A DNA stretch of 38,823 bases from a virus: the IMG/VR virus record IMGVR_UViG_3300046516_001137, positions 1 through 38,823 of that record. One strand, given 5' to 3'. The position numbers and the translations under genes were made by a program. The number at the start of each line of letters is the position of its first letter. Position 1 is the first letter of the stretch. Of this stretch, positions 1 through 38,823 are shown one piece after another. Under the pieces are notes generated by a model that was given only the letters and a program-made list of their open reading frames with translations, did no database searches and had not been told where the DNA came from.

Positions 1-75
1 ATACGCTCTGGCGGCGGCTGACTTCTGATCCTCGATCATTTTCCGTCTGGCGGTCGGCGTTGGCATCGACGCCAT
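1..75 (-). CDS. 5' part of a minus-strand gene cut by the window edge
   Basis: An open frame starts with ATG at 75 on the minus strand and runs off the left edge without a stop, giving 25 residues that begin MASMPTPTARRKM. A second in-frame ATG lies at 66. The peptide is basic and resembles no family I can name. The first 75 bases otherwise hold nothing. It lies divergent to the plus-strand regulator gene, with a palindromic operator between them. It may be the beginning of the minus-strand frame seen at the right edge (38508 onward) if the element is circular, although joining the two edges directly leaves the frames out of phase. Confidence 0.4.
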   Translation of the reverse strand, partial: MASMPTPTARRKMIEDQKSAAARAY

Positions 76-86
76 CCTAGGCGAGT

Positions 87-99
87 CAATAGGTTATTG
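87..99. promoter_or_regulatory. Palindromic operator-like site, copy 1
   Basis: The sequence CAATAGGTTATTG has perfect CAATA/TATTG arms around a three-base centre. A nearly identical site, CAATAGGCTATTG, lies at 38409. Both lie upstream of minus-strand genes, this one in a divergent intergenic region, which is where a phage repressor would be expected to bind. The regulator is not known; the small protein encoded just downstream is one candidate. Confidence 0.5.
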
Positions 100-116
100 C
101 CAAGTGGGAACCGTTC

Positions 117-148
117 GTAGGCTACCCCGGTCGTCGCGCTTGACTACG
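117..148 (+). promoter_or_regulatory. Promoter-like repeated motif, copy 1
   Basis: GTAGGC, then ACCCCG, then GCGCTTGACTACG occur in order just upstream of the first plus-strand gene. The same three blocks occur at 10369-10397 before the NusG-like gene. TTGACT fits a sigma-70 -35 element, but no good -10 box is visible at the right distance in either copy, so an activator-dependent promoter or another binding site is possible. Confidence 0.4.
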
Positions 149-176
149 TAGGCGTCATCCTATTGTGTGGCGGGCC

Positions 177-383
177 ATGTGCCCCGATCCCGACCTCGCC
201 ACCGACCCGCTGCTTGAGACCGTCGAGTTGTTCCTTCGCGCCTCGGACATGAGCGCCAGTGCCTTCGGGATCGAGTGCATGGGCGATCCTGGTCTGGTCT
301 ACGAGTTGCGCCGGGGCCGCGAGCCGCGCCGGGCGACGAGGGCACGCATACGCGCGTTCATCAACGCCGCGCTGGCGGACTAG
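177..383 (+). CDS. Small HTH-like regulatory protein
   Basis: This 68-residue protein carries the pattern FLRASDMSASAFG...GDPGLVYELRRGREPR followed by RARIRAFI. It resembles small helix-turn-helix proteins common in alphaproteobacteria and their phages. They look like a Cro/repressor-type HTH in which 'S-A-x-x-F-G' starts the first helix and 'RRGREPR' follows the recognition helix. It probably binds DNA, perhaps the palindrome just upstream. ATG at 177 follows a weak GGCGGG; GTG at 165 in the same frame is an alternative. It ends two bases before the next gene, so it is probably cotranscribed with the modification-type cassette. Confidence 0.6.
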   Translation: MCPDPDLATDPLLETVELFLRASDMSASAFGIECMGDPGLVYELRRGREPRRATRARIRAFINAALAD

Positions 384-1166
384 GTGTTGCGAGTTCTCAG
401 CCTCGGCGCGGGCGTCCAGAGCACCACGTTGGCCCTGCTGGCGGAGGCGGGAAAGATCGAGCCGCCGGATTGCGCCATCTTCGCTGATACCGGGGCGGAG
501 CCTGCCGGTGTCTACGCGCATCTCGACTGGCTGGAGACGGTGCTGCCGTTCCCGGTGCGTCGCGTTGTCGCGAAGTTCGGGTACCTCGGTCCCGCGATCC
601 TGGCGGGGAGCATCGGCAAGGCGCCGTTCTTCACCAAAGACCCTGACGGCATGTTGCCGCGGTATTGTTCCAAGGAGGCGAAAGTCAGGCCGATCGCGGC
701 CACGGTGCGCGAGATGTTGGGCGTGGCTCCCGGCGCGCGTGTTCCGACCGGCGTGAACGTCGAGGTGTGGCTGGGCATATCGACGGATGAGGCCCACCGG
801 ATGAAGCCGTCCGAGAACGCGTGGATGACAAACCGCTGGCCGCTGATCGAGGCGGGGATGTCACGCCGCGACTGCCTGCGTTGGATGGAACGCGCGGGGC
901 ATCCAACGCCGGTCAAATCAGCTTGCGTGTGGTGTCCATATCACGACGATAACGCGTGGCGAACGATGAAGGCGGAACAGCCCGCCGATTTCGCCGCCGC
1001 CGTGGCGTTCGACGCCGCGATCCGCACCGGACTGCCTGGCGTGCTGGGCACGGCCTACGTCCACAGATCTCGCCAGCCGCTCGATCAGGTCGATCTCTCG
1101 ACGTGGGCGGAACGCGGGCAGGCCGATCTGTTCGGGGCCGAATGTGAGGGGATGTGCGGCACATGA
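384..1166 (+). CDS. PAPS-reductase-like PP-loop ATP pyrophosphatase
   Basis: A 260-residue phage-type member of the PAPS reductase / PP-loop superfamily, which binds ATP and adenylates a substrate. The P-loop-like SLGAGVQST is at residues 6-14, and FADTGAEP at 33-40 is the usual second block. Conserved cysteines are C95 in RYCSKEAKVRP, the pair C181/C184 in SACVWCPYH, and the C-terminal pair C254/C258 in CEGMCG. The cysteines suggest a metal or Fe-S site, as in DndC or TtcA relatives. Translation starts with GTG directly after the preceding stop. It leads a coupled chain that ends in a methyltransferase and a radical SAM enzyme. The true substrate is unknown; sulfate reduction is unlikely in a phage. 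Confidence 0.82.
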   Translation: MLRVLSLGAGVQSTTLALLAEAGKIEPPDCAIFADTGAEPAGVYAHLDWLETVLPFPVRRVVAKFGYLGPAILAGSIGKAPFFTKDPDGMLPRYCSKEAKVRPIAATVREMLGVAPGARVPTGVNVEVWLGISTDEAHRMKPSENAWMTNRWPLIEAGMSRRDCLRWMERAGHPTPVKSACVWCPYHDDNAWRTMKAEQPADFAAAVAFDAAIRTGLPGVLGTAYVHRSRQPLDQVDLSTWAERGQADLFGAECEGMCGT

Positions 1167-1345
1167 CCCCGCGCGACTTCATCCCGATTTCCGAGGCGGT
1201 GGCCCGCGTCGTCGGGCGCGTCATGCGCCGGCAGCGGGAACGACAGGAATTCAATGACGCCGATCTGGCGGCGAAATTCCCCGTCGCTGACCCGGAAGAC
1301 GCTGAAATGGCAAGGGAATTCGCCGAGCCGGAGATCGGGGCGTGA
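1163..1345 (+). CDS. Small hypothetical protein
   Basis: A 60-residue protein starting at ATG 1163, which overlaps the stop of the PP-loop gene as ATGA. GTG at 1154 is an in-frame alternative. The first half is basic (VVGRVMRRQRERQEFNDADL) and the second half acidic. I recognise no family. The overlaps at both ends suggest translational coupling with its neighbours, so it may be a small partner of the cassette enzymes. Confidence 0.5.
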   Translation: MTPRDFIPISEAVARVVGRVMRRQRERQEFNDADLAAKFPVADPEDAEMAREFAEPEIGA

Positions 1346-1428
1346 GCCACCTGCCGCTCGCCGCTCGCGCCGTCGCCGCCGCCGTGGTCGGCGTGTGGAT
1401 CTGGGCGATCTGGGCGCTGGTCCAGTGA
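1342..1428 (+). CDS. 28-residue single-pass membrane peptide
   Basis: A very short frame from GTG 1342 to TGA 1428 fits exactly between its neighbours, with a GTGA overlap at each end. The peptide is basic at the start and then has one hydrophobic run, AVAAAVVGVWIWAIWALV, long enough to cross a membrane once. The precise double overlap is what supports it as real. Its role is unknown; a small membrane peptide in an early phage cassette could act on the host envelope or on an enzyme partner. Confidence 0.45.
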   Translation: MSHLPLAARAVAAAVVGVWIWAIWALVQ

Positions 1429-2150
1429 GGGCGCGCAAGCCACTGGCCATCGACCTGTTCTGCGGGCTTGGCGGCTGGACCGAGGGGCTGCTGGCCGAGG
1501 GTTATTCGGTCGTCGGCTTCGATATCGAGGCGCACCAATACGGCGAGCACCGTTACCCGGCCCAGCTTGTCATCCAGGACGTGCTGACGCTGCACGGCAG
1601 CCAGTTCCGCGATGCCGCCCTGATCGTCGCCTCGCCGCCGTGCCAGGCGTACAGCTACCGCGCCATGCCGTGGTCACGCGCCAAGGCGCTGCCGCCGCCC
1701 GACAACTCGCTGTTCGAAGCCTGCTTCCGCATTCAGCGCGAGGCGATCGAGGCGGCTGGGCATCACATTCCGCTCATCGTGGAGAACGTGCGCGGCGCGC
1801 AGAAGTGGGTCAGGCGCGCTCGTTGGAACTTCGGATCGTTCTACCTGTGGGGCGACGTGCCGGCGCTGATGCCGATGCGCTTCCGCTCCGAGCACAACAA
1901 GCTGCCGCCCGCCATCAACGACGCGATCAGAAACGGGCAGTCACCAGCCCGATGGACCAATCCGGCCGAGCATTATTTCGGACCCATCGTTGATGACGGC
2001 GTCAAGATGGGCGGGACATGGTGGCACGACACCACGAACAACATCGTGCGGCGGTGCGGATCGAAGTCATCCGCTCGCAAAGCCGCCTCGGCCATGATCG
2101 CGAAGATCCCGCTCCCGCTCTCGCGGCACATCGCGGCGGTGTTCAGATGA
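1425..2150 (+). CDS. C5-cytosine DNA methyltransferase, compact
   Basis: A 241-residue Dcm-type enzyme that transfers a methyl group from SAM to carbon 5 of cytosine. Motif I is DLFCGLGGWTEGL (residues 10-22), motif IV is SPPCQ (70-74, catalytic C73), and motif VI is ENV (120-122). The C-terminal IPLPLSRHIAAVF resembles motif X. It is shorter than most family members, so the target recognition part is small and specificity cannot be read. GTG at 1425 is chosen because it overlaps the preceding stop as GTGA; an upstream extension would run antiparallel to family expectation. It probably protects phage DNA from restriction or prepares cytosine for further change. Confidence 0.88.
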   Translation: MRARKPLAIDLFCGLGGWTEGLLAEGYSVVGFDIEAHQYGEHRYPAQLVIQDVLTLHGSQFRDAALIVASPPCQAYSYRAMPWSRAKALPPPDNSLFEACFRIQREAIEAAGHHIPLIVENVRGAQKWVRRARWNFGSFYLWGDVPALMPMRFRSEHNKLPPAINDAIRNGQSPARWTNPAEHYFGPIVDDGVKMGGTWWHDTTNNIVRRCGSKSSARKAASAMIAKIPLPLSRHIAAVFR

Positions 2151-2302
2151 GAAGAGTTTCGGAATTGGCGCCAACGGTCCCCCGGCGCCGATCGCGTAAC
2201 GGCGGCGCGATGCCCGCCGACGTGCCGTGCGTACAATGCGATTGTGTTCATCAGACTCCCCGGCGCCGCGCGACATCCTCCCCAGGCGCCGGGGTCTTTT
2301 GA
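2147..2302 (+). CDS. Possible 51-residue leader or small protein
   Basis: ATG at 2147 overlaps the methyltransferase stop as ATGA, and the frame ends at TGA 2302, which overlaps the ATG of the radical SAM gene. The predicted protein is rich in Arg and Pro and contains CVQCDC, which could be a metal knuckle. The same DNA folds into strong GC hairpins, so the frame could be a leader peptide or could be accidental. Both junctions argue for translation, and the odd composition argues against a folded protein. Confidence 0.35.
   Translation: MRRVSELAPTVPRRRSRNGGAMPADVPCVQCDCVHQTPRRRATSSPGAGVF
2258..2300 (+). terminator. Terminator-like hairpin before the radical SAM gene
   Basis: CCCCGGCGCC (2258-2267) and GGCGCCGGGG (2285-2294) form a perfect ten-pair all-GC stem with a 17-base loop, followed at once by TCTTTT. 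This is the form of a Rho-independent terminator. A second copy of the left arm lies at 2180-2189 and could compete for the same right arm, and a palindrome TTGGCGCCAA lies at 2165-2174. The hairpin ends one base before the ATG of the next gene, so it could also hide that start codon. Confidence 0.6.
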
Positions 2303-3294
2303 TGCGTATCCGCCTCACCCAGATCGACGGCAGCCTGCCGAATCTCGCGCTAATGAAACTGGCGCACTGGCACAAGGCGCGCGGCGACGAAGTGACGTTC
2401 ACGCACCAGGCCGAGCGCGATCTGTTCGAGGGTGATTACGATCGCGTCTACGGCTCGGCCATCTTTAAGTTCAGCAGCCCGAAGATCGCCCGTTTCCTGG
2501 CCGCGTGGCCGGACGCGATCCTGGGCGGCACCGGCACGGCCAGCCAACGCACGGTCGAGGATGAGATCGGGCCATACGAGCATTACGACTATTCACTGTA
2601 TCCCGCATTCGAGCCGTCCATCGGCTTCACGCAACGCGGATGCCGACTGTCGTGCAAATTCTGCGTGGTGCCCGCGAAAGAGGGCAAGGCGCGCTCGACC
2701 AATCGCATCGCTGAGATATGGCGCGGCGCCGGGCACCCAAAGAAGCTGCATTTGCTGGACAATGATTTCTTCGGCGCCCCGGAATGGCGTGATCGCATCG
2801 CCGAGATCCGCGATGGCGAATTCCGGGTCTGCCTGAACCAGGGGATCAACGTGCGCCACCTGTCGCCGGAAGCAGCCGAGGCGCTGGCGACGGTCGAGTA
2901 TCGCGACGACAGGTTTTCCGAGCGACGGCTTTACACGGCATGGGACAACCTCAAGGACGAGAGGGTGTTCTTCCGGGGCGTTGCCATGCTGGAGGCGGCC
3001 GGCGTGCCCGCCCGGCATCTGCGCGCTTACATGCTGGTGGGCTGGGACAAGAACGAGACCTGGGAGCGCATCCACCATCGTTTCGAGCGGATGGTGGAGC
3101 GCGGCATTGAGCCATTTCCCATGGTTTTCGATTGCCGCGCCACCGATCCGGCCCGCTATCGGGGCCTGAAACAATTCCAGCGATGGGCCATCACCGGACT
3201 TTACCGGGCGGTGCCGTTTTCCCAGTACGACGCCAACGCCAAACGCGAGCGGTATCCCGACACAAGGCAGATTGAACTGGCGACCGCGTCGTGA
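2302..3294 (+). CDS. Phage radical SAM protein
   Basis: A 330-residue radical SAM enzyme, with the 4Fe-4S motif CxxxCxxC at C114, C118 and C121 (GCRLSCKFC). The first hundred residues (TQIDGSLPNLALMKL...VYGSAIFKFS...GGTGT) resemble the cobalamin-binding-like N-terminal domain of MiaB-type and B12-type radical SAM proteins, but without the DxHxxG cobalamin motif. Relatives occur in other phages without a proven function. The start at ATG 2302 overlaps the previous stop as TGATG. It is coupled to a cytosine methyltransferase and a PP-loop enzyme, so nucleic acid modification is the most natural guess. The next frame begins with GTGA at its stop. Confidence 0.82.
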   Translation: MRIRLTQIDGSLPNLALMKLAHWHKARGDEVTFTHQAERDLFEGDYDRVYGSAIFKFSSPKIARFLAAWPDAILGGTGTASQRTVEDEIGPYEHYDYSLYPAFEPSIGFTQRGCRLSCKFCVVPAKEGKARSTNRIAEIWRGAGHPKKLHLLDNDFFGAPEWRDRIAEIRDGEFRVCLNQGINVRHLSPEAAEALATVEYRDDRFSERRLYTAWDNLKDERVFFRGVAMLEAAGVPARHLRAYMLVGWDKNETWERIHHRFERMVERGIEPFPMVFDCRATDPARYRGLKQFQRWAITGLYRAVPFSQYDANAKRERYPDTRQIELATAS

Positions 3295-3356
3295 GCGGCG
3301 GCGGCACGGCGCACTGGTCAGCCGCCACGCCCGATCGGGTGGTGACGATGCCGCGT
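3291..3356 (+). pseudogene. Possible gene start cut off by the HNH insertion
   Basis: GTG at 3291 overlaps the radical SAM stop as GTGA, the usual junction in this genome. The frame reads MSGGGTAHWSAATPDRVVTM and then runs antisense through the whole HNH gene. The short GC-rich start therefore looks like the beginning of a gene that lost its body when the endonuclease was inserted, or just a chance overlap. Confidence 0.2.
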
Positions 3357-3971
3357 TCAGAGCAGCAGCCCGTGTTGTTGGACCCACGATATGGAATCCT
3401 TGGAACCCTTGCTGAGGTTGCACGGCTTGCACAACAACTGGATATTACGAATGTAATTCGATCCGCCGCTTATCAGCGGGATTATATGGTCGCGGTGATA
3501 CTTGTCCCCGAGTTTCTTGCGGCAGGCGGTGTTGGCGCATTTGCCTTTCTGCCTGATCAGGAGGTCCCTGATTTCCGCGAGCGTGTGCTTGCCTTCTGCT
3601 TTTTTCCGCCTCGCTCTACGATTGGCCGTGTTCGCTCTCGTGTAGTCCTTGTTTCTGGCAGTCCATGCGGCGTTATGTTTTCTGACCCGCTCAGGGTTCT
3701 GTTTTGCCCACTCCGCGACGCGTGTTTTTTCACGTTCTGGATTAGCTTTTGCCCAGGCAAGGGTTTTCTTGATGGACTCTTCACGAGTTTGGGAATACGC
3801 GCGACGGCGGTGAATAAGGCTGCATTCTTTGCAGATCATTGTTTTGACAAATCGCTCTGCCACGTGCCCGTGGATGCAGGGTATTCCTGTGAAATACCGC
3901 TTCCGCCCATCGTCACGAGCGTCTTCTCGTGTGACAAGCGGGCCAATAAAAGGCAAACTGGTGAAAGCCAT
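3357..3971 (-). CDS. HNH endonuclease (free-standing homing type)
   Basis: A 204-residue minus-strand protein with a C-terminal HNH nuclease domain: a CANTAC cysteine pair, then KYHRDHIIPLISGG, NIQLLCKPCN. An N-terminal zinc-finger-like segment (GIPCIHGH...MICKECS) and a basic middle with repeated KANPE/KQNPE-like units resemble phage HNH proteins with DNA-binding repeats. The start at 3971 is favoured by AGGAG eight bases upstream; an in-frame ATG at 4028 lacks this. A minus-strand promoter-like TATTAT lies upstream. It is inverted relative to all neighbours and is richer in A/T at third positions, as expected of a mobile endonuclease gene. Confidence 0.85.
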   Translation of the reverse strand: MAFTSLPFIGPLVTREDARDDGRKRYFTGIPCIHGHVAERFVKTMICKECSLIHRRRAYSQTREESIKKTLAWAKANPEREKTRVAEWAKQNPERVRKHNAAWTARNKDYTRANTANRRARRKKAEGKHTLAEIRDLLIRQKGKCANTACRKKLGDKYHRDHIIPLISGGSNYIRNIQLLCKPCNLSKGSKDSISWVQQHGLLL

Positions 3972-4084
3972 TCGGGTGCTCCTATCGCTCGAAAGGTCAG
4001 AGGCGTGGTGGCGCTGGAACGCTGCCATGCCTCGTCATTTTACATAGATAATACGGCGACCGCAACGGTGAATGAGGCTTCACC

Positions 4085-4567
4085 ATGAGCGATCAACCAG
4101 CGGTGGTCATCAACTTTCCGCGCCCGCCGTCCGCCAACCGAATGTTTCTGCGTCAGATGACACGCCGAGGCCACCGCGACCTCACGCCCGAATACAAGGC
4201 GTGGCGCGACACGGCTGGGTGGGCCGTCAAGATGCAAATCGTCGGCCTCGAAACAATCACCAGCAAGTTCAACATCGTGGTCGAGGTGCCGCTGTCGTCA
4301 CGCGTCGATCTCGATAACAACCTAAAACCAATCCTCGATCTGGCTCAGAACATGGGGATCATTTCCAACGACCGGAATTGCGTCGGGATCTCCATCACAC
4401 CCACTGCGCGCGAGGACGTGATGGTGGCGATCTGGTGCCTGCCGGAGATGGGCGCGGTGCGGAAGGCGGCGACGCCACGGGGGGCCAAGGGGGCGGATGG
4501 GCGGCGGGACATCTCGCGGCGGGCGGTCAAGATGCGGCCGGGCCTGACGTGGAAGATGCCGGCGTGA
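4085..4567 (+). CDS. rusA: RusA-family Holliday junction resolvase
   Basis: A 160-residue protein of the RusA family, which cuts Holliday junctions made during phage recombination and replication. The family signature is clear: FPRPPSANRMF near the start, and SRVDLDNNLKPILDLAQNMGIISND, which carries the acidic metal-binding residues. The C-terminal tail (ATPRGAKGADGRR...) is low in complexity and longer than in the E. coli protein. GAATGAGG before ATG 4085 can serve as ribosome site. It belongs with RecT and the D5 helicase downstream. The next frame starts with a GTGA overlap at its stop. Confidence 0.85.
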   Translation: MSDQPAVVINFPRPPSANRMFLRQMTRRGHRDLTPEYKAWRDTAGWAVKMQIVGLETITSKFNIVVEVPLSSRVDLDNNLKPILDLAQNMGIISNDRNCVGISITPTAREDVMVAIWCLPEMGAVRKAATPRGAKGADGRRDISRRAVKMRPGLTWKMPA

Positions 4568-4959
4568 GCGCGCAACTGGAATTGTTCTGGGACTGCTCTG
4601 CAAACGGAAACGCCGGCCAGAATCACCTGACCGGCGCAACCGTGGGAGTACGCAACCCCGCTGTTCATGCTATACCAGCGGAGCGAACGGAGGCCCGCGA
4701 GAGCGGGTACCGCTCTCGTTCTCCGGTGGGGCCACAAACGGGTCAGGATCGTATTCGCGATCCGTCTGTAGCCCGCCGGAGGCTGGTGGGGTGTGGAAAG
4801 CATCCCACCGGTCTTCAGGTTAGCACAAACACAAATCCGCCGCCAACACGGCCATTCGACTTCGCGGCCGCCATCCGCGACGACCCGCGCGCCGTGCCGA
4901 TGCCCGACGTGCCGGTGCCGGAGTGGCTCAGGCTGCCGATTGACGAGGATCGGACGTGA
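4564..4959 (+). CDS. Hypothetical protein overlapping a hairpin block
   Basis: GTG at 4564 overlaps the RusA stop as GTGA and the frame runs 131 residues. The two ends look like protein (SAQLELFWDCSA and FDFAAAIRDDPRAVPM...PVPEWLRLPID). The middle (about residues 17-85) is unlike protein and coincides with four strong hairpins. The 3' end overlaps the end of the convergent GIY-YIG gene. Either this is one odd protein, or a gene with a structured element inserted in frame. No family recognised. Confidence 0.35.
   Translation: MSAQLELFWDCSANGNAGQNHLTGATVGVRNPAVHAIPAERTEARESGYRSRSPVGPQTGQDRIRDPSVARRRLVGCGKHPTGLQVSTNTNPPPTRPFDFAAAIRDDPRAVPMPDVPVPEWLRLPIDEDRT
4611..4816 (+). ncRNA. Candidate structured RNA (four consecutive hairpins)
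   Basis: Four helices follow one another. CGCCGG 4611-4616 pairs with CCGGCG 4631-4636. CGAGAGCGG 4698-4706 pairs with CCGCTCTCG 4710-4718 around a three-base loop, with outer CGGAG/CTCCG pairs at 4688-4692 and 4721-4725. GGATCG 4746-4751 pairs with CGATCC 4758-4763. Bases 4778-4790 pair with 4804-4816 over 13 pairs, three of them G-U. The G-U pairs hold only for plus-strand RNA, which favours an RNA element over a DNA palindrome. I do not recognise the family. Confidence 0.4.
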
Positions 4960-5482
4960 TGTCGTCATCAGGGTATATGCTGACGGGTGGTTCTCCCCGC
5001 TCGAGGGCGGCGATTTCGCACGCCATCAAATACTGGATCCAGTTGGTCAGAGACCGGTCCTCCGCCTTTGCAGCCAGCTTGGCCTGGTCGCGCAGTGCGG
5101 TGTCAATTCGCATCGTGAAAACGACCGGTGCCGCAGCCGAACGCCTGCCCGGTTTCTTGCGTACCTTTTTCTCCCTGGGCGGAAGAGGCATGAACGGCGC
5201 CGCCGTGATGTCAAGTGTATTTATGACGATCTCGATTTCTTTTACCGCATCTTCCTCCGTCATCCTGAACAGTTCGTTCTTGTGATGGAAAGCCGCCAAC
5301 CTCCGATGGACCATCCTTTCCACAAATTCGGCCTGGCGTCTCGGCATTCCCCATGCCTGATAGAACCCGGTAATAATCGGATACTGTTTTTTCACCCCAA
5401 TCATGCGGATCAAAGGATCGTCGGCAATCCCAATCTTCACGATGCCGACTTCCGAGGTCATGATGTAGACGTATCGGGTTAC
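4928..5482 (-). CDS. GIY-YIG / T5orf172-type protein with C-terminal RHH-like domain
   Basis: The minus-strand frame has RYVYIMTSEVGIVKIGIADDP...R, then AEFVERMVHRRL, the pattern of T5orf172 domains, which are GIY-YIG-like nucleases of phages. After a basic linker (REKKVRKKPGRR) comes VVFTMRIDTALRDQAKLAAKAEDRS, a ribbon-helix-helix-like DNA-binding end. The expected start, just before TRYVYIM, reads GTA at 5482, overlapping the stop of the upstream gene as GTAA. The first usable ATG is 5461, inside the first strand of the domain, and another in-frame ATG lies at 5563 inside the upstream gene. Translation may therefore be damaged. It is convergent with and overlaps the gene at 4564. Confidence 0.65.
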   Translation of the reverse strand, partial: VTRYVYIMTSEVGIVKIGIADDPLIRMIGVKKQYPIITGFYQAWGMPRRQAEFVERMVHRRLAAFHHKNELFRMTEEDAVKEIEIVINTLDITAAPFMPLPPREKKVRKKPGRRSAAAPVVFTMRIDTALRDQAKLAAKAEDRSLTNWIQYLMACEIAALERGEPPVSIYPDDDITSDPRQSAA

Positions 5483-5667
5483 CGCTCCTCGCGGAACACC
5501 TGCTCCATCTTCTCTCGGATCGCCTTCGACTGGTTCGGCAGGTCCGGCTTCTTCGCCCGCCATTCGTTCAGGCGGCGCAGGAATCCCTCGGACACGACCA
5601 GCTGCAGCCGCTTCTCCAAGGGCTCCCAGGGGATCTCCGGCGCCGATTCGGGTGCTGTTTCGCTCAT
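5479..5667 (-). CDS. Small ribbon-helix-helix-like DNA-binding protein
   Basis: A 62-residue protein. The core EKRLQLVVSEGFLRRLNEWRAKKPDLPNQSKAIREKMEQVF fits a strand followed by two helices, as in Arc/MetJ-type repressors. ATG at 5667 is preceded by GAGG six bases upstream; an ATG four codons earlier (5679) has no such site. It is divergent to the Gp157 gene, with an inverted repeat over the promoter between them, so autorepression and control of the recombination operon is a reasonable inference. Its stop overlaps the GIY-YIG frame. Confidence 0.6.
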   Translation of the reverse strand: MSETAPESAPEIPWEPLEKRLQLVVSEGFLRRLNEWRAKKPDLPNQSKAIREKMEQVFREER

Positions 5668-5704
5668 TTTCCGCCTCATTCATCGCCATCTAGCCATTCT
5701 GCCG

Positions 5705-5753
5705 TTGACATTCAACATGGTGCTATTACACATAGGGATGCTACATATGTGTA
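5705..5753 (+). promoter_or_regulatory. Promoter with inverted-repeat operator before Gp157
   Basis: A perfect -35 TTGACA lies at 5705-5710, and TACACA 16 bases later could act as a weak -10. TACACATA (5727-5734) and TATGTGTA (5746-5753) form a perfect inverted repeat over the -10 region. AGGGAT and ATCCCT add a second overlapping pair. This is the shape of a repressed early promoter; the divergently encoded RHH-like protein is the obvious candidate repressor. Confidence 0.5.
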
Positions 5754-5778
5754 TCCCTGATTGTCAAGGAGTAACCCC

Positions 5779-6315
5779 ATGAACGAAATCCGGCCCCCGA
5801 GCGGGTATCGCATCGAAAGCGCCCTCGCCGCCTGGCAGTCGGCCCGGGCCCGGCTGCTCGCCGAAGACCCGGCGCTGGAACACGACGAAGCGGCGCTCGT
5901 CGATCTGCTCGGCCCCGAGGAGGGCGACGTGAACGATGTTCTCGCGCGCCTCGTGCGCGGGGCGATGCACGCCGAGAGTATGGCCGACGCCGCCGCCGAA
6001 CGGATCGCGGCGATGCGCGAGCGGGAGGCCCGGTTCAAGAACCGCGGCCAGACGATGCGCGCCACCGCGTTCGCCGTGATGGACGCGATCGGGCTCCGCA
6101 AGCTGGAACTGGAGGACGTGACCGCCTCCGTCCGCGCCGGGCAACCCTCGGTGCAGGTGACCGAAATCGACCTCGTGCCGGACATCTACGTCGAAACCGT
6201 CACGACGAAGAAAGCCGACAAGCGGACGTTGCTGGCCGTGATGAAGACGGGCGCCGCCGTGCCGGGCTGCGAACTGAGCAATGCGCCACCAACCATCGCA
6301 CTGAGGACCCGCTGA
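5779..6315 (+). CDS. Siphovirus Gp157 family protein
   Basis: A 178-residue protein of the Gp157 family found in many phages beside recombination genes. The N-terminal half is helical (LVRGAMHAESMADAAAERIAAMREREARFKNRGQTMRATAFAVMDAIGLRKLE), and the end carries the typical VRAGQPSVQVTEIDLVPDIYVE...KADKRTLLAVMKTGAAVPGCEL. It has been linked to phage resistance in streptococcal phages, and its biochemical role is unclear. AAGGAG seven bases before ATG 5779 is the best ribosome site in this region. It overlaps the RecT gene as TGATG. Confidence 0.85.
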   Translation: MNEIRPPSGYRIESALAAWQSARARLLAEDPALEHDEAALVDLLGPEEGDVNDVLARLVRGAMHAESMADAAAERIAAMREREARFKNRGQTMRATAFAVMDAIGLRKLELEDVTASVRAGQPSVQVTEIDLVPDIYVETVTTKKADKRTLLAVMKTGAAVPGCELSNAPPTIALRTR

Positions 6316-7217
6316 TGAACGCCATTATCCCCGCCGCCTCCAGCGGCTCCGGCATGATCCCGACCGACATGGGCGCCGCCATGCGCCTCGCCGAGATGAT
6401 GAGTACGGGCAGGCTGGTACCCGCGCACCTCCAGAAAAGCCCCGGCGACTGCCTGATGGTGGTCGAACTGGCGATGCGGTTCCGGATGTCGCCGTTCGCC
6501 GTCGCGCAATGCACCTCGGTCATCCAGGGCAAGCTGATGCTGGAGGGCAAGCTGGTCGCCGCCGCCATCAACTCGTCCGGCGTGCTTGAGGACCGCCTCG
6601 CCTACGACTTCAGCGGCGCCAACGACACCCGCGCCGTCACCGTGCGCGGCACCATGCGCGGCGAGGCCGAGCCGCGGGAGATGACGGTCACGCTCAAGGA
6701 GGCGAAGACCACCAACCCGCTGTGGACGAAGCAGCCGGACCAACAACTGGTCTACTTCGCGACCCGTGCCTGGGCTCGCCGTCACGCCCCGGAGGTCATG
6801 CTCGGCGTCTATTCGCCGGAGGAATTCGACGCGCAGACGGCCCGCGACACGTACCGCGGCACCACGCTGGATGCCGACCCGCCCACGCCAGATCCGGTCC
6901 ACGTCATGCAGCCGCTGCCCGTCGCGGCCAAGGCCGAGACGCCAAAGCGGCAGACGATCACCGAATGGCTCGACGCGCTGGCGCTGGAACTGGCCTCGTG
7001 CGACAGCGCGGAACTGGAGGAAATCCTGGCGCGCGATGAGGTCCAGCAAGCCCAGGACCGCTTCCGCAACGGCGCAAAAGACCGATTGAACCACGTCATT
7101 CACGAGGCGCTGAAGCGGACGGCGCGCGCCGACGATGCCGCGGAGGGGGAACTCGACCCGGACAACCTGTTCGCCGACCCGGCCGCCGATCCGTTCCGCG
7201 AGATGGCGCCGACGTGA
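6315..7217 (+). CDS. recT: RecT-family single-strand annealing protein
   Basis: A 300-residue RecT-type recombinase that coats single-stranded DNA and anneals complementary strands during phage recombination. Typical segments are MRLAEMMSTGRLVPAHLQKSPGDCLMVVELAMRF (about 23-56), VIQGKLMLEGKLVAAAIN, and TTNPLWTKQPDQQLVYFATRAWARRHAPEVMLGVYSPEE. The last third is acidic and variable. Start is ATG 6315, coupled to the Gp157 stop. No RecE- or lambda-type exonuclease is visible beside it, so the 5' resecting nuclease must come from the host or from an unrecognised gene. Confidence 0.9.
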   Translation: MNAIIPAASSGSGMIPTDMGAAMRLAEMMSTGRLVPAHLQKSPGDCLMVVELAMRFRMSPFAVAQCTSVIQGKLMLEGKLVAAAINSSGVLEDRLAYDFSGANDTRAVTVRGTMRGEAEPREMTVTLKEAKTTNPLWTKQPDQQLVYFATRAWARRHAPEVMLGVYSPEEFDAQTARDTYRGTTLDADPPTPDPVHVMQPLPVAAKAETPKRQTITEWLDALALELASCDSAELEEILARDEVQQAQDRFRNGAKDRLNHVIHEALKRTARADDAAEGELDPDNLFADPAADPFREMAPT

Positions 7218-7243
7218 ACCCGCCCGGTCGGGAGTGAGCGGCG

Positions 7244-7582
7244 GTGGACGGGGGGGGAGCCCCGAGCCGCTTCGCGACTGACTTCCGGCGCGTCGTCACC
7301 CCGGTCCTGAAGCGCGAGGCTGAGCGCCTCGGGAGCGATCTGGCAGACGATCGCCTGTCGTTCCCCGAGGCCATGGCCGAATTGATGAGCCTCGCCTACC
7401 GGCGCGGCGCCGGATACCTCCCCGAGCCGATCCAGGACGAACTGCGCGACTGGCTCAGCGCCACCCTGCTGGATGAGGCGGAGGGCGCGGCCGAGGCGCT
7501 CACGCTCGTCCTTGGCCTGCTGCGCGAGCCGTCCCGTGACGTGATACGCCAACGGATCAGGGAGTACCTCGACAATGGTTGA
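7244..7582 (+). CDS. Hypothetical helical protein
   Basis: A 112-residue, mostly alpha-helical acidic protein (PVLKREAERLGSDLADDRLSFPEAMAELMSLAYRRG). I recognise no family. The GTG at 7244 is followed directly by a run of eight G at 7250-7257, so the true start may lie a few codons further in. Its 3' end overlaps the D5 helicase start by eight bases, which puts it in the replication operon. Confidence 0.6.
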   Translation: MDGGGAPSRFATDFRRVVTPVLKREAERLGSDLADDRLSFPEAMAELMSLAYRRGAGYLPEPIQDELRDWLSATLLDEAEGAAEALTLVLGLLREPSRDVIRQRIREYLDNG

Positions 7583-9044
7583 CGAGCCTCCCGCCAATTT
7601 CTTCGCCAAAACCGCGAAGCCTCGCCGGCAGGCCAAGAAACCGCCGGCCGAGATCGTGCCCGTCCAGTATGTGAACGGGGCGGACCTCGACGTGCTGGTC
7701 ATACCGCCCGAGTTCACCGACGACGCCATAGCACTCCGCTTCTCGGCGGAGTTCAGCCGCGCGCTGAAATACGTGGACGACTGGTCGCGCTGGATGGTCT
7801 GGGATGGACGCGTCTGGAAACGCGACAACACGCTCCGGGTCTATGACCTGATCCGCCGCACCATCCGCGCCATCGGCCCGGAAAGCACGGACGACAGGGT
7901 GCGGGCGAAACTGGCCGCCGCCTCCACCGTCGCCGCCATCGAAAAGCTGGCCCGCTCCGACCGGCGCCACGCGCTCACGGCGGACAACTGGGACGCCAAC
8001 CCGTGGCTGCTCAACACCCCGGCCGGCATCGTGAACCTGGAAACGGGCGAAATCGGCCCGCACGATCCGGCGCACCTGATGACGAAGTGTACCGCCATGG
8101 CTCCGCGTGATGGCGAGGATTGCCCGCGCTGGCGGCTGTTCCTCGACCGCGTGACCGGCGGCAACCGCCAACTCGAAGCCTACCTGAAACGCTGCGCCGG
8201 CTACTGGCTGACCGGGCTCACCGGCGAGCATGCCATGTGGTTCCTCTACGGCACGGGGCGCAACGGCAAGGGCGTGTTCCTGAACACCATCAGCCGGATC
8301 ATGGGCGACTACGCCATGACCGCCAGCCCGGACACTTTCACCGCCGATGGGCACGGCAAGCACCTGACGGTCCTGGCCCGCCTGCAAGGCGCGCGGCTCG
8401 TCGTGTCACAGGAAACCGAGGAAGGGGTGCCGTGGGCCGAGGCGCGGATCAAGAGCGTGACCGGCGGCGACCCGATCACCGCCAACTTCATGCGGCAAGA
8501 TCCGTTCACCTACCTGCCGCAGTTCAAGCTGGCCATCGCCGGGAACCATAAACCCAGCCTCCGCTCGGTGGACGAGGCGATCCGCGCCCGCCTCAACCTG
8601 ACCCCGTTCACCATCACCATCCCGGCCAGCGAGCGAGACCCCGGCCTGTCTGAAAAACTGTGGGAGGAAGCGCCGGGGATTCTGGCGTGGATGCTGGAAG
8701 GCTGCGCCGACTGGCGCAACGTCAGGCTCGCGCCTCCGCCCGTCGTGACCATGGCGACCGAAGAATACTTCGACAGCGAGGACATGACGGCGCTGTGGAT
8801 CACCGAATGCTGCGACACCGGGCGCCACTGCGAGGGGCTGAGCGGCGCGTTGTTCAAATCATGGACGGCCTGGGCGCTCCAGGCCGGCGAGAAGGCCGGA
8901 TCGAACAAGGGATTCACCAGAGTTCTGGAAAAGCACGGGTTTCCCGCCGGTAGGCATGGCATGGGCGGCCGAATGATCGACGGGATTCGACTGCGGGTGG
9001 ACACCGCCAGGACAGAGCCGGGCAAGGACCGGGAATGGCCATGA
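7575..9044 (+). CDS. P4/D5-type replicative helicase
   Basis: A 489-residue phage/plasmid P4-family protein. Residues about 60-200 match the D5 N-terminal region (MVWDGRVWKRDN...NPWLLNTPAGIVNLETGE), and the SF3 helicase follows: Walker A YGTGRNGKGVF (225-235), RLVVSQETEEG as the Walker B region, and AGNHKPSLRSVDEAIRARL as sensor region. The primase domain found at the N-terminus of P4 alpha is absent here, so priming needs another protein. It likely unwinds phage DNA at the origin. ATG 7575 overlaps the previous gene. Iteron-like repeats start 13 bases after its stop. Confidence 0.88.
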   Translation: MVDEPPANFFAKTAKPRRQAKKPPAEIVPVQYVNGADLDVLVIPPEFTDDAIALRFSAEFSRALKYVDDWSRWMVWDGRVWKRDNTLRVYDLIRRTIRAIGPESTDDRVRAKLAAASTVAAIEKLARSDRRHALTADNWDANPWLLNTPAGIVNLETGEIGPHDPAHLMTKCTAMAPRDGEDCPRWRLFLDRVTGGNRQLEAYLKRCAGYWLTGLTGEHAMWFLYGTGRNGKGVFLNTISRIMGDYAMTASPDTFTADGHGKHLTVLARLQGARLVVSQETEEGVPWAEARIKSVTGGDPITANFMRQDPFTYLPQFKLAIAGNHKPSLRSVDEAIRARLNLTPFTITIPASERDPGLSEKLWEEAPGILAWMLEGCADWRNVRLAPPPVVTMATEEYFDSEDMTALWITECCDTGRHCEGLSGALFKSWTAWALQAGEKAGSNKGFTRVLEKHGFPAGRHGMGGRMIDGIRLRVDTARTEPGKDREWP

Positions 9045-9057
9045 CACTTGCCGAATA

Positions 9058-9221
9058 TCAAATAATGACGGTTATGACGGTTCCCGTATTTCCCACGTGC
9101 ATCTGCGCGGACGGGCGGGCGGGGGCGCGTGAAATGCGTCATATCCATCAAACATAATACGCGCGCACGCGCGCAGACCCACGTGTGAAATGCACAACCC
9201 GTCATAACCGTCATTGTTTGA
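9058..9221. repeat. Long inverted repeat with iteron-like 9-mers; origin candidate
   Basis: Two 23-base arms, 9058-9080 and 9199-9221, are reverse complements with one mismatch. The arms hold four copies of ATGACGGTT: direct at 9065 and 9074, and inverted at 9197 (one mismatch) and 9206. Between them lie CCCACGTG twice, GTGAAATGC twice and an alternating GCGCGCACGCGCGC tract. P4-type alpha proteins bind short repeats at ori and crr, so this is a natural binding site for the helicase encoded just before it. Confidence 0.55.
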
Positions 9222-9236
9222 TAAAAGGAAACTCAA

Positions 9237-9641
9237 ATGAAGCCAGGAATGCCAGGATCGAAGGTGAAACCGGCCGTCGCCGTCCAGTGGTTCGCGGATC
9301 ACGTCATGGAAGGCGTCGGCGAAACGCCGATGCTCGCGCTGGGACCGCTCGTCTGGAACATCGAACCGGGGCACGACACTAGGCGGTGGTATTTCGTCGC
9401 CGCCAGCCTCGACGCGGAAGGTGAAATCCGCCTCGACCAGTTCAGAATCGGGATGGACGACTCGGCGCTCGCTGAGAAATGCCGCGCCATGCTGATGCTG
9501 GAGTTGATCCAACGCCGCCCGCCATGCGTCCTGTCTGACTTCGACGACGAACTGGCGATGGCGCGGTGGTGCGAGGCATTGTGCCCGTGCGAACGAACTC
9601 GCCGCATCAGGGAGAACTGCGAACAGGAACGGCGACCATGA
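9237..9641 (+). CDS. Hypothetical protein
   Basis: A 134-residue protein with AAAGGA before ATG 9237. The middle reads FRIGMDDSALAEKCRAMLMLELIQRRPPCVL, and the end is rich in Cys and Arg (WCEALCPCERTRRIRENCEQERRP). No family is recognised. It is the first gene of a coupled run of small genes after the repeat cluster, so it is probably an early or middle gene. Confidence 0.6.
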   Translation: MKPGMPGSKVKPAVAVQWFADHVMEGVGETPMLALGPLVWNIEPGHDTRRWYFVAASLDAEGEIRLDQFRIGMDDSALAEKCRAMLMLELIQRRPPCVLSDFDDELAMARWCEALCPCERTRRIRENCEQERRP

Positions 9642-9835
9642 CCCACACCGTCCGCCTCACCGTCCAGGCCGCCGAACGCTTCCCCGACATTGGCACGCGC
9701 CACGGCAGCATGGCCGTCTCCGACACCGAGGCCGGGCGATGGTACCGCGTGGACTGGCCCGGCGTCGGATCGACGTGGCTGCTCGGCGCCGATCTGGAGA
9801 CCGTGACATGCGACGACACCGCGCCCCGTTCATGA
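9638..9835 (+). CDS. Small hypothetical protein
   Basis: A 65-residue protein starting at ATG 9638, which overlaps the previous stop as ATGA; a longer upstream reading is therefore rejected. It is beta-rich in character (TVRLTVQAAERFPDIG...GRWYRVDWPGVGSTWLLGADLE). No family is recognised. Confidence 0.5.
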   Translation: MTHTVRLTVQAAERFPDIGTRHGSMAVSDTEAGRWYRVDWPGVGSTWLLGADLETVTCDDTAPRS

Positions 9836-10131
9836 CCCCAGAGGCGTGGGAGCGGTTCGAGCGCCTCTGGTGCCGCACGCCCCTCTCGGCCGACGCCGTC
9901 CGCGAGCACATGCGCGCCGACCTCGGCATCGAGATCATCGACCCACAGGAGACAGCCGCCCGGCGCGGCCTCGTCCGCCTCGGCAGCACGAACCCGCACG
10001 CCAGGGAGGAACGCCGGCAACTGGCCGCGCTACAACGCTGGTATGCCCCGCCAGCGCGCCTGGAGGCGGTCAGGAAGCCCGCGCGCCGTTACCCCGTGCC
10101 GACGGGCGGGTTCAGGATCGGAACGCCATGA
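9832..10131 (+). CDS. Hypothetical protein
   Basis: A 99-residue protein; ATG 9832 overlaps the previous stop as ATGA, with ATG 9808 as a longer alternative. It begins MTPEAWERFERLWCRTPLSADAVREHM and includes RRGLVRLGSTNPHAREERRQL. The layout (helices, then a basic stretch) might be DNA binding, but no known family is evident. It is cotranscribed with its neighbours. Confidence 0.55.
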   Translation: MTPEAWERFERLWCRTPLSADAVREHMRADLGIEIIDPQETAARRGLVRLGSTNPHAREERRQLAALQRWYAPPARLEAVRKPARRYPVPTGGFRIGTP

Positions 10132-10358
10132 CCCGCGCCGAGCGCCGCGTGCTTGCCCTGCTCGCCGATGGCGAATGGCACCCAATGAGCGAAATACGGT
10201 CATCACACGCCGTGATCGAGCGGCTCTGGCGCGGCGGCCAGATCCAGGGCGCCATGGACGGCGTCGGCGCCTGGCCCGAGCACCGACTCTGGCGACTGCG
10301 CCACGCTACCCCGCCCGAGGCACCCGGCCGTCCGGCACCGGAGGCGGCGGGCGACTGA
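10128..10358 (+). CDS. Small winged-helix-like protein
   Basis: A 76-residue protein, with ATG 10128 overlapping the previous stop as ATGA. TRAERRVLALLADGEWHPMSEI followed by VIERLWRGGQI and HRLWRLRHA has the pattern of a short winged helix, where 'LxxLxDGxWHxxxEI' begins many wHTH domains. The C-terminus is Pro/Ala-rich. It may regulate transcription; it is the last gene before the promoter-like motif and the NusG-like gene. Confidence 0.5.
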   Translation: MTRAERRVLALLADGEWHPMSEIRSSHAVIERLWRGGQIQGAMDGVGAWPEHRLWRLRHATPPEAPGRPAPEAAGD

Positions 10359-10368
10359 CGTTTCCCGC

Positions 10369-10397
10369 GTAGGCACCCCGATAGGCGTTTGACTACG
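10369..10397 (+). promoter_or_regulatory. Promoter-like repeated motif, copy 2
   Basis: GTAGGC, ACCCCG and GCGTTTGACTACG occur here in the same order as at 117-148, with three bases less between the second and third blocks. The site lies in the 80-base gap before the NusG-like gene. It probably marks a promoter for the NusG-like and terminase genes, though no clear -10 box follows. Confidence 0.4.
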
Positions 10398-10438
10398 CGC
10401 CCATTTCATGTGCAGTGTCCAAAATATGGCGGGAATCC

Positions 10439-11011
10439 ATGCCTGACACGGTCACAACCGGCGCTTTGCCGTGCGGACGCAATGCCGAGGCGATGGATGA
10501 TATCGACGGAATCCGCTGGACCGTCGCGCAAACGCACCCCAAAGCCGAGCCGATCGCCAGCGTCGGTCTCCGCCTCGCGGGCTACGACACATACCTCCCG
10601 CGCTACGCCCGCCGTCGCGGCGGCAACGGACCACGCCGCGCCGACATCGTTCATTCTCCATTGTTCAGCGGCTACCTGTTCATCGCCTTGGCTCCCGGCC
10701 AGGGGTGGGTCGCCGCTCGCTACACGCGAGGCGTGCACCGGCTGTGCATGGCGGGCGATCATCCCACCTACGTCGCCACGGGCGCCGTGGAGGCGCTGCA
10801 GACGGGTGACGATCTCCGCCAGCACCTTCCCCCAGCCGATAGCGTGTGGCGCCCCGGCGCCCCGTGCAGGCTCAACGGCGGCTCGCTCGCCGGCCTCGAC
10901 GCCGTGGTGTCCGCGATCGAGGGCGAGGTCGCCGTCGTGCATGTGCTGATGTTGGGAGAATTGCGCGCCGTCACCATCGACGCGGCGTCTCTCGCGGTGA
11001 GGCGGGACTGA
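10439..11011 (+). CDS. NusG-like transcription antitermination protein
   Basis: A 190-residue NusG/RfaH-type factor. The N-terminal NGN domain has WTVAQTHPKAEPIASVGLRLAGYDTYLPRY, then SPLFSGYLFIAL and WVAARYTRGVHRL. A KOW-like end follows (PGAPCRLNGGSLAGLDAVVSAIEGEVAVVHVLMLG). Such proteins bind RNA polymerase and alter pausing and termination. Its place as the last gene before terminase suggests late-gene antitermination; this is inference. ATG 10439 follows GGCGGGA; GTG 10415 is a longer in-frame option with no ribosome site. Confidence 0.82.
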   Translation: MPDTVTTGALPCGRNAEAMDDIDGIRWTVAQTHPKAEPIASVGLRLAGYDTYLPRYARRRGGNGPRRADIVHSPLFSGYLFIALAPGQGWVAARYTRGVHRLCMAGDHPTYVATGAVEALQTGDDLRQHLPPADSVWRPGAPCRLNGGSLAGLDAVVSAIEGEVAVVHVLMLGELRAVTIDAASLAVRRD

Positions 11012-11013
11012 TC

Positions 11014-11295
11014 GTGGCGGCGCGGTTGAACCCGAAAAACGACCAAAGAGCGCGCGATGCGATACAGACTACCCAGCTTTGTAAGCGTTTGAACGGCTTT
11101 GCTTTAGGTGAAAATGATCCGTGCTACCCAGACAAGAAGCTGGAAATGTCGTCTGATCAGGTCCGCGCCGCTCTCGGGTTGCTGCGGAAGACGATCCCCG
11201 ATCTCGCGGTGACTTCGCACACAGGTGATGACGGTGGGCCGCTGACAATTCAGGTCATAACTGGCGTTCCGAGGCGCTTTGATGCCGACGAATAG
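11014..11295 (+). CDS. Terminase small subunit, probable
   Basis: A 93-residue protein starting with GTG at 11014, two bases after the previous stop. The pattern MSSDQVRAALGLLRKTIPDLAVTSHTG is common at the end of small terminase subunits in phages of this type, and the N-terminal half is helical and could bind DNA. It would recognise the packaging site and hand DNA to the large subunit. Its normal partner is now separated from it by an HNH gene. Third positions are richer in A/T than in the neighbouring NusG-like gene. Confidence 0.65.
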   Translation: MAARLNPKNDQRARDAIQTTQLCKRLNGFALGENDPCYPDKKLEMSSDQVRAALGLLRKTIPDLAVTSHTGDDGGPLTIQVITGVPRRFDADE

Positions 11296-11343
11296 CCACT
11301 TTTCCGGTGTCCATGGCGTGCGTATTCCTCTATACGTCATCAC

Positions 11344-12309
11344 ATGGACGAGACACAGGAAGAGCGGCGCAGGCGTCAGCAACGTGAGGCGACCGCCAGA
11401 TGGCAGGCGAAAAACAAGGATAAAATCGCGGCTTATGCCAAGGCGCGACGGTTGGCCAATCTTGACGAGGCGCGGCGTCGGGATCGAGAGGCCAAGAAGC
11501 GATGGTATGACGCCAATCCGGAACTGGCACGCGCTCGATCGAATGCTTTTGCCGCCAAAAACCGAGAGCCAGCCAAGGTTAGGGCCGCTGAATGGCGTAA
11601 GCAAAATCCGGCGCGTGTCAGGGAACTGTCGGCGGTTGGTAAACAGAAGCGCAAGGACAATTGGGACAGATTTCTCGCATGGGAACGGGAGCGATATCGA
11701 AGAGATCCAGAGAGAAAACTGGAGCAACAAAAAACTTACCGTGCCAATCCATCCTTTTTGCCAAAATCGCGCGAATATCATCGCGAATATCGCAGGCTTC
11801 ATCCTGAACTTTCAGCGATGTACAGTGCTGCCAGGACGGCGGCAAAGCTAAATGCAACCCCGTTCTGGTGCGACTTTGACGCTGTCGCGAAAATATACGA
11901 GAGAGCCAGAAAACTCTCGATCGAGACAGGGATCGATTATGAAGTGGACCATATCGTGCCGCTCCGGGGAAAGCATGTCCGAGGTTTGCATGTCCCGTAT
12001 AACCTTCAAATCCTGACACGTACGGAAAATCGGCGGAAACACAACAAGCTAATCCATGGCGAAACAAGCGGTCAGGGTGAAGTTGGGCTACCAACCAAGA
12101 TCCCAGTTCCAGGCTTTCCACCAGCGCAAGGAACGTTGGGCTTGCATAGCGGCTCATCGCCGGGCCGGAAAAACAGTAGCGTGCGTGATGGATCTGATAG
12201 ATCACGCACTTCGTTGCAAAAAGGAAGGCGGGCGCTTCGCTTACATGAGCCCGACATACACGCAAGCCAAGGACATATCATGGAGTTATTTGAAGAGGTT
12301 CACTGCTGA
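11344..12309 (+). CDS. HNH endonuclease running into the terminase gene
   Basis: The first about 235 residues form an HNH homing-type endonuclease: a very basic N-terminus with repeated KNKDK/NPEL/KNREP/KQNPA units, then DYEVDHIVPLRGKHVRGLHVPYNLQILTRTENRRKHNK. The frame then continues for about 85 residues across the start of terL in another frame, ending at 12309; that tail has no protein character. A stop (TAA at 12048) lies one frame away, just before the terL start, so a frameshift or fresh insertion may have removed the normal end. No clear ribosome site precedes ATG 11344. The gene has A/T-rich third positions. Confidence 0.8.
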   Translation: MDETQEERRRRQQREATARWQAKNKDKIAAYAKARRLANLDEARRRDREAKKRWYDANPELARARSNAFAAKNREPAKVRAAEWRKQNPARVRELSAVGKQKRKDNWDRFLAWERERYRRDPERKLEQQKTYRANPSFLPKSREYHREYRRLHPELSAMYSAARTAAKLNATPFWCDFDAVAKIYERARKLSIETGIDYEVDHIVPLRGKHVRGLHVPYNLQILTRTENRRKHNKLIHGETSGQGEVGLPTKIPVPGFPPAQGTLGLHSGSSPGRKNSSVRDGSDRSRTSLQKGRRALRLHEPDIHASQGHIMELFEEVHC

Positions 12310-13375
12310 TATTCCAGGGGTTGAGCAGCGGGAATCCGATCTGACGGTGACATTTCCCAATGGTGCGCGAGTACGCCTTTATGGATGTGATTCCTACGAT
12401 CGTCTGCGTGGCACCTACGCGGATGGTCTCGTGCTTGATGAATTTGGGGATATGGACCCAAGGGCGTGGCCTGAAGTGCTGCGGCCGTCTTTAGCTGATC
12501 GGAATGGATGGGCGGTGTTCATTGGGACACCGAAAGGGCGTAATCACTTCCACGATATCTATAAAATGTCGGAAACTGATCCATCTTGGTTCTCTCTCGT
12601 CCTACGGGCATCGCAAAGCGGATTGCTGCCCCAGTCCGAACTAGACGACATGCGGCGGATGTTAACGCCTGACGCCTATGACCAGGAGATGGAATGCAGC
12701 TTCGACGCCGCCATTCGCGGCTCGATCTATCGCAACGAACTGGCGGCCATGGATGTTGATGGACGGCTGTGCGGCGTGCCTTACGACCCGGCGGTTCCCG
12801 TCTGGACGGGTTGGGATATTGGGATCGGGGATGCGACCTCGATCATCTGCGCGCAGCTTGTCGGCCGCGAGGTTCACATCATCGACTATTACGAGGCCAC
12901 CGGCGAGCCGCTGACGCATTACGTGCAATGGCTCGACAGCAGGCCCTACCGCTACGGCACCGACCTGTTGCCGCACGACGCCGGCGCGCGTGAACTCGGC
13001 ACCGGCAAGACGCGCGAGGAACTGCTGCGCGCCAATGGCCGCAAGGTCCGCGTGCTGCCGCGCCAGGACATCGATGACGGTATCAACGCGGTTAAGATGC
13101 TGTTGCCTCGCTGCTGGTTCGACCGGGTCAGGACGGAGCGGTTGCGCGAGTGCCTCGTGCATTACCACCGCGATTTCAACGACCGCATGGGCGTGTTCAA
13201 GGACGCGCCGGTGCATGACTGGTCGAGCCACGCGGCCGACGCCGCCAGGACGTTGGCGATGGGTCTGCGCGAGGCCCGCCCGGAGAGCATCGACAGCATC
13301 CTGACGCGCCCGCTGCGTGAGCCGGTCACGATGTACGAGGGCCTCGGCAACAACTCGGCGTGGATGGGCGTGTGA
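12056..13375 (+). CDS. terL: Terminase large subunit
   Basis: A 439-residue packaging motor. Walker A is AAHRRAGKT (32-40) and Walker B LVLDE (125-129), and SPTYTQAKDISW and FIGTPKGRNHFHDIY are typical ATPase-domain segments. The nuclease domain begins with WTGWDIGIGDATSI and ends with HDWSSHAADAARTLA. It pumps DNA into the prohead through the portal and cuts it. The first about 210 codons are much richer in A/T third positions than the rest, with a change near 12690. No Shine-Dalgarno lies close to ATG 12056; the upstream HNH gene occupies the leader. Confidence 0.93.
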   Translation: MAKQAVRVKLGYQPRSQFQAFHQRKERWACIAAHRRAGKTVACVMDLIDHALRCKKEGGRFAYMSPTYTQAKDISWSYLKRFTADIPGVEQRESDLTVTFPNGARVRLYGCDSYDRLRGTYADGLVLDEFGDMDPRAWPEVLRPSLADRNGWAVFIGTPKGRNHFHDIYKMSETDPSWFSLVLRASQSGLLPQSELDDMRRMLTPDAYDQEMECSFDAAIRGSIYRNELAAMDVDGRLCGVPYDPAVPVWTGWDIGIGDATSIICAQLVGREVHIIDYYEATGEPLTHYVQWLDSRPYRYGTDLLPHDAGARELGTGKTREELLRANGRKVRVLPRQDIDDGINAVKMLLPRCWFDRVRTERLRECLVHYHRDFNDRMGVFKDAPVHDWSSHAADAARTLAMGLREARPESIDSILTRPLREPVTMYEGLGNNSAWMGV

Positions 13376-13608
13376 TGTGTTTCTCCGCCGCCTGGTTCGT
13401 GTCGCTGCTGATCTGGCTCATCGTCATCTGCGCGGTCGTCGCGATATTCCGCCTCGTGCTGCCGATCGTGCTCGGCTGGCTCGGCGTCGCCGGCGGCGTG
13501 GTGATGCAGGTGCTCAACATCATCCTGATCGCGTTCGTGCTGATCGTTTTGGTGTGGTTCTGTTTTGATTTGCTGATGTGCGCCGGCGGCGTGCCGAGGG
13601 TGCGGTGA
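13375..13608 (+). CDS. Small membrane protein, possible holin
   Basis: A 77-residue, very hydrophobic protein whose ATG at 13375 overlaps the terL stop as TGATG. Residues about 6-34 and 37-66 are hydrophobic enough for two or three membrane passes (FVSLLIWLIVICAVVAIF; IILIAFVLIVLVWFCF). The short basic end follows LLMCAGG. The size and topology fit a holin, but no motif proves it, and no endolysin is found beside it. Confidence 0.55.
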   Translation: MCFSAAWFVSLLIWLIVICAVVAIFRLVLPIVLGWLGVAGGVVMQVLNIILIAFVLIVLVWFCFDLLMCAGGVPRVR

Positions 13609-13633
13609 GCGCGATTGTTAGTGAAATCGTGGG

Positions 13634-13722
13634 TGTCCGAAAACGACCGTATACGGACATCCCATTTCCCCATGTCCGGAATATAGCTTTTCGGCGTTCT
13701 GAACACATGATCTTAACGGACA
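13634..13722. promoter_or_regulatory. Cluster of inverted TGTCCG sites and a palindrome
   Basis: In the 132-base gap, TGTCCG occurs at 13634 and 13673 and its complement CGGACA at 13654 and 13717, giving two inverted pairs. The perfect ten-base palindrome CCGTATACGG lies at 13647-13656 inside the first pair. The first pair can also form a hairpin. This could be a promoter/operator for the following gene or a transcript-processing site. The rest of the gap shows nothing. Confidence 0.4.
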
Positions 13723-13740
13723 CCGTCTCCGAACAGTGAT

Positions 13741-14043
13741 GTGGCCGAAACAGTCGCCAGTTGGATCAGAACCAACCTCGGCGTGGCGGTGGCGATCGTG
13801 GCGACGTTGGGCACCATCCTCGGCGGCGTCGTCGCCGGCACGCTCTGGGTCGGCTCGATCGCGCATCTGGAAAAGCGGGTCGATGTCATCCGCGGCGATG
13901 TGACCGTGATGCAGGCGACGATGTTGGAGAACCGCAAAGTCGTTGCTGACGTGCGCCGCTCGCTGGAGTCCAGCGACGCCACCACGCGCGAGTCGATGGC
14001 GCGTCTGGAAGAACGGATCAAGGCACAAGAGAAGGCGAAGTAA
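13741..14043 (+). CDS. Membrane-anchored coiled-coil protein
   Basis: A 100-residue protein starting with GTG 13741. One membrane segment (AVAIVATLGTILGGVVAGTLWVG, about 16-38) is followed by a charged coiled coil (HLEKRVDVIRGDVTVMQATMLENRKVV...ESMARLEERIKAQEKAK). The layout resembles XhlA-like haemolysins or inner-membrane spanins, which act in lysis. With the small membrane protein upstream it could form a lysis pair, but this rests on topology alone. Confidence 0.55.
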   Translation: MAETVASWIRTNLGVAVAIVATLGTILGGVVAGTLWVGSIAHLEKRVDVIRGDVTVMQATMLENRKVVADVRRSLESSDATTRESMARLEERIKAQEKAK

Positions 14044-14044
14044 C

Positions 14045-14506
14045 ATGGCCATGCACCCGACGCACAAAGATGACGACGACAAGGCGGCGCCGGCCAAACC
14101 GGCGACCAGGGCGGCCACGCCGCGCGACACCAGCGCCGACCAGACGCGCCTGCTGCTGCTGCTCGCCGGCGACTGGGTCAACAACGACCGCACCCACGCC
14201 CGCGAGATCGCCGGCCTCGTCGCCTCGCTCACCGCCGCCGCCGGGCCGCCGGTCAATGTCGATGTGCCGTTCGTTTCGCAGACCGGCGCGGTGCTGAACT
14301 GCACGATGGGTAACTGGCAGGGCGAGCCGACCGAGTATTCCTACGCATGGATGGCGGACGGCGTGGCCAATAGCGCCACCGGGGCGACCTACAACGTCAA
14401 ACCCGAGGACGCGGGCCACAGCCTCGCCTGCGTCGTCACTGCGACCAACGCCATGGGCTCGACCGTCGCGCCGATGTCCAACGCCGTGGCGATCCCGGTC
14501 GTCTGA
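14045..14506 (+). CDS. Virion protein with an Ig-like domain
   Basis: A 153-residue protein with ATG 14045 two bases after the previous stop. A disordered Lys/Asp/Ala-rich start is followed by a helix (TRLLLLLAGDWVNNDRTHAREIAGLVASL), then one bacterial Ig-like domain at about 75-153: GAVLNCTMGNWQGEPTEYSYAWMADGVA, YNVKPEDAGHSLACVVTATNAMGS. Such domains decorate phage heads or tails and can bind surface sugars. It precedes the large spike gene, so an accessory or attachment part of the virion is likely. Confidence 0.7.
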   Translation: MAMHPTHKDDDDKAAPAKPATRAATPRDTSADQTRLLLLLAGDWVNNDRTHAREIAGLVASLTAAAGPPVNVDVPFVSQTGAVLNCTMGNWQGEPTEYSYAWMADGVANSATGATYNVKPEDAGHSLACVVTATNAMGSTVAPMSNAVAIPVV

Positions 14507-14510
14507 CATC

Positions 14511-17500
14511 GTGGCCGCGTCTGACCCGACATTTGGCGTGGCGACACCGACCGGCGTGCTGGAGGGTGTCGCCGCGTTCGGTTGGGATGGCAGCCAGTGG
14601 CAGCCGTCCGGCCGCGCCGCCTACGGCGTGGGAACGCCGACCGGGGTGTTGCGCGGCGTCGCGCCGTTCTCGTGGTCCGGCTCGGCGTGGACTCCGGCCG
14701 GACAGGCGGGGCCTGGTGTGGCGACGCCGTCAGGCGTGTTGCAGGGCGTCGCGGTCTACACCTGGAATGGCTCAGCCTGGACGCCTGCTGGCGGTGGTCC
14801 ATCGTCCTCGACGCCGACCGGGGCGTTACGTGGCGTCGCCGCGTTCACCTGGGACGGCAGCGCGTGGCAACCCGCCGCGCAGGCCGGTCCTGACGTGGCG
14901 ACGCCGTTCGGCGTGCTCCAGGGCGTGGCGATGTTCAACTGGTCCGGGGCCGCCTGGGCGCCATCAGCGGGCATACCCGCCGGGGCGACGCTCAACCTCA
15001 ACTTCATGAACGCCGGCGCGCTCGATCCGCTGCTGACGTTTACCCGCGCGTCCACCGGCACGTATTTCGACAGCGGTGGGGTGATGCGGACGGCGGGGCT
15101 GAACCTCGCGTTGCAAAGCGCCGCGATGGACAATGCGACATGGCAGAAGGGGGGAAGTGGTGCTGTCGCGCCGGTGTTGACTGGTTCGCAACCCGGTGCA
15201 CCAGATGGAACAAGCACGGCGGCGCAAATCACTTATCCCGCCGTGTCTACCGCCAGCACCTACAGCATGGTGTATCAGGCCATCAGCATAGCCGCTTCTG
15301 TGCAATACACATTCAGCGTATTCCTTAAGGGCACTGTAGGTGGCGAGCAAATTTACGTAGCCATCACTGGCATTGGCGGCGCGGTTCGCAACCGCGTTAC
15401 GCTGACGACACAATGGCAACGCTTCAGTGTTACGACCGGCGTGATAGCGGCGGCGATAACCGGGACATTCATGATTGGAACTGATCTACGCGATGTAGGT
15501 CAGTCCGCGACATCAGCACAGACCGTGCTTGCATGGGGACCACAGGTTGAACTCGGTTCCGTAGCGACACAATACGCTCCGACCACCACCGCTGCGAACA
15601 GCAGTCCGCGATGGGACTACGATCCGGTGTCGTTGCAATTGCGTGGTTTGTTGCTTGAGGATCAGCGGACGAACGCCGCCATCAGTTCATCCGATTATAC
15701 TGGCGCCACCTACAACAAGTCAGGTGTCACGGTGGCACTCAACGGCCCTACGTCGCCTGATGGTGTCAGCCTGATGACGACAGTGACGGAAGGTGTCGCC
15801 GCTTCCAACCACTCATTCTATAGCGCCAACAACCTCAGTGTCACGGCGGCGACGTGGACCTATAGCGTGTTCGTGCGACCGGGCACGCAACGCTATATCT
15901 CGATGCGCGGCAATGCGGCTGATGCCGTTCCTAATCTGCCGTGGATCACGTTCGACACGCAGACGCGAACGATCAACGCCAACGCATCGGTCACGTCATC
16001 CGGGTTCCTCGCGTTACCGGGCGGCACGTTCCGTATCTGGATGACGGCGCCATCGACCGCTACGGCGACAGGCGCGATGGTCGTGGCTGGCAGCAACATA
16101 GCGACCGCGCCCGTGCAATCGTCGTCGCTTGGCAATTCATACACCGGCACGTCACAGACATGGTATGCCTGGGGATTACAGGCTGAGTTGGGCGACTTCG
16201 CGACATCGTTCATCCCCACAACCGGCGCCGCCGTCACGCGCTCCATCGACAGTTGCCTGATACCACCAGCCAATGTGTCGCCGTGGTTCGCGCCACCGGG
16301 TGGTAGTTGGTTCGCTGAGTTCGACTCAATAATGCCCGCGCTGTCGGGACGCACGCCGCGCGTATTATCCAACCCTGTCACGGCCGGTAGCGCGGGGCCA
16401 ATGTATATGGGCCAGACCGCGCGTCTTGGGCAATATGATACCGCCGGTTTCGTTGAGACCGTGAATAGTATTACCGTCAACACCATTACCAAAGGCGCCA
16501 CTAACTGGGCGGTCGGCGCATCAAAGAGTTGTCTCAATGGCGGTGCCATCGCAACGAACACCACGACAATGACAACTGGCTACGGCCTGCTGTCTACTAC
16601 AGGTATCGGCATTCTGTCTGCGACGGCAGCCGAGCGCCTGAGCGGCCACATCCGCCGCGTGCAATACTATCCGCGTGTGCTGGCCGACACCGAGATGCAG
16701 TCGCTCACCACGATCACGGACCCAAGTCTGTTCCTCAACTTCATGAACCCCAACACACTCGATCCACGCATCACGTTCACGCGCGCATCCACCGCGACCT
16801 ACACCGATGTGAACGGTGTAGTGCAGACCGCGAACAACGACACGCCGAGATGGGATTATGACCCGGTCACGCATGCGTTGCGTGGTTTGCTGTTGGAGGA
16901 AGCACGGACGAATATCGTGTTCCCGTGCATACCCGCGGCGGGAGCATGGGGCCAGACCGGGCTATCTATTGTCTCAGGCGCGGGGATAGCACCAGATGGC
17001 AACAACACATTCGCCAAGTTGTCTGAGACCGCTGTGACAAGTGGACACTATTCAATCGTCATGGGGACATTGCTAACAATCACATCCGGCCAGCCCTATA
17101 CGTTCTCGATCCACGCCAAGGCTGGCGAGAACAGATATTTGCAACTGATCTTCGATAACAATGCCGCCGTTGGGACGAACGCGACGTTCGATCTGCAAGC
17201 GGGAACAGTCACGGGCAGCCCTGTTAATGGTGGTGGTGCAACAGGATCGGCCGCGACCATGATCGCGCTTGGCAATGGCGTGTATCGCTGCATGCTAACA
17301 TCGAACCTTGGCGCGAACACGACCGGACGGTTCGCTGTGCAAAACAGTATCAACCCCACTCCCGCTGGATCATACGGTGGAAATTCCTACCCTGGCGTTG
17401 CTGGTAATGGAGTGTTCGTGTGGGGCGCACAGCTTGAACTCGGCGCGTTCCCGACATCGTTTATTTTAACGACCGGATCAACGGTGACACGCGCGGCTGA

Positions 17501-17981
17501 TGTCTGTCAGATCACATCAGGCAACATGGGCTGGTATAGCGCGGCCGCGTCATCCTTGTTCGGTGAGTTCTACATCCCCGGCGCACTGCCAAGCCCAACA
17601 CCGAATGTGCGCGAACTGTGCGGATTGTCAGACGGCACCACCGCGAACCGACTTGTGTTGCGTGCGCTTGGCGCGCTGTCGAGCAATGGCGTCTTCTATT
17701 CCAGTGTCACTGGCACCAACAATGTGTCGGCGGCATTGCCCGCGCTCACAGCCGACGCCATATCGAAACAAGCCGCCGCATGGAATGGCACGACAGGGCA
17801 TGGCACGGCAAACGGTGGTGCGATTGTAAGCGTGAACTCCGCGCTACCCGGCGGTATCAATCTGTTCATGATCGGCAACAACTCGCCAGGGGCCAATGCC
17901 ACGATCTCCGGCTATGTTCGCGCGGTGCGTTACTGGCCCCGTGTCCTGTCCGACGCCGAGATGCAACAGGTGACGACGTAA
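14511..17981 (+). CDS. Large spike/fibre protein with repeats
   Basis: A 1156-residue structural protein with GTG start at 14511. Residues 9-152 are five tandem 30-residue repeats. Then two long related halves follow; each opens with LNFMNxxxLDPxxTFTRAST and carries a PRWDYDPV...LRGLLLEexRTN block (near residues 165-390 and 742-800). Each half continues with carbohydrate-binding-like beta domains ending in a WAWGxQxELGxFxTSxIxTT-type motif. The patterns match phage head spike fibre domains. It likely binds host surface sugars. Its place between terminase and portal suggests a head-associated or late spike. It ends with a TAATG overlap. Confidence 0.75.
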   Translation: MAASDPTFGVATPTGVLEGVAAFGWDGSQWQPSGRAAYGVGTPTGVLRGVAPFSWSGSAWTPAGQAGPGVATPSGVLQGVAVYTWNGSAWTPAGGGPSSSTPTGALRGVAAFTWDGSAWQPAAQAGPDVATPFGVLQGVAMFNWSGAAWAPSAGIPAGATLNLNFMNAGALDPLLTFTRASTGTYFDSGGVMRTAGLNLALQSAAMDNATWQKGGSGAVAPVLTGSQPGAPDGTSTAAQITYPAVSTASTYSMVYQAISIAASVQYTFSVFLKGTVGGEQIYVAITGIGGAVRNRVTLTTQWQRFSVTTGVIAAAITGTFMIGTDLRDVGQSATSAQTVLAWGPQVELGSVATQYAPTTTAANSSPRWDYDPVSLQLRGLLLEDQRTNAAISSSDYTGATYNKSGVTVALNGPTSPDGVSLMTTVTEGVAASNHSFYSANNLSVTAATWTYSVFVRPGTQRYISMRGNAADAVPNLPWITFDTQTRTINANASVTSSGFLALPGGTFRIWMTAPSTATATGAMVVAGSNIATAPVQSSSLGNSYTGTSQTWYAWGLQAELGDFATSFIPTTGAAVTRSIDSCLIPPANVSPWFAPPGGSWFAEFDSIMPALSGRTPRVLSNPVTAGSAGPMYMGQTARLGQYDTAGFVETVNSITVNTITKGATNWAVGASKSCLNGGAIATNTTTMTTGYGLLSTTGIGILSATAAERLSGHIRRVQYYPRVLADTEMQSLTTITDPSLFLNFMNPNTLDPRITFTRASTATYTDVNGVVQTANNDTPRWDYDPVTHALRGLLLEEARTNIVFPCIPAAGAWGQTGLSIVSGAGIAPDGNNTFAKLSETAVTSGHYSIVMGTLLTITSGQPYTFSIHAKAGENRYLQLIFDNNAAVGTNATFDLQAGTVTGSPVNGGGATGSAATMIALGNGVYRCMLTSNLGANTTGRFAVQNSINPTPAGSYGGNSYPGVAGNGVFVWGAQLELGAFPTSFILTTGSTVTRAADVCQITSGNMGWYSAAASSLFGEFYIPGALPSPTPNVRELCGLSDGTTANRLVLRALGALSSNGVFYSSVTGTNNVSAALPALTADAISKQAAAWNGTTGHGTANGGAIVSVNSALPGGINLFMIGNNSPGANATISGYVRAVRYWPRVLSDAEMQQVTT
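14535..14966 (+). repeat. Five tandem 30-residue repeats in the spike
   Basis: Within the spike gene the unit TPxGVLxGVAxFxWxGSxW recurs five times at spacings of 30, 30, 29-30 and 30 residues, so about 90 bases each. The aromatic W...W pair and GVL/GVA glycine steps are constant and the linkers vary. The repeats look like a beta-solenoid or small-sheet stalk. The DNA copies have diverged, so recent slippage is not indicated. Confidence 0.8.
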
Positions 17982-18055
17982 TGGCGGGATCAGCCACCGG
18001 CAACCTTGAAACCGCCGTGTTGGGCGTGTGGGCCGGCGACGTGGTGCCCGTCTGA
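17981..18055 (+). CDS. 24-residue micro-ORF between spike and next gene
   Basis: ATG 17981 overlaps the spike stop as TAATG and its TGA overlaps the next ATG as TGATG, so the frame fits exactly. The peptide NLETAVLGVWAGDVVPV loosely echoes the spike's GVLxGVAxFxW repeat. It may be a real tiny protein, a coupling device, or a remnant of a repeat unit. Confidence 0.35.
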   Translation: MAGSATGNLETAVLGVWAGDVVPV

Positions 18056-18276
18056 TGACCGGCTACCCTTGGCACCCAGGCGACCCGCTGCTGGCTAACG
18101 ACCTCAACGCGGCCATCGCGTCGGCTTCGTCCAGTGTCGCCGCCGGCGGCCCATTCCTGCCATTGCGCGGCGCTGTCCTGGTCAACTCGGCGAACGACGC
18201 GGCGGCGGCCGCGGCTGGCGTGCCGGTGGGTGGGTTGTATCGCAACGGCAGCATTGTCATGCAGCGCATCGCCTGA
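18055..18276 (+). CDS. Small virion protein sharing a fibre N-terminal motif
   Basis: A 73-residue protein coupled on both sides by TGATG overlaps. Residues 3-20 (GYPWHPGDPLLANDLNAA) match residues 27-44 of the S74 fibre encoded at 26306 (GYPWIDGDMLFAADLNAA). The rest, NDAAAAAAGVPVGGLYRNGSIVMQRIA, is like the tips of small phage fibre proteins. A common attachment point in the virion for both proteins is a fair inference. Confidence 0.6.
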   Translation: MTGYPWHPGDPLLANDLNAAIASASSSVAAGGPFLPLRGAVLVNSANDAAAAAAGVPVGGLYRNGSIVMQRIA

Positions 18277-20459
18277 TGCCTCGCGCCACAAAAGGCGACG
18301 CCGAGATCATCCGCGAGGGCAAGGAGCGATTCACGCGCTGCGAGGCGTGGGAGCGGCAATGGAGAGAACGAGCACTGTTCGACACGAAATTCGCTAATGG
18401 AGACCACGCCAATATGTGGCAATGGGACACCAACGTCCGCACCGAGCGCGGTTCCCGTCCCTCGCTGACCTACAACCAGGTCCGCCAGCATAATCTGCAA
18501 GTCATCAACGATGCGCGGCAGAACAAGGCGCAGATTAAAATCTCGCCGGTAGGTGGCCGTGCGACTTACGAAGCGGCGCAAGTGTTCAGCGGTATCATCC
18601 GCCGCATCGAATACACCAGCAAAGCCGTGGACGCTTACAGCACGGCCACGTATCACCAGGTCGAGAGCGGCATGGGCTACGTCCGCGTCGAGACGGATTA
18701 CGTGGATGACCAGTCGTTCGATCTGGACCTGTTCATTCGCCGCGTGCCCGATCCGCGCTGCGTCTACATGGACCCGGACTGTAAGTCCTACGACAAGTCG
18801 GACGCCGCCTTCGCGTTCGTTTTCGAGGACGTGCCGAGAGATCGTTACGAGGAAGAATACGGCAAGGAGGACAACACCGCACCGGCCACGTTCGACAAGA
18901 CAGATGGCTGGAACGACAAGGATCACGTTCGGATCGCGGAATACTGGCGCCGGGGCGAGGCCAACCGCACGATCCACATGCTGGACAACGGTGCCGTCGT
19001 TGACGATGACGAGATACCCGAGGAACTGCGCGACGAGATCAAGAAACGCATCGTGAAATCGCGCGATGTGTCGGAGCCGGAAATCGAGTGGTTCAAGATC
19101 GCTGGCGACAAGATCGTTGATCGCAGGGACTGGCCGGGAAAATACATCCCCATCGTGCCATTTGTCGGCGAGGAAACGGTCATCGAGGGCGTGATGGACC
19201 GTAAAGGGCACACGCGGTCGCAGATCGACGCCCAGCGCATCTACAATTATTGGGCGTCGGCGGCCGTGGAACAGGTCGCGCTGCAGACCAAGACCCCGTA
19301 TATCGCCCGCGCCGACGCGATCGAGGGGCGGACGGAGCAGTGGGCCACCGCCAACGTCAAGAACTACAGCGTCCTGGTCTACAACGGCGTGGACGAGGCG
19401 GGGAAGCCGATCCCGCCGCCCGCGCGCGTCGAGCCGCCGACCATGGCGCAGGCTTATATCCAGGGCATGACGATCGCGCGGCAGGATCTGATGTCGGTGA
19501 CCGGCCAGTATCAGGCCGAACTCGGGATGCCGAGCAACGAACGGTCGGGCGTGGCCATCCAGCAGCGCCAGCGGCAGGGCGATACGGCGACGTATCATTA
19601 CATCGATAATCAGGCCAAGGCGATCCGGCAGGTTGGCCGTATTCTGATCGACCTCATTCCGAAAATCTACGACGTGCGGCGCGTGGTGATGACGCTCGCC
19701 GAGGACGGGTCGGAGGCGAAGGTCGTCGTGGCGCCGGACGCGCCGGAAGCGCACCAGAACATGGGCCAGGGGCCGGGCGGACAGCCGGCGGCGCTGTCGA
19801 ACGGACAGGCCCAGCAGCAGGCGGAAGACCCGGAGCAGCCCGACCCGACCGTGATATTTAACCCGAATGTCGGGACTTATGACGTTGAGGCGGATGTCGG
19901 GCCGTCCTATGGCACGCAGCGGCAGGAGGCGGCGAACGCTTTCTCGCAGATCATGCAGCAGAATCCAGCGGCGTTTCAGGTCGTCGGCGACTTCTGGGCC
20001 ACCAACAGCGATTTCCCCGGCGCCGATGAGTTAGCCGACCGGCTGAAGCGTGGCTTGCCGCCGCAATACAAGGCCGGTCCCGACCCGCAGGTGCAGGCGG
20101 TCACCCAGCAAGCCCAACAAATGCAACAGCAGGCCCAAGGGTTGTTGCAGAAGGCGGACGCGGAGATCGCGATGCTTAAGGCGCAGCTTGTCCACGCGCA
20201 GGAGTCGGCGAAGGACAAGAGCCAGGAAATCGCCATCAAGGATTATGAAGCCGAGACGAACCGGCTCAAGGCGGTCGGCGGCATCGATCCGTTGAGCCTC
20301 CAGGTCGTGGTGCGGCAGATGGTTCAGGACATGCTTCAGACCGAGTTGCACCCCGTCTTGCAGCAGCACGCGGCGAACGAGAGCGAGTTGCAGCAGACGC
20401 TGGCGCCGCCGGTGCCGGTGAACGGGACGGCGAACGGAGCGGCCTCCGGTGGCCCGTAA
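18276..20459 (+). CDS. P22-type portal protein
   Basis: A 727-residue portal protein of the P22 family. It forms the twelve-part ring through which DNA enters and leaves the head. Family segments include SLTYNQVRQHNLQVINDARQNKAQIKISPVG, VFSGIIRRIEYTSKAVDAYSTATYHQVESGMGYVRVETDY, and DLMSVTGQYQAELGMPSNERSGVAIQQRQRQGDTATYHYIDN. The C-terminal third is Gln-rich coiled coil (QAQQMQQQAQGLLQKADAEIAMLKAQLVHAQESAKDKSQ), fitting the barrel of P22 portal. ATG 18276 overlaps the previous stop as TGATG. Confidence 0.92.
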   Translation: MPRATKGDAEIIREGKERFTRCEAWERQWRERALFDTKFANGDHANMWQWDTNVRTERGSRPSLTYNQVRQHNLQVINDARQNKAQIKISPVGGRATYEAAQVFSGIIRRIEYTSKAVDAYSTATYHQVESGMGYVRVETDYVDDQSFDLDLFIRRVPDPRCVYMDPDCKSYDKSDAAFAFVFEDVPRDRYEEEYGKEDNTAPATFDKTDGWNDKDHVRIAEYWRRGEANRTIHMLDNGAVVDDDEIPEELRDEIKKRIVKSRDVSEPEIEWFKIAGDKIVDRRDWPGKYIPIVPFVGEETVIEGVMDRKGHTRSQIDAQRIYNYWASAAVEQVALQTKTPYIARADAIEGRTEQWATANVKNYSVLVYNGVDEAGKPIPPPARVEPPTMAQAYIQGMTIARQDLMSVTGQYQAELGMPSNERSGVAIQQRQRQGDTATYHYIDNQAKAIRQVGRILIDLIPKIYDVRRVVMTLAEDGSEAKVVVAPDAPEAHQNMGQGPGGQPAALSNGQAQQQAEDPEQPDPTVIFNPNVGTYDVEADVGPSYGTQRQEAANAFSQIMQQNPAAFQVVGDFWATNSDFPGADELADRLKRGLPPQYKAGPDPQVQAVTQQAQQMQQQAQGLLQKADAEIAMLKAQLVHAQESAKDKSQEIAIKDYEAETNRLKAVGGIDPLSLQVVVRQMVQDMLQTELHPVLQQHAANESELQQTLAPPVPVNGTANGAASGGP

Positions 20460-21216
20460 CGCCCTCTCTTACGGTGACACGGACAGCGACAACCCGCTGG
20501 CCCGCGCCGCCGCCTACGCCGCTCCCTGGACCACGGACGGGGCGGATACGAGCGTCGGGGCGCCGTCCATCGGCGCCGGGGTGGACGCGGTCGGCCAGTG
20601 GATGGCGGCGCGATTGGCCAAGACGCAGGGTAGTCGGCCCACGGCGCCGATATGGAACCCCGACAACCCGACCGGCACCGAGACGCTCCAGTCGATGGGA
20701 ATGCCACAGCCGACCAACTACGCCGGCCCGGCCGGGCAGTATGTGAACCCGACGACGGGGCAACTGACCGAGCAGGGTCAGGCGCGGATGGACAATCCGC
20801 TGCTCGGCTTCGACACGGGCGGCGTCGGTGCTATCAAAGCAACCATGCCAAAGGGAGCCGTATTCGACTGGTCACCGGGTGGCGGAAGTAAGGTCGCTCA
20901 GATCGGCAATACCGAAATCACGTATGGCATCGACCGGACTGGCGATCGAGGCGAAGTCATCCTCGTAAAAACGCCGTCGGAATATCGTGGGCAAGGTTCA
21001 GCGCGTGTCGCCATGCAGCAGTTGCTGGATCACGCCGATGCTCAAGGAACAACAATGTTCCTGAATGCCGACCCAATGGGCAAAGGCGTCTCTAAGGGCG
21101 GTCTCGATCGGTTTTACCGTTCATTGGGTTTCGTCAAGAACATGGGTAAGCAGAAAGACTTCCGCTCTACCGCTGAATATGTCCGACAGCCGCCTGAGAT
21201 GGGATCAGACGAGTGA
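20449..21216 (+). CDS. Protein with C-terminal GNAT acetyltransferase domain
   Basis: A 255-residue protein with GTG start overlapping the portal end. The first about 120 residues are low-complexity and virion-like (NPDNPTGTETLQSMGMPQPTNYAGPAG). Residues about 130-245 form a GNAT-type fold: EVILVKTPSEYRGQGSARVAMQQLLDHADAQG holds the acetyl-CoA motif RGQGSA (180-185), and GLDRFYRSLGFVKN is the usual final motif. Third positions in the GNAT half contain more A/T than those of the portal, suggesting a separate origin. It could be packaged and act on a host or virion target. Confidence 0.7.
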   Translation: MARNALSYGDTDSDNPLARAAAYAAPWTTDGADTSVGAPSIGAGVDAVGQWMAARLAKTQGSRPTAPIWNPDNPTGTETLQSMGMPQPTNYAGPAGQYVNPTTGQLTEQGQARMDNPLLGFDTGGVGAIKATMPKGAVFDWSPGGGSKVAQIGNTEITYGIDRTGDRGEVILVKTPSEYRGQGSARVAMQQLLDHADAQGTTMFLNADPMGKGVSKGGLDRFYRSLGFVKNMGKQKDFRSTAEYVRQPPEMGSDE

Positions 21217-21449
21217 GCGAGGACGCCGTCGCCTCCATCCAGGCCGCCGAGATCCAGCGCCTGCGCGCCGAGAACGACGATCTGGCCGCGCTGCTCCGCA
21301 CGCAGGGCTGCGAGATGCTGGACATGAGAGACCGCGTCCGTGCGCTCGAAGCCGAACTCGCCGTGCTGCGTGGCACCATGGCCCGACCTGAACCGCCCGA
21401 CGACGGCCCGGTCACGCTGGTCGAAGGCCCACCGAACGCACCGAGATAA
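21213..21449 (+). CDS. Small coiled-coil protein
   Basis: A 78-residue protein; GTG 21213 overlaps the previous stop as GTGA. Heptad-like helices (AAEIQRLRAENDDLAALLRTQGCEMLDMRDRVRALEAELAVLRG) predict a coiled coil, followed by a Pro-rich tail. It sits between portal and scaffold genes and may help head assembly; no family is recognised. Confidence 0.55.
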   Translation: MSEDAVASIQAAEIQRLRAENDDLAALLRTQGCEMLDMRDRVRALEAELAVLRGTMARPEPPDDGPVTLVEGPPNAPR

Positions 21450-21460
21450 CCGAGTAACCC

Positions 21461-22225
21461 ATGAGCGAAACAACAGACCAACCGCCCGTCGTTTCCGACC
21501 CCGGCGGCCTCCCGCAACCCGCCGTTCCCGATCCCCCGGCACCGGCCGATACCGGCAACGCGCCGGAGGGCGACGCGCCGGAGCACAAGGAACAGTCCGA
21601 CCCGGAGGGCCGCCGCGTCGCCCAGGTCCGCGCCCGGCTGGCGGCGGCGGAGCGTCGCGAGGCCGAGCAGCGGGCCGAACTGGAGTTCTACCGGCGGCAG
21701 ACGGCAGCGATCGATCCGGCGAACGAAACCCCGGAGCAGCGCGAGGCGCGCAGGGACGCGGAGGCCGAGGCGAGGGCCGAGACGCGATTGATGACAAGGC
21801 GTTTCCACGAGGACGGCGCGGCGCACTATGGCGACTGGAAACAGCGCTGCGATGACCTCGTGGCGATGGGCGCCGATCCAGGCTTCGCCTCGCTGCTGGT
21901 CGAAATGCCCGGCGGCGAGGGGGTGCGGGTCGCCGCGGCGCTCGCCGCCGACCCCGACGCGGTGCAGCGCATCGCCAATCTCCGCAACGAGCGAGCACGC
22001 GCGGTGGCGCTGGGCAAGTACGCCGCCACGATCGAGGACGCGCCACAGACCGCCTCCAGGCCCGCCGTGAACGGCAACGGGGCGGCGCCCGTCGTCACCC
22101 GCGCGCCGGCGCCGATCCGCCCGGTGACGGGACGCGTGTCGCCCGTGTTCAACGAATACTCCGCGACGGCGGCGGAACTCGCGGATCACTACATGCGCCA
22201 GAACCTGGAGCGGCAGCGCCGCTAG
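21461..22225 (+). CDS. Scaffolding protein, probable
   Basis: A 254-residue protein placed where P22-like phages carry scaffold, between portal and coat. The first about 45 residues are disordered and Pro/Asp-rich. A long charged helix follows (RRVAQVRARLAAAERREAEQRAELEFYRRQTAAIDP), then YGDWKQRCDDLVAMGADPGFASLLVEMP. The end has FNEYSATAAELADHYMRQNLERQRR, a short basic helix such as scaffolds use to bind coat. It would guide coat assembly and leave before DNA fills the head. Confidence 0.75.
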   Translation: MSETTDQPPVVSDPGGLPQPAVPDPPAPADTGNAPEGDAPEHKEQSDPEGRRVAQVRARLAAAERREAEQRAELEFYRRQTAAIDPANETPEQREARRDAEAEARAETRLMTRRFHEDGAAHYGDWKQRCDDLVAMGADPGFASLLVEMPGGEGVRVAAALAADPDAVQRIANLRNERARAVALGKYAATIEDAPQTASRPAVNGNGAAPVVTRAPAPIRPVTGRVSPVFNEYSATAAELADHYMRQNLERQRR

Positions 22226-22235
22226 ACGTGCCTAC

Positions 22236-22309
22236 GGGCAGCGGGCCGTAACACCGCGCGACGTGCCGAACTGAACGGGTAGCGGGCCGTAAAACACCGC
22301 GTGGCGTGC
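22236..22309 (+). repeat. Imperfect direct repeat upstream of the coat gene
   Basis: 22236-22266 and 22277-22309 are two copies of a block built on AGCGGGCCGTAA followed by CACCGCG and CGTGC; they differ by a two-base insertion and three changes. A further GACGTGCC lies before the first copy. The block fills the first half of the gap between scaffold and coat. It may be a binding site or structured leader for coat expression. Confidence 0.6.
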
Positions 22310-22377
22310 GTATCCCGGCTGATCGCGTGGCTTCTCTGTTGCGACAGCGGACTGGACCGGCGTCAGTAATCGCTGGC

Positions 22378-22399
22378 GCTTTACTTCAATCCGTAAAGC
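22378..22399 (+). promoter_or_regulatory. Hairpin just before the coat ribosome site
   Basis: GCTTTAC (22378-22384) and GTAAAGC (22393-22399) form a perfect seven-pair stem with an eight-base loop. AGAGG, the likely ribosome site of the coat gene, starts three bases later. The hairpin may keep the site open, stabilise the 5' end of a processed message, or be bound by a regulator. Confidence 0.4.
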
Positions 22400-22411
22400 A
22401 CAGAGGCAACC

Positions 22412-23605
22412 ATGCCCGCCACAAATACACTCCTAACAATAAACATGATCACCGCCAAAGCATTGGCGATCCTCCACCAAAAATGTAACTTCATCGGATC
22501 GATCAACCGGGAATACGATGATTCCTTCGCGAACGCCGGAGCCAAGATCGGCACCACGTTGCGGATCAGGTTGCCGGTCCAATACACCACCAGCACGACG
22601 CCGGCGCTCAGCCTGCAAAACACGGTGGAGACGCAGGTCAGTCTGCCGATCACCAACCAGTATCACGTCGATTTTTCGTTCTCATCCAGCGAATTGACGC
22701 TGTCCATCGATGACTTCTCGGCCCGCTACATCGAGCCCGCTATCGCGCAACTCGCGGCCTCGATCGAGAGTCTCGTGATCAACTCGCTTTGGCCCACGGT
22801 CTACAACCAGATCGGAACGGCGGGGGTCGCGCAGTCGTTCAAAAACGTCCTCATGGCCCGCAAGGTCATGCTCGACGCGCTCACGCCGCAGAGCAAGCAA
22901 TGGCAACTCCGCATCAATACCCAGGATAACGTCGACATGGTCGACCAACTTAAAGGAATTTTTCAGTCTTCGACGCAGATCGCGCGGCAATACACCGATG
23001 GCGTGATGGGCCTGGCGGCGGGCTTCGAGTGGGCGGAGAACACCCATTTGAGCACACAGACGCGCGGTGCCGAGAGCGCGACGTATCTGGCCGCTCCCGC
23101 CGCTCAGACCGGCAGCACGCTGGCGGTGACGACCGGCACGGGCGCCGGTAACGCCGGCGACGTGTTCACCATTGCGGGTGTGTTCAAGGTTCACCCGGAA
23201 ACGAAGGTGAATACCGGCGTGTTGCAGCAGTTCGTTTTGACGGCGGCTTACGCGGGCGGCGCGGGCAATATGTCGATCGCGCCGGCCATCGTGACGACCG
23301 GCCCGCAGCAAAACGTCTCGGGCTCTCCGAACGGCACGACGAGCACGCTGGCCTTCATGAACACGGCCAGCACGGCCACGGGGATCAGCCTCGCATACCA
23401 TCCGGACTTCGCCACTTTCGCCACGGCGGATCTGATTCTCCCCGGCGGCGTCGATATGGCCTCGCGTGTGGTCAAGGACGGCATCAGTATGCGCGCGGTC
23501 CGCCAATACTCGATTTCAGATGACACCATGCCGATTCGCATAGATGTACTTTTTGGCTGGGCCTCTCTCCGGCCCCAGTTAGCTGCTCGTCTCGTGGCTA
23601 ACTAA
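22412..23605 (+). CDS. P22-type major coat protein
   Basis: A 397-residue coat protein of the P22 gp5 family. The start (ITAKALAILHQKCNFIGSINREYDDSFANAGAKIGTTLRIRLP) and the VSLPITNQYHVDFSFSSSELTLSIDDFSARYIEPAIAQLA segment are characteristic. LSYHP-like ISLAYHPDFATFATADLILP and the final RIDVLFGWASLRPQLAARLVAN match the family end. It forms the HK97-fold shell. AGAGGC before ATG 22412 is the ribosome site. It is set apart by a 186-base leader upstream and a hairpin downstream, as expected for the most strongly made protein. Confidence 0.9.
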   Translation: MPATNTLLTINMITAKALAILHQKCNFIGSINREYDDSFANAGAKIGTTLRIRLPVQYTTSTTPALSLQNTVETQVSLPITNQYHVDFSFSSSELTLSIDDFSARYIEPAIAQLAASIESLVINSLWPTVYNQIGTAGVAQSFKNVLMARKVMLDALTPQSKQWQLRINTQDNVDMVDQLKGIFQSSTQIARQYTDGVMGLAAGFEWAENTHLSTQTRGAESATYLAAPAAQTGSTLAVTTGTGAGNAGDVFTIAGVFKVHPETKVNTGVLQQFVLTAAYAGGAGNMSIAPAIVTTGPQQNVSGSPNGTTSTLAFMNTASTATGISLAYHPDFATFATADLILPGGVDMASRVVKDGISMRAVRQYSISDDTMPIRIDVLFGWASLRPQLAARLVAN

Positions 23606-23621
23606 CTGATATTACAATAGT

Positions 23622-23660
23622 AATGGCGGTCGCGACAAACCGATATCCAGGGCCGCCATT
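23622..23660 (+). promoter_or_regulatory. Hairpin after the coat gene
   Basis: AATGGCGG (23622-23629) and CCGCCATT (23653-23660) form a perfect eight-pair stem about 17 bases after the coat stop. No T-run follows directly, so it is a poor terminator; it may stabilise the coat message or mark the endonuclease insertion edge. Confidence 0.35.
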
Positions 23661-23718
23661 CCTTGCTTTGCTTGATGGAGTTCGATACTATGTCACCGCT
23701 TATGGATATGAGGGTGAC

Positions 23719-24693
23719 ATGCAAGACGAAAAAGGTATTTGGACGAGTTGCTGCATAAAAGGTTGCGACCGAGATGTGATATCGAACGGACTCTGTATAA
23801 ATCATCACAGACGTAATCAGCTTTATGGTTCTCCAGTCGCCTCAAAATTAGTTGACTGGCGTTGGCGTCGACTTTCGCATGAGGAGCGGTTTTGGAAGTC
23901 GGTTAACAAGACAGACACGTGCTGGCTCTGGATTTCTGGTTTGGATAAGGACGGTTACGGAGCATTCCGGGCTGAGCATGATGGCGCGATGCATCAACGC
24001 GCGCATCGCTACAGCTATGCCATGCATAAGGGAAAAATTCCTTCGACGTTGAACGTCTGTCATACTTGCGACGTGCGAGCGTGCGTGAAGCCGGATCATC
24101 TATTTCTCGGAACGATGGCTGAGAACATGGATGACAAGATGGCGAAAGGCCGCCACCGCACGACAAAAGGTGAAGAACACTATCGAGCGATCCTCACTGA
24201 GGAACAGGCCCGCGCCATCCTGCTCGATCCGCGACCGCATACGCAGATCGCCAATAGTTATAAAGTGGCCAGGACAACCATTAGCAGCCTTAAGTCCCGT
24301 CATTCATGGCCCGAGCTGGGCGAAGCGAAGGGCGTCAAGGCGAAACGAGTCAGCCCCCGTCAGGGCGTGAGTGATAAAGTCACGCCTGATATGGTGCGAG
24401 AAATTCTGGCCAGCAAAGAACGCGGGATTGACCTCGCTAAGAAGTTCGACATTACACCGCAGATGGTCAGCAACATACGTCATCGTCGAATGTGGGCTCA
24501 CATCGAGGGTGACGTGGCCTTGGCTTTTAGTAGGCGCGGCGCGGGAAATCACGATACCAACCTCACCCCAGCAGATATCAGGGCCATAAGAACGAGCAGC
24601 GAGAAAGGTGCCAGACTGGCGGAACAGTACGGCATCGCAAGATCAACGATTTCCAGCATTCGTCTACGCCGCACCTGGACCCACATCGAGTAG
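23719..24693 (+). CDS. HNH endonuclease with three HTH repeats
   Basis: A 324-residue protein with a Cys/His-rich start (SCCIKGCDRDV...GLCINHHRRNQLYG). An HNH_3-type domain follows: HEERFWKSVNKTDTCWLWISGLDKDGYGAF, RAHRYSYAMHKGKIP, LNVCHTCDVRACVKPDHLFLGT. The last 150 residues hold three similar helix-turn-helix units of about 45-60 residues, each ending in W-P/H-I/E (SSLKSRHSWPEL, SNIRHRRMWAHIE, SSIRLRRTWTHIE), which would read a long target. ATG 23719 has GAGG six bases upstream; an in-frame ATG at 23623 has none. A/T-rich codon use and position between coat and the next virion gene fit a mobile homing gene. Confidence 0.85.
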   Translation: MQDEKGIWTSCCIKGCDRDVISNGLCINHHRRNQLYGSPVASKLVDWRWRRLSHEERFWKSVNKTDTCWLWISGLDKDGYGAFRAEHDGAMHQRAHRYSYAMHKGKIPSTLNVCHTCDVRACVKPDHLFLGTMAENMDDKMAKGRHRTTKGEEHYRAILTEEQARAILLDPRPHTQIANSYKVARTTISSLKSRHSWPELGEAKGVKAKRVSPRQGVSDKVTPDMVREILASKERGIDLAKKFDITPQMVSNIRHRRMWAHIEGDVALAFSRRGAGNHDTNLTPADIRAIRTSSEKGARLAEQYGIARSTISSIRLRRTWTHIE

Positions 24694-24705
24694 GAGACGA
24701 ACGAC

Positions 24706-25065
24706 ATGGCATACTCACCCGGCCCGCAACTGTTCGACCCGGCGCAGATCGCGTCGTTTCAGAACAACATCACGGCGACGGCGGGGGGCACGCGGCCCCT
24801 CGCGCGCCCTCTCATCGCGGCGTTCAACCGGATCAGTGTTTGCGCCACGGCGGCCGATAGCGTGGCGTTGCCGCCTGCCACGGGCGGGCAGGAGGTGACG
24901 GTCATCAACTCCGGCGCGGCCTCGGCGCAGGTGTTCGCCGCGGCTGGCACGGCCGACACCATCAACGGCGTGGCGGCGGCGACCGGCGTGCCACTGGCGG
25001 CGGCGGGCAAGGCGCAGTTCGTCTCGCCGGACGTGGGCGTGTGGTTCTCGATCCTGTCCGCCTGA
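24706..25065 (+). CDS. Small beta-rich virion protein
   Basis: A 119-residue protein with AGGAG before ATG 24706. The pattern RISVCATAADSVALPPATGGQEVTVINSGAASAQVFAAAGTADTINGVAAATG recurs in phage structural proteins of unknown place, which look like small beta-sandwich decoration or fibre parts. It follows the coat gene once the HNH insertion is ignored, so a head decoration protein is one possibility. Confidence 0.6.
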   Translation: MAYSPGPQLFDPAQIASFQNNITATAGGTRPLARPLIAAFNRISVCATAADSVALPPATGGQEVTVINSGAASAQVFAAAGTADTINGVAAATGVPLAAAGKAQFVSPDVGVWFSILSA

Positions 25066-25084
25066 ACTCCAACGGGAACGTCGC

Positions 25085-26290
25085 ATGACCGTCGCGAACG
25101 ACATAATCACGCTATCGTTACGCAATTCTGGCGTGAACGGAATCGGCCAGTCGCCGATGCAGGTGGACATCGATGACTCGTTCAAGATCCTGAACGCCTG
25201 GATCAACAACGAAAACATCGTTCGCCGGGTGCAGGCCAATCCCGTCGTCATCCCGACGTTCCCGAACCTGACGACCGACGTGCCGTTCTGGTCCGTGTAC
25301 GAACACGTACTTTTAACCGTCATGGCGGTGCGTCTGCGGCAAGTCTACTCGTTGCCGCCGGTGCAACTCGATGTGCAACTGGCCGCCTCGGCCATCGCCG
25401 CGTTTAACGCCGTCAACCAGCAGCAGATCGCCCCGGTGCACGCGGGGCCGCCTGAGACCGTCATACAGGTCCTGTTCCTGGCGCTACGCATGGCGGGCCG
25501 CATCAACGACACCCAATCGGTTTCCGATGGCTCCAAGGACGTGGCCGACGCGTTCAGCCAACTGGTGATGATGCTGGCGCAATGGCAGCGCAAACGGTGG
25601 CTCGTCTGGAACGAGGAGGACGTATCGGCCGTCTCCACCGGAGCCGATTACTACACCATCGGGCCTCGCGGCGACTTCAACGTCCGCCGGCCGGATAAAA
25701 TCCACGCCGCCAAGGTCATCCTCGGGCCCGGTCAGTTCGGGGACGGCGGCGCGGTGTTGCCCGAGGAATTGCCATTTCCGCTCGGTGCGCAGCCGATTGC
25801 CCCGACGCCCAACCTCGTCAATATCCCGCTGGCCATCATTGAAGCGAAAGAGGACTGGAACACGATCGCCATTCCGGATCTGAAATCCATCCCGGCGGCG
25901 GTATTCTACGACAGCGCCTTTCCCATTGGCCGGGTGTATTTCTGGCCGGTGCCGCCCGCCGGCGCCTATGAGATGCAATTGACCATCAAGGCCGCGTTGC
26001 CATGGTACGAAACCGTTTACGACGATCTCGGCCTGCCGCCGGAATACACCGAGGCCATCGTCAATAATCTCGCGGTGAAGATCGCGCTCGCGAGCGGCGC
26101 CCAGGTCAATCCGCTGTTGCTGGCGGAGGCCCGCGCCAGCCTCAATACCATCAAACTCGCCAACAGCCAGATCCCACTGCTCAGCATGCCGGCGGCGCTC
26201 AGCGGCCACCGTGGCGGCGATGTGTCGTCGTGGAGCGGCCGCGGCCTCAATCAGGCGTGGACGGTCGGCGGGACGAGCGTTCTGGGCTAA
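25085..26290 (+). CDS. gp4-like head completion protein with duplicated domain
   Basis: A 401-residue relative of P22 tail accessory factor gp4, which binds under the portal. The second part (about 130-390) is gp4-like: ETVIQVLFLALRMAGRINDTQS...AFSQLVMMLAQWQRKR, then a beta-rich middle, VYFWPVPPAGAYEMQL, and LPPEYTEAIVNNLAVKIAL. The first 115 residues repeat a short version (NDIITLSLRNSGVNGIGQS...FKILNAWINNE; LPPVQLDVQLAASAIAAF) without the middle. P22 gp4 itself is about 166 residues. Start ATG 25085 follows GGGAA. Confidence 0.72.
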   Translation: MTVANDIITLSLRNSGVNGIGQSPMQVDIDDSFKILNAWINNENIVRRVQANPVVIPTFPNLTTDVPFWSVYEHVLLTVMAVRLRQVYSLPPVQLDVQLAASAIAAFNAVNQQQIAPVHAGPPETVIQVLFLALRMAGRINDTQSVSDGSKDVADAFSQLVMMLAQWQRKRWLVWNEEDVSAVSTGADYYTIGPRGDFNVRRPDKIHAAKVILGPGQFGDGGAVLPEELPFPLGAQPIAPTPNLVNIPLAIIEAKEDWNTIAIPDLKSIPAAVFYDSAFPIGRVYFWPVPPAGAYEMQLTIKAALPWYETVYDDLGLPPEYTEAIVNNLAVKIALASGAQVNPLLLAEARASLNTIKLANSQIPLLSMPAALSGHRGGDVSSWSGRGLNQAWTVGGTSVLG

Positions 26291-26305
26291 CATCGGAGAC
26301 ATTCA

Positions 26306-27433
26306 ATGAGTGGAAGCAATCGGCCGATGGCGCGGCTCGGTGGCCAGCCGGCAACGCGGAGCGGGGGGCCGTTTCCAGGCAGCGGCTATCCGTGGATCGA
26401 TGGCGACATGTTGTTCGCGGCCGATCTGAACGCGGCATTCCTGCCGGCGGCCGGCGGCGCCATCAACGGCCCGCTCACGGTCAATGGCGTCACCACATTC
26501 AACGGCGCCAGCACATTCAACGGCGATGTGACCGCCAGTTCGGTCTACGCCGCGAAGCAGGGAGCATCCCAACCGGCGACATTTATCTGCGTTGATGGCG
26601 CCGGCACGCAGCAGGGCGGCATGCAATACATTTCCTCGCTCGGGGAATTGCGATTGTTCAACAGCACGGGCGGCGGAGCCATCACGATCGGATCGTCGGA
26701 CAACATAGAAACCAGCGGACCTCTCACGGTTGACGGTGCCGCGACGGTCAGCGGACCACTCACGGTCGCCGGCACCTCGACTTTGAATGGCGCCGCGACC
26801 GTTGGCGGCCCGCTCACGGTCAATGGCGTCAGCACATTCAATGGCAACGTGCGTATAACGTCCGTCTGCGCGGCGTGGGCGGGCGTATCGCAACCCGCGA
26901 CATTCGTTTGCGCGGATAGTAGCGGTACGCCGCAGGGCGGCGTGGAATACATTCCCGCCCTTGCCTCATTCAGTCTGTTCAACAGTGTGGGCGGCGCCAA
27001 CCTCCAACTGGGAACGGCGAACAACCTTTTATTTAGCGGAGCCACGGCATCGAAGCCGGGGGGCGGTGCATGGGCCGACTCGTCGGATGCCCGTATCAAG
27101 ACAGTCGAGAGCGACTATAAGGCCGGGTTGGCGGAGGTGGTGTCGCTACGTCCGGTATGGTTCCGTTACCGGGGCAACGACGCGCCACCGGACCAGCCAT
27201 CGCCCCATGCCGCCACCATGGGGCGGCCGTTCGTCGGGCTGATCGCGCAGGAGGCCGAGACGGTGCTGCCGGAACTGGTGAGCGCCGGCCCCGGGTTCGT
27301 GGACGGGCAGCCCGTGGACGACCTGCGGAGCCTCGATCCGTCCGCGTTAATCTATGCCCTGGTTAACGCGGTGAAGACGCTGGCGGACCGGCTGGCCGCG
27401 CTCGAAGGGGGGGCGCCCGCTTGTCCCGCGTAG
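26306..27433 (+). CDS. Tail fibre with self-cleaving S74 chaperone domain
   Basis: A 375-residue fibre with GGAG before ATG 26306. Residues 27-44 share GYPWxxGDxLxAxDLNAA with the small protein at 18055. Glycine-rich beta repeats (GPLTVNGVSTFNG) and two copies of a domain (about 80-130 and 183-236, both with QPATFxCxD and GGxxYI) form the shaft. The C-terminus is a peptidase S74 intramolecular chaperone: S260 and K265 in SSDARIK are the Ser-Lys dyad, and GLIAQEAETVLPELV and LDPSALIYALVNAVKTLADRLAALE follow. It trims itself after the trimer folds. Confidence 0.85.
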   Translation: MSGSNRPMARLGGQPATRSGGPFPGSGYPWIDGDMLFAADLNAAFLPAAGGAINGPLTVNGVTTFNGASTFNGDVTASSVYAAKQGASQPATFICVDGAGTQQGGMQYISSLGELRLFNSTGGGAITIGSSDNIETSGPLTVDGAATVSGPLTVAGTSTLNGAATVGGPLTVNGVSTFNGNVRITSVCAAWAGVSQPATFVCADSSGTPQGGVEYIPALASFSLFNSVGGANLQLGTANNLLFSGATASKPGGGAWADSSDARIKTVESDYKAGLAEVVSLRPVWFRYRGNDAPPDQPSPHAATMGRPFVGLIAQEAETVLPELVSAGPGFVDGQPVDDLRSLDPSALIYALVNAVKTLADRLAALEGGAPACPA

Positions 27434-28896
27434 CCCTGACCGGAGGCGCTTACCAAGCTCGGTCTGTATTGGCTTCCGCCCAGAAATGTCTCAATCTCTA
27501 TATCGAACCAGTTCCACAGGCCGAGGGCGAGCCGTCGCCGGCGATTCATTACCCCACACCCGGCCTCAGACTGTTGACGACAATTGGCACCGGTCCCATT
27601 CGCGGCATCCGCCAGGCCGCCACCGGGGCGATCTACATCGTCTCCGGAGCCGCCGTCTACCAGATCGATTCGGCGCAGTGGACCTCGACGTTCATCGGCG
27701 ACATCACGGCGGGAACGACAACGGTGAGCATGGCCGACAACGGGCTGGAGATGGTCATCGTGGACGGCTCGGCGACCGGTTGGCACATCACGCTGGCCAC
27801 CAACGCGTTCGGAACGATCTCCGATCCCAACTTCTTCGGCGCCGATCGCGCGGATTATCTCGATACGTATCTTCTTTTCAACAAGTCGGGTACCCCGCAG
27901 TTCTATTCGTCCGACAGCCTCGCCCTGACATTCGATCCGCTGTTCTTCGCGAACAAGGAGAGTTACAGCGATTTACTCAGGACATTGATTGTATCTCGGC
28001 GCACGATCTGGCTGATCGGCGACAAGACGACGGAGATATGGTCCAACGTCGGGGCGCCCGACTTTCCGTTTCAGTCGCAATCGGATGTGTTCATCGATCA
28101 TGGCGTGGCCGCGATCCGCAGCGTCGCGGGCTTCGACAATGGCGTGTTCTGGCTGACCTCCGACCGGACCGGACAAGGCATCGTGTTGCAAGGCGCCGGG
28201 TATCAAACGAAACGCATCTCGACGTGGGCCATCGAGAACGAGATCAAGGGCTATTCCAACTACATCGACGCCATCGGCTTTTGTTACAACGATCTCGGCC
28301 ATACGTTCTATGTCCTGACCTTTCCCACGGCGGACAAGACGTGGGTTTACGACATCACCACCGGGCACTGGCACGAGTGGGCGTGGACCGATCCGGCGAC
28401 GGGGCTTCAGCATCGGCACCGGGCGAATTGCTTCTGGCCGATCCAGGGGGCGCCGCTGTTCAACGGCATTCTCGCGGTCGGAGACTGGCAAAACGGCAAT
28501 ATCTACGAACTCGCGCACGACGCGTTCACCGACAACGGGGCGCCGATCCAGCGAGTGCGCTCGTTTCCGCACATGGTTCAGGAGGGCCGGAGAATCTATT
28601 ATTCGCAGTTCCTGGCCGACATGGAGGCCGGCACCTCGGCCTCCGGCGCGGACCAGATCACGCTGCGGTGGTCGGATGACCGTGGCTTCACCTATGGCAA
28701 CCCGGTCAGCCAGTCGCTCGGGGCGCCGGGGGCTTATCTGACCTCGTTGCAGTGGCAGCGGCTCGGCATGGCGCGCGACCGCGTGTTCGAGTTGTCGTGG
28801 TTTTGCAATGCCCAGGTCTCGCTGCAAGGCGCCTGGATCAACGCCACGGTGGGCGACGCGCCCACGGCGGCGCCGGCCGGCGCGGAGGCGGGGTGA
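27421..28896 (+). CDS. gp10-like tail hub / DNA stabilisation protein
   Basis: A 491-residue protein related to P22 gp10, the tail hub that plugs the portal after packaging. Typical segments are SVLASAQKCLNLYIEPVPQ, HYPTPGLRLL, FKESYSDxL-like FANKESYSDLLRTLIVSRRTIWLIGDKTTEIWSNVGAPDFPF, and VFWLTSDRTGQGIVL. Repeated WLI/W-Y/F strands suggest the expected beta-propeller. TTG at 27421 is used as start, overlapping the fibre end by 13 bases. The overlap with the next gene is TGATG. Confidence 0.85.
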   Translation: MSRVALTGGAYQARSVLASAQKCLNLYIEPVPQAEGEPSPAIHYPTPGLRLLTTIGTGPIRGIRQAATGAIYIVSGAAVYQIDSAQWTSTFIGDITAGTTTVSMADNGLEMVIVDGSATGWHITLATNAFGTISDPNFFGADRADYLDTYLLFNKSGTPQFYSSDSLALTFDPLFFANKESYSDLLRTLIVSRRTIWLIGDKTTEIWSNVGAPDFPFQSQSDVFIDHGVAAIRSVAGFDNGVFWLTSDRTGQGIVLQGAGYQTKRISTWAIENEIKGYSNYIDAIGFCYNDLGHTFYVLTFPTADKTWVYDITTGHWHEWAWTDPATGLQHRHRANCFWPIQGAPLFNGILAVGDWQNGNIYELAHDAFTDNGAPIQRVRSFPHMVQEGRRIYYSQFLADMEAGTSASGADQITLRWSDDRGFTYGNPVSQSLGAPGAYLTSLQWQRLGMARDRVFELSWFCNAQVSLQGAWINATVGDAPTAAPAGAEAG

Positions 28897-29243
28897 TGGC
28901 TGGATCGCCATCCGCCGCTTCCCTCACCCCCCGCCCGCTGGCCATGGTCCCGGTGGTGGATCAAAACGGCCTGGTCATGATGTCGTGGCGCGCGTGGTTC
29001 CAGATGATCGCGCGGCGAGTGGGGGGGGCCGATGGATTTCAGTTGCCTTCCACCGTCGATACGGCGGGGGCCACGGTCGCGGGCGTGACGTGGACCAGCG
29101 GACCGGGGCAGCCGCTCGCCGTGGTCGATCCGACGAAATGGCCGACCTCCGGCTCGATCTACAGTCAGACGGACGGTATCCTGGGCTCGCGGATTTTCGT
29201 GGCGCAGGGCAACGGCACGTGGCTGTCGATCGCGGGGGTGTGA
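28896..29243 (+). CDS. Small virion-associated protein
   Basis: A 115-residue protein coupled on both sides by TGATG. It starts SPSAASLTPRPLAMVPVVDQNGLVMMSWRAWFQMIARRVG, a helical segment, and ends GSIYSQTDGILGSRIFVAQGNGTWLSIAGV, which looks like the tip of small phage fibre proteins. Its place after the gp10-like gene suggests a tail part; its function is not known. Confidence 0.55.
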   Translation: MAGSPSAASLTPRPLAMVPVVDQNGLVMMSWRAWFQMIARRVGGADGFQLPSTVDTAGATVAGVTWTSGPGQPLAVVDPTKWPTSGSIYSQTDGILGSRIFVAQGNGTWLSIAGV

Positions 29244-29797
29244 TGCCAAACTTCCAGTTGATCGCCACCGGCGTTGATGTGCTGCCTTTGGTTATATCTC
29301 TTTATAGGCAGCCGGAATTGTGGAACGCGAACAACGCGCGTACCTGCGGCGAAGGCTCGTTTGTCGGCACGGACGACATCTGGTGCCGGTTTCGCGATCC
29401 GGCCGAACTGACCTCGCGCGAGGCATTCGCGGAACCGTTCATCCCGGTTATGTATCCGGCGTGGCACGCGCTGCCGCATCTGCGTCCGCTGGTGTTCAGC
29501 CTCATGGCGCGACTGGAAGCGGTGCAACTTGGCGGCGTGCTCATCACAAGAGTCCCTGGCGGCCAACAGGTGAAACCGCACGACGACCGGGGACGGTGGC
29601 ATCCGGAGTTTTTCACCACGAAGGCATACGTCCCCCTGGCGACAAACGCGCGGTGCTATTCCACCTGCGAGGACGAGCGGGTCGTGATGGATGTCGGCTC
29701 GGTGTGGCTGTTCGATAATCTCAAGACCCACGGGACTTTGAACGAGGGCGAGACGGATCGGATCACGCTGATTGTTTCGATGCGGTGTGAGTCGTGA
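29243..29797 (+). CDS. 2-oxoglutarate/Fe(II)-dependent oxygenase
   Basis: A 184-residue protein of the aspartyl/asparaginyl hydroxylase type. The iron site HxD...H is H113 and D115 in KPHDDRGRWH, and H163 in KTHGTLNEGETDR; R173 would bind 2-oxoglutarate. AYVPLATNARCYSTCEDERVVMDVGSVWLFDN is the usual jelly-roll core. It would hydroxylate a protein or small molecule, using oxygen and 2-oxoglutarate. It is coupled to tail and ejection genes and to a cupin gene, so the target may be a virion protein or a host factor. All key residues are present. Confidence 0.8.
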   Translation: MPNFQLIATGVDVLPLVISLYRQPELWNANNARTCGEGSFVGTDDIWCRFRDPAELTSREAFAEPFIPVMYPAWHALPHLRPLVFSLMARLEAVQLGGVLITRVPGGQQVKPHDDRGRWHPEFFTTKAYVPLATNARCYSTCEDERVVMDVGSVWLFDNLKTHGTLNEGETDRITLIVSMRCES

Positions 29798-30141
29798 AAC
29801 GCGCGCCCAATCAACCCGAGACATTGAGCGCGACCATCTACGCCGGGATCTATTACCGCGTCTGGTCGGTCGCCGACGCCGGAACGGTGATCCCGCAACA
29901 CGCGCACCTCTGGCCACACCTGACGGCGATTTTGCGCGGCACGGTGCGGGTATGGCGTGGTGACGAAGACCTCGGCCTGTTCATCGCCCCGGCGACAGTC
30001 AGGATCGCGGCCCGGCAACTCCATTCGTTTCGCACCGAGACGGGCGACTGCACGTTCGCCTGCATCCACAACGCCGATCACGCCGACCCGGACGGCGAGC
30101 CGCCGATCACCGTCGAACACCATTTGGAACTGGAGGACTGA
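29794..30141 (+). CDS. Cupin-fold protein
   Basis: A 115-residue single-domain cupin with GTG start overlapping the oxygenase stop as GTGA. Residues 30-49 follow cupin motif 1 spacing, G-x5-HxH-x3-(E)-x6-G, with H36, H38 and G49; the usual Glu is H42. H77 in ARQLHSFRT would complete the metal site as in motif 2. Possibly metal-binding and an accessory to the oxygenase, or a binding-only virion part. The overlap with the oxygenase gene suggests they work together. Confidence 0.7.
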   Translation: MKRAPNQPETLSATIYAGIYYRVWSVADAGTVIPQHAHLWPHLTAILRGTVRVWRGDEDLGLFIAPATVRIAARQLHSFRTETGDCTFACIHNADHADPDGEPPITVEHHLELED

Positions 30142-30142
30142 C

Positions 30143-31189
30143 ATGCCGATCGGTGTAGCGGGGGCGGTGGCGCTCGGCTCGGCGGCCATTGGCGCGGGCG
30201 CCTCGATCTATGGATCGTCGCAGGCGGCGGGCGCGGCGAAGGACGCGGCCGGCGTTTCGAAGCAGCAATACTACCAGACGCGCGGCGATCTCGTCCCCTA
30301 TATCGACACGGGCAACATCACGGAGCGCAACGCGCTGTCGCTGGCGCAGGGCAGCCCGACCGGCGGCGGCCCGGATTATGTGTCGCAAGCCGCGCCATAC
30401 ATCGGTCAGGCGGCGGGATACATTGGGCAACAGGCCGGCGCCGTGGGGCAGGCCGGGAGCTACCTGGACAACGCGGCGGCCAACCTGCCTGGGCAGATGA
30501 CTCAGGCGCAACTGGAGGCGACGCCCGGCTACCAGTTCACGCTCGATCAGGGGCTTAAAAGCGTCCAGTCGGCGAACGCGGCCAAGGGTCTCGGCGTGTC
30601 GGGGGCGGCGCTCAAGGGCGCGGCGACCTATGCCACGGGATTGGCGGACAAGACGTACCTGGACCAGTTCAACGTCGCGCAACAGCGGTTCACCGATTAC
30701 CTGGGCCTCGGCACCAACGCTCTGGCCGTCGCCGGCGGCTACGGTAACGTCGCCACCGGCTATGGCAATATCGGCTCCAACTCTCTGAACCTGAACACCG
30801 CTCAGCAGGGCAACCTGACGAACCAGTTCAACCGTTTGAGCACGCTCTCCACCTTGGGCGCGAACGCCGGCGCCGGGCTTGGCACGCAGGGCACGGCGCT
30901 GGCCAATCAGGCGGGCAATTATATCAATCAGGCCGGGCTGGCCAGCGCGGCGGGCACGACCGGCGTCGCCAACGCGCTGGCCGGGGGCGCGAACAACTAT
31001 CTGGCGTATAATGCTTACCAGAACCGAACGAACGCCAGCAACCCCTCGAACGCGAACAGCGCCGGGACGATAGGGTTGGGATCATTGTTCGGCGGCGGCA
31101 ACAGCCTGACCTATAACAACCCCACTGGCGCCTACAATCCATCCGCCGATCCGCGGGGCCTCTTTAGCCCCAGTTCGCCGGGTTATTAA
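30143..31189 (+). CDS. DNA ejection protein
   Basis: A 348-residue protein with GGAGG before ATG 30143. The start (AGAVALGSAAIGAGASIYGSSQAAGAAKDAA) is a Gly/Ala-rich, membrane-active-looking helix. The middle carries the widespread ejection-protein pattern ATPGYQFTLDQGLKSVQSANAAKGLGVSGAALKGAATYATGLAD, QFNVAQQRFTDYLGLG. The end is Asn/Gly-rich and disordered. It would leave the head with the DNA and help build a channel across the cell envelope, like P22 gp7 or gp20. Confidence 0.78.
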   Translation: MPIGVAGAVALGSAAIGAGASIYGSSQAAGAAKDAAGVSKQQYYQTRGDLVPYIDTGNITERNALSLAQGSPTGGGPDYVSQAAPYIGQAAGYIGQQAGAVGQAGSYLDNAAANLPGQMTQAQLEATPGYQFTLDQGLKSVQSANAAKGLGVSGAALKGAATYATGLADKTYLDQFNVAQQRFTDYLGLGTNALAVAGGYGNVATGYGNIGSNSLNLNTAQQGNLTNQFNRLSTLSTLGANAGAGLGTQGTALANQAGNYINQAGLASAAGTTGVANALAGGANNYLAYNAYQNRTNASNPSNANSAGTIGLGSLFGGGNSLTYNNPTGAYNPSADPRGLFSPSSPGY

Positions 31190-31201
31190 GGGGAACGCGC
31201 G

Positions 31202-32851
31202 ATGGGCGACACGCTCAACAGTTTATTGCAGGCCAACCGGAGCAGTTCCGTCCTTCAGGGCATCGCCAACCCGGCGCAGGTCAATCCGCTCGCCGCGATC
31301 AACTCGGCCAATCAGGCGGCGGAGGCGGAATACCGCGTGCGCGGGCTTCAGGCCAATCAGGCGCTGGGCAACATCCTTCAGCAGTCGACCGGCCCAGATG
31401 GTGTTGTCGATTACGGCAAGGCCAACGCCCTCGCCGCTCAGGCCGGGCCGATCGTGCAAATGGGAATGCGCGGAGCGTTGGAAAGTAACGCGCAACTGAA
31501 CGGCGCCCAGATCAGCCAGGCGAAGAATTTGCATGACTTCGTGGGAAGCCTCGCCGCGAGCGGCGTTCAGGATACGTCGGATGAGAACTGGGACAATATC
31601 AAGGCAATGGCGGTCAACTCCAAACTGCCGCCCGGTGCCCTGACGGAAATCGACCGGATTCGCGCCCTTCCCGAGAACCAGCGCGCCGGAGCCGCGTTGC
31701 CGCATGTCATCTCCAATCAGGACGCGCTGACGCGCCTGCACGTCGCCACGGGTGGCGAGCCGGGTTCCGTGAACCAGGGCGGAGGCACCCAGTTCTTTAA
31801 ACGCAATCTGATCACGGGGGAACCAACACCGGCCGGAGCACCGATCCCGAACACGTTGTCACCCGCGGAACGAACCGAGATCGTGCAAATGCCGGACTTG
31901 CGGAAGACGCTGCCGGACGGCTCACCGAACCCCGAGTTCATGCAAAAAAAGCCGTTCACGCGGGAAGAACAGCTTGGGCAGTTGGGTTATACCGTCACGC
32001 CGGATGGGCGGGTCGTCAAAACCGGGGAGCCAGGCGGGCAACTCGGCACTGGCCGCTATCCGTTGCCACCGGCGTTGCAAGGCCCTGGCGGCGGCGCGCA
32101 ACCGCCTCAACCCACTCAGCCACCAGCCAACGCTCAGCCGCCTGGGACACCCGTCCCGCCCGGCCAGCCAGGCGTCAACCCGAACGCGCCCGTGCAAATA
32201 CCGCCGCCGACCTCGCCTTACGCCAACCGGCCCGCCAGCGCGGCTTCGCCAGGGGATGAATCACAGGCACAGGCAGCCGGGGGCAAATTCGACGCCGAGG
32301 CCACCGCCGGCACGAACGCGCAGGGGCAGCAGGCGATCCTGGCCAACATGCTCGGCGACACGAAGCAATTCATGCCCGGCCCTTACGCCAACTCGATCGC
32401 CGCCGTTCGGGCGAGGCTGGCGCCGGTCTTCGGCGCCGACGAAAAGGCGCTGGCCGCCCACGACAGCTTTGAGAAACTGGCCGCGCAACTGGCATTGCAA
32501 CAGGCCGGTTCGGTTGGCGCTGGGAGTGACTCACGGTTCAGCGTGACCCAGGCCGCGAACCCGCACGGTGGTATTTCACCCGCGTCAATCGACCTGATCC
32601 TGCGCCAGCTTCAGGGCAACTCGGACTATATTCAGGCACGGCAGAAACTCGCGCAGCAGTGGCCGGCGAAGTCCGATTACAACGGCTTCGTGGACAGCAC
32701 CCGCCCGCTCGATCCGCGCGTGTTCCAGTACGAACGCATGACGGACGGCCAGCGCAAAGACTGGTTCACGGCGATGGACCCGAAGGACCAGAAAGCCTTC
32801 ATGCAGGCGCACAAATGGGCCGAGGGGAACAAGTTGATCCCCGGTGGCTGA
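31202..32851 (+). CDS. Internal virion / ejection protein
   Basis: A 549-residue protein with GGGGA before ATG 31202. The start NPLAAINSANQAAEAEYRVRGLQANQALGNILQQ is typical of long helical internal proteins of podoviruses. A Pro/Gln-rich region (about 295-350) links to a helical C-terminal part (DSFEKLAAQLALQQ...INLIL-like SIDLILRQLQGN). It lies between two other ejection-type genes and overlaps the transglycosylase gene by eight bases. It probably enters the cell with the DNA. Confidence 0.68.
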   Translation: MGDTLNSLLQANRSSSVLQGIANPAQVNPLAAINSANQAAEAEYRVRGLQANQALGNILQQSTGPDGVVDYGKANALAAQAGPIVQMGMRGALESNAQLNGAQISQAKNLHDFVGSLAASGVQDTSDENWDNIKAMAVNSKLPPGALTEIDRIRALPENQRAGAALPHVISNQDALTRLHVATGGEPGSVNQGGGTQFFKRNLITGEPTPAGAPIPNTLSPAERTEIVQMPDLRKTLPDGSPNPEFMQKKPFTREEQLGQLGYTVTPDGRVVKTGEPGGQLGTGRYPLPPALQGPGGGAQPPQPTQPPANAQPPGTPVPPGQPGVNPNAPVQIPPPTSPYANRPASAASPGDESQAQAAGGKFDAEATAGTNAQGQQAILANMLGDTKQFMPGPYANSIAAVRARLAPVFGADEKALAAHDSFEKLAAQLALQQAGSVGAGSDSRFSVTQAANPHGGISPASIDLILRQLQGNSDYIQARQKLAQQWPAKSDYNGFVDSTRPLDPRVFQYERMTDGQRKDWFTAMDPKDQKAFMQAHKWAEGNKLIPGG

Positions 32852-35351
32852 TCCTCTTTCCACTTACGATCAGGTATTCGAGGACGCGGGCCGCGCGTGG
32901 AACGTCGATCCGCTGTTGCTCAGGTCGATCGCGAAGCAGGAAAGCGGCGGCAATGTCCGTTCTCTCAGCAAAGCTGGCGCGCAGGGCCTGATGAATATCA
33001 TGCCCGCCACGCAACGTGACCTTGGCGTGACTGACCCATATGATCCGATCCAGTCGATTTTCGGGGGCGCCAAGTATCTGAGCGAAGGACTGGACAAGGA
33101 GGGCACCCCGGCCGGCGCGCTACTCTACTACCACGGCGGCCCAGGGTGGCGGGACAATTACGGACCCGAGAGCAAGGCTTACGTGCCGGCTGTGTCGGCG
33201 CACTATCAGGCCCTGGCCGCCGGTCGCACCCCGCCCGCGCCGCCACCGCCCGCGCCGCCACCGCCCGCGCCAAAGCCACCGGAGACGGCCCCTGAGACCC
33301 CACAGGCAGGCGAAACCAAGATGGCGGATGAAACCCCGGCCGAGTTCCTAAAGCGCACCACGGGGCGCGGAGGCGGCGCTGGCGGGGATGCAACGACGGA
33401 CACCGGGCAGCAGGAAACGCCGGAGCAGTTCCTCGCGCGGACAGCGCCGAAAGCCGGGGAGGCGAAGACGGCCGAGACAGAGTCGCCACCGGGGCCATAC
33501 AGCGAGTATGGCGACCTGTCGGCGCAGCCGTGGGCACAGGGCGCGCCCGTTCCGGATGGCACCGTGGCGCCCGTGGTCAAGGCGGTCTCATCCGTTGTTA
33601 ACGCGCTCACGCCCTCACAGGCGCCAGAACCATCCTCTAATGCGCTTATACCGCCTGGTGACACGCAATTGACGACCGCGCAGATGGAAAAAGAACGCGC
33701 GTTGGAGGAGACCGCCGGGAAGTCGGGGTATTTCGCGCTGGAGCCGAAGGAGCCTGGGTTCAATCATCTGTTGTGGAGCCTCGGCGCCCCTTTCGCGGAG
33801 ATTGGGCAAACCGCGTTGGGCGAGCGGCCCATGCCGACAGGGGCGAACGCCTTACAGATGGCGGCGCCATTGGCGGGAATGGGCGATTTACGGTTTGGTG
33901 GTCCTCGGGTGTCCGTACCGCCATCAACGGCTCCCGGTCGTCCGTCTCCTGGAACAGAAACGCCATCAACGCAGCCCGCCGCGACGCCTGTTGAGCGCGC
34001 CCCGCCACCTGAGATTCCTGCTACCACCGCCGACGTGGCGAAAACGGAACCGCATCCCGCCTGGGTCGGGAACACGGTCGGCCAGATCGAGAGCCTGGTC
34101 AAAGAGAACGCCGCCGCCGGAGGCCCCCAGGATCTGAGCGCGGCGGCCACGCCGCAACAACTGGCCGCGATGTCGCCCCAGATGGCCAAAGCCTACCGCC
34201 GCATGGCCGAGGTCAACCGCGTCGTCTCCCCGATCGAGGGGGAGGACACGAGCACCAAGGTTCCCGGTTCGATCCCGACCGAGGCGGAAGCGAAGGGCGA
34301 CCCGGTCACCTCGCAAAAGGAGGTCATGACACGCCAGCGGCGGCCGGAAGTGTTCGAGGGGCCGCAAGGCCGCCTGACCCAGAATGACGCCGCGCGCACC
34401 CGGCTCTATGATGACCAGACGTTGAGCGACCCGCAGATCGAGACGCTGAACGAGGATCAGGCCAAACAGGCCAGAAAAGATACCGCTACCGTCATCGCGA
34501 AGGCCGGCCCGGTGGATGGTGCGCCGGTGGCCGCGCAACTGAAGGGACTGCTTGACGATCCGCGCATCAAAGAGCAGCCGGATATTGTTAAGGTGCTGCA
34601 ACCAATACATGATGCGCTTTATGACGCTGACGGAAATCTGAAGACGGACATTCAATCTTATTGGGGTATGCACGATAACCTGATGACCAAACTCGCCAAG
34701 GCGAAAGACCCGTTGCAGGCTTCATCATCTGAGAAGTTCGCGTTCAATCAACTGGTGGACGCCAAGAAGGCGGTTGACGGCGCCATGGACAAGGCGAGCG
34801 ACGGCGCGTTCCAGAACTTCCTCGACAATCAGGCCGAGTTCTTCAAGTCAAAGAACGCGGCGACCATCCTGCGTGACTTCCGGACGAAGATGGTCAATCC
34901 GAAAACAGGGACGATCGATGGCAACCGGTTCCATCGTTTCGTGACCGATCTCGCGGTGCGTCGCGGCAAGCCCGGCATCGATCCGGCGATGGACATCCCC
35001 GACGAGGTCATGAGCAACCTGATGGACATCGATGATGACCTGAAGCGCGCGGGCCGGATCGACCTCGGCAAGCCGCGTGGTTCTCCCACCAACCTCTATT
35101 TTGAACTGGCGAAGGGTCTCGGGATCGCCGGCGCGCATTCCCTGGCGGCTGGCCTGGGGCCGGTCGGGAACATCGGCGTGCAAGTGGGGGTGAGCGCGCT
35201 GCAACGGATGTCCGCGAATATGAGGCTGAACAAACTGGTGGATCAGTCGCTGAACTACCCGCCCTCGGCGGACCCCAGAATCACGCCGTCGCCCACCGCC
35301 ACCGGCCGGTTCGTGCCGCCCGTCGATAGGAACCCGCTGACGCCGCCTTAG
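32844..35351 (+). CDS. Ejection protein with lytic transglycosylase domain
   Basis: An 835-residue protein with GTG start at 32844. Residues about 8-120 form an SLT-type transglycosylase: catalytic E33 in SIAKQESGGN, then GAQGLMNIMPATQ and GALLYYHGGPGWRDNYG. A Pro-rich hinge (about 130-155) leads to two short TPxxFLxRT units, then a long disordered and helical body. It would cut peptidoglycan locally while DNA enters the cell. No separate endolysin is seen in the window, so this may be the only visible wall-cutting enzyme. It ends convergent with a minus-strand gene, overlapping by four bases. Confidence 0.82.
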   Translation: MADPLSTYDQVFEDAGRAWNVDPLLLRSIAKQESGGNVRSLSKAGAQGLMNIMPATQRDLGVTDPYDPIQSIFGGAKYLSEGLDKEGTPAGALLYYHGGPGWRDNYGPESKAYVPAVSAHYQALAAGRTPPAPPPPAPPPPAPKPPETAPETPQAGETKMADETPAEFLKRTTGRGGGAGGDATTDTGQQETPEQFLARTAPKAGEAKTAETESPPGPYSEYGDLSAQPWAQGAPVPDGTVAPVVKAVSSVVNALTPSQAPEPSSNALIPPGDTQLTTAQMEKERALEETAGKSGYFALEPKEPGFNHLLWSLGAPFAEIGQTALGERPMPTGANALQMAAPLAGMGDLRFGGPRVSVPPSTAPGRPSPGTETPSTQPAATPVERAPPPEIPATTADVAKTEPHPAWVGNTVGQIESLVKENAAAGGPQDLSAAATPQQLAAMSPQMAKAYRRMAEVNRVVSPIEGEDTSTKVPGSIPTEAEAKGDPVTSQKEVMTRQRRPEVFEGPQGRLTQNDAARTRLYDDQTLSDPQIETLNEDQAKQARKDTATVIAKAGPVDGAPVAAQLKGLLDDPRIKEQPDIVKVLQPIHDALYDADGNLKTDIQSYWGMHDNLMTKLAKAKDPLQASSSEKFAFNQLVDAKKAVDGAMDKASDGAFQNFLDNQAEFFKSKNAATILRDFRTKMVNPKTGTIDGNRFHRFVTDLAVRRGKPGIDPAMDIPDEVMSNLMDIDDDLKRAGRIDLGKPRGSPTNLYFELAKGLGIAGAHSLAAGLGPVGNIGVQVGVSALQRMSANMRLNKLVDQSLNYPPSADPRITPSPTATGRFVPPVDRNPLTPP

Positions 35352-35746
35352 AGCAAATTAATCAGCACCGTACCGCCGATAAGCCCAATAACGTAAATGG
35401 CCGCCTTCATCTGTTCCGGCATGTAGCGTGTCCACGCGGGGTCAGGCGGCCGGGTGTCCGGCTTCGCCCAGGACGGAGCATGCGCGTAGGGGTCGGGCGT
35501 TGGCGGGGCCTGGGGCCTGGGCGGCGGAGGTGGTGGAGCAGGCGGCGGCTGTGGGGCCTCTTGCTCCGATTGCTCCCATGGCCGTGCCCATGACGGGGAT
35601 GGCGACGTGAGCATCTGCTCCCACGTTAGCCCGTGGCGCTTGCGGAACGCCTCGGCCTGAAGCCCGGCGGCGGCGCGCTCACCGGCGTGGTCGGAGCCCA
35701 GCATCCCGAGGATGGCGGCGAGGCGGCGGCGGTCGGTGCTGGTCAT
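35348..35746 (-). CDS. Hypothetical protein with C-terminal membrane anchor
   Basis: A 132-residue minus-strand protein. The start, RRRLAAILGMLGSDHAGERAAAGLQAEAFRKRHGLTWEQML, is a helical pattern widespread in alphaproteobacterial small proteins. A Pro-rich linker follows, then one membrane segment at the end (AAIYVIGLIGGTVLINLL). The gene is coupled to the one upstream by ATGA. Its function is unknown; a membrane-tethered helix after a stiff linker could reach from membrane to cytosol. Confidence 0.6.
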   Translation of the reverse strand: MTSTDRRRLAAILGMLGSDHAGERAAAGLQAEAFRKRHGLTWEQMLTSPSPSWARPWEQSEQEAPQPPPAPPPPPPRPQAPPTPDPYAHAPSWAKPDTRPPDPAWTRYMPEQMKAAIYVIGLIGGTVLINLL

Positions 35747-35949
35747 GGCGCGTCTACCAAATCGAGCCTCACCTTGATCCGCTCGACATCGCCGCCCATC
35801 CGGTCCAGCCGCCGCGATACCGACGCGTAGCCGGCCTCCAGTAATCCCAACCGCTCCTTGACCTCGGCCATGTCTCCTTTGATCGCCGAGATGTCGGCGC
35901 GGATGCCACGGAGCAGGATCAGCACCAGATCCTCCGGTCGATCGCTCAT
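35743..35949 (-). CDS. Small coiled-coil protein
   Basis: A 68-residue minus-strand protein beginning SDRPEDLVLILLRGIRADISAIKGDMAEVKERLGLLEAGYASVSRRLDRMGGDVERIKVRLDL. The heptads predict a coiled coil along its whole length. Similar small proteins are common in alphaproteobacteria with no known role. It overlaps both its neighbours by ATGA. Confidence 0.6.
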   Translation of the reverse strand: MSDRPEDLVLILLRGIRADISAIKGDMAEVKERLGLLEAGYASVSRRLDRMGGDVERIKVRLDLVDAP

Positions 35950-35999
35950 CGGGTGACGAACCGGGCCGGCGGGATTATGTGTTGGGTAGCCGTGGTCAT
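35946..35999 (-). CDS. 17-residue micro-ORF
   Basis: ATG at 35999 has GGAG seven bases upstream, and its TGA overlaps the next ATG. The peptide is MTTATQHIIPPARFVTR. The good ribosome site and coupling are the only support; it may just feed ribosomes into the next gene. In the rest of the gap, 36000-36157, I see only short minus-strand frames without ribosome sites. Confidence 0.3.
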   Translation of the reverse strand: MTTATQHIIPPARFVTR

Positions 36000-36157
36000 G
36001 GGCTCACTCCATGGTCGTGGTCAGGGCCGGTGTCCGGCGTTGGCAGCGCCGCCCGGCCCGCCCTTGTGCGCCAATCGCGCTCACTTCTCAAGCGAATCGT
36101 TGGGGAATGGGTGCAGGCCAGCGTCCCTGGCCCGCTCGATCCCTCAAGGTGAACCAC

Positions 36158-36361
36158 ATGGCGGATGACAAAGACGTTCCCGCGATCTTCTCCTCATCGC
36201 TGTCGATGATGGAGATGAACCCTTACCTGATCCTGCGTCCCTGCGGCATACGGATCGACATGCGGTCAGGTGAGGTTGAGATCCCGGAAGGCCTGTCATT
36301 AACCGACGCATCGCGCGCTTTTTGGGAAGCGGTGGGGCACAAGGGCGGCGGCTTCTGGTGA
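36158..36361 (+). CDS. Small hypothetical protein
   Basis: A 67-residue plus-strand protein with AAGGTGA before ATG 36158. The segment NPYLILRPCGIRIDMRSGEVEIPEGLSLTDASRAFWEAVGH has mixed strand and helix and no recognised family. It is followed by the 204-base gap that carries the DnaA box. Confidence 0.55.
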   Translation: MADDKDVPAIFSSSLSMMEMNPYLILRPCGIRIDMRSGEVEIPEGLSLTDASRAFWEAVGHKGGGFW

Positions 36362-36427
36362 GGGATGTCACTGCTCCTTTTTCGATCGCGCCATTCCTGA
36401 GCAATCTTCCTTGTTTCGTTCGGTCAG

Positions 36428-36524
36428 TTATCCACAGGCCAGTACACAGTACATCCGCCAAGTGATGATTATTCTAATCCATCTCGTGCGCGCGCGCGTC
36501 TTGTCGGTATCACACTGTGGATCG
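36428..36524. other. Candidate DnaA-dependent origin
   Basis: TTATCCACA at 36428-36436 is a perfect DnaA box. TGTGGATCG at 36516-36524 is an inverted box with two mismatches. Between them lie a direct AGTACACAGTACA, an A/T-rich stretch (36461-36484) that could melt, and an alternating GCGCGCGCGCG tract. The Rep-like gene starts 41 bases later. The surrounding gap 36362-36565 holds no gene. Confidence 0.45.
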
Positions 36525-36565
36525 GTAGGGTACCATCAGGCACGACTCGGGGGAGGTTTATTCAC

Positions 36566-37078
36566 ATGAAAGGCCACATCGTCCGGTTCGCCAGCCGCGC
36601 CGATTCGTTGGAGCGAGAACAGGCTCTCGCCCTGCGGCAGTTGGTGATACCGTGGGAGGACCAGGCGCCCGCCGCCGTCCGGCAGTTGTTGACCGTGCTG
36701 GACCGGCACACGATCGCGTCGAAGGGATGGAGTTTCGTCATGCTGTCGCCGGATCAGAACCGTATCGTGGTCCGCTGGATCAGCCAGCACGCCAAACGCC
36801 CGCACATCTCGGCGGAACTCTGGGCGGAGTTTTTCTGTCACATGCTCATGGACACCGGCGAGATCGTCATGACCCGGAAGGAAATGGCCGCGGCGGTCGC
36901 CACAACCCCTCAGTGCGTTTCCGCCGCCCTGTCTGAACTGGCGGGCATCGGCGCGCTGATACGTCATCAGGAAGGCCGCGAGGTCCGGTGGTACATGAAC
37001 CCGCGCGTGGGCACGAACCTGACACAACTGGCGCGTGAAAAGGCCCAGGCCACGGCACCGCGTCTCGTGATGGCATGA
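36566..37078 (+). CDS. Winged-helix protein resembling RepL-type initiators
   Basis: A 170-residue protein with GGGGAGG before ATG 36566. The C-terminal half is a winged helix: GEIVMTRKEMAAAVATTPQCVSAALSELAGIGALIRHQEGREVRWYMNP, with the recognition helix at TPQCVSAALSEL and a basic wing. RepL-type plasmid initiators have this layout, and a DnaA box lies just upstream. It could instead be a phage transcription regulator. The N-terminal half, including WSFVMLSPDQNRIVVRWI, is not recognised. Confidence 0.55.
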   Translation: MKGHIVRFASRADSLEREQALALRQLVIPWEDQAPAAVRQLLTVLDRHTIASKGWSFVMLSPDQNRIVVRWISQHAKRPHISAELWAEFFCHMLMDTGEIVMTRKEMAAAVATTPQCVSAALSELAGIGALIRHQEGREVRWYMNPRVGTNLTQLAREKAQATAPRLVMA

Positions 37079-37086
37079 CGACACGG

Positions 37087-37118
37087 TGGCATGCTGGCAT
37101 GCTGGCATGCTGGCACGC
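37087..37118. repeat. Four tandem 8-bp repeats TGGCATGC
   Basis: Four units of TGGCATGC in a row, the last with one change, lie just after the Rep-like stop and before the end of the convergent minus-strand gene. TGGCATGA at the end of the Rep-like gene may be a related unit. Each contains the palindrome GCATGC. They could be protein-binding iterons or a simple slippage repeat. A 20-residue frame (37075-37137) crosses it. Confidence 0.6.
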
Positions 37119-37120
37119 CA

Positions 37121-37411
37121 TCACCACCCGAGTTTAGGCCGATCGGTCGTGTTCAGGACGCCCGTTCGCCATTCCGCTTCCCATCTGTCAGCCTGTAATT
37201 CCAGCGAATCGGCGGCCTCCAGGCGGCTGACCGTGTTGCCGCGCCCACCGAAGCGGTTGCCGTCCGGGCAGGTCATCGGCACCGGCCCCCAGCCCGCGGC
37301 GTATTCGCGGCGCAGATCAGCGGCCAGCTTGCGGCACGCGGCCTCCATCGCCCGCGCGTCGAGCGGGTGGTACTGAGCGGCCCGGCCGTTACCGCCGTCC
37401 GTGCGCGGCAT
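37121..37411 (-). CDS. Hypothetical protein
   Basis: A 96-residue minus-strand protein starting at ATG 37411, which overlaps the end of the upstream gene by 23 bases. The core is ARAMEAACRKLAADLRREYAAGWGPVPMTCPDGNRFGGRGNTVSRLEAADSLELQADRWEAEW, mostly helical and acidic. It is the last gene of the right-hand minus-strand operon. No family is recognised. Confidence 0.5.
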   Translation of the reverse strand: MPRTDGGNGRAAQYHPLDARAMEAACRKLAADLRREYAAGWGPVPMTCPDGNRFGGRGNTVSRLEAADSLELQADRWEAEWRTGVLNTTDRPKLGW

Positions 37412-37724
37412 GTCCCCGCTTTCGCGCCCGCTCAAGATCAGCGATGCGCTGGTCGATCCGGTCGGCGACGGCGATGGTGCCGAGCAAGCCGGTCTTCCTG
37501 CCGCCGAGGCACCGGCTCGCGCGATCGATGACCAGCCGTCGCATCGCGTCCCCGGTCTCGTCCCGCGCCGCGCGCAGAAACGCGGCCTCCGCCCTGAGAT
37601 GCCTGATCGTCGCGCGCTCCAGGGCCTGGCGCGCCCGGATGACAGCGACATTGGCCCGCCGCGCGTCGAGCGCCTCGGCCGCATACCGATCGAGGATGTC
37701 AGACCTCGCGGTGCGTAAGGCCAC
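37389..37724 (-). CDS. Hypothetical helical protein
   Basis: A 111-residue minus-strand protein with GTG start at 37724. It is almost wholly helical and rich in Arg and Ala (RYAAEALDARRANVAVIRARQALERATIRHLRAEAAFLRAARDE). The coiled-coil character suggests a structural or regulatory partner. No family is recognised. It lies six bases after the preceding gene of the operon. Confidence 0.5.
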   Translation of the reverse strand: MALRTARSDILDRYAAEALDARRANVAVIRARQALERATIRHLRAEAAFLRAARDETGDAMRRLVIDRASRCLGGRKTGLLGTIAVADRIDQRIADLERARKRGHAAHGRR

Positions 37725-37730
37725 GGCGGC

Positions 37731-37928
37731 CTATCCGGCGCGCCTGACCAGCGCCAGAACGGCGCCGTGACGGGCCAGCGCGGTCTGCCTCGCATCATCG
37801 ACTATCTCATCGGCCGCGCGCTCCAGCCGCCCCACGCGCCACGCCACGGCCCGCAGCCGGGCGGCGATCGACGCCGACCATGGGCTGACTTCGTCCGCGA
37901 TCCGCTCGATGTCCGCCTGCTCGCTCAC
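37731..37928 (-). CDS. Small helical protein
   Basis: A 65-residue minus-strand protein; GTG 37928 overlaps the upstream stop as GTGA, so longer readings into the upstream gene are rejected. The sequence SEQADIERIADEVSPWSASIAARLRAVAWRVGRLERAADEIVDDARQTALARHGAVLALV is helical throughout. No function is recognised. Confidence 0.5.
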   Translation of the reverse strand: MSEQADIERIADEVSPWSASIAARLRAVAWRVGRLERAADEIVDDARQTALARHGAVLALVRRAG

Positions 37929-38374
37929 GTCCGTTCGCCCCGTAGGCGCCCGATGGCGGCGACGGCGGCATAGAGCACGGTGAACGGGATGGCGTGCTCC
38001 CTGGCCCGGCAGTGGTCGGTCAGCGCCTCGATGGCGGCGAGGTCCGCCTCGGCTCTCAGGTGCGCGGCGCAATGCCCGCACAAATATTGCCCGTCCTCGA
38101 CGGCGGTCGCATAACCAACGCAACCAGGCTGCTCGCAGCTTAGGTGTAGGACACCAGACTCGCAGCCGGGTGCTCCGCATTTGACCATGTCGCCGTCAGG
38201 ATCGTTGGCCCCGCGGCGTGGCGCCCAGACCCAACCATCTTCGCAATCGCAAGATATTTGAAGCGGGGGCTGGACGTTCTCGCGCTTGTCATAAGTCGCG
38301 AGGGGGGTATGATTACCTGGTCGGTCGGCTTCCCGACACTCGGTAGACGGGGAAAGTGGAAAATGAGTTGACAT
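37925..38374 (-). CDS. Protein with zinc-ribbon-like cysteine clusters
   Basis: A 149-residue minus-strand protein. Cysteines come in pairs: CDCEDGW, KCGAPGCESG, SCEQPGCVG and LCGHCAAHL, which suggest two or three zinc knuckles over residues 42-107, followed by a helical end (LRAEADLAAIEALTDHCRAREHAIPFTVLYAAVAAIGRLRGER). Such proteins bind nucleic acid or protein partners. It is the first gene of the minus-strand operon, with the operator copy at 38409 just upstream, so it is probably repressed in the quiet state. Confidence 0.58.
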   Translation of the reverse strand: MSTHFPLSPSTECREADRPGNHTPLATYDKRENVQPPLQISCDCEDGWVWAPRRGANDPDGDMVKCGAPGCESGVLHLSCEQPGCVGYATAVEDGQYLCGHCAAHLRAEADLAAIEALTDHCRAREHAIPFTVLYAAVAAIGRLRGERT

Positions 38375-38408
38375 TGGATAAGCGTCCAGCCGTGTTTGCT
38401 GGAGGCGA

Positions 38409-38421
38409 CAATAGGCTATTG
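38409..38421. promoter_or_regulatory. Palindromic operator-like site, copy 2
   Basis: CAATAGGCTATTG is a perfect palindrome around one G, 35 bases upstream of the minus-strand operon start. It matches the site at 87-99 in 12 of 13 positions. An overlapping ATAGGC/GCCTAT pair extends the symmetry. A common repressor for both edges is likely. Confidence 0.55.
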
Positions 38422-38507
38422 CCTATCGATTGGTCAAGCGCCGGATAGGCCGCCGATCCGATAAAAAGATGCGATCAGGGAGGCACGCCATGGGACAAAT
38501 CGAACCA

Positions 38508-38823
38508 CTACGCGGCCATCGCGCCCGAGTCCTCGCGGCGCGAGGCGGCTTTCCCGGCCAACTCCAGCGCCGCCAGAATGGTCTTCAGGACGAACGCCAG
38601 TTGCTTTCCAGAGAGTTGGTCGAGCAGGTGGTTGATCTGTGTCTTGCTCGCCTGCTCGATCAGATTGTCACATCGGGGACTGATCCAGCCATCATCGCCG
38701 GCTGGCTTCTCGCGCGGGCGGACGACGGCTGCTGACACCATCCGCCGCCTGATCGGGCGGACGGTCTTGCGCGGCGGCTTCAGTATCTCGGCGTCGAGGT
38801 CGTAGGTTCTGACCAACAGGTCG
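38508..38823 (-). CDS. Minus-strand protein running off the right edge
   Basis: The frame is open from the right edge to a stop at 38508; TTG at 38816 is the first in-window start, but the gene probably begins outside. It reads VRTYDLDAEILKPPRKTVRPIRRRM and ends in a good amphipathic helix pair (NLIEQASKTQINHLLDQLSGKQLAFVLKTILAALELAGKAA). No family is recognised. A plus-strand frame over the same DNA looks less like protein. It may continue the gene started at 75-1. Confidence 0.5.
   Translation of the reverse strand, partial: DLLVRTYDLDAEILKPPRKTVRPIRRRMVSAAVVRPREKPAGDDGWISPRCDNLIEQASKTQINHLLDQLSGKQLAFVLKTILAALELAGKAASRREDSGAMAA

Follow-up and report, generated by a model that had tools for sequence, protein, structure and literature searches.

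The region from position 165 to 3,355 of the window (the whole stretch of 38,823 nucleotides analysed here), part of a tailed phage's early region, is a row of single-gene slots with exchangeable, mostly nucleic-acid-modifying cargo; on balance, each enzyme probably acts alone, or as one half of a loose PP-loop/radical SAM pair, to mark or alter phage DNA against restriction. A fixed framework, consisting of p165, p63, the 28-aa peptide, the hairpin linker and the right linker, is kept while the genes between its segments are exchanged singly (Table 1). By homology, the cargo consists mostly of PP-loop proteins of the SspD/PAPS-reductase type, C5-, N6- and N6/N4-methyltransferases, a DpdA-like transglycosylase and a radical SAM protein. 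The three enzymes originally predicted for the window, a PP-loop protein, a compact Dcm-type methyltransferase and a radical SAM enzyme, are all present, and their profile matches lie far above chance.

Table 1. Genes and linker segments of the row, in window coordinates
Feature	Position	Strand	Remarks
72-aa conserved framework ORF	165..383	+	left edge of variable region
PP-loop ATP-pyrophosphatase-like protein, SspD/PAPS-reductase type	384..1166	+	slot A cargo; by homology
60-aa framework ORF	1163..1345	+	ATGA overlap with PP-loop gene; tblastn in L192, L057, L002, L040
28-aa hydrophobic peptide, framework linker	1342..1428	+	GTGA overlap at either end
Compact C5-cytosine DNA methyltransferase	1425..2150	+	slot C cargo; PF00145
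Possible 51-aa ORF	2147..2302	+	candidate coding only; would join methyltransferase and radical SAM genes via ATGA and TGATG
Conserved linker hairpin, CCCCGGCGCC / GGCGCCGGGG, then TCTTTT	2258..2300	+	terminator-like; directly 5' of slot D start codon
Radical SAM enzyme, phrog_9298	2302..3294	+	slot D cargo; flavodoxin-like N-terminal domain and radical SAM core
Conserved right-hand linker	3290..3355	+	starts at slot D stop codon

Framework and exchangeable genes of the row

The enzymes had been described as joined by overlapping start and stop codons. This is exact for the first four ORFs, which overlap at 1163, 1342 and 1425, but does not extend to the methyltransferase and radical SAM genes, which are 151 nt apart. 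The frame of the possible 51-aa ORF in this interval is intact in four of five phages (the window, L002, L040 and L057) and not throughout in L192. The hairpin in this interval has a perfect 10-bp GC stem, with the ATG of the radical SAM gene immediately after TCTTTT, and is found in all five phages, the window included, independently of the cargo; the folding z-score for the whole stretch with the hairpin is just -1.6. The 60-residue protein and the membrane peptide noticed earlier are likewise both there, and tblastn recovers both in the sister phages. The 72-aa ORF at the left edge, which has no match in Pfam or PHROG, was found by tblastn in L002 (97%), L057 (87%) and L040 (70%).

The slots were defined by just five sister phages, the window, L002, L040, L057 and L192, in which alignments of the linkers show these to be colinear and the cargo to be exchanged; fixed flanks with different genes between them in close relatives are what characterizes a phage cargo slot. 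L002 and L040 retain the radical SAM gene, at 95% identity, together with non-orthologous PP-loop proteins. The PP-loop protein is SspD-like in the window, resembles PDB 21fy 'PptA' in L002 (5.7e-44) and matches PF01507 in L040; a literature search turned up no account of 'PptA' as a PP-loop protein or as one from a phage. No match to any C5-methyltransferase was obtained in the L002 or L040 contigs, which, like all the sister contigs, may be incomplete, and partner genes could lie outside them or be supplied by the host. Among the sisters the methyltransferase occurs in L057 only (about 90% nucleotide identity over 1340-1873); this phage also keeps a PP-loop gene, and in place of the radical SAM gene, which is absent from its record, it has a gene for a protein similar (33%) to Mycobacterium phage proteins annotated as DpdA-like, a second-hand annotation. 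In L192, slot C holds a small ORF with no assigned function and slot D a Dam-like methyltransferase (PF05869, 2.2e-5, below the cut-off). Slot D thus contains a radical SAM gene in three of the phages, a DpdA-like gene in one and a Dam-like gene in one. Since its cargo consists of nucleic-acid-modification enzymes, the position in this slot, weak as the DpdA-like and Dam-like assignments are, provides the best clue that the radical SAM protein may be such an enzyme too. Because each gene is swapped singly, the row resembles a collection of modifying enzymes that can replace one another rather than a single three-step pathway.

The three enzymes

The PP-loop protein has the expected P-loop (LGAGVQS) and cysteine pairs (CVWC, CEGMC), matches phrog_424 (E=1.9e-41) and, over residues 3-233, the SspD profile of PADLOC (E=9.4e-16), and can be classed as SspD-type. 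As in SspD and DndC of DNA phosphorothioation, an ATP-pyrophosphatase domain is combined with conserved cysteines; unlike these, it is encoded without its usual partners, since the PADLOC scan, which covered a subset of the window's ORFs, gave no match to SspA, SspB or SspC. A match of its profile to CAP repeats was rejected as a repeat artefact. Foldseek places the fold with PAPS reductases (5.6e-6), and also with LarE and TtuA. PHROGs and GenBank call such proteins phosphoadenosine phosphosulfate reductase, in keeping with an ordinary auxiliary metabolic gene of sulfate assimilation in an accidental collection of genes. While the fold class agrees with CysH, the protein has no Pfam match at 0.1, hence none to PF01507 (PAPS_reduct), and its C-terminus reads CEGMCGT where CysH carries its active-site motif. 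The nearest match in the defence library is SspD, and the adjoining slots hold mostly nucleic-acid enzymes, so that we consider a metabolic gene very unlikely. SspD and MTase_II are noted together in Sinorhizobium phiLM21-like prophages (PMC12429752), which resemble the window in the company of SspD-like and methyltransferase genes and differ in that radical SAM is not mentioned there.

The methyltransferase matches PF00145 (5e-8; 33.2 bits against a cut-off of 22) and contains motif IV (PPCQ) and motif VI (ENV), both nearly invariant across the family alignment, which bears out its assignment to the C5-cytosine DNA methyltransferases. The alignment also has a family-wide variable region at the position expected for the target-recognition part. 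IMG/VR holds 312 relatives.

The radical SAM protein matches phrog_9298 (2.8e-50), and proteins of this type with the same layout occur at 52 viral loci; it departs from that family in that its slot is also used by DpdA-like and Dam-like genes. The CxxxCxxC motif (C114, C118, C121) is intact, as had been predicted, and is invariant in an alignment of 37 sequences. The AlphaFold model (pLDDT 89) gives partial Foldseek matches to lysine 2,3-aminomutase and Mmp10 (E 0.009-0.07, probability 0.87-1.00). PF04055 scores only 18.1 bits, under its cut-off of 29.5; motif and core fold place the protein in the superfamily. Foldseek against viral models returned generic or unnamed radical SAM proteins only, and no NCBIfam match to QueE or 7-deazaguanine synthesis was found for either the radical SAM or the PP-loop protein. 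Matches of the profile to designer pentatricopeptide proteins in the PDB (E down to 1e-10) were taken as a repeat artefact, because no stretch passes alone and coverage is limited to residues 227-285. Of 385 alphaproteobacterial genomes sampled, the centre genome alone carries the gene, so that the gene looks like one of a mobile element; samples of two bacterial classes added one new genome only.

An action of the PP-loop and radical SAM proteins on host or phage tRNA, by thiolation or methylthiolation that would sustain translation during infection, seems unlikely to us. It would draw on the similarity of the PP-loop fold to the sulfur transferase TtuA, among others, on an RtcB tRNA ligase gene close by in Bacteroides LoVEphage, and on weak matches of the radical SAM protein to the NCBIfam MiaB/RimO group, which cover 24 residues around the cluster motif at 16 bits against a cut-off of 251. 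However, no cysteines beyond the three of the cluster are invariant and the protein is too short to accommodate a TRAM-like C-terminal domain, both at variance with MiaB and RimO, which have a TRAM domain and a second cluster with three N-terminal cysteines; searches of the window for tRNAs and Rfam families gave no match; and SspD, the best PADLOC match of the PP-loop protein, is a DNA enzyme.

PP-loop and radical SAM genes in other phages

A conserved neighbourhood of the three families had been anticipated, and the part of it that holds concerns PP-loop and radical SAM genes in unrelated phages. With a profile trained in part on the very loci counted, 13 of 89 clusters have a PP-loop gene no more than 1.5 kb from the radical SAM gene, as do 3 of the 112 loci used as controls (Fisher p=0.002), and the distances crowd near the radical SAM gene (p=3e-5). 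Every PP-loop gene found is on the same strand as the radical SAM gene, and the PP-loop subfamilies are very different. The two genes directly adjoin at L041, L178 and L185 and at the Magnetococcales loci L149, L152, L162 and L166, and a PP-loop gene of some type accompanies the radical SAM gene in all three sisters that bear it. The independent phrog_424 model gives a borderline result within 1.5 kb (6/50 against 1/50, p=0.056) and a non-significant one over whole records (8/50 against 4/50, p=0.18), for which reason we claim no co-occurrence at that scale. These data make a loose partnership plausible. A two-enzyme module, in which a nucleic acid or small molecule is first activated or thiolated by the PP-loop protein and then completed by the radical SAM enzyme, with the PP-loop protein replaceable by non-orthologous relatives and the methyltransferase a bystander, could follow from the same counts; we entertain it tentatively, since about 80% of the radical SAM clusters have no PP-loop gene within 5 kb, L057 has a PP-loop gene without the radical SAM gene, and in Rhizobium phage RHph_N65 nothing next to the PP-loop gene is annotated as radical SAM. 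A link between the PP-loop and DpdA-like families was also sought, and found at just 2 of 18 viral loci. The combination of a PP-loop protein or PAPS reductase with radical SAM in a phage was not described in the literature searched.

A C5-methyltransferase above the cut-off occurs anywhere in the record in only 7 of 50 radical SAM-bearing viral records, and at 80 loci of the methyltransferase family no radical SAM gene was found within 5 kb on either side. The original prediction had the C5-methyltransferase produce 5-methylcytosine for further alteration by the PP-loop/radical SAM pair. Its premise that the genes are of nucleic-acid-modification types stands. In TET phages a C5-methyltransferase takes the first step in cytosine hypermodification; the genes here form one row, partly overlapping, and C5-methyltransferase, PP-loop and radical SAM genes are consecutive in Dulem virus 39. 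Yet, besides the counts above, L002 and L040 have the radical SAM gene without the methyltransferase, and L057 the reverse, which argues against a coupled pathway and leaves it, in our view, highly improbable. No TET/JBP dioxygenase or downstream transferase was detected among the window proteins scanned by Pfam or PHROGs (a subset of the ORFs).

Proposed role of the row

Returning to independent enzymes in exchangeable slots, most likely these would act singly, or with PP-loop and radical SAM proteins loosely paired, altering phage DNA and so evading restriction. The radical SAM enzyme may act on a DNA base or a nucleotide by hydrogen abstraction, the PP-loop protein may adenylate its substrate, possibly for sulfur transfer, and the methyltransferase, with its variable region determining the target site, would produce 5-methylcytosine. 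An anti-restriction role of the whole row would fit the contents of the slots. Phage DpdA deazaguanine transglycosylases offer a parallel, in that a DpdA-like gene fills the radical SAM slot in L057; the window's first 14 kb give no DpdA-like match. Thermus phages phiMa/Cumys carry a small module with a radical SAM gene, for which the authors propose unknown DNA modifications (PMC11437467); the likeness is one of gene content, and the radical SAM gene is accompanied there by a DUF483 protein and a second protein without assigned function.

More speculatively, and with considerable doubt, phrog_9298 could be an unrecognised class of radical SAM enzymes that modify phage DNA bases or nucleotides, often with interchangeable PP-loop partners for sulfur or adenylate transfer, the product being an undescribed kind of DNA modification. 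Most of what is known of phage DNA modification comes from a handful of pathways. The sisters amount to natural gene-by-gene comparisons, so that the enzymes can be tested individually. With its strong conservation, its frequent proximity to PP-loop genes and a slot in common with DpdA-like and Dam-like genes, this radical SAM family would offer a concrete lead towards a new DNA modification and a route past restriction.

Enzyme genes at the left end of the window

The window (38.8 kb, an IMG/VR virus record) encodes a RecT-like protein, a primase/helicase, a terminase, a portal protein and major head and tail genes, and at its left end the predicted row of a PP-loop protein, a compact C5-cytosine methyltransferase and a radical SAM protein is borne out by family matches (Table). 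Overlapping start and stop codons, predicted to join the enzymes throughout, are exact at 1163 (ATGA), 1342 and 1425 (GTGA in both), but the methyltransferase and radical SAM genes do not overlap directly; the 151 nt between them carry a 10-bp GC stem and then TCTTTT, immediately 5' of the radical SAM ATG. A possible 51-aa ORF, its frame kept in 4 of 5 sister phages, could span this gap, overlapping both ends. A possible Cys-containing small peptide (MPADVPCVQCDC...), terminating in the hairpin, may represent a leader peptide or have arisen by chance. Two HNH-endonuclease genes, one adjoining the radical SAM slot and the other between the major head protein and connector genes, look like homing-endonuclease insertions. 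Short pieces related to the T5orf172 protein are present in the sister phages L002 and L040.

Table. Features of the window and of other viral loci
Record	Feature	Position	Strand	Match or remark
Window	72-aa ORF	165-383	+	left end
Window	PP-loop protein	384-1166	+	phrog_424 1.9e-41
Window	60-aa ORF	1163-1345	+	
Window	28-aa hydrophobic peptide	1342-1428	+	
Window	C5-cytosine methyltransferase, compact	1425-2150	+	PF00145 5e-8
Window	Possible small peptide	2210-2302		Cys-containing
Window	Radical SAM protein	2302-3294	+	phrog_9298 2.8e-50
Window	HNH endonuclease	3357-4028	-	
Window	T5orf172 (GIY-YIG-like) protein	4928-5689	-	weak C-terminal HicB match
Window	HNH endonuclease	23623-24693	+	
L002	PP-loop protein	5023-5763		PDB 21fy chain C
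L057	PP-loop protein	4178-4921		PDB 21fy chain C
L192	MT-A70-type methyltransferase	4100-5287		downstream of slots
L242	DpdA-like and annotated PAPS reductase genes	8989-11497		~0.8 kb apart
L031	Cys-rich protein	142-1020		

Fixed linkers and exchanged cargo

In blastn comparisons of the window with its close relatives, the linkers are constant and the cargo is exchanged gene by gene, the left linker (hairpin included) and the right one being conserved regardless of what lies between. Slot A, after the 72-aa ORF, holds the SspD-like PP-loop protein in the window; at this position L002, L040 and L057 showed no PP-loop. In the window slot B, which follows the 60-aa ORF, lacks a PP-loop; in L040 it holds a PF01507-type one, and in L002 and L057 one related to 'PptA' (PDB 21fy). 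Slot C follows the 28-aa peptide. It carries the methyltransferase in the window and in L057, is empty in L002 and L040, and contains a small ORF in L192. The hairpin linker precedes slot D, where the window, L002 and L040 encode the radical SAM protein. L057 has there a protein sharing 33% identity with Mycobacterium phage proteins that are annotated as DpdA-like transglycosylase, and L192 a Dam-like methyltransferase, whose PF05869 match (2.2e-5) falls below the cut-off. The slot contents are mostly nucleic-acid enzymes.

The original prediction of a single coupled three-enzyme pathway is not supported by this exchange. Because sister phages swap cargo, the L002 and L040 records having no C5-methyltransferase match and the L057 record no radical SAM match, the three proteins do not constitute an obligate pathway, unless the missing parts sit outside these contigs or are supplied by the host. 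L192 encodes a further methyltransferase, and the gene pair of Erythrobacter phage vB_EliS_R6L (L242) echoes that of L057.

The PP-loop and radical SAM proteins

The best PADLOC match of the window PP-loop protein is SspD (9.4e-16, nearly full length), the PP-loop enzyme of single-strand phosphorothioation, and its structure model is like PAPS reductases, LarE and TtuA; SspA, SspB and SspC had no match among the window proteins scanned. The relation to PptA, near full length, was tested for L002, and a literature search for PptA (PDB 21fy) found no paper.

Relatives of the radical SAM protein are encoded at 52 viral loci, and relatives occur on contigs assigned to many bacterial phyla. The protein behaves as the product of a mobile gene, since only the centre genome of 385 alphaproteobacterial genomes drawn had one. 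The family is very strongly conserved (37 sequences), with the three cluster cysteines as its only invariant cysteines. The protein's good AlphaFold model (pLDDT 89) comprises the radical SAM core and an N-terminal alpha/beta domain, which we read from the model as flavodoxin-like. Foldseek gave no PDB match < 1e-3, and the best radical SAM-type matches, lysine 2,3-aminomutase and the B12-dependent methyltransferase Mmp10, were partial. A MiaB-type enzyme was rejected on curated family match and cysteine conservation. Four radical SAM loci (L031, L013, L024 and L027) also encode another Cys-rich phage protein (WIGCTRVSPGCDHCYA), which may be of DUF5131 type.

Co-occurrence of PP-loop and radical SAM genes across phages is indicated by a PP-loop profile built here and partly trained on the loci counted: a PP-loop gene lies within 1.5 kb in 13 of 89 radical SAM clusters (90% identity), compared with 3 of 112 controls around the methyltransferase or RecT (p=0.002), and within 5 kb in 16 vs 6 (p=0.004). 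The independent phrog_424 model, however, does not sustain it over whole records (8/50 vs 4/50, p=0.18); within 1.5 kb it gives 6/50 vs 1/50 (p=0.056). We read the association as suggestive. The neighbouring PP-loop subfamilies are very unlike one another, and lie on the radical SAM strand in every case. C5-methyltransferase, PP-loop and radical SAM genes follow one another in Dulem virus 39, a few nucleotides separating the PP-loop and radical SAM genes; in vir215, vir335 and Marinitoga camini virus 1 the radical SAM gene has no PP-loop match nearby. Annotated PAPS-reductase and methyltransferase genes lie within ~7 kb in Bacteroides phages LoVEphage, PV4-TP1 and BKO1-TP3 and in phage NatCom_21982.

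Possible role in phage DNA modification

The literature on phage radical SAM, PAPS-reductase and SspD genes yielded no description of such a slot system. A phage radical SAM module is said to be a possible source of unknown DNA modifications, and homologues of PAPS reductase in phages are described as awaiting study (PMC11437467); Sinorhizobium prophages carry SspD plus methyltransferase genes (PMC12429752). The PP-loop and radical SAM proteins may work together where both occur, the radical SAM protein would act on DNA, and the gene row may serve restriction evasion.
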